Of a stretch of 64,000 bases of DNA, positions 1-64,000 are shown one piece after another. The stretch's first letter is position 1. Each line of letters opens with the position of its first letter. Source of the stretch: Phocaeicola massiliensis B84634 = Timone 84634 = DSM 17679 = JCM 13223. Lineage in GTDB: Bacteria; Bacteroidota; Bacteroidia; Bacteroidales; Bacteroidaceae. Below the pieces are notes generated by a model. It saw only the letters and a program-made list of their open reading frames with translations. It made no database searches and was not told the DNA's origin. The translations under genes were made by a program, and so were the position numbers. Where the stretch lies: assembly GCF_000382445.1 (NCBI RefSeq), contig NZ_KB905473.1:581043-645042 (forward strand). The letters are read 5' to 3'.

Positions 1-468
1 GTCGAAGATGGTTTCTCGTTTTTCAATTACGCTGCCGTCATGCTGTACTTCCATGTATTGGGTGGTATCGACCGGCTCTTCGTTGGTCATCCGCAGCGGG
101 TTGAGGCTTTCGTCATAATCTTTGCGAAGCGGATGGCCTATCCAGTCTTCACGCAGGAACAAGCGGCGCATGTCGGGGTGTCCCACAAAACGGATGCCGA
201 AGTAATCATACACTTCACGTTCGTTGAATTCTGCGCCTTTCCAAATATCGCAGACTGTAGGCAATTCAGCTTTCTCGCGGTTGGCAGTGACAGCTTTAAT
301 TACTTTGTTCTCGCCGGTAGCTGTCTTTTCCAGATGGTAGACTACTCCCAATCCTTCTTCTCCCCAGTCCATTCCGGTGAGTGAACGCATAAAGTCATAG
401 CCTTCCGCGCGTAACTTTTGCATCTCGGTGCGGAGTTCGTTAGGTTCTATTTTGATAATATCATCCAT
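1..468 (-). CDS. nuoC: NADH-quinone oxidoreductase subunit C (probably fused C/D), 5' part only
   Basis: This is the N-terminal 156 residues of a gene that runs off the left edge, so the stop is not in the window. The reading starts MDDIIKIEPNELR at an ATG three bases after the nuoB stop. The 30-kDa complex I signature is visible: an ERExYDxFG run, then HPDMRRLFLREDW and GHPLRKDY. NuoC is part of the peripheral arm of complex I, close to the quinone-reducing module. In Bacteroides it is usually fused to NuoD. The open frame at the window edge fits a fusion but cannot prove it. It lies in the order nuoA-nuoB-nuoC on the minus strand. Confidence 0.9.
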   Translation of the reverse strand, partial: MDDIIKIEPNELRTEMQKLRAEGYDFMRSLTGMDWGEEGLGVVYHLEKTATGENKVIKAVTANREKAELPTVCDIWKGAEFNEREVYDYFGIRFVGHPDMRRLFLREDWIGHPLRKDYDESLNPLRMTNEEPVDTTQYMEVQHDGSVIEKRETIFD

Positions 469-471
469 AAG

Positions 472-1059
472 TTATTCCTTTTGGGGTTCTTCTTCCTTGC
501 GGTTTACTCCGCCAAAGAATTTTTCCAGTTTTACTTTACGTTGCAGTTGCATCATGCCATATAATAAGGCTTCGGGCCGTGGGGGGCATCCGGGAATATA
601 AACGTCTACCGGTAATATTTTGTCAACTCCGTTCAGCACATGGTAGGATTTTTTAAACGGACCTCCGCTGATGGCGCATCCGCCCACTGCAATCACATAT
701 TTGGGGTCTGCCATTTGGTCATAAAGACGTTTTAATACCGGTGCCATTTTGTGTGTGATGGTTCCGGCTACCATAATCATATCTGCCTGGCGCGGACTGG
801 CGCGGGCTACTTCAAACCCGAAACGGGCAAAGTCATACCGGGCAGCACCGACTGCCATAAACTCAATTCCGCAGCAACTGGTTGCAAAGGTAAGCGGCCA
901 CAGCGAGTTGCTGCGTCCCCAGTTGATAAGGTCATCCAAACAACCGATAAGTACTTTTGTACCTCCTTCATTAAGTTGTTTGACCATGTTCTCCAGATAC
1001 TCATTATCTTTGAAATCTTCATAAGGGATAGATTTTATGACCGGTTTCTTTATTTCCAT
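472..1059 (-). CDS. nuoB: NADH-quinone oxidoreductase subunit B
   Basis: A 195-aa subunit of the peripheral arm of complex I that binds the terminal 4Fe-4S cluster N2, which passes electrons to quinone. The ligands are all present: adjacent Cys62-Cys63 in SCCGIEF, Cys128 in GGCAISGG and Cys158 in PGCPPRPE. An upstream extension of 37 codons is open, but the ATG at 1059 is preferred: an AAGGAG sits just before it, the extension is read through nuoA, and NuoB proteins normally start near here. The start overlaps the nuoA end by 10 bases, implying translational coupling. Confidence 0.95.
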
Positions 1060-1400
1060 TCCAATGCTCCTTTCTTCCAAGCGTATGCCAGGCCTAATAT
1101 GAGTACTACAATAAAGAAGAAGATGCTGACTAAACCGTACACTCCTAAATCCTGAACGACTGCCGCCCACGGAAAGAGAAATACCGTTTCAACATCAAAC
1201 ATGAGAAATAGAATGGCAAACAGATAGTAACCTACCTTAAATTGCATCCATGACTGTCCCCGGGTGGGGATACCACATTCGTAAGCCTCTCCTTTTTGCG
1301 GATTGTACGAACGGGGAGAAATGGCACGGGCAATACCCAAAGCCACGGCAACCAGTGCAATTGCCGTCAGGATAACGACAACTAATAGTGTAAAATACAT
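1050..1400 (-). CDS. nuoA: NADH-quinone oxidoreductase subunit A
   Basis: A 116-aa inner-membrane subunit of complex I. Three hydrophobic segments lie near residues 3-24, 58-80 and 86-108. The family signature is clear: YECGIP in the first loop and [19 protein letters not shown] in the second membrane segment, with the acidic D-x-E that is conserved in NuoA/ND3. It is the first gene of the nuo operon. About 110 bases upstream separate it from the next gene on the same strand. I could not fix its promoter, because only partial matches to the Bacteroidetes -7 element are seen there. Confidence 0.95.
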
Positions 1401-1510
1401 ATCTAAACTTTTTTTTGATTAGACAAAAAGTGAATGAACACAAAGCCCACTTACATAACGCTTAATGCAAGATACTTTGTTTTGGCTTTTAGCTTGAAGG
1501 CTTTATAAAA

Positions 1511-1900
1511 TTAAATAATGATTCGCCGTAGTGCATAGATATAGTAATCCACGGCATGCGAGTAATGTGAAATGGATGAATGAAAATGTATGTTGTTTGT
1601 TTGTAGCTCTTGTTTCCAGAAATCATTCAGTGTAGCAAGCAGACGGAGAGCACATTTGGATTTGGAAGTCAAATCCGGATTGTCAAGAGCAATTGCTACT
1701 TGTGGCATATCGGCAAAACGGTTGATAAACAGGAAATCCATGGTCTTTTTACACGGACTTTGTGTTTGCTGATAAGAAGAGGTTACGTTTGATTTCTGAA
1801 AGAATGAACTCTTTACTGACGCATACTCTTCTTGTCCCGCTGTTGTTATCAAGAGCAGGAAAAATAAAAGAGAAATAAAGATCTTCAGTATATTGTTCAT
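1511..1900 (-). CDS. small secreted protein of unknown function
   Basis: A 129-aa protein that I do not recognise. It begins with a classical signal peptide: NNILK, then a leucine/isoleucine-rich stretch, ending near TTAGQ around residue 22. No lipobox cysteine is present. The rest is short, polar and rich in Ser and His, with two cysteines near residues 50 and 83. It stands alone between nuoA and trkH on the same strand, with gaps of about 110 bases on each side. A periplasmic role is inferred from the signal peptide alone. Confidence 0.6.
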   Translation of the reverse strand: MNNILKIFISLLFFLLLITTAGQEEYASVKSSFFQKSNVTSSYQQTQSPCKKTMDFLFINRFADMPQVAIALDNPDLTSKSKCALRLLATLNDFWKQELQTNNIHFHSSISHYSHAVDYYIYALRRIII

Positions 1901-2009
1901 AATGATGATTTTTATTTAGAGGTCGCAAAGTTAGCCATAAATTTGGAATTCTATCATTATAAATTGTTTTTTTTCTCTTCTCGTGAATGGAGAGGGATTT
2001 CCGTACTTC

Positions 2010-3464
2010 TTAGTGTTTCTTCCAGAATCCGGGAGTAAACAACAGTAAGACGGTAAATAACTCCAAACGGCCGATGAGCATAAGTAACGCACTGATCCAT
2101 TTGGCCATATCGGGTAATCCGCTCCATGAATAAGAAGGTCCGCACTTGCCTATACCCGGTCCGACATTGCCTAAACTGGAAATTACGACACTGTATGCTT
2201 CTTCAAATCCTACTCCTAATATCATAAGCAATAGCCAACCAATAAAGACAATAGCTATATAAAGGAAAGTAAATGCCAATATAGCCGATTTGGTTGTAGA
2301 AGAAATTACCTGACGGTTGATGCGGACCGGCAAGACTGCATTAGGATGGATGATTCGTTTGAATTCGTTTCTTGATACACGGCTCATGATGGCAATACGA
2401 ATACATTTTATACCTCCGGAAGTGGAGCCTGCACATGCTCCGAAAAGCATGATGATGCACATCAATGTCCATAGTACCGGAACCCAGGTCATGTAATCAG
2501 CAGAAATAAATCCGGTGGTGGTCTGTAATGAGACTACTTGAAAAATAGCTTTCCGGAATGATTCTTCTATTCCCATCGGGCTGGTAAGAACCAGTGTGAC
2601 GGTGGTGAACAGGGTAAAACAACCTACAGTGCCCAAATACCAATGGAACTCGGTATTCTCAATCAACCGTTTGAACTTTCCTTTCAGAAAGAATAGAAAC
2701 AGCAGGGTAAAGTTGATACCCGACAAAAACATGAAAAGCGTGATTACATATTCTATATAGGGAGAATGAAAAGCAGCAATGCTGTTTTGCTTGGTAGAAT
2801 ATCCGCCTGTAGCAGTAGTTGTTAATGAATGGCACACGCTGTCGAACACATCCATTCCACCCAGCAGTAATAAGAATACTTCTGCTATGGTCAGTCCCAA
2901 ATAAATGCTCCAAATCCATTTGGCGGTCACACCGATACGGGGATGTACCTTGTCATGGGTGGGACCTGTAGCTTCGGCTGCAAATAGCTGTACACCGCCT
3001 ACTCCGAAAATGGGTAACACGGCGATGGTAAAGAATACAATCCCCAGTCCTCCAATCCATTGGGTCATGCTTCGCCAGAAAAGTAATCCGTGGGGCAATG
3101 ATTCGATATTATCCAGAATGCTTGCTCCGGTAGTGGTGAATCCCGACATGGTTTCAAAAAAAGCATCGGTGATGCTGGGAATGTATCCGCTCAGATAAAA
3201 CGGCAACATTCCGAACAGGGAAAAGAAGATCCAAGCAAGAGATACTACTACATAGCCATCGCGACGGCTGATTTTCCTTTCGGCGTTCTTTCCGAAGATA
3301 GAGAAAACAATACCTGCTCCTGCTGTGATAGCAGCGGAAGAAAGGAATGCGGTTAAATCTGTTTCCTTATAATATATGGCGAGTAATGCGCATAAAATCA
3401 AGAATCCCGCCTCAATGAAGAAAAGGGAACCCATGATTTTGCATATCATTTTAGAGTTAATCAT
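2010..3464 (-). CDS. trkH: Trk/Ktr-type potassium uptake protein TrkH
   Basis: A 484-aa inner-membrane potassium translocation subunit. The protein is hydrophobic throughout, and four selectivity-filter-like loops can be seen: SGFTTTGAS near residue 107, TTTATGGYST near 216, SLQTTTGFIS near 313 and SLGNVGPGIG near 431. The glycine at the centre of each repeat is typical of TrkH/KtrB. Its start overlaps the trkA stop by one base (TGATG), so the cytosolic gate TrkA and the pore are made together. Length is normal for TrkH. It ends about 110 bases before the small secreted gene. Confidence 0.93.
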   Translation of the reverse strand: MINSKMICKIMGSLFFIEAGFLILCALLAIYYKETDLTAFLSSAAITAGAGIVFSIFGKNAERKISRRDGYVVVSLAWIFFSLFGMLPFYLSGYIPSITDAFFETMSGFTTTGASILDNIESLPHGLLFWRSMTQWIGGLGIVFFTIAVLPIFGVGGVQLFAAEATGPTHDKVHPRIGVTAKWIWSIYLGLTIAEVFLLLLGGMDVFDSVCHSLTTTATGGYSTKQNSIAAFHSPYIEYVITLFMFLSGINFTLLFLFFLKGKFKRLIENTEFHWYLGTVGCFTLFTTVTLVLTSPMGIEESFRKAIFQVVSLQTTTGFISADYMTWVPVLWTLMCIIMLFGACAGSTSGGIKCIRIAIMSRVSRNEFKRIIHPNAVLPVRINRQVISSTTKSAILAFTFLYIAIVFIGWLLLMILGVGFEEAYSVVISSLGNVGPGIGKCGPSYSWSGLPDMAKWISALLMLIGRLELFTVLLLFTPGFWKKH

Positions 3465-4804
3465 CAGTTGAAGAATTTTTCTGCTTTCTTAATCATCATT
3501 CCCAAACAGAATACCACTACATGGTCTTCCGGTTGGATGATTGTATTACCTGTTACCAAGATACCTTCTCCATTTCGGATTAGTCCGCCGATGGTAACCC
3601 CTTTGGGAAGTCCCATGTCCTTAATGGCGTCTTTTGTAATACGTGAACCGGCTTTTACTGTAAATTCGGCAACATCTGCATTGGCAAAAGTCAGACATTT
3701 TACATTGGATACGTCGGCATCCAGCATCATTTGGTAAATATGGCTGGCAGCAATCATCTTTTTATTGATGACCGTGCCGATATCCAGACTTTCTGCCATA
3801 CTGATATAATCAATGTTTTCCACCTCGGCAACCGTCTTGGTAACACCCATTCTTTTGGCGGCGAGGCATGCCAGAATATTTGTTTCCGAATTATCTGTCA
3901 ATGCGACAAATGCTTCGGTGTTGCGAAGTCCTTCTTCCAATAGCAAATCCATATCCCGACCATCTCCATTGATAATCATGACTTTATCATCTACTACTTC
4001 TGTCAGCCGGTTACAGCGGTTGATATCGTTTTCGATTATTTTGACCTGCATATATTCAGGTACATATTGGGTTGTACGGACGGCTATACGGCTGCCTCCC
4101 ATGATCATTACATTACGCACATCGGCATAATTTTCCTTTCCGGCTATTTTACGGATATAAGGAATATATTTTTTTGTAGTGGTAAAATAAACAATATCAT
4201 GTAGCTTGATAGTATCATCTCCACGCGGGATAATTGTTTCATTGCCCCTTTTTATCGCTACAATGTGGAATGGAATATTACGTCCGCCCAGTTCGTGCAG
4301 AGGCACATTCAGAATTTCTGCCGTTTCACGCATTTTTGTACCAATCAGTACCAATGCGCCGCCACAGAACTCCCACCATTGGCGTATCCAGCTCATTTTG
4401 ATGGCGTCTACAATTTCTTTTGCAGCCAGCATTTCGGGATAGATCAGTGAATGAACACCCAGATGTGAAAAGAATTCCTTATGTTTAGGCAATAGGTATT
4501 CGTAATTATCAATACGGGCTACGGTCTTTTTGGCTCCCAAATTGGTGGCCAGCATACATGCCGTCATGTTACGGCTTTCTTCCGGCATGACTCCGATAAA
4601 AAGATCGGCTCCCGCTACACCGGCATTCTTCAGACCGGAAATGGAAGTCGGGGATGCATTGACTGTCATCAAGTCGAAGTTGGAATCTAATTTACTCAAC
4701 TTCTCCTCGTTTTCATCCATCAGGATAATATCTTGTTTTTCACCTGAGAGCAGTTTGGCCAAATGAGTGCCTACGGCTCCTGCCCCTGCGATAATAATCT
4801 TCAT
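3464..4804 (-). CDS. trkA: Trk system potassium uptake protein TrkA
   Basis: A 446-aa cytosolic gating subunit with two RCK repeats. The first Rossmann fold begins at residue 1 with the glycine motif GAGAVG and the acidic DEN that contacts the NAD(H) ribose. The second starts near residue 231 with VMIMGGSRIA. Each is followed by a TrkA-C-like domain; the last, near residues 365-446, contains VKAGSRITKDAIKDMGLPKG. Duplicated RCK units are standard for TrkA. The gene lies between dxs (15 bases upstream) and trkH (one-base overlap) on the same strand. Confidence 0.93.
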   Translation of the reverse strand: MKIIIAGAGAVGTHLAKLLSGEKQDIILMDENEEKLSKLDSNFDLMTVNASPTSISGLKNAGVAGADLFIGVMPEESRNMTACMLATNLGAKKTVARIDNYEYLLPKHKEFFSHLGVHSLIYPEMLAAKEIVDAIKMSWIRQWWEFCGGALVLIGTKMRETAEILNVPLHELGGRNIPFHIVAIKRGNETIIPRGDDTIKLHDIVYFTTTKKYIPYIRKIAGKENYADVRNVMIMGGSRIAVRTTQYVPEYMQVKIIENDINRCNRLTEVVDDKVMIINGDGRDMDLLLEEGLRNTEAFVALTDNSETNILACLAAKRMGVTKTVAEVENIDYISMAESLDIGTVINKKMIAASHIYQMMLDADVSNVKCLTFANADVAEFTVKAGSRITKDAIKDMGLPKGVTIGGLIRNGEGILVTGNTIIQPEDHVVVFCLGMMIKKAEKFFN

Positions 4805-4819
4805 TTTTATCTTTCTCTT

Positions 4820-6718
4820 TTAGAATGATACCAATACCTTATAAATACCTTCTTCATCCATGCCGCATAAACGATGCAGGTCTTTCACCGGGCCGTGTTC
4901 TACAAACTTATCCGGTAAACCGATGCGGCGAACAGTGGGAGTATATCTGTTGTCTGCCATAAACTCCAGGATAGCACTGCCCATTCCGCCTTTCAACACA
5001 CCGTCTTCAATGGTGACTATTCGGCAGAAATTCTTTCCTATTTCGTGTAGCATTTCTTCATCCAACGGTTTTAAAAAGCGTAAGTCATAATGGGCAATGC
5101 TCATTTTGCTTTCGGCTTCTGCACGGGTAATTGCCTTTCGTGCCGTATTGCCAATCGGACCGATGGTGATGACTGCCATGTCTTTTCCGTCTTTCAGTTT
5201 CCGCCCTTTGCCTATTTGTATTTCTTCAAAAGAAGATTTCCAGTCCACCAGCACCCCTCTTCCTCTGGGGTAACGAATCACAAAAGGTCCTTTATCGGGC
5301 AGTTGTGCGGTGTACATCAGATTGCGCAGCTCATGTTCATCATAAGGGGATGCCACCGTCAGGTTAGGGATGGGGCGCATATATGCCAAATCGAATGCAC
5401 CATGATGGGTAGGACCGTCCTCGCCCACAATTCCTGCCCGGTCAAGGCAAAGAACGACATTCAACTTTTGAATGGCAACATCGTGTATAACATTATCGTA
5501 TGCACGCTGCATGAAAGACGAATAGATGTTGCAGAACGGGATTAATCCGTCTTTTGCCATACCGCCGGAGAAGGTTACGGCATGCCCTTCTGCAATGCCT
5601 ACATCAAATCCCCGGTCGGGCATTGCTTTCATTAATATATTCATGGAGCATCCTGACGGCATTGCCGGGGTTACTCCTACTATTTTGTCGTTTTGCTGTG
5701 CCAGTTCCAACAACGTATTGCCAAACACATCCTGAAACAAAGGGGGAAGTCCGTCGGTATCTATCACAATGCGTTCTCCGGTTTCTTTGTCGAAAATTCC
5801 CGGTGCATGCCATATGGTAGCTGCTTTTTCAGCCGGACCGAATCCTTTGCCTTTGGTGGTATGGATATGGAGCAACTTGGGACCCTGCATATCTTTTATT
5901 TCTTTCAAGACACGTGCCAGATTATTGACATCGTGTCCGTCAATAGGACCGAAATAGCGGATATTCATTCCTTCGAACACATTTTGTTGCTGTACGAGCA
6001 TGGATTTCAGGCTGTTATTGAAACGAATCAGGCTCTTTCGGCGCTCTTCATTCAGTATGCCCCATTTATAGAACATTTTTGAGAGCTTATATCGTATTTT
6101 ATTATAACCTTCAGACATCTGGAGGTTTAGAAGATACTGTTTCATTCCACCCACACTGCGGTCGATAGCCATATTATTATCATTCAGGATGATTAAGAGA
6201 TTATTGGGTGTAGAGGAAGCATTGTTCAATCCTTCAAATGCCAGACCGCCACTCATTGATCCATCGCCGATGACGGCTACCACATGGCGGTTGTTTTCTC
6301 CATTCTTCTTAGCTGCGACAGCCATTCCGAGCGCTGCCGAAATAGAGTTGGAGGCATGTCCGCACGTAAAAGTGTCATATTCACTTTCGTGAGGAGAAGG
6401 AAAAGGGCACAGACCGTGTAATTTGCGGTTTGTACAGAAAGTATCCCTGCGGCCTGTCAATATCTTATGGCCGTATGCCTGATGACCTACGTCCCATACG
6501 ATGCGGTCATAAGGCGTATTAAATACATAATGTAAGGCTACGGTCAGTTCTACCACTCCCAGACTGGAACCAAAATGTCCCGGATTGCGTGAGAGCTCAT
6601 CTATTATTTTTTGCCTCAGCTCTTTACATACTTCGGGCAGTTTGTCTGCCTCTAATCGGCGCAAATCTTCCGGTGTATCTAAACTTTTCAGCAACATATA
6701 TGAAGTATCCTGTTCCAT
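4820..6718 (-). CDS. dxs: 1-deoxy-D-xylulose-5-phosphate synthase
   Basis: About 632 aa. It joins pyruvate and glyceraldehyde 3-phosphate to make DXP, the first step of the MEP isoprenoid pathway, and uses thiamine diphosphate. Landmarks include [17 protein letters not shown], the TPP motif GDGSMSGG ending in NDNNMAI, GFGPAEK and the transketolase pyrimidine domain [18 protein letters not shown]. An in-frame ATG 12 codons upstream (6754) is possible. The start at 6718 is preferred because TATTTTTG, a -7-like element, covers the upstream ATG region and homologues begin near TPEDLRRL. It is divergent from the GSCFA gene and leads into trkA and trkH. Confidence 0.95.
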
Positions 6719-6810
6719 TCCTATGATATGATAAATATCTTGCAAAAATAGCATATTTATGTGTATTATGATTACATTTGTCCTTAAAAAATAGATAGAC
6801 TCTTATTGAT

Positions 6811-7797
6811 ATGAATTTCAGAACGCAAGTAGAACTGCCTAAAGAGGAAACAGAAATCCGTCATTCTGACCGAATTATGCTATTTGGTTCCTGTTTTGCC
6901 GAAAATATCGGAAATTTGTTGCTGGCAAATAAGTTTCGGTGTGATGTGAACCCTTTTGGGATTCTCTATAATCCTTTATCTGTGGCAGAGGCTATCCGTC
7001 AAACTCTCTCTTATAAAACTTACAATGAGGCGGATTTGTTTTGCGATAGGGCGGGATGGCATAGCTTTATGCATCATGGCTCTTTTTCAGGCAATTCGGC
7101 AGAAGAATGTTTGTTGCGGATTAACGAAAGGCTGGGGAGAGCCGCCGCGGAATTGCCGCAAACCGACTGGCTGATGATAACATGGGGAACGGCATGGGTT
7201 TATTCTTTGAAAGAGAATGGTAAGGTTGTGGGCAACTGCCATAAGCAACCGGATAAACTGTTTACGCGCAGGCTTCTTTCGGTAGAGGAGATAGTTGTTG
7301 AATATTTTGACTTGTTGAAAATGTTGCAGGAGCTGAACCCTAATCTGAAGGTGCTGTTCACCGTCAGTCCCATCCGGCACGCCAAAGACGGGATGCATGG
7401 CAATCAGATAAGTAAATCTACTCTATTATTGGCGATAGACACTCTGCAACACCATTATCCGATGTGCCATTATTTCCCTTCTTATGAAATTATGATGGAC
7501 GAACTTCGCGATTACCGCTTTTATGCGGATGATATGTTTCATCCTTCGCCCATGGCTGTATCTTATATATGGAAGTGTTTCGGAGATACTTATTTCAGCA
7601 GTCAGACACGGCAGATAATGAAAGAGTGGGAAGAAATACGCAAAGGGTTGAATCATAAACCTTTTGATGTCCGTTCGGAAGCATACCGTAGTTTTTTAAC
7701 TCAAATAGTGTTAAAGATAAGCAGGATGAAAGAAAAGTTCCCGTATTTTGAACTTCAAAAAGAATTAGAACAATGTCAAGCTCAATTGAAAATATAG
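6811..7797 (+). CDS. GSCFA-family protein, SGNH-hydrolase-like
   Basis: A 328-aa cytosolic protein named after the motif GSCFA, here at residues 26-30, where the serine is the presumed nucleophile. A late DDMFHPS segment could supply the acid and histidine of an SGNH-type esterase. The substrate is not known. The 3' end overlaps murF-alr by 25 bases, so the two are probably co-translated. This pairing suggests a link to the cell envelope or peptidoglycan precursors, but that is inference from position. No signal peptide is seen. Confidence 0.85.
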   Translation: MNFRTQVELPKEETEIRHSDRIMLFGSCFAENIGNLLLANKFRCDVNPFGILYNPLSVAEAIRQTLSYKTYNEADLFCDRAGWHSFMHHGSFSGNSAEECLLRINERLGRAAAELPQTDWLMITWGTAWVYSLKENGKVVGNCHKQPDKLFTRRLLSVEEIVVEYFDLLKMLQELNPNLKVLFTVSPIRHAKDGMHGNQISKSTLLLAIDTLQHHYPMCHYFPSYEIMMDELRDYRFYADDMFHPSPMAVSYIWKCFGDTYFSSQTRQIMKEWEEIRKGLNHKPFDVRSEAYRSFLTQIVLKISRMKEKFPYFELQKELEQCQAQLKI

Positions 7798-10238
7798 TAA
7801 AGGCTTTGGGTGCCAAACGCTTTGGCGACCACAATGCACAGATTGATTGGATTTTAACTGATAGCCGCTCGTTATGCTTCCCCGAAGAAACTTTATTCTT
7901 CGCTTTGAAAACCAAACGCAACGACGGGCATAAATATATTCCTGATTTGTATGAGCGCGGGGTGCGTAATTTTGTAGTGAGTGAACTGCCTGAGAACAAG
8001 GAAGCTTATACTGCCGCCAATTTCCTGCAATTGGCCAATCCGTTAAAGGGACTGCAAAAACTGGCAGAAAAGCATAGGGAACAATTTCTTATTCCGGTGG
8101 TCGGCATTACCGGCAGCAACGGTAAGACGGTAGTGAAAGAATGGTTATACCAATTGCTCAGCCCGGATCGCGTGGTTACCCGCTCTCCCCGCAGTTATAA
8201 TTCACAAATCGGAGTGCCGCTTTCTGTATGGTTGATGAACGAAGAAACCCAGTTGGCTATTTTTGAAGCCGGTATTTCTGAAATGGGTGAGATGGAGGCT
8301 TTGCAAAGCATTATCCGTCCCACTATCGGTATATTGACAAATATCGGTGGTGCTCACCAAGAGAATTTTTTCTCTGTTCAGGAGAAATGTATGGAGAAAC
8401 TGACGCTTTTTAAGGATTGTGATGTGATTATCTATGACGGTGATAATGAACTTATCAGCTCTTGTGTCAGCAAGTCTCTTTTTACTTCGCGTGAGATAGC
8501 CTGGTCTAAGAAAGACAATGAACGTCCTTTATTTATAGAATCTATTTGTAAGGGTGAGGATTCCACCACTGTGAAATATCGTTATTTGGGGATGCCGAAT
8601 GAATATAAGATACCGTTTATCGATGATGCATCGATTGAAAATTCATTGCATTGTCTGGCAGTAGCCTTGTATATGATGGTGCCTGCCGAGGACATTGCAG
8701 AGCGTATGGCGCATCTGGAGCAAATAGCCATGCGTTTGGAAGTGAAAGAAGGAAAAAATGGGTGTGTTATTATCAACGACAGCTATAATTCGGATTTGGC
8801 CTCTTTGGATATTGCACTTGATTTCATGTCGCGCCGTTCGGAAGATAAAGGTAAAAAACGCACATTGATTCTTTCGGATATGCTGGAAACGGGGCAAAGC
8901 AGTAAGTTGCTTTACCGTCAGGTGGCCGAACTGGTTCATAGTCGTGGTGTGGAAAAGATTATCGGGGTAGGCGACGAGATTCGTACAGCTTCTTCCCGGT
9001 TTGAGTTAGAGAAGTATTTTTTTCATAGCACAGAAGACTTGTTGAAATCCGACCTGTTGCCCAATCTGCGTAATGAGGTGGTCTTGATAAAAGGTTCACG
9101 CAGCTTTCATTTCGATGATATTTCGGAACGCTTGGAGTTGAAAGTACATGAGACAATTCTGGAAATCAAATTGAATGCATTGGTTGATAATTTGAATTAT
9201 TATCGTAGTAAACTGAAACCGGAGACAAAGATGGTGTGCATGGTGAAGGCATCGGCTTATGGAGCCGGTTCGTATGAGATAGCCAAAACCCTTCAAGACC
9301 ACAGGGTGGATTATTTGGCTGTAGCGGTTGCCGACGAAGGCTCGGACTTGAGAAAAGCCGGTATAACCAGTTCCATTATCATCATGAATCCGGAATTGAC
9401 TGCCTTCAAAACGATGTTCGATTATAAGCTCGAACCTGAAGTTTATAGTTTTCATTTACTGAATGAATTGATAAAGGCTGCCGAAAAAGAAGGAGTGACC
9501 AATTTCCCCATTCACATCAAACTGGATACCGGCATGCATCGGCTCGGCTTTACACCGGATGAGATACCGGAGTTGATAGAGCGCCTGAAAAAGCAGACGG
9601 CTGTTATTCCTCGTTCCGTATTCTCGCATTTGGTGGGAAGTGATGCCGAACAGTTTGATTCCTTTACGCGTCGCCAGATAGAGGCTTTTGAGCGGGCATC
9701 GCAGGAGTTGCAGGAGGCTTTTCCGCATAAGATATTGCGCCACATCTGTAATACGGCGGGTATCGAGCGTTATCCCGGCGCACAGTTTGATATGGTTCGT
9801 TTGGGAATAGGATTGTATGGCGTAGATCCTTTTACCAATAAAATTATTCATAATGTAAGTACACTGAAAACAACGATTCTTCAGATACATGATGTTCCCA
9901 AGGAAGAAACAGTGGGATACAGCCGGAAGGGGCATTTGGAACGCGATTCCCGCATAGCTGCCATTCCTATCGGATACGCCGACGGATTAAACCGTAAATT
10001 GGGCAATGGAAATGCTTACTGCTTGGTGAACGGACAGAAAGCACCGTATGTAGGTAATATATGTATGGATGTGTGTATGATAGATGTGACGGATATTGAC
10101 TGCAAAGAAGGAGACAAGGCAGTGATATTCGGTGATGATTTACCTGTAACGGTCTTGGCTGAAATTTTGGGAACCATTCCTTATGAGATATTGACAAGTG
10201 TTTCTAATCGGGTGAAAAGAGTTTATTACCAGGATTAA
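7773..10238 (+). CDS. murF-alr: bifunctional UDP-MurNAc-tripeptide:D-Ala-D-Ala ligase / alanine racemase
   Basis: An 821-aa fusion. Residues 1-450 are MurF, which adds D-Ala-D-Ala to UDP-MurNAc-tripeptide; the Mur ligase ATP loop GITGSNGKT has its lysine at 118. From about residue 455 the protein is a PLP-dependent alanine racemase: the Schiff-base lysine is Lys492 in VKASAYGAG, the tyrosine segment is VGYSRKGHLERDSRIAAIPIGYADG-like, and the C-terminal GNICMDVCMIDVTD is typical. One polypeptide therefore makes D-alanine and uses the dipeptide derived from it. This fusion is common in Bacteroidetes. The start lies inside the end of the GSCFA gene. Confidence 0.95.
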   Translation: MSSSIENIVKALGAKRFGDHNAQIDWILTDSRSLCFPEETLFFALKTKRNDGHKYIPDLYERGVRNFVVSELPENKEAYTAANFLQLANPLKGLQKLAEKHREQFLIPVVGITGSNGKTVVKEWLYQLLSPDRVVTRSPRSYNSQIGVPLSVWLMNEETQLAIFEAGISEMGEMEALQSIIRPTIGILTNIGGAHQENFFSVQEKCMEKLTLFKDCDVIIYDGDNELISSCVSKSLFTSREIAWSKKDNERPLFIESICKGEDSTTVKYRYLGMPNEYKIPFIDDASIENSLHCLAVALYMMVPAEDIAERMAHLEQIAMRLEVKEGKNGCVIINDSYNSDLASLDIALDFMSRRSEDKGKKRTLILSDMLETGQSSKLLYRQVAELVHSRGVEKIIGVGDEIRTASSRFELEKYFFHSTEDLLKSDLLPNLRNEVVLIKGSRSFHFDDISERLELKVHETILEIKLNALVDNLNYYRSKLKPETKMVCMVKASAYGAGSYEIAKTLQDHRVDYLAVAVADEGSDLRKAGITSSIIIMNPELTAFKTMFDYKLEPEVYSFHLLNELIKAAEKEGVTNFPIHIKLDTGMHRLGFTPDEIPELIERLKKQTAVIPRSVFSHLVGSDAEQFDSFTRRQIEAFERASQELQEAFPHKILRHICNTAGIERYPGAQFDMVRLGIGLYGVDPFTNKIIHNVSTLKTTILQIHDVPKEETVGYSRKGHLERDSRIAAIPIGYADGLNRKLGNGNAYCLVNGQKAPYVGNICMDVCMIDVTDIDCKEGDKAVIFGDDLPVTVLAEILGTIPYEILTSVSNRVKRVYYQD

Positions 10239-10294
10239 CGAAAAAGAGACCTTAATAATCTTAAGAAGAAGGAAGAATTTACGTTTCTTTTCTG

Positions 10295-10302
10295 TATATT
10301 TG
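10295..10302 (+). promoter_or_regulatory. -7 element (TATATTTG) of the secreted-protein gene
   Basis: This matches the Bacteroidetes -7 consensus TAnnTTTG and is placed 22 bases before the ATG at 10325. No perfect TTTG -33 element lies at the usual 19-21 base spacing; the nearest is TTTA. Confidence 0.45.
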
Positions 10303-10324
10303 GAGAAACCAAAAACAGAATGCC

Positions 10325-10888
10325 ATGAAACGTATATTCTTCCTTTTAGCATGTCTGTGTTTGCCGTTTTTCTCCTTTGCCCAGAAAGCAGGAGAGTCAA
10401 GGCAATTGACCCGGCAAGATTCCTTGCGTTTGCAGCAGTTGTTGAATGGACAAGTGGAAATCGTCATCGATGATGAAACTCAGCAGGAGATAGACCGCTT
10501 GTTTAATCCTGAGAAGTGGAAAATGAAATCTACTCCTTTCCCTAAAAAGAATATGAAGTTTGAGACAGAACTTCCCCGATATTACATTTCCCAAGTAGAT
10601 ACGGTTGACGGCCGTGGGTATATCCGTCTTTTGCCTTATGGTCCTTTTGAATCTCCTGAAGAAGAAAAGATCTATGTGGAGATTCCGCTTAATAAGGAAT
10701 ATCTGGCAGGTTATGATCCGCGGCTCGAACCGGCATCGGCAGGAAAGTTCACTCCTAGTGCTTTGATGGTGGGAGCCGGTATCAGCACCACTTTTAACGC
10801 GGATAAACTCTTGGGCATCATATTCAGCAAGAAAATGCGTGCCAAGGTAAAGAATGCCAAGGAAGCCAAGTCGTGGGAAGGATATTAG
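10325..10888 (+). CDS. secreted protein of unknown function
   Basis: A 187-aa protein with a clear signal peptide (KRIFFLLACLCLPFFSFA then QK). The mature part is charged, with no recognisable catalytic motif; a Gly-rich hydrophobic stretch near residues 138-150 and a Lys-rich C-terminus are the only notable features. Length and layout resemble Bacteroides-specific DUF proteins, but I cannot name the family with confidence. A TATATTTG -7 element at 10295-10302 lies 22 bases before the ATG, so it likely has its own promoter downstream of murF-alr. Confidence 0.7.
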   Translation: MKRIFFLLACLCLPFFSFAQKAGESRQLTRQDSLRLQQLLNGQVEIVIDDETQQEIDRLFNPEKWKMKSTPFPKKNMKFETELPRYYISQVDTVDGRGYIRLLPYGPFESPEEEKIYVEIPLNKEYLAGYDPRLEPASAGKFTPSALMVGAGISTTFNADKLLGIIFSKKMRAKVKNAKEAKSWEGY

Positions 10889-10968
10889 CTTGCAGGACTA
10901 AGCGTTTTCTTCCTTTCTGTTAAGCCGTTTTATGCGGTAGATTATTAGTCCCTGCCACAGTAGAACGT

Positions 10969-11115
10969 GGGAGTGTGTCAAAACCAAACCGGTCTATCCC
11001 ATCGTCAGCTGTAGGGGCAGGGTTTGCCTGCCCGAATACACAAAGCAAACTGTTTTCGGGCGAGCGAACCTCGCCCCTATGTACTAAACGACAGCATTAT
11101 CCACGTTTTGACACC
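10969..11115. repeat. MITE-like extragenic palindromic element, copy 1
   Basis: This fills most of the 362-base gap between the secreted-protein gene and the helicase. Outer inverted ends read GTGTCAAAAC (10974) and GTTTTGACAC (about 11105). Inside, a G-rich arm begins GTAGGGGCAGGG at 11011 and pairs with a C-rich arm ending GCCCCTAT at 11080; each arm also holds its own small hairpin (GGGCAGG...CCTGCCC). Copies 2 and 3 lie at 16276 and 24768. The remainder of the gap (10889-10968 and 11116-11215) shows no gene. Confidence 0.7.
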
Positions 11116-11215
11116 GATAATCTGCCGTTCAAAAGGTCTTAGCCTTTAGTAAGGAATTGCTTCATCTGCCTGACGATTCCGGATGAGTATAGGGGGTGAT
11201 TTGCTTTCATTTTAC

Positions 11216-11223
11216 TACCTTTG
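11216..11223 (+). promoter_or_regulatory. -7 element (TACCTTTG) of the helicase gene
   Basis: TACCTTTG matches TAnnTTTG and lies 27 bases before the ATG at 11251. It overlaps the in-frame TTG at 11221, which argues strongly against that TTG being a start codon, because transcription would begin after it. Confidence 0.55.
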
Positions 11224-11250
11224 TATTCGAGAGAGCAAATCAAAAAAAGC

Positions 11251-14200
11251 ATGAATGAAGAAATAGCAGAATATTACGAAGAACTATATAATCTGTGTGC
11301 CGTTGAACAAGAACAACCTTTGGCGCGCCGTTACAGACAGTTGCGTGAAGCATTGGAGCGGGTGATGAGGCAACAAATGATGGGAACAGGCTTGCAAGCT
11401 ACAGATTTGGCTGCCCGTATCAATTATGTGGCGACTCAATTTGCATTGGATGGCCGGGAGCAGAACCAATTGCATACATTCCGCCTGACTTCGAATGACA
11501 TTCTGAATCACCGCAAGGAGCCGTCCGAACAGGAATTCTTGCGGGATCTCCGCGCTGTGGCTTATGCCTATCGGAAGATTTTTCATGAGGATATCCCACC
11601 GAAACTTTATACGTTGCTTCCCAAGCAGGAAACGACTCCTGCGGTAAAGAGGGAGAAAGAGACTCGGATTCGTCGTATCCGGGTGTGCTTTGACTATGCG
11701 GATGAAAGCTATCTGTATGTCCGGCCGATAGATGTGCTTGAAGAAGAACCGGTAAAGGTGAATTATAACAAGCCCGGTGTGAATGAGGAATTTAAAGATA
11801 CGGTGGATGAGCTTTGGCGGTATGCCCAATTGAATTTGTTGGATGTAACTGTCGATGATAATGGAGTTTATACTCCTTCTTTTATAGTACTTGAACCTGA
11901 TTATCTGTTGGATATCAGCTCATTGGCAGAGTGTTATAAGGATTATGGCAGTCATCCCGCCAATTATTTTCTGAGTCGTTTGGTCCCTATTGAGAATGCC
12001 CGTCCCTTATTGTTGGGAAATATAGCCAATCTGTTTCTGGATGAATGGATATATGCAGGAGAGAAAGAACCTGATTACACTGAATGTATGAAAAAGGCTT
12101 TTCGGCAGTATCCTATCGAACTGGCAGCTTGTGAGGAACTTCGAAATCCTCAGAAGGAGAAAGAGTTTGCGCAAGACTGTAGAATGCATTTCGAACATAT
12201 CCGTGAAACGGTGCAGAAGACATTTTTACAACCGGGATATAACCTTGATAAGAATGATGCTGTGCTGGAACCTTCTTATATTTGTGAGGCACTTGGCATT
12301 CAGGGTCGTTTAGACTATATGCAGCGTGACATGAGCAGCTTTATAGAAATGAAGTCGGGCAAAGCAGACGAATATGCCATGCAGGGCAGGTTGGAGCCGA
12401 AAGAGAATAATCGTGTACAGATGTTGCTTTATATGGCGTTGCTGGAGTATAGCATGGGGCAAGAGCGTCGCAGTATGCATCCCTACTTGTTGTATACTCG
12501 TTATCCGTTGCTTTATCCGGCACGTGCATCTTGGGCACAAGTGCGGCGTATCATTAATTTGCGCAACTGCATTGTGGCTTCGGAGTATGGTGTGCAGTTG
12601 CATAATCATCCTTCGTTTACCCAACGGCTGTTGGCACAGATCAATCCTTCTGTTCTCAATCAAAAAGGGTTGCAGGGGCGATTTTGGGAACAGTACTTGA
12701 AGCCTTCCATCTCCCGTTTCGGTGAGCGCATGGAACTGCTTACTCCTCTGGAACGTACTTATTTTTATACGCTTTATAACTTTATCACAAAAGAACTTTA
12801 TACCTCCAAGTCGGGTGATGTGAATTGTGAAAGCAGGACGGGCGCTTCTGCTTTATGGCTCAGTACGCTGGATGAAAAGCGGGATGCAGGAGAAATTTTA
12901 TACGATCTTACTATTGTTGAGAACCATGCATCGCAGGCTCATAAGGCTTTTATTATTTTGTCTATTCCTCAATATGAAGAAACTTTTCTGCCTAATTTTC
13001 GTAATGGAGACGTGGTGGTGCTCTATGAACGCAATAATGGTACGGATAATGTGACCAACAAAATGGTATTCAAGGGAAATATAGAATCCATAACCGATAA
13101 TGAATTGCGCATTCGCCTTCGGGCGGCACAGCAGAATCCGTTGGTGTTTCCAGAGAACAGCCGTTATGCCGTGGAGCATGATACGATGGATACTACTTTC
13201 CGAAGCATGTATTTGGGATTGTCTTCCTTTATGGACGCGAACCCTGAGCGCAGGGAGTTGTTGTTGGGGCAGCGTCCTCCTCGTTTTGATATGGCTTATG
13301 AAGACAGGATAGCCCGGACGACCGATGACTTTGAACGGGTGGCGCTGAAAGCGGAGGCTGCCTGTGACTATTTCTTGTTGGTGGGACCTCCGGGAACCGG
13401 AAAGACTTCGCGTGCCTTGAGGAGGATGGTGGAGCATTTTTATGCTTGTCCTTCCACACAAGTGCTGTTGCTGGCTTATACTAATCGGGCGGTGGACGAG
13501 ATATGCCGGTCGCTTTCTGCCATCTTGCCGCAAGTGGACTATATACGGGTGGGAAGTGAATTGTCTTGTGATGCGCGTTTCCGCAAACATCTGTTGGAAA
13601 ATGTGCTGGCAGAATGCAACAATCGTCGGGAGGTAAACATCCGCATGGCAGATTGCCGTATTTATGTGGGAACAGTTGCATCTATTGCATCTAAACCGGA
13701 ACTGTTCAAACTGAAGCATTTTGATGTGGCAATTGTTGATGAGGCTACACAAATATTGGAGCCTCAGTTGTTGGGAATCCTTTGTGCGCGGTTTAAGGAC
13801 GGACGTAACGGAATAGGGAAGTTTATCCTGATTGGTGATCATAAACAATTGCCGGCTGTGGTGTTGCAGAGTAATGAACAGTCTGAGGTGCATGATGAAG
13901 GGTTGCGGCGGATAGGGCTTTATAACCTGAAAGATTCTCTTTTTGAACGGCTTTATCGTTTTCATTTGCAGGAGGAGCATTGCCGGGCGGTGGATATGCT
14001 TTGCCGTCAGGGACGCATGCACCCCGGAGTGGCATCATTTCCTAATCGAGAGTTTTATGCCGGAAAGTTAGAAGCACTGGGTTTGCCGCATCAGTTGGAG
14101 AATGTCGATGCTCCGGTTCGGTTTATTCCTTCAGAGCGGGATACGGAAAGTGTTTCGGGGAAGACGAACCGGAATGAAGCGCGCATTGTTGCTCAATTGG

Positions 14201-14580
14201 CTGCTGATGTGTATCATCTGTATAAGGAGACTTTCGAGGTCAACCGCACCTTGGGAGTGATCACTCCTTATCGTAGTCAGATTGCATTGATTCGGAAAGA
14301 AATTCAGGCATTGGGAATATCGGCTTTGAATGAAATATCGGTTGATACGGTGGAGCGTTATCAGGGAAGTGAACGCGATGTAATCATTTATTCTTTTTGT
14401 GTGAATTATCTTTATCAGTTGAAATTCTTGCCTAATCTGACGGAAGAGAACGGAGTTTGGATAGATCGTAAATTAAATGTGGCATTGACGCGTGCCCGAA
14501 GGCAGTTGTATATAACGGGAGTGCCCGATATATTGAGCCATAACCTGATATATCGTCGTCTGATACAGGCAATTAATTAG
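11251..14580 (+). CDS. Cas4-like nuclease fused to a DNA2/UPF1-type superfamily 1 helicase
   Basis: An 1109-aa cytosolic protein. A PD-(D/E)xK nuclease-like core is seen at Asp355, Glu366 and Lys368 (LDYM, then FIEMKSGK). The helicase half has Walker A GPPGTGKT with Lys718, the DEAT box at 830-833, the GDHKQLPAV motif, and a C-terminal motor domain with VERYQGSERDVIIYS and LNVALTRARRQLYI. This order resembles eukaryotic and archaeal Dna2. A DNA repair, recombination or defence role is inferred. The start is the ATG at 11251 rather than the TTG at 11221. No partner genes adjoin it, so it probably acts alone. Confidence 0.82.
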   Translation: MNEEIAEYYEELYNLCAVEQEQPLARRYRQLREALERVMRQQMMGTGLQATDLAARINYVATQFALDGREQNQLHTFRLTSNDILNHRKEPSEQEFLRDLRAVAYAYRKIFHEDIPPKLYTLLPKQETTPAVKREKETRIRRIRVCFDYADESYLYVRPIDVLEEEPVKVNYNKPGVNEEFKDTVDELWRYAQLNLLDVTVDDNGVYTPSFIVLEPDYLLDISSLAECYKDYGSHPANYFLSRLVPIENARPLLLGNIANLFLDEWIYAGEKEPDYTECMKKAFRQYPIELAACEELRNPQKEKEFAQDCRMHFEHIRETVQKTFLQPGYNLDKNDAVLEPSYICEALGIQGRLDYMQRDMSSFIEMKSGKADEYAMQGRLEPKENNRVQMLLYMALLEYSMGQERRSMHPYLLYTRYPLLYPARASWAQVRRIINLRNCIVASEYGVQLHNHPSFTQRLLAQINPSVLNQKGLQGRFWEQYLKPSISRFGERMELLTPLERTYFYTLYNFITKELYTSKSGDVNCESRTGASALWLSTLDEKRDAGEILYDLTIVENHASQAHKAFIILSIPQYEETFLPNFRNGDVVVLYERNNGTDNVTNKMVFKGNIESITDNELRIRLRAAQQNPLVFPENSRYAVEHDTMDTTFRSMYLGLSSFMDANPERRELLLGQRPPRFDMAYEDRIARTTDDFERVALKAEAACDYFLLVGPPGTGKTSRALRRMVEHFYACPSTQVLLLAYTNRAVDEICRSLSAILPQVDYIRVGSELSCDARFRKHLLENVLAECNNRREVNIRMADCRIYVGTVASIASKPELFKLKHFDVAIVDEATQILEPQLLGILCARFKDGRNGIGKFILIGDHKQLPAVVLQSNEQSEVHDEGLRRIGLYNLKDSLFERLYRFHLQEEHCRAVDMLCRQGRMHPGVASFPNREFYAGKLEALGLPHQLENVDAPVRFIPSERDTESVSGKTNRNEARIVAQLAADVYHLYKETFEVNRTLGVITPYRSQIALIRKEIQALGISALNEISVDTVERYQGSERDVIIYSFCVNYLYQLKFLPNLTEENGVWIDRKLNVALTRARRQLYITGVPDILSHNLIYRRLIQAIN

Positions 14581-14586
14581 GGAAAT

Positions 14587-14612
14587 CCCTACCTGTTTGT
14601 AGGGCTTTTCCT
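14587..14612 (+). terminator. intrinsic terminator after the helicase gene
   Basis: A short stem CCCTAC/GTAGGG with a six-base loop, followed by a pyrimidine/T-rich tract, begins seven bases after the stop codon. Confidence 0.6.
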
Positions 14613-14635
14613 TTTAATGTATTTTTTTCTTTTCC

Positions 14636-14643
14636 TATTTTTG
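14636..14643 (+). promoter_or_regulatory. -7 element (TATTTTTG) of the M48-like gene
   Basis: A match to TAnnTTTG 23 bases before the ATG at 14667. The -33 region is T-rich, without an exact TTTG at the usual distance. Confidence 0.45.
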
Positions 14644-14666
14644 TAGTGTTCTAAAATCAAGGCACT

Positions 14667-16190
14667 ATGAAACGATACATTCTTTTTCTCTTAGTTGCAA
14701 TGCTGGAATGCGGAATCATGTTTTCGCAGAATAACCGGCCATTGAGTCCGATGCTGAATATTTCGGGTGAGTTTAAGCGGGACTATAAAGATGTGAAGAA
14801 AGGTACGGCTTGTATTTTGCAGCGCGTTATCAAGTTGAAAAAGCCGATTGGTCAGGAAGAGTCTACATTACAGGCAGTGGTGGTGGTCGGCGGGGTGCAG
14901 GTAGGTATTCCTATGGAGGAATTGGATGTACTGAAGCTTATTCCCGCAGATAAGACTTCATTTTGGCAGACTGCACAGCTGTCAAACGATTTAATCTCTT
15001 ATTATGAAAAGAAAGGCTACCAAGGGGGAATGCGGCAAGAGCAGGCTCGTGAAGCGGATGATTATTTGAAAGAACTGGAGCACGCTAAGCTTTTTTATGA
15101 TGATGCTGCAATAGAGGATTATTTGCAATGTATGCTGTTAAGTATCATTCCCGAAAAGATGGCTGTCCTGCGTGAAGGAACTCCGTTGGTGCGTGTATTG
15201 AAATCTCCGGCTCCAGATATGTTGATGTTGGGTAACGACTGTCTGTTGGTTTCTACGGGAATGTTGACTGCTTTGGACAGCGAAGAGGAATTATATGCAG
15301 TGATGAGCCGTGAAGTAGCCCATTATGTACTCGATCATGCCATTATCACCGTGAACAAGAATATTGTCCGTGCCAAGCGTGCACAGTTCTGGGGAGCTGT
15401 AGCGGACGGAGTGGTTGCCGCTACAGAGGAATATCTGTACGATCGTTATGATTATTATGTTCCCGGGCTGGTCTTTGCAACGAATGATGTCGTTCAGGCA
15501 TTGGTGAATGATAACATTGCCAATCGTATGGGGTTGGATTATTCGGAAAAACAAGAGAAAGAAGCCGACCATATAGTCATGAACTTTATGGTGCTGATGA
15601 AAAAGAACAAGGATGCAATGGTTTCCGCTTTGAGTAAAATCAATCAATACTATCAGCGTAATAAAGATGTAGAAGCATTATCCAAGTATGGTGCGTATGG
15701 TTCATTGCCCGAAAGGGTAGGGAAGCTGGGTAAGTTTACTCCATTGGATGAAGACCGGAACTATTTAAAGAAAACTTCTACAGTGGTCAGCTATGAAGCC
15801 GGTATGATGGATTATAATAAGAAATATAATGAATCAAGGCGTTTGGCTATGAAGAATATCAATAATGCGATGGCTTGTTCGGATGATTATCTGATGGTGG
15901 CACGCAGCATTATGAAACTATCCAATAGCAAGGAAAGCAATGCTGAATGTCTGGAGTATCTGAATAAGGCGGATGAGACGTCTAAGATAACCAATGTGAA
16001 TATTTGCAAGATGAAGATATTATTGTTGCTCAGGGAAAACAAACAGGCGGATGCCGTTCATTTGTTGCATGAATACCAGGACATGTTGAACGCAATGTAT
16101 CAGCAACCCCATACTCAGGAAGATGCACAATGGATTGCCGGTGAGCACACTTGGGCAGAGAAACTGCTGGATAGGACGTATATCATGTAA
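14667..16190 (+). CDS. exported M48-like protein with a degenerate zinc motif
   Basis: A 507-aa protein with an N-terminal signal peptide (RYILFLLVAMLECGIMFS). It has an M48/BepA-like layout: DCLLVSTGMLTAL, the zinc-helix region at residues 213-223, a distal EKEAD at 297-301, and a helical, repeat-like C-terminal half. The expected HExxH reads REVAH: Arg215 takes the place of the first histidine, while Glu216, His219 and the distal EKEAD remain. M48 proteins of this type normally cut or chaperone envelope proteins. The missing ligand suggests a chaperone-like or inactive protein here. An M48 origin is my reading of motifs only. Confidence 0.7.
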   Translation: MKRYILFLLVAMLECGIMFSQNNRPLSPMLNISGEFKRDYKDVKKGTACILQRVIKLKKPIGQEESTLQAVVVVGGVQVGIPMEELDVLKLIPADKTSFWQTAQLSNDLISYYEKKGYQGGMRQEQAREADDYLKELEHAKLFYDDAAIEDYLQCMLLSIIPEKMAVLREGTPLVRVLKSPAPDMLMLGNDCLLVSTGMLTALDSEEELYAVMSREVAHYVLDHAIITVNKNIVRAKRAQFWGAVADGVVAATEEYLYDRYDYYVPGLVFATNDVVQALVNDNIANRMGLDYSEKQEKEADHIVMNFMVLMKKNKDAMVSALSKINQYYQRNKDVEALSKYGAYGSLPERVGKLGKFTPLDEDRNYLKKTSTVVSYEAGMMDYNKKYNESRRLAMKNINNAMACSDDYLMVARSIMKLSNSKESNAECLEYLNKADETSKITNVNICKMKILLLLRENKQADAVHLLHEYQDMLNAMYQQPHTQEDAQWIAGEHTWAEKLLDRTYIM

Positions 16191-16275
16191 AAGACTATAA
16201 ATCAGAGAATGCAACACTAAAACTAAACAGAAAATGAGGGGACCGAAAGTAAAATGGTCTATCAAATAGTCAACT

Positions 16276-16409
16276 GTAGGGGCAGGGTTTGCCTGCCCGA
16301 ACCGGCGGTTACAACTTTGGGAGTAATACACAAAGCAAGCTGTTTCCGGGCGAGAGAACCTCGCCCCTACGGGTAAAATGACAGCATCATCCACGTTTTG
16401 GCATACCCC
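16276..16409. repeat. MITE-like extragenic palindromic element, copy 2
   Basis: It lies in the 258-base gap between the M48-like gene and the convergent MFS gene. The G-rich arm starts at 16276 and the C-rich arm ends at 16370. About 25 extra bases lie between the arms compared with copy 1, and the outer end reads CCACGTTTTGGCA instead of CCACGTTTTGACA. No other feature is seen in the gap. Confidence 0.65.
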
Positions 16410-16448
16410 TCATTTATTATTGAGCATCATGAATCGGCCGATTGGATG

Positions 16449-17924
16449 TTAAGCATCGACAGGTTTATATTTCGGTACTAATATTTTCATTATTATCCAA
16501 CCTAGCAGATAGGCTACTGCACAGATGCAGAAGATAATGAAATAACCGGCAGGTTTTCCTTCAAATCCCATAAACTTCATATTGGTTTGTGCGGCATAGT
16601 CGAATAATCTGCCCGATCCCATATTAATAAGGAATGAGCTGATGCCGCCTGCCATACCGCCGATACCTACAATAGTGGCAATGGTGCTTTTGGGAAACAT
16701 ATCGCCTACTACGGAATAAATGTTGGCAGACCAAGACTGATGGGCCGCTCCCGCAATGCCGATGATAATAATCGGATACCAATAGGAATAGTTGCCGAGC
16801 GGTTGTGCAAATAATGCCAGTAAAGGGAATAAGGCAAAGATAAACATCGCCTGCATGCGGGCGGCATACGGGTCCTTTCCGGTTTTATTGATAATGATGG
16901 TAGGCAGTTTGCCGCCATAGATAGACAACATGGTGATGGCATATAAAACGAAAATCAACAGTTGTGCCGTGCCGGTGTCGGAAGCAAATCCATATACGTC
17001 CGAAATATAGGCAGGCGCCCAAAAGAGAAAGAACCACCACACACCGTCGGTCATGAACTTGCCAATGAATACGGCCCATGTTTGAGGGTATTTGAAACAA
17101 GTCCAGAAAGGGATTTTCTTATTGTCGAATTCATTGGCGCTTGCCTGTTGTTCGGTTGTCTGGTTTTCGTCGTTATTGTCTTGTTCGATGTATTCAAGTT
17201 CTGCTGTATTGACGCGTGGGTTGGCTGCCGGTTTTTTGTAAAGGAACATCCAGCATCCCATCCAGATAAATCCCAATCCGCCAATGACAACAAATGCCAT
17301 TTCCCATCCATTGCCAATACCGATATTCTGGAAATAGCGTGCTAATGTCGGGATGGTAACGGGGGCAGCTAAAGCTCCGATAGTAGCTCCGGCATTAAAA
17401 ATGGAAGTAGAATAAGCGCGGTCTTTCTTAGGAAAATATTCAGCGGTTACTTTGATGGCGGCAGGGAAGTTGCCGGCTTCACCTATTCCCAGCACGATGC
17501 GTGCCGCAATGAAATAATACACGCTGGTGATGGCAATGGTAGAAGCAACAGCTCCGGTGGCGGAGATCATTTCTCCTGCATTGTGTATACCCAGTGTCTG
17601 TTCGGTTGCCCAACCGCAAAGTGCATGCATACAGGCCCCCAACGACCATACAGCGATAGCCCAGAGATAACCTTTTTTGGTACCCATCCAGTCAATGAAA
17701 CGCCCGGCAAATAAGTTGGCAATGGCATATACAAGAGAAAAAATAGCTGCGATATCTCCATAGTTTGAATCTGTCCAATGGAATTCGGGAGCGATGAAAT
17801 CTTTCCATGTCAACGACAGTACCTGTCTGTCCAAATAGTTGACGGTAGTGGCGAAGAATAACATGGCACAGATTATCCATCTGAAGTTTGTCATTTTCCC
17901 GGTAGAACTTTGAGATGTACTCAT
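16449..17924 (-). CDS. MFS transporter, hexuronate (ExuT) type
   Basis: A 491-aa inner-membrane carrier of the anion:cation symporter branch of the major facilitator superfamily. Typical features are FFATTVNYLDRQVLS in the first membrane segment, the loop FAGRFIDWMGTKKGY between segments 2 and 3, and RIVLGIGEAGNFPAAIK in segment 4. A polar central loop lies near residues 235-270. ExuT-like carriers import galacturonate or glucuronate; the kduI gene just upstream on the same strand supports a uronate substrate. The 185-base gap to kduI holds a degenerate palindrome (18003-18075), so the gene may be read through or have its own promoter. Confidence 0.85.
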   Translation of the reverse strand: MSTSQSSTGKMTNFRWIICAMLFFATTVNYLDRQVLSLTWKDFIAPEFHWTDSNYGDIAAIFSLVYAIANLFAGRFIDWMGTKKGYLWAIAVWSLGACMHALCGWATEQTLGIHNAGEMISATGAVASTIAITSVYYFIAARIVLGIGEAGNFPAAIKVTAEYFPKKDRAYSTSIFNAGATIGALAAPVTIPTLARYFQNIGIGNGWEMAFVVIGGLGFIWMGCWMFLYKKPAANPRVNTAELEYIEQDNNDENQTTEQQASANEFDNKKIPFWTCFKYPQTWAVFIGKFMTDGVWWFFLFWAPAYISDVYGFASDTGTAQLLIFVLYAITMLSIYGGKLPTIIINKTGKDPYAARMQAMFIFALFPLLALFAQPLGNYSYWYPIIIIGIAGAAHQSWSANIYSVVGDMFPKSTIATIVGIGGMAGGISSFLINMGSGRLFDYAAQTNMKFMGFEGKPAGYFIIFCICAVAYLLGWIIMKILVPKYKPVDA

Positions 17925-18002
17925 AATAATAGATTTAGTAGATTATGTTTTTCTTAATGGCACAAAAGTAAGTATTATTCGGTCAACAATGATAAAAAAC
18001 AA

Positions 18003-18075
18003 ATTTGTCATTCCAAAAGTGCCGAAGAATCTTAATCATAATAATGAAAGCTCTTCATCACATTCAGAATGACAA
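18003..18075. repeat. degenerate palindromic element between kduI and the MFS gene
   Basis: Inverted TTTGTCATTC and GAATGACAAA arms, about 50 bases apart, enclose AGAATCTTAATC and similar text. It resembles the widespread GTCATT...GAAGAATCT palindromic repeats, in degraded form. Confidence 0.4.
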
Positions 18076-18109
18076 ACATCAATGAGAATCAGACGAGAGT
18101 AGAATCTGT

Positions 18110-19066
18110 TTATTTCATTTCTGTATATTTGATTTCATCCTTGTCACTGTATTTCAGGTTCTCGCCTGCCATACCCCAAATAAAGGTATAGTTGCTGGTT
18201 CCGGCTGCTGCATGGATAGACCATTCGGGAGAAGTAATAGCCTGTTCGTTGTGCAGCCACACCAGACGCTCTTCTTGCGGTTCACCCATTAGGTGGCAGA
18301 TGGCATTTCCTTCGGGCAGATTGAAATAGAAATAGGCTTCCATACGGCGTGTGTGGGTATGTGCCGGCATGGTATTCCATACAGAACCCGGAGCAAGTTC
18401 GGTAAGTCCCATTTGCAGTTGGTTTGTACCACCGTCTTTTACTCTTTCCAATACATCTTTCACAATCAACTGGTTTACAATACGGTCGTTGCTATCCTCC
18501 ATTTTACCGTAGTGGTCAGATATAGCTAAAGCATATTTCTTGGGATTTGCCTTTTGGAGTTTGGCATCGGTTGTAATCAATTGGGTGACATATGGTTTAT
18601 AAGCCGGTGCTGAATTGATATAGAACTTAGCAGGTTTGGTAGCATCGTTGCTCTTAAAAGTAACCTCTTTGTTGCCGCAACCCACATAAAGTGCCTCTTT
18701 GTACTTCATAGGATATTCTTTACCATCTACGGTCACTACTCCGTCACCACCTATGTTGATTACGCCCAGTTCGCGGCGTTCGAGGAAGTAAGTGATTTCC
18801 GGGCCCAGTTCGCGGAATGTTTCCAACTTCAGGACTTTGTTTACCGGCATGGCACCTCCGTAGATGAGGCGGTCATAAAGCGTATAAGTGACATTGATTT
18901 CATCCGGCGCCATAACTTTCTCCATCATGAATGAGTTGCGCAGACGTTCTGTATCATAGTGTTTTACATCTTGCGGATGGCAAGCTGTCTGTACTTTGTA
19001 ATTTACTTGGGCTGAAGCTGTCAAAGCAGAAACGCCCAGCATCATTGCAATTGCTAATTTCTTCAT
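18110..19066 (-). CDS. kduI: 5-dehydro-4-deoxy-D-glucuronate isomerase with a signal peptide
   Basis: A 318-aa protein. KduI turns 5-keto-4-deoxyuronate, released from unsaturated uronates, into 3-deoxy-D-glycero-2,5-hexodiulosonate. The cupin metal ligands are present: His236, His238, Glu243 and His285 ([23 protein letters not shown]). [15 protein letters not shown] and [14 protein letters not shown] are near-identical to classical KduI. Two things are odd. A complete signal peptide (residues 1-19, ending TASA/Q) precedes the fold, whereas KduI is normally cytosolic at about 280 aa. There is also an insertion of roughly 20 residues near 167-196. It follows the gatC-like gene by 39 bases. Confidence 0.9.
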
Positions 19067-19105
19067 TTTCGTTCTTATTTATTAGTTATCTTATTTTCTG
19101 TTTTA

Positions 19106-20503
19106 TTATTGGGCATTTTTTACCGATTGCTGATATTTGATGATGGCACGACGGTTTAATACCATCAGAAACAGGGTTATTAATACCAGAATAGCAGAAC
19201 CGATAATTTTGAATGTATAAGTCATGTGGAATATAGCCCAAGAGAAGGGGCTGGATGCAAAGTCCAATGCACCACCTTCAAAACCTTGAGGGATATTTAC
19301 GGCTGCATCTTGAGTTTTGGCATAAACGTCTTGTGCGGCTTGGGTAAAATAAGGAGCCAAATCGGTAACGAAATATAAACCGATGGCCAATACAATGAAT
19401 CCGATAATAAAGGTTTTAAATACGTTGCCTTTCGTAATGGGCAATATCAATGGGAATACATAGAACATACCTGCCAATGATGCCAAAGGTAAGAATTCAT
19501 TGCCGGGGAGTACTACTGCCAATAACAGAGTAACAGGAATCAATAGCAGGGATACAACCAAAGTTGCAGGATGCCCAATGACCAAAGCAGGGCTCATACC
19601 TATGTTAAGACCCACTGCACCTTTAAACTTCTTTGCAATCATTTCGCGGGTAGCGTCAGAAATAGGTTTCAAACCTTCAATAAACAAACCGGTGATGCGT
19701 GGAATCAATTCCATAACAGCTCCCATCTTAATGCCTAAGCCTAAAATATAAGGAATCCTGTCTACCATTTCCTGTCCGTTTTTACAAGACAGTGCGCCAA
19801 TGCCACAACCTACCAGAATACCTAAGAACAACGGTTCACCCAATAAACCGAATCTCTTCTTCATGCCTTCGGCATCAATATTCAGTTTATTGAATCCGGG
19901 TATTTTGTCCAATACTTTATTGATAATAATAGCGAATGGAACAAATCCTGCACAGAAAGGCTGAGGAATGGAGATACCTTCCATCTTTTCATAAAAGCCC
20001 TGAAACTTGTCTGCTGTATAGTCTGCCAAAATCAAGGTGATGATGTAGCAGATAATGGCAGCAAAGAATCCCCACAGAATGCTGTTTGTCGCAAAATAAA
20101 CTACTGCTCCGATAAAGGCAAAATGCCAATAGTTCCATAAGTCGATATTAACAGTACGGGTAGTCTTTGTTAATAACATCAATATGTTGACACCCAGGCA
20201 AACCGGAATGATAAATGCACCTACGGAAGTGTTATAAGCAACAGCGGCGGCAGCAGGCCATCCCATATCGAATACCTTTAATTGAAGGCCGTATATTTCG
20301 ACAACTTTACTTAAAGCGGGTCCGAGGCTGCTGGTCAACAAGGCTGTAACAACTGATAATCCTACAAAACCTACTCCGACCAACAAACCACTTTTTAATG
20401 CTTTGCTTAATTTAATACCGATACAAACTCCTAAGATTGTAAAGATAATAGGCATCATCACAGCTGCACCCAGACCAATGATATAACTGAAAACTTCTTC
20501 CAT
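19106..20503 (-). CDS. PTS galactitol-type EIIC permease (GatC-like), orphan
   Basis: A 465-aa membrane protein collinear with the GatC/SgcC family of PTS EIIC subunits. Shared landmarks are VDIWNYWH-like NIDLWNYWHFAFIGA, GIxIPQPFCAGF, KRFGLLGEPLFLGILVG, MELIPRITGLFIEGLKPI and GMSPALVIGHPATLV. In PTS organisms EIIC needs EIIA, EIIB, EI and HPr for phosphotransfer, and none is encoded nearby. It leads a minus-strand cluster with kduI and an ExuT-type carrier, so it likely moves a uronate or related acid. A phosphotransfer-independent mechanism is my inference. Confidence 0.85.
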   Translation of the reverse strand: MEEVFSYIIGLGAAVMMPIIFTILGVCIGIKLSKALKSGLLVGVGFVGLSVVTALLTSSLGPALSKVVEIYGLQLKVFDMGWPAAAAVAYNTSVGAFIIPVCLGVNILMLLTKTTRTVNIDLWNYWHFAFIGAVVYFATNSILWGFFAAIICYIITLILADYTADKFQGFYEKMEGISIPQPFCAGFVPFAIIINKVLDKIPGFNKLNIDAEGMKKRFGLLGEPLFLGILVGCGIGALSCKNGQEMVDRIPYILGLGIKMGAVMELIPRITGLFIEGLKPISDATREMIAKKFKGAVGLNIGMSPALVIGHPATLVVSLLLIPVTLLLAVVLPGNEFLPLASLAGMFYVFPLILPITKGNVFKTFIIGFIVLAIGLYFVTDLAPYFTQAAQDVYAKTQDAAVNIPQGFEGGALDFASSPFSWAIFHMTYTFKIIGSAILVLITLFLMVLNRRAIIKYQQSVKNAQ

Positions 20504-20565
20504 TCTCTTGTGATTTAATAGTTAAATGAACGTGTTTCTACAATAGTATAAATTAAAAACTGCCC

Positions 20566-20596
20566 CAAAAATAAAACCTTTTCTCAATTAATCAAA
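20566..20596 (-). promoter_or_regulatory. promoter of the gatC-kduI-MFS cluster
   Basis: On the minus strand TTTG (20596-20593) is followed after exactly 19 bases by TATTTTTG (20573-20566), a full match to the Bacteroidetes -33/-7 promoter. Transcription would start near 20559, giving a leader of about 55 bases before the ATG at 20503. Confidence 0.7.
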
Positions 20597-21097
20597 CGGG
20601 AAAACCTTAATTATTAGTAAAATGGACAATTTTGTACACTTTTTATTGTTATCGCGCACGATTTTATTGTTTTCGCACACGAAAAACCGAATGATGTATT
20701 CTCTTTATTTAGAGTAACACAGTGCTTTTCTTGGTAACAATAACTTTTGTTTTATAAAAGATAGAAGGTCTGTTATTAAGGCAAAACAACTATATGGAAA
20801 GTAAATTTATCTGTAATTTTATTGTATCTGGATTGCCGGTGGTTGCTCTTCTATTGTGTATGGTTAAAAGTGTTTGATGAACAAATGTACATTTTCGGAT
20901 AGGCCGGAAAGCGTTTTTGAAAAACCCTTAAGTCTCCTTTCGGAACAATCCATTCTTTTCTAAACAATCCTAAGTTCTTTATTTATAATACCTTTACAAC
21001 TTTTAATGCTTGCTTTTTGAAAGGAAAGAAGATGTTGGTTTGTATTTAATCGATTGATAATGTGATGGATAAGATTTTGGGAGAGAAAAGAAAAAAA
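20597..21097. other. gene-free stretch left of the inverted repeats
   Basis: This A/T-rich stretch lies between the gatC promoter and the left inverted repeat. The only open frame of note is a 27-codon one at 20794-20877 (MESKF start, hydrophobic centre), for which I see no ribosome site or promoter. No RNA gene is recognised. Confidence 0.5.
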
Positions 21098-21122
21098 GTG
21101 CATCTCTTAGTAAGAGATACAC
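21098..21122. repeat. left inverted repeat of a candidate invertible segment
   Basis: A 25-bp near-palindrome centred on CTCTTAGTAAGAG. It is identical, in reverse complement, to 21274-21298, including the three bases that break its own symmetry. The palindrome extends locally through AAAA...TTTT flanks to 21094-21126. Confidence 0.8.
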
Positions 21123-21131
21123 TTTTCGCTG

Positions 21132-21139
21132 CAAATTTA
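21132..21139 (-). promoter_or_regulatory. -7-like element inside the candidate invertible segment
   Basis: TAAATTTG on the minus strand matches TAnnTTTG, with only a weak -33. It now points left, away from the AraC-type gene. Inversion between the repeats would turn it towards that gene. A second match, TATTTTTG, lies at 21193-21200 on the same strand. Confidence 0.4.
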
Positions 21140-21273
21140 CACAAAGTTTTGATAATTAAAACTTTTTGAGAAGAAAAATCACAAGACAAATGCAAAAATA
21201 TCTTTAGTCTTAAGTTTTAGGACGCTTTTTTATGGGCTTAAACGACTAATAATAAAGTGTTTATGTGCGTTCT

Positions 21274-21298
21274 GTGTATCTCTTACTAAGAGATGCAC
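21274..21298. repeat. right inverted repeat of a candidate invertible segment
   Basis: An exact inverted copy of 21098-21122. Its own palindrome extends through TGCGTTCT...AGAACGCA to 21266-21306, 41 bp in all. It ends about 65 bases before the AraC-type start codon, and no TAnnTTTG element lies between it and that gene. Confidence 0.8.
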
Positions 21299-21371
21299 AG
21301 AACGCAACCTCTTTTTAAAGGTTTGAAAAGTGAGTAATTATCTGAAATAGAGACAATAAAAAGAAACTACA

Positions 21372-21869
21372 ATGGACTACCTGTTTCTACACCGCGACAA
21401 GCGCACTTTTACTTCCGAAAGGCAGAAGAATCTGCTTTTCCGGGCTGCCCGGCTTTATTGGGAGCAGAAGTATGAAGGACGCGAACCGGAGAAAGCAAGA
21501 AAAGTCGATTGTGAGCTATATAAATATGTATTGTATTATTTGGAAGTGCGCCAAGTGTTTCTTGACCCGAAGCTCTCACTGAAGAAGCTGAGCGATATGA
21601 TTGAGACGAACCAAACCTATTTATCCAATGTGGTCAACCGCTACTTCGGTTGTCATCTGAAAGAGTTGGTAAATACGTATCGGGTGGAATATGCCAAGGA
21701 ACTGCTCCGTTCGGGCAAGTGTCTGCCGGAGGAGCTGCCTCAACGCTGCGGGTTCTTGTCGCGAAGTGCTTTTTATGCTGCTTTTAAAAAGGTGACGGGT
21801 GTTTCTCCCAAACGTTATATGAAATATGAAATGAGAGCACAGCACTCAGAATCAATAAATTATGTATAA
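21372..21869 (+). CDS. AraC-type helix-turn-helix protein without a sensor domain
   Basis: A 165-aa protein whose last 100 residues form an AraC DNA-binding domain: LSLKKLSDMIETNQTYLSNVVNRYFG, LVNTYRVEYAKELL, then CGFLSRSAFYAAFKKVTGVSPKRYMK. The first 60 residues are basic and short, with no membrane, cupin or receiver domain, so the signal it answers to is not visible. It is 44 bases ahead of the surface lipoprotein gene, with no promoter between them, implying co-transcription. With the inverted repeats upstream it forms a plausible switch module. Confidence 0.82.
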   Translation: MDYLFLHRDKRTFTSERQKNLLFRAARLYWEQKYEGREPEKARKVDCELYKYVLYYLEVRQVFLDPKLSLKKLSDMIETNQTYLSNVVNRYFGCHLKELVNTYRVEYAKELLRSGKCLPEELPQRCGFLSRSAFYAAFKKVTGVSPKRYMKYEMRAQHSESINYV

Positions 21870-21913
21870 CCAATTTTAGTTTTTTAAATTTATAAATTTA
21901 AAGTTTTTCTATT

Positions 21914-24586
21914 ATGAACAAAAAGTTTTTAAGTGCAATCCTGTTCGGAGCCTTAATGGTTTCGTCAACAGGAACATTTGTGTCTTGTAAGGATTACGAC
22001 GATGACATCGATGCAATCAACAAGGAACTGACCGATCTGAAATCAAAACTTTCAGATCTTGAAAGTAAAGTAAATGCCGGTGGCGCTTATGTTACCAAGA
22101 TTGAATCGGTAGACGGTGGTTTCAAAGTATCGGTAAGCGACGGTACTTCTTACAACCTGACCGTTGCCAGTGCTGCTCCCGGTAGCAAGGTTGTGATTGA
22201 CGACAAGACCGGTGAAATCAGTATTGATGGCAAAGCTACAGGTTGGTTTGCTACTACGGGTGAAGGTGAAGAAGCTGTGGATATGACTCCGTATGTAAAA
22301 GACGGATATTGGTATTTCTATGACAAAGCAGCAAAAGACTTTGTGAAGTCTGAATACAAAGCTGCCGGTGATGCTTATGCAGTAGTAAAAGACGGTGTAG
22401 TGACTCTGCATATGCCGGATGAAAGCGGTAAGATGCAATCTATCGTATTACCGTTGACTGCTAATGCGTTGACTGCTATTTCTTTGCCTGCCGGATTGAC
22501 AATCGGTAATACTGTTGCTACAGGTGCTGCTGCTGATGCTGAGGCAATCTCTTCAGCGAAAGCTGCTAAATTAGATTGGAAAGGTCCTAAAGGTGCCATT
22601 GAAAAGGATCAATTCTTAGTTGGTCAGATTGGTGTTGCTGATTTGGTTGTTTCTCCTAAGAATTACGATTTGTCTGCTCAAAAACTTACTTTGGTAGACA
22701 GCAAGGGTAATGTAGCTCCTGTTAAGGTTATTGCTACTCCTAATACATTTAATAGCGTTATTGTTGGCGATCGTGCAGCTTCTGAAAACGGTAATTGGAA
22801 CTTGACGGTGGAAATGACTGATGAGGTTACTGCTGATAATATTAATAAGGTATTTAAAGGTACAGGTGCTAATGCTGATAAGGAAATTTTGTATGCTTTG
22901 TGTGTAAATGGTATTCCTTATACTGCTTATGATATTGCCATTAAAACAAAAGCACCTGAAACATCTGTTGCAGCGATTACTTTTGCTGCTGATAAGCTGT
23001 CTTATATAGATGCAGAAGGTACAGAAGTTAAAGGCGCTACTGATGCTATTGAACTTCCTGTAGGAACGACAACATTGAAGTATGCTGCTGCTAACTTGTA
23101 TGACTCTTATATCACTTTTGAAGGAACATATAAGGCAAAAGCTGAAAAATTAGGTGTTAAAGCAGATGGTATGACTGTTACTGTTCCGCAAGCTGCAAGT
23201 GGTGAAACTCTTGTTGCAACTGTACACATGGTGAATATCGGTGGTGTAGAAACTACGACTTCTAATACTATCACTTTGAAGTTGGCAGGTGCTTCTATCG
23301 ATACTCCGACAGAAATTTCTGCTACCGAGTATAAGGTTATGCCGAACGCTGATTTCACTAAAGTATTACCTGCTATCCTGATTGACTTAGGTGATGCATT
23401 GAGTAAATTGGATGCAGCAACAATTGAAGCTGTACAGAATGCAAACCAGCTTTCTGTAGTTGAAGCTGCAACCCAGGAAGGATTTATTGTTGCTAGTACT
23501 GCTAATGTGTTTACATCAATTTATTACAAAGCTAATGCTCAGGGTAAGAAAGGTGAAGTATGGGATGCTAGCAATGATGGTCTTGAATCACTTCGCTTTA
23601 TTGAAATAGCTGTAGCTACTTCTAAATCTGATAATAAGGTAGCTGAGGATGCTAAGCCGGGTAAATACACATTGAATTTGGTAATCAAGGACGGTACTAC
23701 TGTTGGTAATGAAATCGCTAAGATTGCTATGCCTGTAAATGTGACAGTTCCTGCATTCGATGATTTGTTTGCTGCAACAGATGCTTGGACAGAAGGTGTA
23801 TATGGAGCTAGAATTTATCCTTCTACCAATGATGCATTAATCAGTATGTCAAATGCATACACTGCTAAATCGGGAGTAGATGCTAATTACAATAAGATTG
23901 CTTATGCTTTTGATAAGATTAATAATGTTGCTGTTGGTACAGTAGGTAATGCTCAGCAGGTAACTTTGGATAAGGCTGTAGTTTACAAAGACAAGGCTCT
24001 TGCTAACAGTGAATTGAAAGCAACTGCTTCTTATAGTATTTTGGACGCAATGACTGCATATACCGGTTCAGGTAGTGAAACCACCAAATTAACAGCTATT
24101 AAGAAAGCATTTACTGTTGAATCATCTAAGTTTACAGTAAAACTTCAGACTATCTTTGATGGTGGTAAGATTGTATTCTATAAAGATAATGCAGTTGTTA
24201 CCGGTACGGTTGGTATAGATGCTGATGGTAAAATAGCCGGATTGACCATATCTGGCAATAAAAAACAAGGTTTGGCTATTAACTTCTTAAGCGCAGACTT
24301 AGCTGTAAATTCAACTAATGTTGCAGATTCTTATCCAAGTGCTGATGCTAACAAATTACAAGGATATGCATTCGGTAATAGCAATGCAGCAGCTGCTTCG
24401 GGTAAGCAAATCAAAGTAACATGGAGTACAGGTATTCCTACAGTAACAGTAGCAGAGGGTACTGATGGATTAGAGTTCACAAATAGCGATCTGTCTTCTC
24501 CTACTTACGAAACTACCTTGACTGCAACATTTGAAGATGCTACAGGTATTGTATATACTTCAAGCATTAAGGTGGAAAAGAAATAA
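21914..24586 (+). CDS. large surface lipoprotein, S-layer-like
   Basis: An 890-aa protein. The signal peptide ends in a lipobox (FVSC), giving lipidated Cys25, followed directly by KDYDDDID. Such an acidic run after C-K is the Bacteroidetes surface-export signal. Residues 30-55 form a coiled coil (DAINKELTDLKSKLSDLESKV). The rest is rich in Ala, Val, Thr, Asp and Lys with repeated beta-type blocks and almost no cysteine. The N-terminus resembles the phase-variable S-layer-like lipoproteins of B. thetaiotaomicron, as I recall them. No enzyme motif is seen. A role as abundant surface coat is inferred. It lies behind an AraC-type gene and a candidate invertible promoter. Confidence 0.72.
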   Translation: MNKKFLSAILFGALMVSSTGTFVSCKDYDDDIDAINKELTDLKSKLSDLESKVNAGGAYVTKIESVDGGFKVSVSDGTSYNLTVASAAPGSKVVIDDKTGEISIDGKATGWFATTGEGEEAVDMTPYVKDGYWYFYDKAAKDFVKSEYKAAGDAYAVVKDGVVTLHMPDESGKMQSIVLPLTANALTAISLPAGLTIGNTVATGAAADAEAISSAKAAKLDWKGPKGAIEKDQFLVGQIGVADLVVSPKNYDLSAQKLTLVDSKGNVAPVKVIATPNTFNSVIVGDRAASENGNWNLTVEMTDEVTADNINKVFKGTGANADKEILYALCVNGIPYTAYDIAIKTKAPETSVAAITFAADKLSYIDAEGTEVKGATDAIELPVGTTTLKYAAANLYDSYITFEGTYKAKAEKLGVKADGMTVTVPQAASGETLVATVHMVNIGGVETTTSNTITLKLAGASIDTPTEISATEYKVMPNADFTKVLPAILIDLGDALSKLDAATIEAVQNANQLSVVEAATQEGFIVASTANVFTSIYYKANAQGKKGEVWDASNDGLESLRFIEIAVATSKSDNKVAEDAKPGKYTLNLVIKDGTTVGNEIAKIAMPVNVTVPAFDDLFAATDAWTEGVYGARIYPSTNDALISMSNAYTAKSGVDANYNKIAYAFDKINNVAVGTVGNAQQVTLDKAVVYKDKALANSELKATASYSILDAMTAYTGSGSETTKLTAIKKAFTVESSKFTVKLQTIFDGGKIVFYKDNAVVTGTVGIDADGKIAGLTISGNKKQGLAINFLSADLAVNSTNVADSYPSADANKLQGYAFGNSNAAAASGKQIKVTWSTGIPTVTVAEGTDGLEFTNSDLSSPTYETTLTATFEDATGIVYTSSIKVEKK

Positions 24587-24617
24587 TACGTCTTTAGTAT
24601 TTATCTTTAATATGGAA

Positions 24618-24645
24618 GAGCATCCTTCGGGGTGCTCTTTTTTTT
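24618..24645 (+). terminator. UUCG-loop terminator after the surface lipoprotein gene
   Basis: An eight-base stem GAGCATCC/GGGTGCTC closed by a TTCG tetraloop and followed by a run of Ts, 31 bases after the stop codon. Confidence 0.85.
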
Positions 24646-24767
24646 GAATGGTAGCAGCCGGGAATTCATTTTACTCCTGCCACAGTGGAACTGACTGACA
24701 ATTGCTCATACAGTTTGTTGGATGTGAAGGGTAAAGTAGCCGATATTATTGTTTCTACTCCTTCTAA

Positions 24768-24866
24768 GGGCTCGCCCGAAAACTGTTTGCTTTGTGTCTT
24801 CGGGCAGGCAAACCCTGCCCCTACATCTGACAATTGGATAGCCCGGTTTAGTTTTGACACACTCCC
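24768..24866. repeat. MITE-like extragenic palindromic element, copy 3 (inverted)
   Basis: In reverse orientation to copy 1. From GGGAGTGTGTCAAAAC (24866 leftwards) through the G-rich arm at 24824 to the CGGGCGAGC end it matches copy 1 nearly base for base. The far side runs into unrelated text (24660-24767), where only CCTGCCACAGT is shared with copy 1, so the copy is truncated at one end. Confidence 0.65.
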
Positions 24867-24900
24867 TTCTCATTCTCAGTTGAGAATTATATCCCATTCA

Positions 24901-24954
24901 ATCGGGAAGTGAATATCTTCGGTAACGGATTCTATTCACTTCCCGATTTTTTAT
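24901..24954. terminator. strong hairpin with T tract
   Basis: A perfect 15-bp stem beginning ATCGGGAAGTGAATA (24901-24915) pairs with 24933-24947, followed by TTTTTTATT. It stands alone, with no gene directly before it on the plus strand. Confidence 0.55.
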
Positions 24955-24993
24955 TGAATTTGATTGATGCGATATACAATTTTCACAATGACA

Positions 24994-25090
24994 TATATAC
25001 GTGCAGGTTCATGCGTACGTACGTGTAGCTCGATGCGTATATACGTGTGGGCTTATGCCACCGTATGTGTGGCCCGATGCGTACGTACAC
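24994..25090. repeat. 22-bp imperfect tandem repeats, four units plus a partial
   Basis: Units at 24994, 25016, 25038 and 25060 follow the pattern TAnnTACGTGnnGnnCnATGCG, with a fifth partial unit at 25082. The internal TACGTAC/TATATAC steps are self-complementary. No reading frame gives a credible protein. Confidence 0.7.
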
Positions 25091-25123
25091 ATTTTAAAAT
25101 AGGCAGCTTGCACTGTATGTTGC

Positions 25124-25165
25124 AAAAAGACCTTGAGGATTTTTAAAAACATCAAGGTCTTTTTT
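25124..25165. terminator. bidirectional terminator-like hairpin
   Basis: A 13-bp stem AAAAAGACCTTGA/TCAAGGTCTTTTT with a loop of about 15 bases gives A and T tracts on both sides. Confidence 0.55.
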
Positions 25166-25711
25166 GAAAACACCACCTTCTTTTTTAAAAAGCTCGGCAT
25201 GTTTTTCCTGTAAGGGCAGAATGCATCCCCTCACTAAGTCGGTTATTCCTTCTTCTCCGTTCATCCTTTCATTTTAGCCGAAATGTGCGGATAATCAGAT
25301 TGTTAAGAATGACAGGACATCCCTTCATCCTCCTTTCAGCCGTGCTTCCCAAGTCCCTTCACAAGCTGCCTTCAGCCTTTATCCTGCCGGAAGAAGTTTT
25401 ACGAATGAAAGGAGGCTGAAAGGGTGGTGACACAATGTTCATTCACTACCGGCCCCCCATCAATAGGGCGTTTCAACGACTAATGAAAGGAGAAAGGGAG
25501 AAATCCTTGAAATCTCAAGTATGCTTTTGATCTACTCTTGCCGTCAATGGTTTCATCGCTATTGGTAAACCAAGCCGCGAAGCGTGAAGCCTTGTTGTTT
25601 GGGAAACATTGTGCCAAAGACCCATCGGGATGAGAGGTTGTTTCTATTTTGGAAACAGCTGCATCTTTTCGTAATTTTCCCTTTTTAAAATACTGTTTTT
25701 ATGTTCTGATA
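25166..25711. other. gene-free stretch before the S9 peptidase promoter
   Basis: About 550 bases with no convincing open frame. It contains the inverted pair CCTTTCAGCC (25333) and GGCTGAAAGG (about 25417) and several short C-rich runs. It may be remnants of a lost gene or element, but I recognise none. Confidence 0.4.
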
Positions 25712-25743
25712 TTTGTTGGGTATGCTGTTTTTATGTACTTTTG
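25712..25743 (+). promoter_or_regulatory. promoter of the S9 peptidase gene
   Basis: TTTG at 25712-25715, a 20-base spacer and TACTTTTG at 25736-25743 match the Bacteroidetes consensus. The expected start near 25750 gives a leader of about 190 bases. This also rules out the 62-codon frame that would begin at a TTG inside the -7 element. Confidence 0.7.
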
Positions 25744-25941
25744 AACCGTTATTTTATTGAGTATCTGTTACATGAAAGAACACATATCTCTGATTTTTAC
25801 AGTAGTCTTTTCAAGAACTTGAAAAAACAGACCGGTTTGGTACCTGTCGGGCTTATAAAGGATGATAAGAGTTACGTTTTAAGCAGCATACTTCCACAAG
25901 ATATAATAAAGAAGAAACTAACACGATAACAAATAAATATT

Positions 25942-28389
25942 ATGAAGAAAATGCTATTGTTCACCTTGTTGGTAGGTGGATTATGTACAACTACACCCGT
26001 AGTACAGGCACAAGAAAGGTTGCCGGAGTACTTACAGGCGGAAAAATTTACTCAGGAGAAACTGAACACCATGTTGTTCTCTACTGTGGTAGACCCTCAT
26101 TGGTTTCAGAAAGGGAATAACTTCTGGTTTCAGTATAAAACAAGTGAAGGTACCTTTTGGTATGTGGTAGACCCTTCGGTACGCAGTAAGAAGCAGCTTT
26201 TCGACCGTGATGAAATGGCCTCGCAGCTGACCGAAATTGTAAAAGACCCTTTTGAAGCGCGTCATCTTCCCATCAGAAACTTGAAAGCTCAGGAAGACGG
26301 TCGTACTTTTACTTTTGAGGTGGTATCTTCTCAGGATGCCAAGCCCAAGAAGGAGGATAAGGAGAAAAAAGATAAAAAAGGCAAGACCGAGAAAGAAGTC
26401 TTTTATTTTTCCTACGATTATCCCACCCGTAAGCTCACTCATCTGAAAGATAAAGAAAAAGAACCCAAGAAAATCAGATGGGGGTCAATCTCTCCTGACG
26501 GAAAGACGGTGGTTTATGCCAAAGACCTGAATCTTTATCGTATGAGCCGTGAAGATTATGAGAAGGCAAAGAAGAATGAAAAGGACAGTACTATTGTCGA
26601 AATTCAGCTGACCAAAGACGGTGTGGAAGATTTTGGCTACGGTATTCCTTACAGTACGCTCAACACTGATACGCTGTGTAATGGCAAGCGTCGCAGGGTG
26701 TATGGGGTGTGGTCGCCCGACTCCCGTCATTTTGCAATGACCGTTTCCGATGACCGGGCCGTAAAAGAGTTGTGGGTGATTAACTCTATGGCACAACCGC
26801 GTCCTACCCTGGAAACTTATAAATATCAGATGCCCGGTGAAAAAGAAGCTCCGATAGAACATTTGTATTTGTTTGATATGAGTGACAACAGCCGGAAAGA
26901 AATAAAGGTGGACGCTTATAAAGATCAGACTTTGGGACTCTCTTACAGTCCGTGGCTACAGAAACAGCGTGATATGGAAGATCAGCCTTCAATCTGGCTG
27001 GGTGACAATAACCGTTTCTATCTTTCACGTAAAAGCCGTGACTTGCATCGGATAGATATTTGTTCTTACACTGTGGGGCAGGATTCTATTGTTCCTGTTA
27101 TTAAAGAGCGTATGAATACTTATCAGGAAACGCGTCCTTTGCATCTTTTGAGCAATGGAAAAGAACTGATACAGTGGAGTGAACGCGACGGTTGGGCGCA
27201 TCTTTATTTATATGATGATAAAGGTAATCTGAAAAACCGTATCACAAAGGGACCTTGGCATGTGGAAGAAATATTGAAAGTAGACAATAAAGCGCGTGTC
27301 ATTTATTTCACTGCCAATGGTATGAACCCGAACGAGAACCCGTATTATGAGCACTTGTATCGGGTGAATTTGGATGGTAGCGGACTGAAGCAACTTTCAA
27401 AGGGAGATTATTTCCACCGCGTGGAAGTGGATGATGAGGCTCGTTTTGTGGTGGATAACTTTTCACGTGTCAATACAGTGCCTTGTGCCGACTTGCTGGA
27501 TACGAACGGTAATAAAGTGATGACGATTCAGGAAAGTGATTTCTCGCAGCTTTTTGCTGCCGGTTACAAGTTTCCCGAACCTTTTAAGGTGAAAGCTGCC
27601 GATGGAGTGACCGACCTTTATGGTGTGATGTATAAACCGTTTAATTTCGATTCTACAAAGGTATATCCTATTGTAGACTATGTTTATCCGGGGCCGCAGG
27701 TTGAAGGTACGGTTTATCCGTTTACCCGTATGACTCCGCGTACAGACCGATTGGCACAAGCCGGTTTCATCGTCATTTCGGTAGGACAACGTGGCGGACA
27801 TCCAAGCCGTTCCAAGTGGTATCATAACTATGGATATGGCAATATGCGCGATTATCCCTTGGCCGACCACAAATATGCTATCGAGCAGTTGGCAATGCGT
27901 TATAATTATATAGATATAGATAAAGTGGGTATTCACGGACATTCAGGAGGCGGATTTATGAGTACGGCTGCCATGTGTCAATATCCTGACTTCTTTAAGG
28001 TTGCCGTTTCATGTGCCGGAAACCATGATAATAATATTTATAACCGTTGGTGGAGCGAAACGCATCACGGAGTAAAGGAAGTGGTAAGCGAAAAGGGAGA
28101 TACTACCTTTGTTTACAAGATAGCGACCAATCCTCAGATTGCTAAACAGCTGAAAGGCAATTTGCTGCTGATTCACGGTGATATTGATAACAATGTGCAT
28201 CCGGGTAATACACTGCGCGTGGTTGATGCATTGATCCGTGCCGGCAAACGCTTTGATATGCTGATTTTACCGCAGCAGCGCCACGGATTCGGTGACATGA
28301 ATGAATATTTCTATTGGAGACTGGTGGATTATTTCTCAGAACATCTGAAAGGAAAGAGTGAGAAGTCTGTGGATATTCCCAAACGTTAG
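25942..28389 (+). CDS. S9 family peptidase, dipeptidyl-peptidase IV type
   Basis: An 815-aa exported serine peptidase. A signal peptide (KKMLLFTLLVGGLCTTTPVVQA) is followed by a beta-propeller DPP4_N-like region and an alpha/beta-hydrolase domain from about residue 560. The catalytic triad is Ser668 in GHSGGG, Asp749 in HGDIDNNVH and His781 in QQRHGFG. A lysine-rich insert (KPKKEDKEKKDKKGK) lies near residues 134-148. The family removes dipeptides, often after proline, from peptide N-termini in the periplasm. The gene has its own promoter at 25712 and ends at a shared terminator. Confidence 0.9.
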   Translation: MKKMLLFTLLVGGLCTTTPVVQAQERLPEYLQAEKFTQEKLNTMLFSTVVDPHWFQKGNNFWFQYKTSEGTFWYVVDPSVRSKKQLFDRDEMASQLTEIVKDPFEARHLPIRNLKAQEDGRTFTFEVVSSQDAKPKKEDKEKKDKKGKTEKEVFYFSYDYPTRKLTHLKDKEKEPKKIRWGSISPDGKTVVYAKDLNLYRMSREDYEKAKKNEKDSTIVEIQLTKDGVEDFGYGIPYSTLNTDTLCNGKRRRVYGVWSPDSRHFAMTVSDDRAVKELWVINSMAQPRPTLETYKYQMPGEKEAPIEHLYLFDMSDNSRKEIKVDAYKDQTLGLSYSPWLQKQRDMEDQPSIWLGDNNRFYLSRKSRDLHRIDICSYTVGQDSIVPVIKERMNTYQETRPLHLLSNGKELIQWSERDGWAHLYLYDDKGNLKNRITKGPWHVEEILKVDNKARVIYFTANGMNPNENPYYEHLYRVNLDGSGLKQLSKGDYFHRVEVDDEARFVVDNFSRVNTVPCADLLDTNGNKVMTIQESDFSQLFAAGYKFPEPFKVKAADGVTDLYGVMYKPFNFDSTKVYPIVDYVYPGPQVEGTVYPFTRMTPRTDRLAQAGFIVISVGQRGGHPSRSKWYHNYGYGNMRDYPLADHKYAIEQLAMRYNYIDIDKVGIHGHSGGGFMSTAAMCQYPDFFKVAVSCAGNHDNNIYNRWWSETHHGVKEVVSEKGDTTFVYKIATNPQIAKQLKGNLLLIHGDIDNNVHPGNTLRVVDALIRAGKRFDMLILPQQRHGFGDMNEYFYWRLVDYFSEHLKGKSEKSVDIPKR

Positions 28390-28401
28390 TGAAGATTATA
28401 C

Positions 28402-28434
28402 ATTGCAGGGACTCAGTTCTTGAGCCCCTGCAAT
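28402..28434. terminator. shared bidirectional terminator
   Basis: The stem ATTGCAGGG..CTCA/TGAG..CCCTGCAAT lies between the convergent peptidase and kinase genes and is followed by an A/T-rich tract. Confidence 0.7.
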
Positions 28435-28447
28435 GAAAAAATATCTA

Positions 28448-29530
28448 TTACAGCAGACCTGCAATGTAAGCCTTCATTTCGGGCACGGCAGCTTTTGCTT
28501 CCAGATATAATTTATATTGGGCTTTTGTGCGTACCAAATTGTGACCTTCGTATTTGGTCTGGTAATACGTATCACCGTTGATATAGTCGGCCAAGAAACG
28601 TACAGCCTGCATATATGGGAACAAGGTGGCAGCGTATGGCAACATCTCAATTTCAACCGGAGTCAGGAACGAACGGGCTGATTCAATGTATCCTTTGGCG
28701 AATGCCTTGAAAATCTCCATATTAAAACGGACATTGTTCAAATCCTTTTCGTCTTCTTTGCCTGTATTGGCTGCCGAACGAAGGAAGTCACCGAAATCGG
28801 AGAAGATGAAGCTGGGCATGACAGTGTCGAGGTCGATAACGCAAAGCACTTTACCGTCTTCATCAAACAACATGTTGCTGACTTTAGTATCGCAGTGGCA
28901 GATACGTTTCGGAAGTTTGCCTTCGCGGAACAGTCTTTCGGCACTGCACATTTCGTCGGCATCTTTTTCAATGGCATCAACGATGTCCTGCACTTCGCTC
29001 AGTCTGCCGGCTGCATTGGTGGCAACGGCTTCGCGCAACTGTTTCATGCGGAATTCCATGTTGTGGAAATCAGGAATAATTTCACCCAGCTGTTCGGGCA
29101 CATCGGCCAACATAGCTTGGAATTCGCCGAATTTCAAACCTGCCAAATAAGAAGAGTCGGGAGTGACAGCTTCCAAAGTCTGTGAACGGGGAATGAATAC
29201 TGATACGCGCCAATAGCCTTCGCCATCATAATAAAAGGTCTTTCCATCGGTAGCCGGAAGGAAACGGAGCACTTTGCGGTCGATGTCTGTTTCGTTCTGT
29301 GTTTCCAGCTTTTTGCGGATATGACCTGTCACCACTTCGATGTTGTGCTGTAACATGTCGATGTCGGTAAATATCTGATGGTTGATACGTTGTAATACGT
29401 AATCAGCTTCTTGGGGATCGACAGTTTTTACTAAATAAGTTTGGTTGATCAGCCCTGAAGTCAGTGCTTTTACTTCTTTTACTTCGCCCACCTCGGGGAA
29501 TTGCTTGATAATTTGATTGAGGTTTTCCAT
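28448..29530 (-). CDS. N-acetylhexosamine 1-kinase-like phosphotransferase
   Basis: A 360-aa cytosolic kinase of the aminoglycoside phosphotransferase/choline kinase fold. The catalytic loop is HCDTKVSN (His212, Asp214, Asn219), the magnesium site is VIDLDTVMP (Asp233, Asp235), and DFGD is at 245-248. The C-terminal run RFLADYINGDTYYQTKYEGHNLVRTKAQYKL and the DEKDLNNVRF segment closely follow Bifidobacterium NahK, which phosphorylates GlcNAc or GalNAc at C1 for salvage of mucin and milk glycans. The exact sugar is unproven. It is monocistronic on the minus strand. Confidence 0.78.
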   Translation of the reverse strand: MENLNQIIKQFPEVGEVKEVKALTSGLINQTYLVKTVDPQEADYVLQRINHQIFTDIDMLQHNIEVVTGHIRKKLETQNETDIDRKVLRFLPATDGKTFYYDGEGYWRVSVFIPRSQTLEAVTPDSSYLAGLKFGEFQAMLADVPEQLGEIIPDFHNMEFRMKQLREAVATNAAGRLSEVQDIVDAIEKDADEMCSAERLFREGKLPKRICHCDTKVSNMLFDEDGKVLCVIDLDTVMPSFIFSDFGDFLRSAANTGKEDEKDLNNVRFNMEIFKAFAKGYIESARSFLTPVEIEMLPYAATLFPYMQAVRFLADYINGDTYYQTKYEGHNLVRTKAQYKLYLEAKAAVPEMKAYIAGLL

Positions 29531-29580
29531 AGATTGTTATTGTAATAATTATGAATAATCACGGATTATAATGAGACAAA

Positions 29581-29618
29581 GATAGCTTCTTCTCCTTAAA
29601 TAAGGAAAAGAAGCTATC
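29581..29618 (-). terminator. terminator of the phosphate transporter gene
   Basis: An 18-bp stem with one mismatch (GATAGCTTCTTCTCCTTA and its complement) and a two-base loop lies 34 bases after the PiT stop codon on the minus strand. Confidence 0.7.
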
Positions 29619-29651
29619 ACAATTTTATTATTTATTATAAGAATAGGTGTG

Positions 29652-31904
29652 TTATTTCTTCAAATCAGTTTGGAACATACGGTCTGCGCGCAGTAAATGA
29701 CGCCAGCAGGATACCAATTCCTGTGATTCTTGTAGCACGTTAAGGTATACCATGGAGGCTTTTACGTTCACGTCACGTTCCTGTATGCGGTCCATTTGCT
29801 GTTTTCGCAGGGTGGAAATCTTATTTTTCAACAAAGCTCCTTCACGCAGCAAAGCATCGGTTTGAGTGTAATCCTTATTGGCAAGCACTTCTGTAGCGCG
29901 AGCCATCAGTGCGGTCATTTCGTCGCGGACAGGGATAAATTCATTGGTGGCGCGTTCTGATAACGGAGTGAATTTATTGTCTACGTGCTCTTTGCAAGGG
30001 TCACAGATACGTTTCAGACAGTAGAGCATTTGTTCGCAGCTATTACTACCCAAATGGAACCAGGTGTTCTTTTCGATGGCGGTAAAGTTGTCTATGCGGC
30101 GCAGACCCAGAATCTCTTTGCGGCGTATTTTTTTCAGCATTTCCTTCTGGCTGTCAGTATTGCTTACGGCTTTACGCAGGGCTTTCAAATTCTCGTTGAT
30201 GAATCCGTCGGTTATTTGACGATAAGTTTCGTTGGTAAATGTCATTTCGGCTACCAATGTATTATTAACGTGCTGGCGGAGCAATGTCCAACGTTCTTCT
30301 TTGTCTTTGCTGGTAATGAGGCGTGCGAATATATCGTCTTTACCTTTATCTTTCTGTTTCTTGCTGTAGTTGATATTGCTACGCACCAATAGGAATATGG
30401 CGAGTGCAATCAAAGCCAGCATAGCAAATGTGCCGCCGTAATACATAATGAGTGTTACCACAAAACAAATAGTGAAGGCAGCTCCGGCAGTAATGAACCA
30501 ACCACCGATGACGGAAAGAACTCCGGTGATGCGATAGACAGCACTGTCGCGGCTCCATGCACGGTCGGCTAACGAGCTACCCATGGCAACCATAAAGGTA
30601 ACATAAGTGGTAGAAAGAGGAAGTTTCAGAGAAGTACCCAAAGCAATGAGCAGACCTGCCAATACCAGATTGACTGAGGCGCGTATCAGGTCGAATGCAG
30701 CACCGTTTTCCATGATCATAACATCTTTGCAGAAGCGGCTGTCGGCCCAACGTTTCAAGTTGTCGGGCAATACCTTGGCTATGTTTTCTGAAGCGGTCAT
30801 GGTGGAACGGACAATACTACGTGCCACGGCTGATGAACCGAACATTTCATCGCCTTCATCCTGGCGTGAAAGGTCTACCGACGTTTTTACAACATTTTGC
30901 GCTTTCTTCGAGGTTATCAGGGCATATACCATAATGACTCCTGCTAAAAATAAGAATAAGAATGGGGTAGTGGCGGGACCATTCAGTGAATCCATCAGAT
31001 AACCCATCGGATTACCATTGCCATTCGCCATGAAGTCGGTATATGCGGAGAAACCGGCTAAGGGCACACCGATAAAGTTCACCAGGTCATTGCCGGCAAA
31101 AGCCATGGCTAAAGCAAAAGTACCCAACATAACGACCACTTTAAATACATTGATTTTGCACCAGTGCAGTACTTGCATCAGAATGGTGAAGAATACAAAA
31201 CTGCAACTTACCAACATCAGAGTGTTCTCTTGAATCCAATGCTTGTTGTCAGGGGTCATAAAGGAAGAGTCTTTCAGTCCTTTTATCAGCATGAAATAGA
31301 TAATGGCTGTTACGGCAACACCGCCAAACAAACCAATGGTGTATTTCAGTTTCTTGGTATAATTAAAGGTAAAGAGAAGGCGTGAGAGGTATTGTACCAA
31401 TGTACCGAAGAAGAAGGCTACGGCTACCGAGAGGAAAATACCCAAAATGACGGACAAGGCTTTTTCTGTATTCAGCAGGTCGGCAAAGCCCAACATGCCG
31501 GTTTCGTCTCCTGCTATCTTGATGAGGGCTAATACAAAAGTACCTCCCAGCAGTTCAAACACCATAGATACAGTAGTTGAGGTAGGCATTCCTAAAGAGT
31601 TGAAAATGTCCAGTAAGACGACATCCGTTACCATAACAGCCAGAAAGATACACATCAGCTCCTGAAAGTAAAATTGTTCAGGGCGGAAGATACCGTGACG
31701 TGCGATGTCCATCATACCATTGCTCAGTGTGGCGCCAATAAAGATACCAAGGGCGGCGATGGCGATAATGGTTTTGAATGATGCTGCTTTGGCACCGATA
31801 GCGGAGTTCATGAAGTTTACTGCGTCGTTACTGACGCCTACTACCAAATCGAATATGGCTAGCAGAAAGAGGAATACGACGATTCCCAAAAACATTGTTT
31901 CCAT
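29652..31904 (-). CDS. PiT-family inorganic phosphate transporter with PhoU-like tail
   Basis: A 750-aa inner-membrane carrier. The PiT signature is present twice: GVSNDAVNFMNSAIG near residue 23 and FAGNDLVNFIGVPLAG near 267. The membrane part ends near residue 510, after which a soluble helical region of about 230 residues begins (RLITSKDKEERWTLL onwards). It resembles DUF47/PhoU-like regulators, which in other bacteria are separate genes beside pit. The protein imports phosphate, or a metal-phosphate complex, with a cation. No pho regulator is nearby. Confidence 0.85.
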   Translation of the reverse strand: METMFLGIVVFLFLLAIFDLVVGVSNDAVNFMNSAIGAKAASFKTIIAIAALGIFIGATLSNGMMDIARHGIFRPEQFYFQELMCIFLAVMVTDVVLLDIFNSLGMPTSTTVSMVFELLGGTFVLALIKIAGDETGMLGFADLLNTEKALSVILGIFLSVAVAFFFGTLVQYLSRLLFTFNYTKKLKYTIGLFGGVAVTAIIYFMLIKGLKDSSFMTPDNKHWIQENTLMLVSCSFVFFTILMQVLHWCKINVFKVVVMLGTFALAMAFAGNDLVNFIGVPLAGFSAYTDFMANGNGNPMGYLMDSLNGPATTPFLFLFLAGVIMVYALITSKKAQNVVKTSVDLSRQDEGDEMFGSSAVARSIVRSTMTASENIAKVLPDNLKRWADSRFCKDVMIMENGAAFDLIRASVNLVLAGLLIALGTSLKLPLSTTYVTFMVAMGSSLADRAWSRDSAVYRITGVLSVIGGWFITAGAAFTICFVVTLIMYYGGTFAMLALIALAIFLLVRSNINYSKKQKDKGKDDIFARLITSKDKEERWTLLRQHVNNTLVAEMTFTNETYRQITDGFINENLKALRKAVSNTDSQKEMLKKIRRKEILGLRRIDNFTAIEKNTWFHLGSNSCEQMLYCLKRICDPCKEHVDNKFTPLSERATNEFIPVRDEMTALMARATEVLANKDYTQTDALLREGALLKNKISTLRKQQMDRIQERDVNVKASMVYLNVLQESQELVSCWRHLLRADRMFQTDLKK

Positions 31905-32068
31905 AAATTTTGTTCACTCTATTTTTAATGGGTGCAAAGGTAGAAGAGCTATGTTATGATGAAATGTCATATATGTTACATTTGTGTTACAATCCGGGTT
32001 TTAGGACAAATATGAACCGATAAATAATATTTCACCTTTTTGTGTGGAAGATATAAACTGAAAATTCA

Positions 32069-32076
32069 TACCTTTG
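32069..32076 (+). promoter_or_regulatory. -7 element (TACCTTTG) of purH
   Basis: A match to TAnnTTTG 27 bases before the ATG at 32103. The nearest TTTG upstream is 26 bases away, longer than usual. Confidence 0.45.
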
Positions 32077-32102
32077 TAGCCCAAATACTTAATCTATAAA
32101 AA

Positions 32103-33626
32103 ATGTCAGAGGCTAAGAGAATAAAAACCGCATTGGTATCGGTTTATCACAAGGAAGGTTTGGATGAGATTATTACCAAACTACACGAAGAAGGAGTAGA
32201 GTTCCTCTCAACAGGCGGAACACGACAGTTTATTGAATCATTGGGTTTCCCGTGCAAAGCGGTAGAAGACCTGACTACTTACCCCTCTATTCTGGGCGGA
32301 CGTGTAAAGACACTGCATCCGAAGGTTTTCGGAGGTATTTTGTGCCGTCGCGGTCTGGAACAGGATATGCAACAGATTGAGAAATACGAAATTCCTGAAA
32401 TAGACTTGGTCATCGTAGATTTGTATCCGTTTGAGGCAACTGTAGCCAGCGGTGCGGAAGAACAGGCTATTATCGAAAAAATAGATATAGGCGGTATCTC
32501 ATTGATACGTGCTGCTGCAAAGAATTTCAATGATGTGGTTATTATTGCCAGTCAGGCACAATACAAACCGTTCCGCGATATGTTGCTGGAACATGGTGCC
32601 ACTACTTCAAGAGAAGAGCGCCGTTGGTTTGCCAAAGAAGCATTTGCTGTTTCATCTCATTATGATTCGGCTATCTTTAATTACTTTGACGGTGGGGAAG
32701 GCTCTGCTTTCCGTTGTGCAATGGAAGATCAAAAGCAGCTTCGTTATGGAGAAAACCCGCATCAGAAAGGTTATTTCTATGGTAATTTGGACGCGATGTT
32801 TGACCAAATCCACGGAAAAGAAATTTCTTATAACAACTTGTTGGATATCAATGCTGCCGTTGATTTGATTGATGAATTTGATGAAATTACTTTTGCTATT
32901 CTGAAACATAATAATGCCTGTGGCCTGGCTTCACGTCCTACTGTTCTTGAAGCATGGAAAGATGCCTTGGCAGGTGATCCTGTTTCTGCTTTCGGTGGTG
33001 TATTGGTTACTAATGCGGTTATCGACAAGGAAACAGCAGAAGAAATCAATAAACTCTTTTTTGAGGTTATCATAGCCCCTGATTATGATGTGGATGCATT
33101 GGAAATTCTGGGGCAGAAGAAGAACCGCATTATTTTGGTGCGTAAAGAAGCCAAGTTGCCCAAGAAGCAGTTCCGCTCTTTATTGAATGGGGTGTTGGTT
33201 CAGGAGAGAGACTTGGATGTGGAAACTGCTGCCGATTTGAAACAAGTAAGCGAGAAAGCTCCGACGGCTGCCGAAGTGGAAGATATGTTGTTTGCCAACA
33301 AGATTGTAAAGAACAGTAAGAGCAATGCTATCGTTTTGGCTAAAAACAAACAATTGCTGGCAAGCGGTGTGGGTCAGACTTCACGTGTGGATGCCCTGAA
33401 GCAGGCAATCGAGAAAGCCAAATCGTTTGAATTTGACCTGCATGGCGCAGTGATGGCAAGTGATGCTTTCTTCCCCTTCCCCGACTGTGTGGAAATCGCT
33501 GATAAGGAAGGTGTGAAAGCTGTTATCCAGCCGGGAGGCTCTGTAAAAGATGAATTGACGTTCCAGTATTGCAATGAGCATGGAGTAGCCATGGTTACTA
33601 CCGGTATCCGTCATTTTAAACACTAA
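32103..33626 (+). CDS. purH: bifunctional AICAR transformylase / IMP cyclohydrolase
   Basis: A 507-aa enzyme for the last two steps of purine synthesis: formyl transfer to AICAR, then ring closure to IMP. Residues 1-130 are the cyclohydrolase (MGS-like) domain with LVSVYHKEGL, STGGT and GGRVKTLHPKVFGGIL. The transformylase part has LRYGENPHQKGYFYG and the catalytic Lys-His motif LKHNNACGLA. The final RHFKH is typical. The length is normal. It is followed by a hairpin and then the mreB operon. Confidence 0.96.
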   Translation: MSEAKRIKTALVSVYHKEGLDEIITKLHEEGVEFLSTGGTRQFIESLGFPCKAVEDLTTYPSILGGRVKTLHPKVFGGILCRRGLEQDMQQIEKYEIPEIDLVIVDLYPFEATVASGAEEQAIIEKIDIGGISLIRAAAKNFNDVVIIASQAQYKPFRDMLLEHGATTSREERRWFAKEAFAVSSHYDSAIFNYFDGGEGSAFRCAMEDQKQLRYGENPHQKGYFYGNLDAMFDQIHGKEISYNNLLDINAAVDLIDEFDEITFAILKHNNACGLASRPTVLEAWKDALAGDPVSAFGGVLVTNAVIDKETAEEINKLFFEVIIAPDYDVDALEILGQKKNRIILVRKEAKLPKKQFRSLLNGVLVQERDLDVETAADLKQVSEKAPTAAEVEDMLFANKIVKNSKSNAIVLAKNKQLLASGVGQTSRVDALKQAIEKAKSFEFDLHGAVMASDAFFPFPDCVEIADKEGVKAVIQPGGSVKDELTFQYCNEHGVAMVTTGIRHFKH

Positions 33627-33639
33627 TATAATAGTTTGA

Positions 33640-33688
33640 GAGGGTGTGTCAAAGGAAGATAACCGATTCCGGCTTTGACACATCTTCT
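33640..33688. terminator. hairpin between purH and mreB
   Basis: TGTGTCAAAG (33645-33654) pairs with CTTTGACACA (33673-33682), extended by G-U pairs. The TGTGTCAAA arm recalls the outer ends of the MITE-like repeats. Confidence 0.65.
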
Positions 33689-33716
33689 CATTATATCTGT
33701 CAATTAAATAAAAATT

Positions 33717-34739
33717 ATGGGATTATTCTCCTTTACACAAGAGATTGCGATGGACCTTGGCACTGCCAATACCATCATATTGAATAACGGAAAGATTGTA
33801 GTGGACGAACCTTCGGTCGTTGCACTCGACCGTCGCACTGACAAGATGATTGCCGTAGGCGAGCGGGCTAAAATGATGTATGAGAAAGAGAACCCGAATA
33901 TTCGTACTGTGCGTCCTTTGCGTGACGGTGTGATTGCCGATTTTAATGCTTGCGAACAGATGATGCGCGGGCTGATTAAGAAGGTGAACATGGGTAATCG
34001 TTTCTTCTCTCCTTCATTACGTATGGTTATCGGTGTGCCTTCAGGCAGTACGGAAGTTGAACTCCGTGCCGTTCGCGATAGTGCAGAACATGCCGGCGGA
34101 CGTGATGTATATTTGATTTTTGAACCTATGGCTGCTGCTATCGGTATCGGTATTGATGTGGAAGCACCCGAAGGAAATATGATTGTCGATATAGGTGGTG
34201 GTTCTACCGAGATTGCCGTTATTTCATTGGGCGGTATCGTGTCGAATAACTCGATTCGTATTGCCGGTGACGATTTAACGGCTGATATTCAGGAGTATAT
34301 GAGTCGTCAGCATAATGTAAAGGTGAGTGAACGTATGGCAGAACGTATTAAAATCCATGTAGGTGCGGCATTGACTGATTTAGGCGATGATGCTCCCGAA
34401 GATTATATTGTTCGTGGTCCTAATCGTATTACTGCTCTCCCTATGGAAGTACCTGTCAATTATCAGGAAGTGGCACATTGTTTGGAAAAGAGTATTGCCA
34501 AGATTGAAACTGCTATCTTGAGCGCATTGGAGCAGACTCCTCCCGAGTTGTATGCCGATATTGTGTTGAATGGTATTTATCTGGCAGGTGGCGGTGCTTT
34601 GTTACGCGGTTTGGACAAGCGTCTTACCGATAAGATTAATATTCCGTTCCATATAGCCGAAGATCCTTTGCTGAGTGTAGCCAAAGGTACAGGTATTGCA
34701 CTGAAGAATGTAGACCGTTTCTCATTCTTGATGCGATAA
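33717..34739 (+). CDS. mreB: rod shape-determining protein MreB
   Basis: A 340-aa bacterial actin that polymerises under the membrane and guides lateral wall synthesis. Actin-fold motifs are visible: DLGTANTII (phosphate 1) near residue 12, IVDIGGGSTEIAVISLGG (phosphate 2) near 158 and LAGGGALLRGLDKRL (adenosine loop) near 287. It heads the mreB-mreC-mreD-mrdA-rodA order, which is the standard elongasome operon. The gap to mreC is 21 bases. Confidence 0.97.
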   Translation: MGLFSFTQEIAMDLGTANTIILNNGKIVVDEPSVVALDRRTDKMIAVGERAKMMYEKENPNIRTVRPLRDGVIADFNACEQMMRGLIKKVNMGNRFFSPSLRMVIGVPSGSTEVELRAVRDSAEHAGGRDVYLIFEPMAAAIGIGIDVEAPEGNMIVDIGGGSTEIAVISLGGIVSNNSIRIAGDDLTADIQEYMSRQHNVKVSERMAERIKIHVGAALTDLGDDAPEDYIVRGPNRITALPMEVPVNYQEVAHCLEKSIAKIETAILSALEQTPPELYADIVLNGIYLAGGGALLRGLDKRLTDKINIPFHIAEDPLLSVAKGTGIALKNVDRFSFLMR

Positions 34740-34760
34740 GATATTAATGAAGAAATAAAG

Positions 34761-35609
34761 ATGAGAAATCTGCTGAATTTCTTTTTAAAGTATAATTACT
34801 GGTTCCTCTTTGTTTTACTGGAGGTAATCAGTTTTGCTTTATTATTCCGTTTCAACAGTTATCAGGGAAGTGCATTCTTTACCTCAGCCAACCGGGTTGC
34901 CGGTGCGGTGTATGACGCAGCCAATAATGTCACCGGATATTTTCACTTGAAAACCATCAATGATGAATTGGTACAAAAGAATGTAGAACTGGAACTGCAA
35001 GTGGAACGCCTTCGTGAAGCCTTGACGGAAGCGACGGGAGACAGCAGTGGTATCGAGCAGATGAAACAGGAAGCCTTGCAGGGGTATGACATCTTCAAGG
35101 CGAGTGTTATCAATAATAGCATTACTCATGCCGATAATTATATTACTATAAATAAAGGTACGGCAGACGGTGTGCGCAGTGAAATGGGGGTAGTGAACGG
35201 AAGTGGTGTGGTAGGTATTGTTTATCTTACTTCTTCTCATCATTCCATCGTTATTCCCGTTTTGAATTCTAAAAGCAGTATCAGCTGTAAAATAAAGAAG
35301 AGTGATTATTTCGGTTTCTTGAAATGGGACGGTGGTTCGTCTGAATATGCTTACGTAAAAGATATGCCTCGTCATTCATTATTCTCTTTGGGAGATACCA
35401 TTGTGACAAGCGGACACAGTGCCGTATTTCCTTCAGGAATTCCGATAGGGACAGTAGACGATATAGCCGACAGTCATGATGGTCTGTCTTACTTGCTTAG
35501 AGTCAAGCTCTTTACAGATTTTGCTCGTCTGAATGATGTTCGCGTTATTGCGGAGAAAGGGCAAGAGGAACAGCTGGAATTAGAAAAACAGGTTAAAACG
35601 AATAAGTAG
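34761..35609 (+). CDS. mreC: rod shape-determining protein MreC
   Basis: A 282-aa bitopic protein: one membrane segment near residues 12-29, a coiled coil near 60-95 (NDELVQKNVELELQVERLREAL) and a periplasmic beta domain with the conserved GVVGIVYLTSSHHSIVIPVLN stretch. MreC links MreB to PBP2 and activates RodA-PBP2 in the periplasm. The C-terminal 20 residues are Lys/Glu/Gln-rich. The gap to mreD is 9 bases. Confidence 0.94.
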   Translation: MRNLLNFFLKYNYWFLFVLLEVISFALLFRFNSYQGSAFFTSANRVAGAVYDAANNVTGYFHLKTINDELVQKNVELELQVERLREALTEATGDSSGIEQMKQEALQGYDIFKASVINNSITHADNYITINKGTADGVRSEMGVVNGSGVVGIVYLTSSHHSIVIPVLNSKSSISCKIKKSDYFGFLKWDGGSSEYAYVKDMPRHSLFSLGDTIVTSGHSAVFPSGIPIGTVDDIADSHDGLSYLLRVKLFTDFARLNDVRVIAEKGQEEQLELEKQVKTNK

Positions 35610-35618
35610 AGTAGACTG

Positions 35619-36119
35619 ATGATTACTTATCTGCAAAGAATAGAGTGGTTTATCGGGCTGGTACTGTTGCAAGTGCTGGTATTAAATCGTATGCATATGA
35701 ATGGATATGCCACTCCTTTCTTTTTTATTTATTTTATTCTGAAGTATAATTCGGGTGTAAGTCGTAACACATTGATGGTGTGGTCGTTTTTACTCGGATT
35801 GACAGTTGATATTTTCAGTAATACTCCCGGAATGAACGCCGCCGCCGCTACGTTATTGGCTTTTATGCGTGAGCCTATCCTCAGGCTGGTGACGTTACGC
35901 GACAGTGCCGAAGACTTTGAGCCGGGCATCAAGAGTATGGGGATTTCTCCTTACTTTCGGTATATTCTGTTGTGTACATTCCTGTTTTGTAGCATTTTGA
36001 TGGTGATAGATACTTTCTCGTTTTTTAATCTGCCTGTATTATTATTGAAAATATTGACAGATGCCTCCATTACAATTGTTTGTATATTATGTGCCGAGGC
36101 AATAAGGAGGAAGAAATAA
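35619..36119 (+). CDS. mreD: rod shape-determining protein MreD
   Basis: A 166-aa, very hydrophobic protein with about five membrane segments. Sequence conservation is low in this family, so the call rests on length, hydrophobicity, the motif FLLGLTVDIFSNTPGMNAAAATLLAFMR and the position between mreC and the PBP2 gene. MreD is an integral part of the elongasome. Its stop directly abuts the GTG start of mrdA. Confidence 0.9.
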   Translation: MITYLQRIEWFIGLVLLQVLVLNRMHMNGYATPFFFIYFILKYNSGVSRNTLMVWSFLLGLTVDIFSNTPGMNAAAATLLAFMREPILRLVTLRDSAEDFEPGIKSMGISPYFRYILLCTFLFCSILMVIDTFSFFNLPVLLLKILTDASITIVCILCAEAIRRKK

Positions 36120-37970
36120 GTGGAAAGAGATTATAATCTGGAGAAGCGGAAATATGTGATTGGTGGATCGGTTGTTGTTATTGTACTGATTTACCTGATA
36201 CGTCTTTTTACCTTGCAGATTATGAGCGAAGACTATAAAAAGAATGCAGACAGCAACGCTTTTCTGAATAAGACACAATATCCCAGTCGTGGTGTGATGT
36301 ATGACCGTAATGGGAAATTATTGGTTTACAACCAACCGGCATACGATGTCACTATGGTGATGAAAGAGGTGGTAAATCTTGATACACTTGATTTGTGCCG
36401 GACGTTGAATATTACTCCGGAATACTTTAAAAGGCGTATTCGTGAAATGAAAGATCGCCGCTCTAATCCGGGTTATTCTCCTTATACTCATCAGGTCTTT
36501 ATGACCCAGCTTTCTGCCGAAGAATGTGGAGTGTTTCAGGAGAAACTGTTTAAATTCCCCGGATTTTATATCCAGAGACGTACCATCCGACAGTATAATT
36601 ATAATTCAGCTGCTCATGTTTTAGGTGATATTGCCGAAGTTTCCAAACGGGATATAGAGGCGGATGATTATTATGTGCGTGGAGATTTTATCGGTAAACA
36701 GGGGGTGGAGCGCTCTTATGAGAAACAATTGCGTGGAGAAAAAGGAGTGGAAATATTGCTCCGTGATGCTCGCGGGCGTATTCAGGGACGCTATATGGAC
36801 GGAAAATATGACAAGACTCCTGTACCGGGCAAGAATTTGAAATTGGGGATTGATGTTGAGCTTCAAATGCTTGGAGAACGACTCTTGGAAGGGAAAATAG
36901 GAAGTATTGTTGCTATCGAACCCGAAACAGGAGAGATATTATGTATGGTATCTTCACCTACTTTCGACCCTAGGCTGATGGTGGGACGCCAACGGGGAAA
37001 GAATCACTTGGATTTGGCACGCGATAGTTGGAAACCTTTGTTGAACCGTGCTATTATGGGACAGTTTCCGCCGGGGTCTACCTTTAAGACATCACAAGCC
37101 CTTACTTTTCTTGAGGAAGGTATTATTGTGCCCGAGACGCCTTATTCCTGTTATCATGGATTTGTACACGCAGGCCTTCGTGTAGGTTGTCATGCCCATG
37201 GCTCTCCTCTGGCATTGGTTCCGGCTATTGCTACTTCATGTAATGCTTATTTTTGCTGGGGACTGTATCACATGATAGGAGCCAAGAAAAAATACGGTTC
37301 GGTACAGAATGCGATGTCTACCTGGCGTGACTATATGGTTTCGATGGGGTTTGGATATCCGTTGGGTGTAGATCTTCCGGGAGAGAAGCGGGGAATGATT
37401 CCGAATGCAGAGTATTATGACAAGAATTATCGGGGCTCTTGGAACGGTTTGACTATTATCAGTATTGCCATCGGACAGGGAGAGGTGACATTGACTCCGT
37501 TACAGATTGCCAATTTGGGAGCGACAATAGCCAATCGTGGTTATTATGTTACTCCCCATGTGGTAAAAGAAGTGGAAGATGAGCCGTTGGATACTCTGTA
37601 TAGTACGAAACATTATACGAAGGTGAGTAGCCGGCATTATGAAACGGTGGTGCAGGGGATGCGTGCAGCTGTATTGGGTGGTACATGCCGGGGAGCCAAT
37701 ATTCCCGGTATAGAAGTTTGTGGTAAAACCGGTACGGCACAGAATAGAGGTAAAGACCATTCTGCTTTTATGGGGTTTGCTCCGATGAATAATCCGAAGA
37801 TAGCTATTGCAGTTTATGTGGAGAATGGAGGATTTGGTGCGGTATATGGGGTGCCTATCGGAGCACTGATGATGGAACAGTATTTGAAAGGAGAATTGTC
37901 TCCTGACAGTGAGGTGAAAGCTAATGATATACAAAACAGGAGGATAGATTATGGCATACACGAGCGATAA
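36120..37970 (+). CDS. mrdA: penicillin-binding protein 2
   Basis: A 616-aa transpeptidase that crosslinks peptidoglycan during elongation. One membrane anchor (residues 14-32) is followed by the pedestal domain and a transpeptidase domain with Ser320-x-x-Lys323 (GSTFK), Ser373-x-Asn375 (SCN) and Lys536-Thr-Gly (CGKTGTA). The start is a GTG that begins on the base after the mreD stop; an ATG start would lose the cytosolic tail and anchor. The end overlaps rodA by 20 bases. PBP2 works with RodA as polymerase-crosslinker pair. Confidence 0.95.
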   Translation: MERDYNLEKRKYVIGGSVVVIVLIYLIRLFTLQIMSEDYKKNADSNAFLNKTQYPSRGVMYDRNGKLLVYNQPAYDVTMVMKEVVNLDTLDLCRTLNITPEYFKRRIREMKDRRSNPGYSPYTHQVFMTQLSAEECGVFQEKLFKFPGFYIQRRTIRQYNYNSAAHVLGDIAEVSKRDIEADDYYVRGDFIGKQGVERSYEKQLRGEKGVEILLRDARGRIQGRYMDGKYDKTPVPGKNLKLGIDVELQMLGERLLEGKIGSIVAIEPETGEILCMVSSPTFDPRLMVGRQRGKNHLDLARDSWKPLLNRAIMGQFPPGSTFKTSQALTFLEEGIIVPETPYSCYHGFVHAGLRVGCHAHGSPLALVPAIATSCNAYFCWGLYHMIGAKKKYGSVQNAMSTWRDYMVSMGFGYPLGVDLPGEKRGMIPNAEYYDKNYRGSWNGLTIISIAIGQGEVTLTPLQIANLGATIANRGYYVTPHVVKEVEDEPLDTLYSTKHYTKVSSRHYETVVQGMRAAVLGGTCRGANIPGIEVCGKTGTAQNRGKDHSAFMGFAPMNNPKIAIAVYVENGGFGAVYGVPIGALMMEQYLKGELSPDSEVKANDIQNRRIDYGIHER

Positions 37971-39405
37971 TATGTTGAAGTCGATAGACTGGATAACTAT
38001 TTGCATCTATTTAGCATTGGTTATCTTCGGCTGGTTCAGTGTATGCGGGGCCAGTTATGACTACGGTGAAATAGATTTCTTCAGTTTCGATACACGTGCC
38101 GGTAAGCAGTTGGTGTGGATTTCCTGTTCATTGGGGTTGGGATTTATTTTGTTGATGCTCGAAGATAAGCTTTATGATATGTTTGCCTATATTTTTTATG
38201 GGGCAATGATGTTGCTATTGCTTGTCACTCCTTTTTTGGCCGAGGATACGAAAGGTTCTTATTCATGGATTAAGTTTGGACCTGTCAGTTTGCAGCCGGC
38301 TGAGTTTGCCAAGTTTGCTACGGCTTTGGCTTTGGCTAAATTTATGAATGTTTATGGATTCACCATGAGTAAGCTGAAGTATTCTCTTCCGGTAACGGGG
38401 ATGATATTACTGCCCATGTTGCTTATTATATTACAGCGTGAAACAGGTTCTGCATTGGTCTATCTGGCTTTTTTCTTCATGCTGTACAGGGAAGGAATGC
38501 CCGGCTCCATTCTGTTTGCCGGGATTTGTGCTGTGGTTTATTTTGTGGTTGGCATTCGTTTTAGTCAGGAGATGATGGCAGATGACTGTACATCGGTCGG
38601 GGAATTTTCGGTCTTGCTGTTGATAACGATACTGTCTGCCTTGTTGGTTAATTCTTATTGTAAGAAGAAGCCGGTGGTGTGGTATATTCTCGGTTTCGGT
38701 TCTGGAGGGACCTTACTGGCGTTGCTCTTTTCTTATTATGTGATTCCTTTCGATATTACGTGGTTTCAGTACGGACTGTGTGTGGCATTGGTTTTTTATC
38801 TCATATTCCTTTCCATGCGCGAGCGTATGCGTGATTATTTTTATATTGCTCTGTTTGCTATTGGCTCTGTGGGTTTCCTTTTTTCTGCCGACTATGTATT
38901 TGAAAATGTGCTTGAACCTCATCAACAAGTACGTATAAAAGTGGTACTGGGAATGGAGGAGGACTTGGCAGGGGCCGGGTATAATGTGAATCAAAGCAAG
39001 ATTGCAATCGGTTCGGGAGGACTGTTGGGAAAGGGGTTCCTGAATGGGACGCAGACGAAGTTGAAATATGTTCCCGAACAGGATACGGATTTTATTTTCT
39101 GTACGGTGGGTGAGGAGGAAGGTTTCCTGGGTTCTGCTATTGTGTTACTGCTGTTTATGACTCTGATTTTAAGGTTGATAGTTATTGCCGAAAGACAACA
39201 CACACGCTTTGGACGTGTATATGGTTACTCGGTGCTGAGCATCTTCCTGTTTCATCTCTTTATCAATATAGGAATGGTACTCGGATTAACGCCGGTAATC
39301 GGTATTCCATTGCCTTTCTTCAGTTATGGAGGCTCTTCTTTATGGGGTTTTACCATCCTGCTTTTTGTATTTTTGCGCATTGATTCGGCACGAGGAAGTC
39401 ATTAA
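37951..39405 (+). CDS. rodA: rod shape-determining peptidoglycan polymerase RodA
   Basis: A 484-aa SEDS-family glycosyltransferase with about ten membrane segments. Family features are KFGPVSLQPAEFAKFATALALAKF near residue 110, EDLAGAGYNVNQSKIAIGSGG near 333 (the region of the essential aspartate), TDFIFCTVGEEEGFLG and GIPLPFFSYGGSS near the C-terminus. The length is somewhat above the E. coli protein because of extra segments in the middle. Its stop overlaps the convergent gldH stop by a few bases, so no terminator lies between them. Confidence 0.95.
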   Translation: MAYTSDNMLKSIDWITICIYLALVIFGWFSVCGASYDYGEIDFFSFDTRAGKQLVWISCSLGLGFILLMLEDKLYDMFAYIFYGAMMLLLLVTPFLAEDTKGSYSWIKFGPVSLQPAEFAKFATALALAKFMNVYGFTMSKLKYSLPVTGMILLPMLLIILQRETGSALVYLAFFFMLYREGMPGSILFAGICAVVYFVVGIRFSQEMMADDCTSVGEFSVLLLITILSALLVNSYCKKKPVVWYILGFGSGGTLLALLFSYYVIPFDITWFQYGLCVALVFYLIFLSMRERMRDYFYIALFAIGSVGFLFSADYVFENVLEPHQQVRIKVVLGMEEDLAGAGYNVNQSKIAIGSGGLLGKGFLNGTQTKLKYVPEQDTDFIFCTVGEEEGFLGSAIVLLLFMTLILRLIVIAERQHTRFGRVYGYSVLSIFLFHLFINIGMVLGLTPVIGIPLPFFSYGGSSLWGFTILLFVFLRIDSARGSH

Positions 39406-39920
39406 GGTTTTTCCAAACGGATTCCGACATCACTGATTCCTTTCAGTGGATTGTCTGTCATGATATGAACGATGCGGATATTTCTGGAAGCACTGTCTTG
39501 GGCGATTGTAAAAGAGGGTGTATAGAGCTTGGTAAATTGATATAGTCCGCCGGGACCATTTCCGTTCCAGTTTCCTGTTTTATCGGCAAGGAACAATTGC
39601 AGTGTATCTGTGGTATAGGTGGATGTGTCTTTTACATTTGTGCTGATATTCATCCATAAATCACGATACGGATAGCTTTCCTGATGCCTGATGCCGATAG
39701 TCATTTCATACGTTCCCGCAGGTATTGAAGCCGGAAGGGTATAAACAAGAGTATCACTCTTACTCCATCCCGTTGTAGGGATGGATTGATAAGAGTGATA
39801 AACCGTATTACTGTGACATGCTGTCAATAGTAAATATATTATCGGCAGGCAAGCTATTTTATTCTTTATCAGCCACAGGAGCTTGTGGCTTGGAATTGTT
39901 GTTCTGAGTTGTTTGGGCAT
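39402..39920 (-). CDS. gldH: gliding motility-type lipoprotein GldH
   Basis: A lipoprotein of the GldH family. The hydrophobic stretch IACLPIIYLLLTAC ends in a lipobox cysteine followed by HSNTVYHSYQSIP, and DTLVYTLPASIPAGTYEMTIGIRHQESYPYRDLW is typical. These gut organisms do not glide; the conserved role is unknown. The start is uncertain. The only in-frame ATG/GTG/TTG close by is 39920, which adds about 20 residues before the signal peptide; a CTG near 39872 would give a normal signal length. The 5' end overlaps the PSP1 gene. The much longer frame upstream is a shadow of the PSP1 repeats. Confidence 0.8.
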   Translation of the reverse strand: MPKQLRTTIPSHKLLWLIKNKIACLPIIYLLLTACHSNTVYHSYQSIPTTGWSKSDTLVYTLPASIPAGTYEMTIGIRHQESYPYRDLWMNISTNVKDTSTYTTDTLQLFLADKTGNWNGNGPGGLYQFTKLYTPSFTIAQDSASRNIRIVHIMTDNPLKGISDVGIRLEKP

Positions 39921-41331
39921 TGTTACCGTTATTATTTCCATTTTTATTGTTGGCAGAAGCGGTGTTCTCGCCATTGCCTGGACGCCGGTTACGGTTGCGC
40001 TCGCGGCCGTCTTCACGGTTGCGTTTTCCCTCTGCTCTGTTTTCTTTATTTTCGCGTGGAGGTCTTCCTTCCCCTTTGGGTGGGCGACCTTCTCCTTTCG
40101 AAGCTCTGTTTTCCCCTTTGGGAGCTCTGTTTTCCCCTTTGGGTGGACGTCCTTCGCCTTTCGGCTGGTTATCTTTGAGCTGTTGAGGCTTGTTACCGTT
40201 GGTAGTACCTTCGTTATTGCCGTTGGTTTCTCCTTTTCTTTTCTTTTTACGATTGTTGTTATTGCCTTTGCGTTTGTCAAAACGGGTTAGGCTTTCCTGT
40301 TCCACTAAATCAACCGGTTGTTGCGGTTCGTTTTTCTTGATGGTTTCCAGCAAGTTTTCCGGTTTTTCGCCACGTCTGTTCATATTGATGATTTCAAAGG
40401 CTCGTCGTGCAGGGATTGTCACAATGTTTGCCATGAAATTTTTGTCGGTGGAGTAGGTAATGGAACCTTTTAGTATATCAGCCTTGAAGAAGTAGAAAGT
40501 GCCGTCGACGGTTTCCAATGTGATTTCTTTACTCGGGAGTCGTTTTTGTGCTTCCACGTATGCGTCCACTTCATAGTTGAGGCAGCATTTCAGTTTGGCG
40601 CATTGTCCTGCCAGTTTCTGCGGGTTGAGTGAGATGTCCTGATAGCGAGCCGCACTGGTAGAAACAGAAACAAAGTTGGTCATCCATGTGGCACAACACA
40701 GTTCGCGACCGCAGGGACCGATTCCCCCGATGCGTCCGGCCTCCTGCCGTGCACCGATCTGCTTCATCTCGATACGCACGCGGAAAGTCTCTGCCAATAC
40801 TTTAATTAGCTGACGGAAGTCAACGCGTTCATCGGCAATATAGTAGAAGATGGCTTTGTTGCCGTCCCCCTGATATTCCACATCACCAATCTTCATGTTC
40901 AGATTCAGGTTCAGCGCAATTTGGCGTGAACGAATCATCGTATCATGTTCTTTGGCTTTTGCTTCTTCATACTTTTCCATATCTACCGGTTTTACTTTGC
41001 GGTAGATTCGTTTAATTTCGACATCCGGTTTCAGGTTTGCTTTGCGCATTTGCAGTGGAACGAGTCGTCCGGTCAGTGTCACTACTCCGATATCATGTCC
41101 GGGACTTGCTTCCACGGCAACAATATCGCCTTTGTCCAGCTTCAATTTGTTGCTGTTCTTGAAATATCCTTTGCGCGTATTCTTGAACTGAACTTCAACC
41201 ATCTCCTGTTCCTCGGCATTTCCGGGAATATCAGCCAGCCAGTCGTAAGTATTCAGCTGTTTATCCTGTCGTCCGCAGCCTTTGCAATACAAACAGCCGC
41301 TTCCGTTCTTTAATTTAAACTCATTATTCAT
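39859..41331 (-). CDS. PSP1 domain (RicT/YaaT-like) protein with repeat tail
   Basis: A 490-aa cytosolic protein. The PSP1 core (about residues 95-280) carries the cysteine clusters typical of RicT: CGRELCCATW and CAKLKCCLNYE. An extra N-terminal CLYCKGCGRQ adds possible iron-sulfur ligands. Residues 340-490 are low complexity with tandem KGENRAP/KGEGRPP heptads rich in Lys, Asn and Gly. In Bacillus, RicT is part of a complex tuning RNase Y; no partner is seen here. As in many bacteria it lies next to holB, 18 bases downstream of it. Confidence 0.85.
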   Translation of the reverse strand: MNNEFKLKNGSGCLYCKGCGRQDKQLNTYDWLADIPGNAEEQEMVEVQFKNTRKGYFKNSNKLKLDKGDIVAVEASPGHDIGVVTLTGRLVPLQMRKANLKPDVEIKRIYRKVKPVDMEKYEEAKAKEHDTMIRSRQIALNLNLNMKIGDVEYQGDGNKAIFYYIADERVDFRQLIKVLAETFRVRIEMKQIGARQEAGRIGGIGPCGRELCCATWMTNFVSVSTSAARYQDISLNPQKLAGQCAKLKCCLNYEVDAYVEAQKRLPSKEITLETVDGTFYFFKADILKGSITYSTDKNFMANIVTIPARRAFEIINMNRRGEKPENLLETIKKNEPQQPVDLVEQESLTRFDKRKGNNNNRKKKRKGETNGNNEGTTNGNKPQQLKDNQPKGEGRPPKGENRAPKGENRASKGEGRPPKGEGRPPRENKENRAEGKRNREDGRERNRNRRPGNGENTASANNKNGNNNGNNAQTTQNNNSKPQAPVADKE

Positions 41332-41349
41332 AGTGTTGTTATATATATG

Positions 41350-42477
41350 TTATTTCTGCACCAGCAGCACAATCATTTTAAGCGAGAAATCAAAAAATAC
41401 CATCTTGGCATTTACGTTCTGTTCTATATGTTGCTGTGCTTCACTTAGTTCATTCATTATTCCCATTACGTTTCGTTCGTTGACAAACGGAGCGAAACGA
41501 GTAGAAAAGTTTTGTTCTTCATTGCTCATATATACCAGGTCTCGTCGGTGAAAATTGAATATGAAATTTTCACGTATCATGCGCTGGCAATAAGTAAGGA
41601 AGTTTTTTTGTCGTTCGCGTCCCATGCTTGCCACTCCTTCGCTCCATCGTTTCATATCGCGTATCTTGCGCTGGTAGGACAGACGCATCAAACTGACAAA
41701 TAGTTCGAAAAACAGTTTGTTCTCTTCACTCAGATGAATGGTTTCCAGTGCTTTCAAAAAATTACCTTCAGAGCGGTGGGCAATATCATTGGCATCTTGC
41801 GCTTGCAATCCGTATTTGCTTTGCAGCACTTGTGCTATTTCTGCTTCATCAATTCCATGAATGTTGAATCGTTGGGTACGGCTTTGAATTGTTTGCAAGA
41901 GTGCATCCGGTTCTTCCGATACAAGAAGGAAAACGGTTTGTACCGGCGGTTCTTCTAATAGTTTAAGTAGCTTATTACTGCATTCTACGTTCATTTTTTC
42001 GGGCAGCCAGATAATCATTACTTTATAACCTCCCTGACTGGATTTCAAACTGAGTTTGCGCATAATCTCATCGCTTTCTTTGACAAATATCTGCGCTTGC
42101 TGATTCTCAGCTCCCATCTCTTTTAACCAATGGTTAAGGTTGAAATAAGGATTATTCATTACAAATTGCCGCCACTCCGATATGAAATCATCGCATACTG
42201 TATCCTTTCCGGCTTTTTTCTTGATGACAGGGAAAACGAAATGAAAATCGGGATGTGCCAGTTTGTTGAACTTGGTGCAACTGGGGCATACGCCGCAAGC
42301 ATCATGCTCTCCACGGTTTTCACAACAAATGTAACGGGCATATGCTATCGCCAAAGGTAACTTTCCAGTACCTTCGGGACCGCAAATCAGTTGGGCATGG
42401 GGGATTCTTCCCTCTTTCACTTCGGCAATAAGCCGTTGCTTTGCTTCTTCTTGTCCTATTACATCTTTAAAAAACAT
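41350..42477 (-). CDS. holB: DNA polymerase III delta-prime subunit
   Basis: A 375-aa clamp-loader subunit. The AAA+ start GQEEAKQRLIAEVKEGRIPHAQLICGPEGTGK is followed by the zinc knuckle C...CGVCPSC and EPDALLQTIQSRTQRF (sensor region SRT). The Walker A reads GPEGTGKL, lacking the usual Ser/Thr after lysine. Delta-prime is generally not an active ATPase, so this is not alarming. It lies between metF (10 bases) and the PSP1 gene. Confidence 0.9.
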   Translation of the reverse strand: MFFKDVIGQEEAKQRLIAEVKEGRIPHAQLICGPEGTGKLPLAIAYARYICCENRGEHDACGVCPSCTKFNKLAHPDFHFVFPVIKKKAGKDTVCDDFISEWRQFVMNNPYFNLNHWLKEMGAENQQAQIFVKESDEIMRKLSLKSSQGGYKVMIIWLPEKMNVECSNKLLKLLEEPPVQTVFLLVSEEPDALLQTIQSRTQRFNIHGIDEAEIAQVLQSKYGLQAQDANDIAHRSEGNFLKALETIHLSEENKLFFELFVSLMRLSYQRKIRDMKRWSEGVASMGRERQKNFLTYCQRMIRENFIFNFHRRDLVYMSNEEQNFSTRFAPFVNERNVMGIMNELSEAQQHIEQNVNAKMVFFDFSLKMIVLLVQK

Positions 42478-42487
42478 CAGCCTATAT

Positions 42488-43441
42488 TTAATATATTACT
42501 TTTGCTACTTCTTTTACGCTTTCTACGGCACTCACCGTATAGAAGTGGATACTTGGCACGCCGTATGCTATCAATTCGCGGCATTGGTGGATGCACCATT
42601 CCACTCCGAGGGCGCGTGCTTCTTCATCGGTTTTGCATTTCATGGCTTCTGAGGCCAATTCTTGTGGAAGATCAATCTTGAATGTTTTCGGTATCATGCT
42701 CAATTGAGATAATTTGCCGAAAGGTTTGATCCCCGGTATGATAGGTACATTGATACCTTCTTTATGCACCCTTTCCACAAACTCAAAGTACTTACGGTTG
42801 TCATAGAACATTTGTGTCACGGCATATTCCGCACCGGCTTCCACTTTTTTCTTTAGCCAATAAATATCTTGTTCCATATTGGGTGATTCTTCGTGTTTCT
42901 CAGGGTAGCAGGCCACTCCATAGCTGAACGGTGTTCCTGTCACCTTGATGGGAGAACCATCGACGAATAGTCCCTTATTGAAATCATTAATTTGTCCTTC
43001 CAGTTCCAATGCATGGCTGTATCCGTTTCCTTCGGGGACAAATGCGGATTCGTGTTTGGCTTTGTCACCGCGTAATACCAACAAGTCGGTAATGCCCAAG
43101 AACTGTAAGTCCAGCAATACATATTCCGTATCCTCGCGGGTAAATCCGCTGCATAGGATATGTGGCACAGTTGTTATATTGTATTTGTTTTGCAGTGCGG
43201 CAGCTACGGCAACCGTTCCGGGACGGCGGCGCATACGTGCGCGTTGGTAAAGACCATTTCCAAGGTCCTTGTATACATATTCGCTGCGATGGGTGGTGAT
43301 ATTGATGTACTTAGGGTCAAATTCACGCAATGTATCCACCGTCTTATAAAGCTTCTCAATGCCCGTTCCTTTCAGAGGGGGCAATATCTCAAAAGAAAAC
43401 GCCGTTTTATCGGTGCTTTTTATTAAGTCAACTACTCTCAT
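42488..43441 (-). CDS. metF: 5,10-methylenetetrahydrofolate reductase
   Basis: A 317-aa flavoprotein that makes 5-methyl-THF for methionine synthesis. Family hallmarks are FSFEILPPLKGTG (catalytic Glu near residue 18), DPKYINITTHRSEYV, LVLRGDK and AEYAVTQMFYDNRKYFEFVERV, with IIPGIKP near residue 220. The length matches prokaryotic MetF. It begins a minus-strand operon with holB, the PSP1 gene and gldH. No SAM riboswitch is seen in the 195-base leader region. Confidence 0.94.
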   Translation of the reverse strand: MRVVDLIKSTDKTAFSFEILPPLKGTGIEKLYKTVDTLREFDPKYINITTHRSEYVYKDLGNGLYQRARMRRRPGTVAVAAALQNKYNITTVPHILCSGFTREDTEYVLLDLQFLGITDLLVLRGDKAKHESAFVPEGNGYSHALELEGQINDFNKGLFVDGSPIKVTGTPFSYGVACYPEKHEESPNMEQDIYWLKKKVEAGAEYAVTQMFYDNRKYFEFVERVHKEGINVPIIPGIKPFGKLSQLSMIPKTFKIDLPQELASEAMKCKTDEEARALGVEWCIHQCRELIAYGVPSIHFYTVSAVESVKEVAKVIY

Positions 43442-43472
43442 TCTTATATCTCGTCTCTTGTGCCTTCTACGG

Positions 43473-43480
43473 CAAAATTA
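43473..43480 (-). promoter_or_regulatory. -7 element (TAATTTTG) of metF
   Basis: A match to TAnnTTTG on the minus strand, 31 bases before the metF ATG. No clear -33 at standard spacing. Confidence 0.4.
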
Positions 43481-43636
43481 CATATTGGGGCAAAAATAAG
43501 AAAAATATTGTAGTTTAAGGAGGTGAAAAGAGGATTTATTTTTTCTCTGCCTTATAATAAGGTGAAAACCATAAGGCAGGAAAAAACTTTCATTGATGTA
43601 AAACCGTGTTTTTTGCCAAAGTAAAAAACTGTTTAT

Positions 43637-44893
43637 TTAAAGGAAGGGTGTAAACATATTGGCGAACCAGCCAACAAAGCGTTTCCATGCGGAACGCTTT
43701 TTGTATTCTTCCTTGGTGAGCAATGTGCTGTCTTTCTTGTCATCTTCAAACATACTGCTCAATTCGTGGGTTGTTTCTTTGTCAAAGATAAAGGCATTTA
43801 CTTCGTAATCGTAACGCAAACTCCGGCTATTTAAATTTGTGCTGCCCACGGTACAAAACAAACTATCTACCATCATGATTTTAGAATGATGGAACCCTCC
43901 GTTATAGATATAGATTTCAGCTCCTTTTTTTCTGAGTTTGTTTGAAGTGTAAAAAGCTGCATCAGGGGTAAAGGGGATGTCTGATTTGCCGGGAATCATT
44001 ATTTCCACCTCTACTCCACGTTTCAATGCTCGTCTGATAGCTTTCTTTATACTGTGGGTAGGTGTGAAATAGGGATTTACAATCTGCACTTTATGTTGTG
44101 CGGCGTCTAATGACTTAACATACATACGGCGCATTATTTTGGGGCTTTTCCGCGGTACTCGGTCGACTATTGCTACCGTCTTGCCACCGGTATCAATGGA
44201 ATCATTGAGCAAAGGGTAGTACATTGCTCCTCCGATATGCTGTTTGGTGCTTTTATTCCACATTGTAAGGAAGATATCCTGAAGATTGTTTACGGCATCA
44301 CCTTCGATGCGGACATGCATATCTCTCCAATCACCTATTTCAGGCAGACCTTTAATGTAATAATTGGCTATATTCATTCCTCCGGTATAGCCCACTTTGC
44401 CGTCTATTACCACTATTTTGCGATGGTCACGATGCAGGGCATGGTTAATATACGGAAATTTAAAAGGATCAAACTTCACTATTTCAATTCCTTTTTTGCG
44501 TATGGCTTTCAGATGCTCTTTTTTCAGAGGCTTGTTGTTTGAGAGGTTGCCAAATGCATCGAACATGGCTCGTACCTCCACTCCTTCTTTTACCTTTTCG
44601 CCTAATAAATCGAACAGGGCATTAGCAATTGAGTCATTACGGAAGTTAAAGTATTCCAAATGAATGTGATGCTTGGCTTTTCTTATTTCTTCAAAGAGGT
44701 CGATAAATTTGGTATGTCCGCTTTTTAACAGTTTCAGGCGATTGTTTTGGGTGATGGGGATGCCTGATTCTTGCAGATAGCTGATTACGATAGAATCGCT
44801 GTTTGCTTCTTGTGCAAGGGTAGTTCTGCAAATGGAAAGGAACAGTATGAAAAGAATGGTTAGATGAGTATGTCTAGTTATATCGATTTTCAT
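43637..44893 (-). CDS. phospholipase D-type protein, cardiolipin synthase-like
   Basis: A 418-aa protein with two HKD motifs: His157/Lys159/Asp164 in DHRKIVVIDGKVGYTGG and His336/Lys338/Asp343 in HHSKIMMVDSLFCTVGSTN. An N-terminal signal or anchor (residues 8-28) leads to AQEAN, so the enzyme faces the periplasm. Cardiolipin synthases usually have two membrane segments, so a phospholipase or transphosphatidylase with another substrate remains possible. An upstream ATG at 44944 is rejected because the -7 element lies between the two starts. Confidence 0.83.
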   Translation of the reverse strand: MKIDITRHTHLTILFILFLSICRTTLAQEANSDSIVISYLQESGIPITQNNRLKLLKSGHTKFIDLFEEIRKAKHHIHLEYFNFRNDSIANALFDLLGEKVKEGVEVRAMFDAFGNLSNNKPLKKEHLKAIRKKGIEIVKFDPFKFPYINHALHRDHRKIVVIDGKVGYTGGMNIANYYIKGLPEIGDWRDMHVRIEGDAVNNLQDIFLTMWNKSTKQHIGGAMYYPLLNDSIDTGGKTVAIVDRVPRKSPKIMRRMYVKSLDAAQHKVQIVNPYFTPTHSIKKAIRRALKRGVEVEIMIPGKSDIPFTPDAAFYTSNKLRKKGAEIYIYNGGFHHSKIMMVDSLFCTVGSTNLNSRSLRYDYEVNAFIFDKETTHELSSMFEDDKKDSTLLTKEEYKKRSAWKRFVGWFANMFTPFL

Positions 44894-44913
44894 TGCTTTT
44901 AAAATTAGGGTCG

Positions 44914-44921
44914 CAAAGGTA
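44914..44921 (-). promoter_or_regulatory. -7 element (TACCTTTG) of the phospholipase D gene
   Basis: It sits 20 bases before the ATG at 44893 on the minus strand and fixes that start. A TTGG at about 19 bases upstream could serve as -33. Confidence 0.5.
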
Positions 44922-44976
44922 TTTATTATTCTAAAGATGACCAAGTTATCGGTATTATTTATATTTAAAAGCGTAA

Positions 44977-45056
44977 AATAGAACAGGTAAATCGGAAAAA
45001 CTTTCTTTCTGTTCTGTATTAATTTATAGAAGAAATTGATAAATAGAACAGTTAAT
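44977..45056. promoter_or_regulatory. repeated AATAGAACAG motifs upstream of the RND operon
   Basis: AATAGAACAGGTAAAT at 44977 recurs as AATAGAACAGTTAAT at 45042, with an inverted relative TTCTGTTCTGTATT at 45007. Such spaced copies just before a promoter suggest binding sites of a regulator, which is not encoded nearby. Confidence 0.4.
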
Positions 45057-45070
45057 TTGGTATATAGACC

Positions 45071-45101
45071 TTTGTTACTTCATTTAAGTAGAGTACATTT
45101 G
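45071..45101 (+). promoter_or_regulatory. promoter of the RND efflux operon
   Basis: TTTG (45071-45074), 19 bases, TACATTTG (45094-45101): a full match to the Bacteroidetes promoter, 25 bases before the adaptor ATG. Confidence 0.7.
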
Positions 45102-45126
45102 CAGGAAAACACTAAAACTTAAATCT

Positions 45127-46194
45127 ATGAAATTATTTTGTTGTATTATTTTAGGTGCGTTTATGGTAATGTCGGCTTCTTGCAGTCATAATAGCAAAGA
45201 GACTAGAAGAATGCAGACAGTAAAAATAGACACAGTTTTTTCTGTCGAAGGGCAAACTCCTTTGCAGTTTCCGGGGAAGGTAAAAGCTGCTCAGGACGTT
45301 AATCTGTCTTTCAGAGTAAGCGGAACGATAGGCAAAATTTGTGTGGAAGACGGAGCCCGGGTAAGGAAAGGTCAGTTGTTGGCACAACTTGATCCTACCG
45401 ATTATCGGATTCAGCTGGAAGCTACCGAGGCCGAATATCAGCAGGTTAAGGCTGAGGCAGAACGTGTGATGGCTCTTTATAAGGATAATGGAACGACTCC
45501 CAATGCCAATGACAAGGCTGTGTATGGGCTGAAGCAGATAACTGCCAAGTATCAACACCACAAGGATCAGTTGGAATATACTAATCTCTATGCTCCGTTT
45601 GACGGATTCGTACAAAAGCATTTGTTTGATGAACATGAAACGGTGGGGGCGGGGATGCCGGTTATTTCGATGATCAGCCAAGGAGCACCGGAAGTGGAAA
45701 TAAATCTGCCGGCAGCAGAATATATTCGTCGTACACAGTTTACCCGTTATCATGCTACATTTGATATTTATCCGGGCAAGTTTTATCCGTTGGAATGTAT
45801 CAGTATCACGCCCAAGGCAAATGCCAATCAGTTATATTCTATGAGATTGAGAATAGTGCAGGATGGTAAGCCTTCTCCGTCCCCGGGAATGAATACTATG
45901 GTTACTGTTTTTTGCAGTGCAGGTGATATGCATTCTCTGTCAGTGTCAAGCGGGGCTGTTTTGCAAAAGAATGGAAAGGCAGCAGTCTTTGTTTATGACC
46001 CGTCGAAAGGAACGGTGAGAAGTTGTGAAGTGACTGTACTCAGACTGCTGACCAATGGACGCAGTGTGATAACTTCGGATGCATTGCAGCCGGGAGAACT
46101 TGTCGTGTCATCGGGAGTGCATCATATAGAGGATGGCGAGGTGGTGAAACCGTTGCCGCCTATTACATCAACTAATGTAGGAGGGCTGTTATAA
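45127..46194 (+). CDS. RND efflux periplasmic adaptor (membrane fusion) lipoprotein
   Basis: A 355-aa HlyD/AcrA-family subunit that bridges the inner-membrane pump to the outer-membrane channel. The signal peptide ends at a lipobox with Cys19 (MSASC). The lipoyl-like halves are at VNLSFRVSGTIGKICVEDGARVRKGQLLAQLDPTDY and YTNLYAPFDGFVQKHLFDEHETVGAG, with a short helical hairpin between. The stop and the permease start share one base. No TetR-type gene adjoins, and the substrate is unknown. Confidence 0.9.
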   Translation: MKLFCCIILGAFMVMSASCSHNSKETRRMQTVKIDTVFSVEGQTPLQFPGKVKAAQDVNLSFRVSGTIGKICVEDGARVRKGQLLAQLDPTDYRIQLEATEAEYQQVKAEAERVMALYKDNGTTPNANDKAVYGLKQITAKYQHHKDQLEYTNLYAPFDGFVQKHLFDEHETVGAGMPVISMISQGAPEVEINLPAAEYIRRTQFTRYHATFDIYPGKFYPLECISITPKANANQLYSMRLRIVQDGKPSPSPGMNTMVTVFCSAGDMHSLSVSSGAVLQKNGKAAVFVYDPSKGTVRSCEVTVLRLLTNGRSVITSDALQPGELVVSSGVHHIEDGEVVKPLPPITSTNVGGLL

Positions 46195-49100
46195 TGGATA
46201 TTAGTAAGTGGGCATTTCAAAACCGTAATCTGGTTTATTTCTTGGTGGCTGTCCTTCTTTTGGGAGGTGTTTATTCCTGCTATGAGATGAGTAAGCTGGA
46301 AGACCCGGAGGTTAAAGTGAAATTGGCGATGGTGGTTACCACTTATCCGGGAGCATCGGCGCATCAGGTGGAGTTGGAAGTAACGGATGTGTTGGAGAAA
46401 AATATCCGTACCATGGGTAATATAGATAATGTGGAGAGTTATTCTTATAATGACTTATCTATTATTCAGATAGAATTGTTGAGCACGGTGAAGGATGAGG
46501 ATGTGGAGCAATGTTGGGATATGTTGCGTCGCAAAGTGGGAGATGCCTGTGCTTCGCTTCCTCCGGGGGCAAGCGCACCAATGGTGAAAGATGACTTTGG
46601 CAATGTATATGGCATGTTTTATGCTTTGACCGGAGATGGGTTGACGGATAGGGAGTTGTCTGATTATGCCGAACTTATCAAGAGGGAAGTTAGTGACCTT
46701 GAGGGGGTGGACAGGGTAGAACTCTACGGCACAAGACCGGAATGTATCAATATCTCTTTGTTGCAAGACCGGATGGCAAATTTGGGAGTGAAGCCTGCCG
46801 AAGTGCTTGCCACATTGAACGGGCAGAACAAAACGACTTATACGGGGTATTATGAGAATGGAGATAATCGTATTCGTGTAACGGTCAACGATAAGTTTAA
46901 GACGGTAGATGATATCGGAAAAATGCTTATTCAGGGACACGATGATGATCAGTTACGTTTGCGTGATATAGCGCGAATAGAAAAGAGTTATGAGAATCCC
47001 ACACGTAATGAATTGTTTTATGATGGTGAGCAGGCTTTGGGACTGTTGGTAGCTGCTTCCAGCGGTACGGATATCATCAAGGTAGGCAGTGCGGTGGCAA
47101 AGAAGCTTGACGATTTGAAAGGAAGCCGCTTACCGGCAGGAGTGGAGTGTCATAAAGTGTTTTATCAGCCGGAGCGTGTGGGTGATTCGTTGGGTACATT
47201 TGTTATCAACTTAATAGAGTCTGTGATTATAGTTGTACTCATTCTGATGTTGGCAATGGGCTTCAAGAGTGGGGTTATCATTGGAATCAGCCTGGTGGTA
47301 ACGGTATTTGGTTCATTTCTGTTCTTGCTGTTTGCCGGCGGCACGATGCAGCGTGTGTCCTTGGCGGCATTTGTGCTGGCAATGGGGATGCTGGTAGATA
47401 ATGCCATTGTAATTATCGATGGTATCTTGGTCGATCTGAAGGCAGGTAAACCTCGTATGGAGGCGATGACAGCCATCGGAAGACAAACGGCGATGCCGTT
47501 ATTGGGGGCCACTCTGATTGCCATCATTGCTTTCCTGCCTATTTATATGTCACCGGATACAGCAGGAGTCTATACGCGCGATCTCTTTATCGTATTGGCG
47601 GTATCGCTATTGTTGAGTTGGGTATTGGCGTTAATTCATGTTCCTCTGATGGCAAACAGGAGACTGAAGAGTGAAATGACAACAGGAGAAACGAATGCCC
47701 GTGTGTATAAAGGGCGTGTTTATGCTTATCTGAGAGCTGCTCTTTACTTTGGCTTGTCTCATCGCTGGAGCTTTGTATTTGCCATGGTTGGTCTATTGGG
47801 GCTCTCTCTTTGGGGATATGGTTATATGAAACAAGGATTCTTCCCCGATATGGTCTACAATCAGCTTTATATGGAGTATAAATTGCCTGAAGGGACTAAT
47901 TCGACGCGAGTTGTCCATGATTTGCGGGAAATAGAAACGTATTTGAAGAGCAGGAAGGAAATAACCCATGTTACGACTTCTGTTGGCGGAACTCCCGGAC
48001 GTTATAATTTGGTGCGGAGTATTGCTAATCCTTCTCTTTCTTATGGGGAACTGATTATAGACTTTACTTCACCGGAAGAATTGGTGGATAATATGGACGA
48101 GATTCAGTCTTATCTGTCGCAGGCATATCCTGATGCGTATGTCAATTTAAAGCGTTATAACCTGATGTTCAAGAAGTATCCTATTGAGGCACAGTTTATG
48201 GGACCCGACCCGGCGGTGTTGCACCGTTTGGCAGACAGTGCACGTCATATTATGGAAAATACTCCTGAGGTACGCCTTGTGACGACAGATTGGGAGCCGC
48301 AGGTTCCGGTGTTGACAATAGAATATGACCAGCCGGCCGCACGTGCTTTGGGGTTGAGCCGCAACGATGTCAGTCTCTCTTTACTGACAGCTACCGGAGG
48401 AATTCCCATCGGTTCATTTTATGAGGGAATTCATGCCAATACAATCTATTTGAAATGTTTGAATGAAGAAGGGAATCCGATAGAAGATTTAGGTAATACA
48501 CAGGTGTTTTCTTCTATACCGTCACTCAATGGTCTGCTGAATGAAGAAATGATGGTAAAGTTGAAATCGGGTTCACTGTCAAAAGAAGAACTAGTGGAAG
48601 GTATTATGGGCAGCACTCCATTGAAACAAATTAGTAAAGGAGTGGACGTAAGGTGGGAAGACCCGGTGGTTCCGCGTTATAACGGACAGAGAAGCCAGCG
48701 TGTGCAGTGCTCACCGGCTCCGGGACTTGAAACGGAACAAGCACGTTTGGCTGTTGCTTCGCAGATAGAAAATATTCCTTTGCCCGAAGGTTATACATTG
48801 TGTTGGCAAGGAGAAAAAATAGCCAGTACGGATTCTATGAAATATTTATTCAAGAATTTTCCATTGGCTATTATCCTGATGATTGCTATCCTGATTATGT
48901 TGTTTAAAGATTATCGCAAACCGATTATTATTTTCTGTTGTATTCCTCTTGTCTTTGTGGGAGTGGTGGCAGTCATGCTGCTCACTGGAAAGACTTTCAA
49001 TTTTGTTGCGATAGTGGGGACGCTGGGATTGATAGGTATGTTGATTAAAAATGGTATTGTGTTGATGGATGAAATAACGTTGCAGATAAACCGGGGAGTT

Positions 49101-49325
49101 GAACCGACAGCAGCATTAATCGATAGTTCGCAAAGTCGTTTACGTCCTGTGATGATGGCTTCTCTGACTACCATCTTAGGTATGATTCCTTTGCTGACAG
49201 ATGCCATGTTTGGTTCATTGGCAGCCGCCATCATGGGAGGATTACTGTTTGGTACACTCATAACATTACTGTTTATACCTGTTCTTTATGCATTATTTTT
49301 TCATATAAAACAGACTGACAAATGA
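46194..49325 (+). CDS. RND efflux permease, AcrB-like
   Basis: A 1043-aa inner-membrane pump with the RND layout: one membrane segment near residue 13, a large periplasmic porter domain, segments 2-6 near 335-480, a second porter domain and segments 8-12 near 880-1030. Recognisable text is LEDPEVKVKLAMVVTTYPGASAHQVE, GMLVDNAIVIIDGI in segment 4 and GLIGMLIKNGIVLMDEI near the end. Drug or lipid export driven by protons is the family role. The segment-4 motif has Asp-Asn instead of Asp-Asp, as in many pumps outside the AcrB core group. It overlaps the channel gene by four bases. Confidence 0.92.
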   Translation: MDISKWAFQNRNLVYFLVAVLLLGGVYSCYEMSKLEDPEVKVKLAMVVTTYPGASAHQVELEVTDVLEKNIRTMGNIDNVESYSYNDLSIIQIELLSTVKDEDVEQCWDMLRRKVGDACASLPPGASAPMVKDDFGNVYGMFYALTGDGLTDRELSDYAELIKREVSDLEGVDRVELYGTRPECINISLLQDRMANLGVKPAEVLATLNGQNKTTYTGYYENGDNRIRVTVNDKFKTVDDIGKMLIQGHDDDQLRLRDIARIEKSYENPTRNELFYDGEQALGLLVAASSGTDIIKVGSAVAKKLDDLKGSRLPAGVECHKVFYQPERVGDSLGTFVINLIESVIIVVLILMLAMGFKSGVIIGISLVVTVFGSFLFLLFAGGTMQRVSLAAFVLAMGMLVDNAIVIIDGILVDLKAGKPRMEAMTAIGRQTAMPLLGATLIAIIAFLPIYMSPDTAGVYTRDLFIVLAVSLLLSWVLALIHVPLMANRRLKSEMTTGETNARVYKGRVYAYLRAALYFGLSHRWSFVFAMVGLLGLSLWGYGYMKQGFFPDMVYNQLYMEYKLPEGTNSTRVVHDLREIETYLKSRKEITHVTTSVGGTPGRYNLVRSIANPSLSYGELIIDFTSPEELVDNMDEIQSYLSQAYPDAYVNLKRYNLMFKKYPIEAQFMGPDPAVLHRLADSARHIMENTPEVRLVTTDWEPQVPVLTIEYDQPAARALGLSRNDVSLSLLTATGGIPIGSFYEGIHANTIYLKCLNEEGNPIEDLGNTQVFSSIPSLNGLLNEEMMVKLKSGSLSKEELVEGIMGSTPLKQISKGVDVRWEDPVVPRYNGQRSQRVQCSPAPGLETEQARLAVASQIENIPLPEGYTLCWQGEKIASTDSMKYLFKNFPLAIILMIAILIMLFKDYRKPIIIFCCIPLVFVGVVAVMLLTGKTFNFVAIVGTLGLIGMLIKNGIVLMDEITLQINRGVEPTAALIDSSQSRLRPVMMASLTTILGMIPLLTDAMFGSLAAAIMGGLLFGTLITLLFIPVLYALFFHIKQTDK

Positions 49326-50692
49326 AAAAGATATCTATTTTGATTGGTGCTTTATTTTGCTCATCAGCTTTATTTTCTCAAGAGGTGTTGAGCTTGAAGC
49401 AATGTCGTGAGATGGCTCTTCAATATAATAAAGAAATGGCAGCTTCTGTCCGGCAGACAGAAAGCGCGCGATATATGGCTAAAAGTTATAAAGGAAATTT
49501 CTTTCCGAATTTTACGGCGAGTGGGACCGGTATTTATAGCAGTGCCAGTGGACATTATGGTATAGAAGGAGGAAATCTGCCGGTGTTTATGCCTAATTCA
49601 TCCGGTCAATTTCTGCCCAATGGCGGTTTCTCTTATTTCCCGGGAATTGATTTAAAGTATAAAATCGGGCTTATTTATATGGGAGGAGTGGAAGTTGAAC
49701 AACCTCTCTATATGGGTGGAAAAATTACGGCGGCTTATAAAATGTCTGTATTGGGCAAGGAGATGGCGCAAATGAATGAAACCCTGACGGCTACCACAGT
49801 TATTTTGAATACCGATAAGGCATATGCCCAAGTAGTTAAAGCTAGGGAAATGAAGAATGTGGCCGATAGGTATCATACTGTGCTGGTTGAGTTGCATAAG
49901 AATGTGGAAAGTGCATATCGTCATGGGTTAAAGCCTCAGAATGACGTGCTGAAAGTGCAGGTAAAATTGAATGAAAGTGAACTCAATATGCGCAAAGCAG
50001 AGAACGCATTGCGCTTGGCAACAATGAATTTGTGTCATTTTATTGGTAAACCTTTAATTGCAGATATACAGGTGTCGGGAGACTATCCTGAAGTGAAAGA
50101 GAATATAATGATGCAGGTATCGGATATTACGGCTCGTCCTGAATATGGCATTTTAAATAAACAAGTAGCTATGGCAAAACAGCAAGTGAAATTGAATCGT
50201 AGCGAACTGTTGCCTAAGGTTGGTGTTAAAGGCTCATATAATTATATTCATGGTTTGGAAGTAAATGATGAAACATTTTTGTATAAAGGAGGATTTTCAG
50301 TCTTATTGAATGTCAGCGTTCCTCTTTTTCACTTTGGAGAGCGTATCAACAAAGTGCATGCCGCCAAAGCTAAGTTGGAACAGACTCGTTTGGAGCAGGC
50401 TGATATGAATGAGAAAATGCTGTTGGAATTGACTTTGGCTGCTAACAATTTGGATGAGGCTCGCTTAGAAAGTGAACTTTCCGACCGTTCTTTGCAACAG
50501 GCAGAAGAGAATATGAGGGTGAGTAAGAAGCAGTATGAGGTGGGTTTAGAAACTTTATCGGATTATCTTGAAGCTCAAACTTTATGGCAACAGGCTTATA
50601 GTGTACAAGTGGATGCTCATTTCCGTCTGTATTTGAATTATGTGGAATATTTAAAGGCTACCGGAACTTTGTCACAAAGCAGTTCATATTGA
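49322..50692 (+). CDS. TolC-family outer-membrane efflux channel
   Basis: A 456-aa outer-membrane protein with a signal peptide (KKISILIGALFCSSALFS). TolC repeats are seen as paired long helices: EVLSLKQCREMALQYNKEMAASVRQTESAR near the start and EQTRLEQADMNEKMLLELTLAANNLDEARLESELSDRSLQQAEENMRVSKKQYEVGLETLSDYLEAQTLW near residues 350-430. It completes the tripartite pump as third gene of the operon. Confidence 0.92.
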   Translation: MKKISILIGALFCSSALFSQEVLSLKQCREMALQYNKEMAASVRQTESARYMAKSYKGNFFPNFTASGTGIYSSASGHYGIEGGNLPVFMPNSSGQFLPNGGFSYFPGIDLKYKIGLIYMGGVEVEQPLYMGGKITAAYKMSVLGKEMAQMNETLTATTVILNTDKAYAQVVKAREMKNVADRYHTVLVELHKNVESAYRHGLKPQNDVLKVQVKLNESELNMRKAENALRLATMNLCHFIGKPLIADIQVSGDYPEVKENIMMQVSDITARPEYGILNKQVAMAKQQVKLNRSELLPKVGVKGSYNYIHGLEVNDETFLYKGGFSVLLNVSVPLFHFGERINKVHAAKAKLEQTRLEQADMNEKMLLELTLAANNLDEARLESELSDRSLQQAEENMRVSKKQYEVGLETLSDYLEAQTLWQQAYSVQVDAHFRLYLNYVEYLKATGTLSQSSSY

Positions 50693-50773
50693 AATGTCTT
50701 TCAAAAAGATGTAAATTCGTGGGAACAATGGGAGTTTCATGGGGATATTCAGTAAATGTCTCTAAAAAATAAG

Positions 50774-50816
50774 ATGGCATATGAAGATGATAGGGCATGA
50801 TCACTTCATATGCCAT
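50774..50816. terminator. hairpin after the efflux operon
   Basis: A 13-bp perfect stem ATGGCATATGAAG/CTTCATATGCCAT with a 17-base loop lies 82 bases after the tolC-like stop and before the convergent transposase. Confidence 0.6.
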
Positions 50817-50921
50817 TCTTATTGCCATTTTTCCGTGCTTTCTCACATAATTCTATCCGACAGGACATGACGTTCCGGAAGAAGTCTGATGACCTCTTCT
50901 GATTCTGTGAGTAAAATCATA

Positions 50922-52280
50922 TCATGCTGCTTTAGCTGTTTTGTTTCTGATTTTTTCTATCATCAGTATGGCATTTGCCGTATGTATTCCAAAGAAAATC
51001 CACAGTATTTCCGTCTTCCTGTTTCCGGCCTTTATCCTTGAGAGCGAGTAATGTTGCTTTTGAGTGCCGAAGCTTCCTTCAAGCCGTGTTGCCCTTTCTT
51101 TTGAGAGTTCGCTTCTAAGCATCTTCCTCAAAGGCTCATCTTTGGCCGCCCTTCCCTTGCGCACAAAGGATGTGGATATCCCATATTTTGTACAGAACTT
51201 TCTGTTGGCATTATTGGCATATATGGAATCGGCAGCCACACATCTTACCCTTACATTCATAAGCTTCTGCTGCATACGGATACAGTCCTTCAAGCGTATA
51301 CCCTCATTGAATGCCTTGAACGAGAGGTGTTCTATGAACGATATGCCGTCTATCTGTATATTATTGACCTTTGCACCAAACTCGACGGACTTGGTTTCCT
51401 TGCCTCTGACGATGGGACGTACATAATGACGGTCAATGCTGACGATGCGGTCACTGACTTTCCGCCCTTCAAACATTTCCTTTTCTTGTACAAGCACCTT
51501 TCTGATGATGGAAAGACGCTTATGATAATCCTGGGTATATCGGAGTAAAGCACCGTACTCGCTATGGATTCCATCCCTTTGACTGAGGAGCTTTTCAAGA
51601 AGCTTGATCATACGGCGCTTAAGCATTCTTGTCCTTGAAGCTCTCCTCTTTCTTTTCTTGCAGTAGGACAGATAGGATTCCGCCACATTCCTGTATTTGT
51701 TGCGCGGACGCCTTATGCCCAGCTCCTTGCAATGCCGGCATATATGCCTGTAGAGCCATTCGAGGCTTTCCCAAAGGAGTTTCATGTCCGTAGGAAAACG
51801 CATGTGGCTTTCATAGCATGTGGCATCGGTCATGCAGACGTGAAGGTTATCAAGATAAGGTTTCCAGTGTGAAGCCAGGAGCTCCTGGAAAGAATCAATG
51901 TCAAGGCGGGATGCTATCTCATTACGGATGGCACTGACTATCTTGAAGTTGGTTATGGGAAGGGACGGGGGAATCATAATTCCACAGAAAATCTGGTAGT
52001 GTATGTTCCCGTTCAGATGTTCCACCAGTTGCCTGTCGGAGAATCCGGTGTATGCCTTCAGGACCATAAGGGCGATCTTTGCGGAAGGACTGAATCTGTT
52101 CCTGCGTCCCAGGCGCCGGTCCGACAGGCCTGCGGCTTTTGCCATACATTCAAACGGAAAGACTGAATGAAGCTTGCCAAGCTCACTCTCATTAAAACTC
52201 TTGCGGTATTTTTCCAGAATATCAAATTCTGTAAAACCCAAAGTAGGGTGAATTTCTGAAATATTCACTATCTTTGCCAT
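50922..52280 (-). CDS. IS1182-type transposase
   Basis: A 452-aa DDE transposase. An N-terminal DUF772-like helical region (RNRFSPSAKIALMVLKAYTGFSDRQLVEHLN) precedes the catalytic core: Asp152 in CMTDATCYES, Asp351 in VAADSIYANNANR and Glu401 in ATRLEGSFGTQKQHY. The frame is intact, so the element may be active. I could not identify terminal inverted repeats or a target duplication by eye. Hairpins at 52299-52343 and around 52347-52390 lie past its 5' side and may belong to the element. It sits just left of the arsenic island but outside its repeats. Confidence 0.8.
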   Translation of the reverse strand: MAKIVNISEIHPTLGFTEFDILEKYRKSFNESELGKLHSVFPFECMAKAAGLSDRRLGRRNRFSPSAKIALMVLKAYTGFSDRQLVEHLNGNIHYQIFCGIMIPPSLPITNFKIVSAIRNEIASRLDIDSFQELLASHWKPYLDNLHVCMTDATCYESHMRFPTDMKLLWESLEWLYRHICRHCKELGIRRPRNKYRNVAESYLSYCKKRKRRASRTRMLKRRMIKLLEKLLSQRDGIHSEYGALLRYTQDYHKRLSIIRKVLVQEKEMFEGRKVSDRIVSIDRHYVRPIVRGKETKSVEFGAKVNNIQIDGISFIEHLSFKAFNEGIRLKDCIRMQQKLMNVRVRCVAADSIYANNANRKFCTKYGISTSFVRKGRAAKDEPLRKMLRSELSKERATRLEGSFGTQKQHYSLSRIKAGNRKTEILWIFFGIHTANAILMIEKIRNKTAKAA

Positions 52281-52542
52281 ATCTTATTAGTTTGGATATT
52301 TCCCCCGTTTTGGCCGTCAAACCTTATTTTCGGGGGAATACCTAAAGATACAAAAAAGCCAACTAATTCGCAATAATTTGTGTATGAATTAGTTGGCTGA
52401 TTTTGTAATATTTAATGAATGTCCCTTCATGAGAACAATCATTAGTAGCTCTATGCTGCTTGAATACTTCTATCTTCAATCAATAGCAAATAATGTCTGT
52501 TCTTACAGACGCCCTAATTCCCCCAAGTTTTCAGACTGAGCC
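52281..52542. other. gene-free stretch between the transposase and the island
   Basis: It contains a hairpin with TTTCCCCCG/CGGGGGAA arms and another with AGCCAACTAATTC/GAATTAGTTGGCT arms. No gene is seen. Part of this may be the terminal region of the IS. Confidence 0.45.
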
Positions 52543-52661
52543 CCTTTTCGTGTCTTAGGTCACAGACATTATACAAAGAAAAACTCCTACAATACCTTGA
52601 TATTGTAGGAGTTGTACATTTACTGTCCATTTCTATCCAGCGTTTCTGTGATCCGCCTGGG
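52543..52661. repeat. left 119-bp direct repeat (att-like) of the island
   Basis: It differs from 58842-58960 at a single base (A at 52635 against G). It holds a copy of the tRNA terminator hairpin (52582-52613) and a 3' fragment of tRNA-Lys (52649-52661), after which the match stops. Confidence 0.85.
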
Positions 52662-52848
52662 TTATGAACCAAACGTTATTTCTTCCTCAATATCAGTACT
52701 TTCAGAAATTTTGGCTTTGTATCCGTCACGCTTTAGTCCTTAAAAACTGTCTGCTGTTGTCCGGTGTCTGTCTGCCAACATCTTGGGTTCAAATGTACGC
52801 ATTATTTTTGAATTATGCAAGTGGTTGATTATGAATATATATAGTTCA

Positions 52849-52896
52849 AGTGCAAGGTGCAAGCGTATATATATATACGCACTTGCACCTTGCACT
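52849..52896. repeat. 48-base cruciform with doubled GTGCAAG arms
   Basis: The left arm carries GTGCAAG twice in tandem and the right arm its complement, 15 bp perfectly paired, then a two-base bulge and a CGTATA/TATACG inner stem. It lies between the left island repeat and arsR. Function unknown. Confidence 0.7.
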
Positions 52897-52915
52897 GAAA
52901 AAAAATATGATGAAA

Positions 52916-52946
52916 TTTGCTATCTCGAATATTGTTCGTATATTTG
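52916..52946 (+). promoter_or_regulatory. promoter of the ars operon
   Basis: TTTG (52916-52919), 19 bases, TATATTTG (52939-52946): a full consensus match. Transcription should start near 52953, leaving only about 11 bases of leader before the arsR ATG at 52964. Confidence 0.75.
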
Positions 52947-52963
52947 CGAACAATATTCGAGAT
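52922..52963. promoter_or_regulatory. ArsR operator palindrome
   Basis: Two perfect 17-bp arms (52922-52938 and 52947-52963) surround the eight-base -7 element. The palindrome ends on the base before the arsR start codon. A repressor bound here would block RNA polymerase; arsenite release by ArsR is the family mechanism. Confidence 0.75.
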
Positions 52964-53290
52964 ATGGAAGAAAAGAAAGATTATACTGTTACGCAGGAAC
53001 AGTTGGCAAGATTTGCCAAAGCATTGGGACATCCTGCCCGAATTGCTATTATGCACTTTTTGGCAAAGCAGAAAACGTGTTATTTTGGGGATATTCACGA
53101 AGAACTTCCCATTGCCAAAGCAACCGTATCACAGCACTTGAAAGAGTTGAAAGATGCAGGACTTATACAAGGAGAGGTTGAAACGCCTAAAGTGAAATAC
53201 TGTATCAACCGAGAGAATTGGCAATTGGCTCGTGAACTCTTTAAAGAGTTTTTCGGGCAATGTATCTGTAAATCGGGGGAGTGTTGCTGA
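52964..53290 (+). CDS. arsR: ArsR/SmtB-family metalloid-responsive repressor
   Basis: A 108-aa winged-helix repressor. The fold is clear: ARFAKALGHPARIAIMHFLA, then the recognition helix region ELPIAKATVSQHLKELKDAGLI and the wing VETPKVKYCIN. Possible metalloid ligands are Cys39 and the C-terminal Cys100, Cys102, Cys107 and Cys108, a layout unlike the alpha-3 CxC pair of E. coli ArsR. The ATG at 52964 is chosen because an upstream in-frame start would place the promoter and operator inside the gene. It leads the island's plus-strand operon. Confidence 0.9.
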   Translation: MEEKKDYTVTQEQLARFAKALGHPARIAIMHFLAKQKTCYFGDIHEELPIAKATVSQHLKELKDAGLIQGEVETPKVKYCINRENWQLARELFKEFFGQCICKSGECC

Positions 53291-53360
53291 TAATCCCCCT
53301 TTTTTAATATTGATGTTCGTTGTTTTGCGAATTACGTTTAATATAATAAATTTATAAATT

Positions 53361-53591
53361 ATGGAAATTAAAGTATTAGGAACAGGCTGTGCAGGTTGTA
53401 AGGCTCTGTATGCAACGGTTGAACAAGTAGTAAAAGAATTAGCTTTGGAAGCGGTAATAACCAAAGAAGAAGATTTGATGAAGATTATGGAATACAATGT
53501 AATGACGCTTCCTGCTCTCGTTGTTGACGGTAAGGTTGTGGCAAAGGGCAAACTTTCTGCCAAAGAAGTAAAAGATGTATTAACCAAGTAA
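53361..53591 (+). CDS. arsE: small thioredoxin-fold protein, ArsE-like
   Basis: A 76-aa cytosolic redox protein with the active site Cys10-Ala-Gly-Cys13 and the cis-proline region MTLPALVVDGKVV. It belongs to the short redox-active disulfide (MTH895-like) family. In ars clusters with arsF and arsG, the ArsE product is reported to help reduce nitro-aromatic arsenicals. I base the symbol on that gene order, not on sequence alone. It follows arsR by 70 bases and precedes arsF by 8. Confidence 0.75.
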   Translation: MEIKVLGTGCAGCKALYATVEQVVKELALEAVITKEEDLMKIMEYNVMTLPALVVDGKVVAKGKLSAKEVKDVLTK

Positions 53592-53599
53592 ATCAGATT

Positions 53600-54007
53600 A
53601 TGATGAAACGCTTTTTATTCCTTACCATTGCTTGTTTGTTTTCTATTTGGGGAATGGCTCAGATTGCCGCAGATACCTATGTGGAAGTTCTTTATTTTCA
53701 TGGGAAACAACGTTGTGTAACTTGCAAAGCCATTGAGAAATATACGAAAGAAGTGGTCAATGCAGATTTGGCAGAGTTGGTTAAAAATGGCAAACTACGT
53801 TTCAAAGAAGTAGATATTTCAACTCCCGAAGGCGAGAAGCTGGCAGAGAAATATCGTGTAAGTTGGTCTTCTCTTTATGTTAATAAATGGAAGAACGGTA
53901 AAGAAGAACGTAACGACATGACACGCTTTGGCTTTCAGAATGCCCGGAACAATACATCGGCTTTCAAGAAAGAATTAAAACAGAAAATCAATCAGTTGCT
54001 AAAATAA
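53600..54007 (+). CDS. arsF: exported thioredoxin-like protein, ArsF family
   Basis: A 135-aa protein with a signal peptide (residues 1-20, ending GMA/Q) and a thioredoxin-like fold with Cys39-Val-Thr-Cys42 in FHGKQRCVTCK, followed by KFKEVDIS-type beta strands. This matches the ArsF-type subunit described in nitrophenyl arsenical reduction, with its redox pair outside the cytosol. It is the partner of arsE (8 bases upstream) and of the membrane protein ArsG (10 bases downstream), which could pass electrons across the membrane. Confidence 0.75.
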   Translation: MMKRFLFLTIACLFSIWGMAQIAADTYVEVLYFHGKQRCVTCKAIEKYTKEVVNADLAELVKNGKLRFKEVDISTPEGEKLAEKYRVSWSSLYVNKWKNGKEERNDMTRFGFQNARNNTSAFKKELKQKINQLLK

Positions 54008-54017
54008 ATACAGTCTT

Positions 54018-54731
54018 ATGGAATACTTGCAAACATGGTTGGATAATAGTGAGATACCTATTATTACCGCTTTTCTGCTCGGTCTGTTGACTGCTGTAAG
54101 TCCTTGCCCATTGGCTACCAACATTACCGCTATTGGATTTATTAGTAAGGATATAAATAACCGTAACCGGATATTTACAAATGGTGTTTTATATACTTTA
54201 GGGCGTGTATTGGCTTATTCTGCATTAGGCGCGATACTTATCGCAATACTCCGAAAGGGTGCAGATATGTTTGCCATACAAAAAGGTATCAGCGAATGGG
54301 GGGAACTGCTGCTTGCTCCTGCTTTGATGTTGATAGGGCTGTTTATGCTATTCGGAGATAAATTGCAATTACCTAAGTTCGGATTTTCCGCTACTGAAAA
54401 GACAGAAAAACTAAAAGGCTCATGGGGTAGTTTGTTGCTGGGGATATTGTTTGCCATGGCATTTTGTCCGACCAGTGGTCTATTTTATTTTGGCATGCTT
54501 ATTCCCATGTCAGCTATGGAAAGTGAGGGGTATTTGCTACCTGTCATTTTTGCATTGGCAACAGGGCTCCCAGTTATGCTTGTCGCTTGGATTTTGGCAT
54601 ACAGTGTAGCAGGGATAGGAAAGTTTTATAACCGTGTGCAGACTTTTCAGAAGTGGTTTAATAACATGGTAGCTATACTGTTTATTTTGGTTGGCATTTA
54701 TTATGGATTGATAAATTGGGGTATAATATGA
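54018..54731 (+). CDS. arsG: CcdA-like membrane protein, ArsG-type permease
   Basis: A 237-aa protein with six membrane segments in the CcdA/DsbD-like fold. Two cysteine-proline signatures are visible: AVSPCPLATNITAIGF near residue 29 and AFCPTSGLFYFGMLIP near 151. In CcdA such cysteines relay reducing power; in the ArsG family the protein is described as an efflux permease for aromatic aminoarsenicals. Either role fits between arsF and arsC. Its stop overlaps the arsC start (ATGA). Confidence 0.78.
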   Translation: MEYLQTWLDNSEIPIITAFLLGLLTAVSPCPLATNITAIGFISKDINNRNRIFTNGVLYTLGRVLAYSALGAILIAILRKGADMFAIQKGISEWGELLLAPALMLIGLFMLFGDKLQLPKFGFSATEKTEKLKGSWGSLLLGILFAMAFCPTSGLFYFGMLIPMSAMESEGYLLPVIFALATGLPVMLVAWILAYSVAGIGKFYNRVQTFQKWFNNMVAILFILVGIYYGLINWGII

Positions 54732-55177
54732 AAATTTTAATTTTATGTACAGGAAATAGCTGTCGCAGTCAAATGGCGCATGGTTTCCTGCAATCGTTTG
54801 ATAAGAATATACAAGTGTATTCCGCTGGTACGCATCCGGTTGAGAAAGTTAATCCTTTGGCTGTTAAGACAATGGCAGAAGTTGGCATTGATATAAGTAA
54901 GCATATTCCTACCAATGTAACTGCTTATTTAAGTGATACATGGGATTATGTGATAACAGTATGCGGTAGTGCTAACGAAACGTGTCCGGCTTTTGAGGGC
55001 AATGTAGGGAAACGGTTGCATATTGGTTTTGATGACCCCTCGGAAGTAATAGGGACAACGGACTTCATCAGAAGCGAATTTGAAAGAGTGCGTAATGAAA
55101 TCAAGAATGAATTTGCCAAGTTCTACATTACAGAGATAAAAAAACAAGAACTGCCTAAATGTGCTTGTAACCGCTAA
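54728..55177 (+). CDS. arsC: arsenate reductase, thioredoxin-coupled LMW-PTP type
   Basis: A 149-aa enzyme that reduces arsenate to arsenite. The phosphate loop C7TGNSCR13 holds the nucleophile Cys7, and the Cys79/Cys86 pair (VCGSANETCP) completes the thiol relay known from S. aureus pI258 ArsC (Cys10, Cys82, Cys89). The basic C-terminal CACNR tail is unusual. The start is the ATG at 54728, four bases inside arsG, not the TTG upstream. Thioredoxin or ArsE could reduce it; which one is unknown. Confidence 0.9.
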   Translation: MKILILCTGNSCRSQMAHGFLQSFDKNIQVYSAGTHPVEKVNPLAVKTMAEVGIDISKHIPTNVTAYLSDTWDYVITVCGSANETCPAFEGNVGKRLHIGFDDPSEVIGTTDFIRSEFERVRNEIKNEFAKFYITEIKKQELPKCACNR

Positions 55178-55222
55178 TTTTTTAGGTAATATGTTCGTAT
55201 TATTACAAACAATAATAGGATT

Positions 55223-56191
55223 ATGATACAAAGGTTTGCAGATTGGCTGGTGTATGACATCTTCGGTTTGGATGCTTCAACAGCTTTAGGAGAAGCTATA
55301 AACTTCTTCTTTTACGATACGATAAAGATTTTGATATTATTATTTTTTATCAGCGTGATAATGGGAATTATAAATGCTTATTTCCCGATAGAACGTTTGC
55401 GCAATTATTTGACCTCTCGTAAACTATATGGATTGCAATATTTCTTTGCAGCCTTATTTGGTGCTATTACCCCGTTCTGTTCCTGTTCTTCCATACCGCT
55501 GTTTATCGGATTTGTGAAAGGGGGTATTCCTTTGGGGGTAACATTCGCCTATTTGATAACCTCGCCTTTGGTGAATGAGGTTGCTGTTGCCATGTTTATT
55601 GGCACTTTTGGGTTGCGTATTACTTCTATTTATGTGATTAGCGGTATTATGTTAGGTATGGTAGGTGGATTTATTTTGGGCAAGATGAAATTGGAGCCTT
55701 ATTTGAGTGATTGGGTAAAACAAATTCAGCAAAACTCAACTTCCGACTCCGGAACATGGGAAAAAGAGCATACTCCGTTCTTTAGACGATTGCCGATTAT
55801 CATGCAAGAAGCATGGGGCATTGTCAAAGGTGTACTTCTGTATATCCTTATCGGCATCGGTATCGGTGCATTTATGCACGGCTATGTACCGGAAGGATTT
55901 TTTGAGCAGTATATGTCTAAGGATAATTGGTTTGCAGTTCCTTTATCAGTAGTGTTGGCAGTTCCAATGTATGCCAATGCTGCCGGAATAGTACCGGTAA
56001 TTGAAGTTTTTGTAGCTAAGGGTATCCCCATAGGAACTGCGCTTGCTTTTATGATGGCAGTTGTTGGGCTGTCATTGCCCGAAGCTACGCTGTTGAAAAA
56101 AGTAATGACTTGGCGGCTGATAGGGATATTCTTTGGATTGATAACCTTATTTATTATTGTATTAGGTTATCTTTATAACATTGTGTTATAG
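55223..56191 (+). CDS. arsP: ArsP/UPF0718-family permease
   Basis: A 322-aa membrane protein with eight predicted segments. The family hallmark is TPFCSCSSIPLFIGFVKGGIPLGVTFAYLITSPLVNEVAV near residues 85-125; the Cys-Ser-Cys there is conserved in ArsP, which exports trivalent methyl and aromatic arsenicals. A second related motif, AVPMYANAAGIVPVIEVFVAKGIPIG, lies near residue 250. It is last of the ars genes and 45 bases after arsC. Arsenite export cannot be excluded from sequence. Confidence 0.78.
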   Translation: MIQRFADWLVYDIFGLDASTALGEAINFFFYDTIKILILLFFISVIMGIINAYFPIERLRNYLTSRKLYGLQYFFAALFGAITPFCSCSSIPLFIGFVKGGIPLGVTFAYLITSPLVNEVAVAMFIGTFGLRITSIYVISGIMLGMVGGFILGKMKLEPYLSDWVKQIQQNSTSDSGTWEKEHTPFFRRLPIIMQEAWGIVKGVLLYILIGIGIGAFMHGYVPEGFFEQYMSKDNWFAVPLSVVLAVPMYANAAGIVPVIEVFVAKGIPIGTALAFMMAVVGLSLPEATLLKKVMTWRLIGIFFGLITLFIIVLGYLYNIVL

Positions 56192-56208
56192 CGCAATATG
56201 TTGTGAGT

Positions 56209-57069
56209 ATGGAATATGCAGCAATTAAAAGCTACGTTAGTAAATTACTCTTTCAGATACAGACCGAAATAAATATTTCTAATTCTGACGAATGTATAGG
56301 GATTGATAGGGCGTTACACATGATGCGTTTTATTAGACCTTTGTGTGATGAACTTAGGAAGCATACAGTAAATTATCAGTTTAGGGACGAGGCGGAAGAA
56401 ATCTATTTCTTTAAAGAACTAAAGCCGGAAGTATTAAGTAAATATATGTACTATAACAAAATTTATGTTATAGAAAGTAAATTCCCAACAGGTAGTGATG
56501 TTGCGCAAAAAGAATATCTGTACAATGAACTAAATAGTTTAACATTCTATTTCAGTAGGAATTTGGACTTTTACCAGTATTACCGTTCTAAATCTACTTA
56601 TTTGGATAGATACTATTTTACCCGAAATCAAAATGATTTACGAATATGTACAGACAGTTCCCATATTGATAAAGACCCTCTATATTCAACCGGATATGAT
56701 TTTAAAGTGGCTAAAATTATTACTAACGAACTGTTGAAAATCTATTTGACTAACAGATTGCAGGAATTGGAGCGTATTGTACAGCGCAAAGCGGATAACG
56801 GACAGGTTGTAGAAAGTATTTTGCGTTGGACTGGCTCTAAAAGGGCGTTGGTAGAACTGATTTATGCTTTAGAAGCGAATGGGGATTTTAATAAAGGAAC
56901 GGCTACTTTAAAAGAGATTGCAGGATATTTTGAAAATGTGTTCAGTATAGATATTGGTGATTTATATCATTCTTATTTGGAAATGCGAAGCCGTAAAATA
57001 AATAGAACTCGGTATTTGGAGACATTGCAAAAAAGTCTGCTCCGAAGAATGGATGAAAACGATACATGA
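56209..57069 (+). CDS. rteC: RteC-family protein
   Basis: A protein of about 286 aa, matching RteC of Bacteroides conjugative transposons: an N-terminal helical region with RFIRPLCDELRKH, the central FFKELKPEVLSKYMYYNKIYVIE and a C-terminal winged-helix-like part with WTGSKRALVELIYALEANGDFNKGTATLKEIA. In CTnDOT, RteC turns on excision genes after tetracycline. Here there is no rteA/rteB and no excisionase, so it may be a fossil or control the nearby integrase. A GTG two codons earlier (56203) is an alternative start. Confidence 0.85.
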   Translation: MEYAAIKSYVSKLLFQIQTEINISNSDECIGIDRALHMMRFIRPLCDELRKHTVNYQFRDEAEEIYFFKELKPEVLSKYMYYNKIYVIESKFPTGSDVAQKEYLYNELNSLTFYFSRNLDFYQYYRSKSTYLDRYYFTRNQNDLRICTDSSHIDKDPLYSTGYDFKVAKIITNELLKIYLTNRLQELERIVQRKADNGQVVESILRWTGSKRALVELIYALEANGDFNKGTATLKEIAGYFENVFSIDIGDLYHSYLEMRSRKINRTRYLETLQKSLLRRMDENDT

Positions 57070-57115
57070 TGCGAGTTTTATTTTCTTTTCGCAAGTAATT
57101 ATATTCTTGATAATA

Positions 57116-57157
57116 AATAAACCATTCAGTATTTCAATCAATATTGAATGGTTTATT
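57116..57157 (+). terminator. terminator after rteC
   Basis: A 13-bp stem AATAAACCATTCA/TGAATGGTTTATT with a 16-base loop, 47 bases after the rteC stop, ending in TTATTGTTTTC. Confidence 0.6.
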
Positions 57158-57450
57158 GTTTTCAATCAATCCAGTTTTCTTGAAATCTTGCTTTCAATCA
57201 ATCAGGCTATCAATATTTCAATAAAACAAGATTGCAGAATTACAAAAATAAACTCATCGGTCGGGGAACGCCCAGCGGCAAGGGGCGGGACCACCCGTCC
57301 CGACGAGCGAAAAAATCTTTAGTTAGGAAATGTCTTTCTTTCATTGGCAACACGACTTTGGAGTGAATTTGCCCAAGGTGTTTTGCGGCACGGAAAACAG
57401 ATTTGTGTGCCACAAATCACACCTTGCTGTTATCTGACGATAACACGATT
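57158..57450. other. gene-free stretch with a GC-rich block
   Basis: 57258-57308 is strikingly G+C-rich against A/T-rich surroundings and contains nested inverted arms GTCGGG/CCCGAC and CGGGAC/GTCCCG. Nearby are three TTTCAATCAAT copies (57134-57205). It lies between rteC and the 3' end of the integrase. I see no gene. Confidence 0.5.
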
Positions 57451-58677
57451 TCAACGGCTGGCAGTACGATTTGGAACGTCCAGTTTTTGAGCCAACATTT
57501 CCATGTCGCCACTTACTTTCAAATCGGTAATCCTCGCATAAATTTGAGTAGTTCTGATGTTGGTATGACCTAAAATCTTAGATACAGTTTCAATGGGAAC
57601 ACCGTTTGCGAGCAGCACCGAAGTGGCGCACGAATGCCGGGCTACATGGTAGGTCAAGGTCTTTTCAATCCCGCAAATGGCTGCGATTTCTTTTAAGTAA
57701 TCATTCATTTTCTGATTGCTGATAACTGGTAAAATCTTACCGTTTGGCAATTTGTCTCTGTACTTTTCCAATATGGCTTTTGGTATATCCAGCAATCGGA
57801 CAGTAGATGTAACATTTGTTTTATGTCTTTTCCGTATAATCCACAAATTACCGTCAAATCCGGTGCGAATGTCCTCCTGCCTTAACTCGCATACATCAAT
57901 GTATGAAAGTGCCGTGTAACAACTGAAAATGAACAAATCACGTACCTGCTCCAACCGTTTAGAGCTAAACTCGTGGTTGTAAATGGTGGTAATTTCTTCC
58001 ATAGTCAGATAATCCCTATCGGTACGTTCAAACCTTACCCGATAACTCCCAAAAGGGTCGGCAGTCACTAAACCCGTATTCTTGGCAAAGTTTACTACCG
58101 TGCGAAAACGTTGTATGAACTTCATAGCCGTATTATGGCTGCACCCATAGTTATTCTTGATATACAACAGGAAATCTTCAATGAATACCACATTTATATC
58201 TTTAATGAGCATATCGGAAACGGAGTATTTAAACTTCATAAACTCCATAAGCCGTTTCTTTGTCAGTTCATAACGTGAATAGGTCTTGTCTGCGGTATTC
58301 ATTTTGACCTTTTGCAAATACTGCTCGTTGTGCTGTTTGAAGAACTCTATCAAAGTCCGTTCCCTTGCTATCTTACCTAAAAAAGCGTTCTTTACCAGTT
58401 CTGCGGTTACATATCCGTCTTGCGCCATTAACGCATGGTAATGTTGATGAACTGTGCTACGAATACTTTCCAGCATGGAATTGATGTGTACGGCTTCTGC
58501 GGTTCTGCCGGAAGCCTTGCCTAATTCCACGCTCCAGTGAGTCGGATTTATTTCCAGTTTGGTGTTAAACTGGGCTACAACTTGGTCGATAGTGATACGT
58601 GCGATAATCGGTGCATTACCGTTCTTCTTTACTGCATTTCGTTTGACGAAATAGAGTAGCTTAAAAGTACTTCTCAT
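57451..58677 (-). CDS. int: tyrosine recombinase (integrase), IntDOT-like
   Basis: A 408-aa site-specific recombinase. It has an Arm-binding N-terminus, a SAM-like core-binding region (110-215) and a catalytic domain with Lys286, His344-x-x-Arg347, His371 and the nucleophile Tyr380. The first catalytic arginine is replaced by Ser258 in YTALSYIDVCEL, the same change known from IntDOT. It adjoins the right island repeat and is transcribed away from the tRNA, the usual arrangement for a tRNA-targeting element. It probably moved the island. Confidence 0.92.
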   Translation of the reverse strand: MRSTFKLLYFVKRNAVKKNGNAPIIARITIDQVVAQFNTKLEINPTHWSVELGKASGRTAEAVHINSMLESIRSTVHQHYHALMAQDGYVTAELVKNAFLGKIARERTLIEFFKQHNEQYLQKVKMNTADKTYSRYELTKKRLMEFMKFKYSVSDMLIKDINVVFIEDFLLYIKNNYGCSHNTAMKFIQRFRTVVNFAKNTGLVTADPFGSYRVRFERTDRDYLTMEEITTIYNHEFSSKRLEQVRDLFIFSCYTALSYIDVCELRQEDIRTGFDGNLWIIRKRHKTNVTSTVRLLDIPKAILEKYRDKLPNGKILPVISNQKMNDYLKEIAAICGIEKTLTYHVARHSCATSVLLANGVPIETVSKILGHTNIRTTQIYARITDLKVSGDMEMLAQKLDVPNRTASR

Positions 58678-58777
58678 AATCTCTTTTTTTAGTTACAAAC
58701 TTAAATTGATAAACTGAAAATGAGATATTTGCAGTACGGACAAATCAAGACAACAAACCGCCAATTTTGGACATTCC

Positions 58778-58862
58778 GTGACCTAAAATCTTAGAGGGTG
58801 GACAGGTCACGAATTGGTCACGAAAGTGTGTCTTTCTGTGACCTTTTCGTGTCTTAGGTCAC
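58778..58862. promoter_or_regulatory. cluster of five GGTCAC/GTGACC motifs
   Basis: Copies at 58778, 58805, 58816, 58838 and 58857 in both orientations, spanning the integrase upstream region and running into the right repeat. They look like integrase arm-type or directionality-factor sites; that is inference. Confidence 0.45.
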
Positions 58863-58960
58863 AGACATTATACAAAGAAAAACTCCTACAATACCTTGAT
58901 ATTGTAGGAGTTGTACATTTACTGTCCATTTCTGTCCAGCGTTTCTGTGATCCGCCTGGG
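58842..58960. repeat. right 119-bp direct repeat (att-like) of the island
   Basis: The counterpart of 52543-52661. It contains the tRNA-Lys terminator and the last 13 bases of the tRNA gene; the match ends inside the T stem. Confidence 0.85.
58876..58912 (-). terminator. terminator of tRNA-Lys
   Basis: A 13-bp perfect stem with AACTCCTACAATA arms and a six-base loop, followed by TTTTTCTTTG on the minus strand, 36 bases beyond the tRNA 3' end. Confidence 0.8.
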
Positions 58961-59020
58961 GCTCGAACCCAGGACCCCAACATTAAAAGTGTTGTGCTCT
59001 ACCTGCTGAGCTAGCGAATC
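58948..59020 (-). tRNA. tRNA-Lys (anticodon UUU)
   Basis: Read on the minus strand, 73 bases fold as a cloverleaf. The acceptor GATTCGC pairs with GCGGATC, the D arm is AGCTC AGCAGGTA GAGC, the anticodon stem CAACA/TGTTG holds loop CTTTTAA, and the T arm is CTGGG TTCGAGC CCCAG. CCA is not encoded. The 3' end is the island's insertion target, and the gene is intact. Confidence 0.95.
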
Positions 59021-59135
59021 AATCCTTTGTTATTGCTATTCTTCCGAATTGCGAGTGCAAAGGTAGGCGTTTTTGTTTAAACTTCCAAATATATTGCTTA
59101 CTTTTTTTGATTTATTTTTTAATAAGTTCTATTAT

Positions 59136-60248
59136 CTATTGATTATCAGGCGTGTTATTGTCACTCGAAAATTCCTTTTCTTTTATATGAATGTATCGTT
59201 GATAATAGGAAAGCATTAAGCTAGTGCACGGCAAGGCGATAATCATTCCTACAATTCCCATCAATGCTCCCCAAACAGACAAGGACAAAAGAATGATAGC
59301 AGGGTTCAGACCGGTTATTTTCCCCATTACTTTGGGAACAATCAATCCGTCTTGTATGACCTGTACAATGCAAAAGACTAAAAATGCACAAAATAATATC
59401 CACCAGAAATTTTCTCCGGTATCGGCAGCTTTGAGCAATGCTAATAGTATGGTAGGGATAAAAGCAATGAGTTGTAAATAAGGTACCATATTGAGTAGAC
59501 CGATAAACAATCCGAAGCCGATTGCCAGTGGGAAATCAATAATCAGAAAACCGATACTGAATAAAATGCCTACACAAAAAGCTACCACTGCTTGTCCACG
59601 GAAGTACTTGTTCATGCCTTCTTGTACATCATTTACTATTTTGATGGTCGTATCGCGATGTTTTACAGGAACTAATTTTATCCAGCCTTTGGCTATGGCT
59701 TCATAATCCAGCAGAATGAAAAAAGTATAGAGCAGTATGATAAAAGAGGTAAATATACTCACGACCACATTGACTGACTGTGTAAAGATAGCCCATACCT
59801 GAGGCAGTACATCACGTATGGTTTGAGCAATACGGTCTTCATTCAAAGCCTCATTTATTTTAAGCATATCGATATGTTCTTTAATAAAATTGGCCACGGT
59901 ACCGGGGATGGCTGCTTGTTTTGAACCTTCTACAAAGTAATCGGTGAGCAGTTCTTTTAATTTTCCGAATTCTTCTACAATAGGAGGAACCAGTCCGATA
60001 AATGTCAGAATACCGATGCATATTAATACCAGCATAACAGCAAAAATAGAAATGACTCTATTTTTTAACCGCAATTTATACTGAAAGAAAGTAACCATAG
60101 GATAAATAAGGTAGGCGATGAGCCACGCAACGAAAAATGGAAGTAATACTCCGCTTAAGCGATTGACTAAATAGAGTATTCCTATAATGACAATTCCGCT
60201 TAGAATACCACGGATAAAACTGTCAAATGTTATTTTCTTCTGTAACAT
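59136..60248 (-). CDS. AI-2E transporter family permease
   Basis: A 370-aa inner-membrane protein of the PerM/AI-2E family, with about eight membrane segments and a conserved C-terminal half: YFRGQAVVAFCVGILFSIGF, GLLNMVPYLQLIAFIPTILLAL and GLIVPKVMGKITGLNPAIILLSLSVWGALMGIVGMIIALP. Despite the name, many members export unknown solutes or are sodium:proton antiporters. It follows tdk by 12 bases on the minus strand. Confidence 0.88.
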   Translation of the reverse strand: MLQKKITFDSFIRGILSGIVIIGILYLVNRLSGVLLPFFVAWLIAYLIYPMVTFFQYKLRLKNRVISIFAVMLVLICIGILTFIGLVPPIVEEFGKLKELLTDYFVEGSKQAAIPGTVANFIKEHIDMLKINEALNEDRIAQTIRDVLPQVWAIFTQSVNVVVSIFTSFIILLYTFFILLDYEAIAKGWIKLVPVKHRDTTIKIVNDVQEGMNKYFRGQAVVAFCVGILFSIGFLIIDFPLAIGFGLFIGLLNMVPYLQLIAFIPTILLALLKAADTGENFWWILFCAFLVFCIVQVIQDGLIVPKVMGKITGLNPAIILLSLSVWGALMGIVGMIIALPCTSLMLSYYQRYIHIKEKEFSSDNNTPDNQ

Positions 60249-60260
60249 AATGATGTGGAC

Positions 60261-60860
60261 TTATTGGATGGTTTGTTCTTCCTCAATAGCTTTCCTGTAA
60301 CATTCACGGCACAATGGTTCATAGTCGGCTTTCTCGCCGAGCAGTACTCTTTTGTCACTTTTGGTTATGCGATGAGAAGCATAAGCTAAATTACCGCATT
60401 TTACACAGATAGCATGGACTTTGGTTACTTCATCTGCAATGGCACATAGAGCCGGAATAGGTCCGAACGGAATTCTTTTGAAATCCATATCCAGTCCGGC
60501 TACAATAACACGCACCCCGCTGTCGGCCAGCTGATTGCATACGTTTATTAACCCTTCGTCGAAAAACTGTGCTTCGTCTATTCCTATTACATCTTTATCT
60601 GAAGAGAATAATAAGATACTGGCGGAAGTATCAATAGGGGTGGAGGCAATGGAGTTGCTGTCATGTGATACAACTTCCTCTTCAGAGTATCGGGTATCCA
60701 AGGCCGGTTTAAATATTTCCACTCTTTGGCGGGCAAACTTGGCACGTTTCAGCCGTCGGATAAGTTCTTCCGTTTTGCCTGAGAACATGGAACCGCAAAT
60801 TACTTCTATTCTTCCTCTTCTACGTGTCTCTTGTATGTGGTCTTCTGAAAAAACTACCAT
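60261..60860 (-). CDS. tdk: thymidine kinase
   Basis: A 199-aa type II thymidine kinase for salvage of deoxythymidine. The P loop is GSMFSGKT (23-30), the Walker B-like segment [13 protein letters not shown] carries the catalytic glutamate, and zinc ligands are CVKCG and CREC near the C-terminus. The frame is open 41 codons upstream, but that part would contain the -7 element TACATTTG (60896-60903), so the ATG at 60858-60860 is used. It is co-transcribed with the AI-2E permease gene and divergent from rsmI. Confidence 0.94.
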
Positions 60861-60895
60861 GGTTAAATAGTGATAATTGGTTTTAGTTACGGCTG

Positions 60896-60903
60896 CAAAT
60901 GTA
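60896..60903 (-). promoter_or_regulatory. -7 element (TACATTTG) of tdk
   Basis: On the minus strand, 35 bases before the tdk ATG. A -33 match is weak. Confidence 0.45.
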
Positions 60904-61029
60904 CTATTTGTACCCCAAAAAAGGGCTATAATCCCTAATATTTTTATTAATAAAAGATATAATGTTAAAGGAATGTGCAACATCTGTTAAATAATAGCAT
61001 CAATTAACTTTATACATTTGATTTCTTTC

Positions 61030-61037
61030 TACATTTG
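61030..61037 (+). promoter_or_regulatory. -7 element (TACATTTG) of rsmI
   Basis: It lies 31 bases before the ATG at 61069. A second TACATTTG at 61013-61020 is an alternative. Either rules out the TTG at 61018 as start codon. Confidence 0.45.
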
Positions 61038-61068
61038 TCATCATATAACAGAATTAGGAGTGTTTTTT

Positions 61069-61743
61069 ATGGGAAAACTGTATGTAGTGCCTACTCCCGT
61101 GGGGAATTTGGAAGATATGACATTTCGCGCTATTCGCGTGCTGAAAGAGGCTGATCTCATATTGGCTGAAGATACTCGTACTTCCGGCATTCTTTTGAAA
61201 CATTATGAAATAAAGAATGCGATGCAGTCCCATCATAAATTCAATGAACATAAAACGGTTGAAGGCGTTGTCAATAGAATCAAAGCAGGCGAAACTGTAG
61301 CGTTGATATCTGATGCCGGCACTCCCGGAATTTCTGATCCCGGATTTTTAGTTGTACGGGAATGTGTAAGGAATGGTATTGAGGTGCAATGTTTGCCGGG
61401 AGCTACAGCTTTTGTGCCGGCATTGGTTGCCTCCGGTTTGCCTGATGAACGTTTTTGTTTTGAAGGTTTCCTGCCTCAAAAGAAGGGTCGGGTTACTCGG
61501 CTCACTTCTTTACAGGAAGAGAAGAGGACGATGATATTCTATGAGTCACCTTATCGTTTAGTGAAAACCTTGACTCAATTTGCCGAGTTTTTCGGTGCCG
61601 ACAGGCCTGTTTCCGTATGTCGTGAGATTTCTAAAATGCACGAAGAAAGTGTACGGGGTACATTGACAGAAGTTATAGCGCATTTCACAGAGAACGAGCC
61701 ACGTGGCGAGATTGTCATTGTGCTCGGTGGAAAAGAGGACTAA
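61069..61743 (+). CDS. rsmI: 16S rRNA 2'-O-ribose (C1402) methyltransferase
   Basis: A 224-aa SAM-dependent enzyme that methylates the ribose of C1402 in the ribosomal P site. Family text: LYVVPTPVGNLEDMTFRAIRVLKEADLILAEDTRTSG, HHKFNEH, VALISDAGTPGISDPGF and LPGATAFVPALVASGLP, then PFVFYESP-like MIFYESPYRLVKTL. An AGGAG lies 17 bases upstream of the chosen ATG, rather far for a standard ribosome site. The next gene starts 28 bases after the stop. Confidence 0.94.
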   Translation: MGKLYVVPTPVGNLEDMTFRAIRVLKEADLILAEDTRTSGILLKHYEIKNAMQSHHKFNEHKTVEGVVNRIKAGETVALISDAGTPGISDPGFLVVRECVRNGIEVQCLPGATAFVPALVASGLPDERFCFEGFLPQKKGRVTRLTSLQEEKRTMIFYESPYRLVKTLTQFAEFFGADRPVSVCREISKMHEESVRGTLTEVIAHFTENEPRGEIVIVLGGKED

Positions 61744-61771
61744 AAATAATGAACTTTAAAAAGTAAAGCAG

Positions 61772-62620
61772 ATGAAAAAGTTAGTAATTTTATCATTGTT
61801 GTCTGTTGCCCTGTTGAGCTCTTGCGGTAACGGAGCAAAAAATGAGGCTATGAAGGCTCAGAATGATTCTTTAATGGTAGAACTGTCCAGCAGAAATGCA
61901 GAATTGGACGAAATTATGGGTGCATTTAATGAGGTTCAGGAAGGTTTCCGACAAATAAACGAAGCTGAAAACCGTGTTGATTTGCAGAGTGGCTCTATTC
62001 GTGAAAACAGTGCAAATAAGATAAAAGATGATATTCGTTTTATTAGTGAAAAATTACAGGCTAACCGCGAACAGATTGCTAAGTTGGAAGAGCAATTGAA
62101 GAACAGTAAATATAATTCTGCACAGTTGAAAAAAGCTATTGCCAATTTGACTAAGGAATTAGAGGCTAAACAACAACAGATTGAGACTTTACAGGCAGAG
62201 CTTGCTTCAAAGAATATTCGTATAGCAGAATTGGATGATGCAGTGGCCGGATTAAGCCAAAATGTAAGTGATTTGACAGCTGAGAATGAAGCTAAATCTG
62301 CTACTGTTGCCAGTCAGGATAAAGCTTTGAATACTGCATGGTTTGTCTTTGGTACAAAATCGGAATTGAAAGATCAGAAAATTCTTAAGAATGGTGACGT
62401 GCTTAAAAATGACGATTTCAATAAAGATTATTTTACTCAGATTGATATTCGTACAGACAAGGAAATCAAATTGTATTCAAAACGTGCAGAACTATTAACC
62501 ACTCATCCTGCAGGTTCATACGAATTGGTGAAGGATGCAAAAGGGCAGTTAACTTTGAAGATAACTAATCCTAGTCAGTTTTGGAGTGTATCAAGATACC
62601 TTGTTATTCAGGTAAAATAA
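61772..62620 (+). CDS. coiled-coil lipoprotein of unknown function
   Basis: A 282-aa lipoprotein: signal peptide with lipobox LLSSC (Cys18), followed by GNGAKNE. Residues 30-185 form long coiled coils with heptads such as LEEQLKNSKYNSAQLKKAIANLTKELEAKQQQIETLQAELASKNIRIAELDDAV. The C-terminal 95 residues are a compact beta-rich domain (WFVFGTKSELKDQKIL, IDIRTDKEIKLYSKRAELLTTHPAGSYEL). No enzyme motif. Such proteins are common in Bacteroides and probably sit in the periplasm. It may be co-transcribed with rsmI. Confidence 0.8.
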   Translation: MKKLVILSLLSVALLSSCGNGAKNEAMKAQNDSLMVELSSRNAELDEIMGAFNEVQEGFRQINEAENRVDLQSGSIRENSANKIKDDIRFISEKLQANREQIAKLEEQLKNSKYNSAQLKKAIANLTKELEAKQQQIETLQAELASKNIRIAELDDAVAGLSQNVSDLTAENEAKSATVASQDKALNTAWFVFGTKSELKDQKILKNGDVLKNDDFNKDYFTQIDIRTDKEIKLYSKRAELLTTHPAGSYELVKDAKGQLTLKITNPSQFWSVSRYLVIQVK

Positions 62621-62691
62621 AATAATATATAAATTATCCCGTAAAGGGGTTGCGTCTCAATCAGGCACAACCCCTTTTTTATAATTATTGA

Positions 62692-63387
62692 ATGTATATG
62701 TATAAGAGCATATTTATAGATTTGGATGATACGGTTTGGGCATTTTCCGAAAATGCCCGCGATACGTTTCAGGACATGTATGAAAAGTATCATTTTGAGC
62801 GATACTTTGACTCCTTTCATCAGTTTTATACCATATATAGTGGGCGAAATGAAATACTTTGGGGAGAGTATGGTGCCGGACATATCACAAAAGATGAGTT
62901 GAATGATATGCGCTTTTCTTATCCTCTGCAACAGGTAGGTGTTGAAGATAAAGCATTGGTAAAAGCATATTCGGATGATTTTTTTGCAGAAATAGTGTAC
63001 AAGAAGAAGACAATGCCTCATGCGGTTGAAGCATTGGAATATTTGTCTTCAAAATACAATTTGTATATCCTTTCCAATGGTTTTAGAGAGTTGCAAGAAC
63101 AAAAAATGCGTTCGGCGGGAGTTGATAAATACTTTAAAAAAGTAGTTTTGTCGGAGGATATCGGTGTGCATAAACCTTTTCCTGAAATATTTTACTTTGC
63201 GATGTCAGCCACTCAGTCAGAATTGCATACTTCTTTGATGATAGGGGATAATTGGGAGAATGATATAGCTGGTGCCAAGGATGCAGGGCTCGGACAAGTA
63301 TTCTATAATGTAAAAAAAACAACGAAGTTTTCTTTTCAGCCTACAGGGATAATAGAGGATTGGAATGAAATAGGGAAGATATTATAA
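62692..63387 (+). CDS. YjjG-family noncanonical pyrimidine nucleotidase
   Basis: A HAD-superfamily phosphatase of about 230 aa. Motif I is DLDDT (nucleophile and acid at residues 10 and 12), motif II is LSNG, motif III includes the HKP lysine and motif IV is IGDNWENDIAGAKDAG. YjjG dephosphorylates modified pyrimidine nucleotides such as 5-fluoro-dUMP in E. coli. A second ATG two codons in is an equally good start. Confidence 0.85.
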   Translation: MYMYKSIFIDLDDTVWAFSENARDTFQDMYEKYHFERYFDSFHQFYTIYSGRNEILWGEYGAGHITKDELNDMRFSYPLQQVGVEDKALVKAYSDDFFAEIVYKKKTMPHAVEALEYLSSKYNLYILSNGFRELQEQKMRSAGVDKYFKKVVLSEDIGVHKPFPEIFYFAMSATQSELHTSLMIGDNWENDIAGAKDAGLGQVFYNVKKTTKFSFQPTGIIEDWNEIGKIL

Positions 63388-63397
63388 GAGAAAACGA

Positions 63398-63448
63398 AGA
63401 GAGTGTCAAAGGCAAATTAATAAAAGCATTTTTGACACTCTCTTTTTT
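63398..63448. terminator. shared terminator between yjjG-like and susD-like genes
   Basis: A 13-bp stem AGAGAGTGTCAAA/TTTGACACTCTCT with T and A tracts on both sides lies between convergent genes. The arm GTGTCAAA again recalls the MITE-like ends. Confidence 0.8.
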
Positions 63449-63466
63449 GTAGTCGATGATTAACTG

Positions 63467-64000
63467 TTAGTTACCGCTAACTTTCAGTTCATCATTGTAA
63501 TCAGTTTCGTTCAAAGGAACATCCCATGTCCATTTGTTGGCGCCGCTTGCCGGAATAGTCGTAGCAATAGAGATGTGTGCATTGCCACCTTTGTCAAAGC
63601 CATTGCGAATGACATCACGATTCCAGCGTTTATAGTCGCTCCATGCAAAGCCTTCTCCCCATAGTTCAAGTTCACGATAGTCCATGATTTCGTTCCATAA
63701 CGCATCTCCGGTTTTGGTACAAGTATATTCTGCATTACGTCCGGAAGTAGCATTCAGCTCTACTAAAGCCGCCTGTGCAGCTGCTTCGTTGTTTAGGAAG
63801 TAGTTGGCTTCCGCTTCTATCAATACCATTTCGGAAGAACGGATAAAAGGTAAGTAACCTACACCCGGAGTGTCGAATACATAGAACTTTAATTGTCCTC
63901 CTAAGTACATATAACCAGCTTCATAAGGAGCAGTCAGTCCACTGACAGCCATCTTTTTACAATAAGCTGCGGCTTCATCCCATAGAGCATCGGCTTCTTT
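63467..64000 (-). CDS. SusD/RagB-family outer-membrane nutrient-binding protein, C-terminal part
   Basis: The last 177 residues of a gene that enters from the right edge; the 5' end is outside. SusD C-terminal landmarks are LPFIRSSEMVLIEAEANYFLNNEAAAQAALVELNATSGR, LWNEIMDYRELELWGEGFAWSDYKRWN and the ending WTWDVPLNETDYNDEL. SusD proteins are surface lipoproteins that cap a SusC porin and bind glycans. A susC gene is expected just beyond 64000. The substrate cannot be told from this part. Confidence 0.92.
   Translation of the reverse strand, partial: KEADALWDEAAAYCKKMAVSGLTAPYEAGYMYLGGQLKFYVFDTPGVGYLPFIRSSEMVLIEAEANYFLNNEAAAQAALVELNATSGRNAEYTCTKTGDALWNEIMDYRELELWGEGFAWSDYKRWNRDVIRNGFDKGGNAHISIATTIPASGANKWTWDVPLNETDYNDELKVSGN

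Follow-up and report, generated by a model that had tools for sequence, protein, structure and literature searches.

A candidate invertible promoter, in the OFF orientation and one of nine, precedes an AraC-type gene and a large lipoprotein gene in Phocaeicola massiliensis

The araC–lipoprotein locus and its repeat pair

The window (the whole stretch of 64,000 nucleotides that was analysed) contains an AraC-type regulator gene (araC) and a large lipoprotein gene, which are preceded by two inverted repeats enclosing a promoter that points in the opposite direction. The features of the locus are the following.

21093..21127, minus strand: extended distal palindrome (AAAAGTG...CACTTTT) with a T tract on its left side, resembling a terminator for the promoter in its OFF direction
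21098..21122, plus strand: distal inverted repeat, putative recombination site, sequence GTGCATCTCTTAGTAAGAGATACAC, with the 17-bp core ATCTC-TTAGTAA-GAGAT at 21102-21118
21123..21273, no strand: 151-bp segment with promoter, presumed invertible
21132..21139, minus strand: -7 box of the Bacteroidales type, TAAATTTG, directed away from araC (OFF)
21266..21306, plus strand: terminator-like palindrome of the araC leader (TGCGTTC...GAACGCA), extending the proximal repeat, with a ACCTCTTTTT tail
21274..21298, minus strand: proximal inverted repeat, putative recombination site, with its core at 21278-21294
21372..21869, plus strand: AraC-type regulator gene (165 aa; HTH_18 / HTH_AraC), the first gene behind the switch
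21914..24586, plus strand: large lipoprotein gene (890 aa), with an N-terminus common to its paralogues, weak DUF4988 similarity and a hypervariable remainder
24618..24645, plus strand: hairpin with T8, from its sequence a likely operon terminator

The two 25-bp repeats are exact inverted copies (25 of 25 positions) separated by 151 nt, as the sequence-only reading had described them, and within each arm, only positions 4, 13 and 22 break the self-palindrome. The TAnnTTTG element at 21132-21139, reported earlier as pointing left, reads TAAATTTG on the minus strand, and a further leftward match is found at 21193-21200. The araC side indeed lacks a promoter box facing the gene, with no rightward TAnnTTTG within 21098-21372. 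TAnnTTTG alone is weak evidence, since 22% of shuffled 151-bp spacers contain one on either strand. The box counts as strong evidence here because the TAAATTTG-type box, together with an upstream TCAAAACTTTG, is conserved at the switch loci and its distance to the repeat is constant at all 20 loci compared. The near-palindrome AAAGTTTTGATAATTAAAACTTT at window positions 21143-21165 is present in all cassettes of the window's clade and shares sequence with the upstream part of the promoter. It is a possible operator, and the AraC-type protein might be what binds it.

The lipoproteins behind the switches begin with MNKKFLSAILFGALM...CKDYDDD, and their first ~32 residues are constant across cassettes while the rest differs. 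In an alignment of ten lipoproteins from this genome, the mean identity is 79% in the first 50 columns and about 20% beyond. DUF4988 similarity is observed in 10 of 16 aligned members. The structure model of the lipoprotein is weak (pLDDT 55.9, pTM 0.34) and mostly β. Foldseek matched it to multi-domain β-sandwich proteins, with S-layer proteins near the top of the list; the TM-scores do not suffice to assign a fold, and a PDB search with the lipoprotein sequence returned no match. By analogy, the lipoprotein may form an S-layer-like coat. Downstream of the lipoprotein gene, no ORF of at least 90 aa was found at 24586-25942 of the window.

Cassettes in the genome and in relatives

The P. massiliensis genome (4.65 Mb, 15 contigs) was searched with the 25-mer (up to three mismatches) and the 17-bp core (up to one mismatch). 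The 25-mer search yielded nine inverted pairs genome-wide, compared with zero for a reversed-pattern control, so that the window pair lies far above chance. The core occurs at 18 sites, all within the nine pairs. The start-to-start spacing is 175-176 bp in eight pairs and 188 bp in one. In the ~12 kb read around each pair, an AraC-type ORF (162-168 aa) and a MNKKFLSAILFGALM lipoprotein are present at all nine loci, and the araC and lipoprotein reading frames are intact. The promoter faces away from araC at every one of the nine loci, with a variant box, TATTTTTG, at L014. No conserved gene was found at these loci on the side that the OFF promoter faces. At L009, a mobilizable element of ~11 kb, containing mobilization-type genes and two tandem tyrosine integrases, interrupts the locus at the start codon of the lipoprotein gene, which picks up again beyond the insert (L194; G000:C2:66000-80000), and the switch is disconnected from its cargo.

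Other araC–lipoprotein loci lack the repeats. At L080 of the same genome and L043 of P. sartorii, a related promoter, TATATTTGCAGC, is fixed toward araC, and L082 and L083 have TACTTTTG. The functional direction of the promoter is therefore toward araC. The repeat-less loci of the P. massiliensis genome, L080 (G000:C1:2984391) and L083 (G000:C4:304189), both with the promoter fixed toward araC, may encode a default-expressed coat.

Among the 61 Phocaeicola genomes, 8 contain an araC homologue. The relatives compared, one genome per species, include P. faecalis FXJYN30E22, P. vulgatus ATCC 8482 and P. sartorii. The araC relatives in the remaining genera of the family are distant and have no repeats of the ATCTC-N7-GAGAT type, and neither the site pair nor an araC relative was found in viral contigs. 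From several Phocaeicola species, 30 distinct araC-linked site pairs were collected, and the promoter faces away from araC in each. The comparison with related genomes that had been proposed as a way to find the flipped version thus returned OFF junctions only among the 61 Phocaeicola genomes, and no ON copy is present among all araC-linked cassettes examined, at one genome per species.

Putative signatures of inversion, rival readings and the search for a recombinase

The centre base of the core varies between loci (G in 23, C in 6, T in 3 and A in 3 of 35 pairs). The set includes five pairs from other Bacteroidales, and many of its loci are related, so the pairs do not represent 35 independent events. 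The sequence-only reading had held that all three symmetry-breaking bases match in the inverted orientation only. This stands for the centre, which matches in the inverted register in 35 of 35 pairs and in the direct register in none, but not for positions 4 and 22, which differ between the arms elsewhere. The centre has changed several separate times: the P. vulgatus centres ACC and GAT, as well as the ATT class, are altered in both arms together. Such matching within pairs is what strand exchange over the crossover region requires.

Three loci, L070, L078 (P. faecalis) and L028, contain a single hybrid core that joins both outer flanks, and the segment is absent. This is the product expected from a rare deletion, when two near-palindromic sites are misaligned as they recombine. 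It could alternatively come from slippage, since such sites almost form direct repeats as well, or from misassembly at L070 and L028, both of which lie near contig ends. The same core also flanks promoters in other Bacteroidales. In L060 (Muribaculaceae) and L056 (a goat Bacteroidaceae MAG), the gene that follows it is an unrelated one, toward which the promoter points; the specificity of the recombinase would therefore be wider than the araC–lipoprotein family.

The palindromes extend into the flanks of the sites, and inversion would remove the outer 7-8 bp of the proximal stem. Across the 30 araC-linked pairs, a mean of 11.8 of 16 flanking positions match as sequenced, compared with 7.2 after inversion in silico. 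The match is higher as sequenced in 25 of these pairs and lower in three, the loci being related and hence non-independent. The predicted hairpin of the araC leader is stronger in the OFF orientation at 24 of 30 loci and weaker at three (mean -21.3 versus -12.9 kcal/mol), and the loci with a stronger OFF hairpin include P. vulgatus loci with quite different flanks. This extended palindrome, complete only in the OFF orientation and giving the araC leader a strong predicted hairpin, is a new feature. At L056, where the promoter faces the gene, the flanks match at 8 of 16 positions as sequenced and would match at 16 of 16 if flipped. Flank palindromy as a general predictor of orientation was rejected, as L064 and L069 are not simple fits. 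Both extended window palindromes score as terminators, and the 901-bp region contains three terminator-like sites against 0.3 expected. T tracts are not conserved outside the window's clade, so a terminator role is proposed for no more than a portion of the family. Alternatively, the longer palindrome may help the recombinase to bind.

A single orientation throughout would also fit elements that do not invert. The palindromes could be two fixed operators or hairpins, such as AraC sites or terminators, on either side of a promoter that points left. On this account, the single orientation of all araC-linked copies, the terminator-like scores of both window palindromes and the extension of each palindrome in its present orientation would be expected. 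However, nothing requires operators to match at a variable centre base in the inverted register only, as all 35 pairs do. In other families, same-core sites flank promoters that belong to unrelated genes, some of these promoters being directed toward the gene, and L056 has the non-palindromic flanks expected of a flipped copy. Moreover, the side that the promoter faces has no conserved gene, and the fixed paralogues face araC without palindromes. Fixed operators are thus an improbable explanation. We consider equally improbable a relic, that is, a formerly invertible switch now locked OFF after the loss of its cognate invertase. The relic would explain why no invertase was found among the candidates and no ON state among the copies, and single-site deletion derivatives would be in keeping with it. 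Nevertheless, the site cores and the promoter are intact at nine loci and in several species, and the araC and lipoprotein frames are unbroken. In addition, BT1927 of Bacteroides thetaiotaomicron is likewise OFF in about 999 of 1,000 cells, according to PMC12548429.

Dispersed mobile palindromes of the REP or MITE kind, placed upstream of paralogues by chance and copied by gene duplication, would account for the near-identical copies at nine loci alongside duplicated araC genes. This origin is very unlikely, given that all 18 core sites are arranged in nine pairs with none stray and that the centre bases co-vary. The core is also kept while the flanks and the spacer length diverge between clades, which argues for function rather than passive hitch-hiking.

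The repeats are very probably invertase sites, and the segment between them an invertible promoter in the OFF orientation for araC and the lipoprotein gene, one of nine such cassettes. This proposal of the sequence-only reading is supported by the shared architecture, the co-variation of the centre base, the fixed-promoter paralogues and the hybrid single sites, which, like copy number and orientation, are read directly from the DNA; that the segment inverts is the step that we infer from them. The enzyme would be a site-specific invertase that exchanges strands over the 7-bp crossover TTAGTAA; a tyrosine recombinase supplied in trans is the likeliest candidate. In the present orientation, the promoter would fire leftward into the adjacent hairpin and T tract, leaving araC and the lipoprotein gene silent. 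Inversion would point the promoter at araC, so that the regulator and the lipoprotein would be co-transcribed. At the predicted ON junction, GCAGCGAAAAGTG-core-GCACAGAACGCA, the end of the segment with the promoter would adjoin the outer flank on the proximal side. The nine cassettes would then constitute a phase-variable repertoire of surface proteins, with one or a few members expressed in rare cells. The AraC-type protein may act on its own operon or on the sibling cassettes.

We propose only tentatively, as a doubtful extension, that the sites double as orientation-dependent insulators, with palindromes that are complete only in the OFF state, an araC-side hairpin that inversion dismantles, and a two-part lock with cross-regulating AraC proteins. 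The araC leader would fold into a strong hairpin while the second hairpin blocks the promoter, and inversion would swap the inner half-stems as it turns the promoter, providing a lock at each of the nine lipoprotein loci.

The odd palindrome ATCTC-N7-GAGAT follows the 5+7+5 plan also seen in sites that lie beside tyrosine recombinases in the compared genomes. At L150 and L151, ACCTC-TTACACA-GAGGT adjoins a recombinase and a UpxY-like gene, and L147 contains a GTTAC-N7-GTAAC site of the same form. The site motif of B. thetaiotaomicron quoted in PMC12118408 is also of the 5+7+5 form. The odd length of the palindrome and its single co-varying centre base suggest a tyrosine-type 7-bp crossover rather than a serine-type 2-bp crossover, and the invertase is probably a tyrosine recombinase acting in trans. 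Among the candidates tested (L009, L125, L140 and L146), none was assigned as the cognate invertase, as each has another distribution or belongs to another element. The tandem recombinases of L009 were ruled out as a self-controlled invertase: they are part of the ~11-kb mobilizable insert, and P. faecalis contains the same sites without close relatives of these recombinases. The 388-aa tyrosine recombinase of L125 has relatives of at least 82% identity in five of the seven site-bearing genomes counted and of at most 70% elsewhere; it was rejected as the specific invertase because it lies between SusC-type genes and has its own 43-bp repeats in P. vulgatus. L146 and L140 were rejected because their distribution does not track the sites.

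Several recombinase loci were observed along the way. SusC-type genes flank the 388-aa tyrosine recombinase at L125, L116, L163 and L164, and the 43-bp inverted repeat in the SusC start regions at L163 (P. vulgatus) indicates a SusC shufflon. A UpxY-like capsule locus with an adjacent tyrosine recombinase contains a pair resembling an invertible promoter, ACCTCTTACACAGAGGT (L151 1008-1295, L150 560-829). At L119 and L114, a tyrosine recombinase beside HsdS-like restriction-modification specificity-type genes likely marks a phase-variable methylation locus. Within the window, 52850-58677 is a probable resistance island with genes for an ArsR-like regulator, a thioredoxin-like protein, a cytochrome biogenesis-like protein, a phosphatase-like ArsC and a permease; a tyrosine integrase (57451-58677) follows the ArsR/ArsC-like gene group.

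Significance and comparison with known systems

Few bacteria of the human gut are more common than P. vulgatus and its relatives, and comparable S-layers in Bacteroides affect phage resistance and complement killing. The cassettes suggest a reserve of silent coats available for activation in rare cells. Nine cassettes with one site make a testable system of one trans-acting recombinase and many silent coats, in which an unstudied AraC-type regulator may decide the choice of coat. Two features, a crossover base that co-varies and a hairpin complete only in the OFF state, offer testable design rules for Bacteroidales invertons. A literature search for the site sequence returned no match, and no araC-led lipoprotein switch was found in the Bacteroidales inverton literature, a coverage that did not extend to the primary BT1927 papers.

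The closest known system is the phase-variable S-layer BT1927 of B. thetaiotaomicron, of which the araC cassettes are best filed as a variant rather than a member. PMC12548429, PMC12118408 and PMC12578637 describe an inverted-repeat promoter before a large surface lipoprotein, a family of such loci and a mostly OFF state, all shared with the cassettes, whose promoters face away from araC in every araC-linked copy examined. The BT1927 S-layer is ON in about 1 in 1,000 cells, and mutation of one repeat locks its state (PMC12548429). The systems differ in the site, CCGTTACCTABVRAGTAAC for BT1927 and ATCTCTTANTAAGAGAT (ATCTC-N7-GAGAT) for the araC cassettes, and in the araC gene that precedes the lipoprotein gene in Phocaeicola. 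Unlike BT1927, the window locus and the own-genome stretches that were read have no linked integrase, save in the element inserted at L009/L194. BT1927 has an OmpA-family partner, the 8-stranded barrel BT1926, whereas the window lipoprotein gene is followed by a likely terminator and no partner gene.

The capsular invertible promoters of UpxY loci likewise place a TAnnTTTG promoter between inverted odd palindromic cores of the 5+7+5 form. In contrast to those loci, the araC cassettes have no UpxY/UpxZ, polysaccharide genes or adjacent recombinase, and their arm sequence differs. In B. fragilis, the serine invertase Mpi inverts many PSA-type promoters in trans from one site type. The araC cassettes presumably share this use of one site type in trans for many promoters, but their core suggests a 7-bp tyrosine crossover instead of the 2-bp serine crossover of Mpi.
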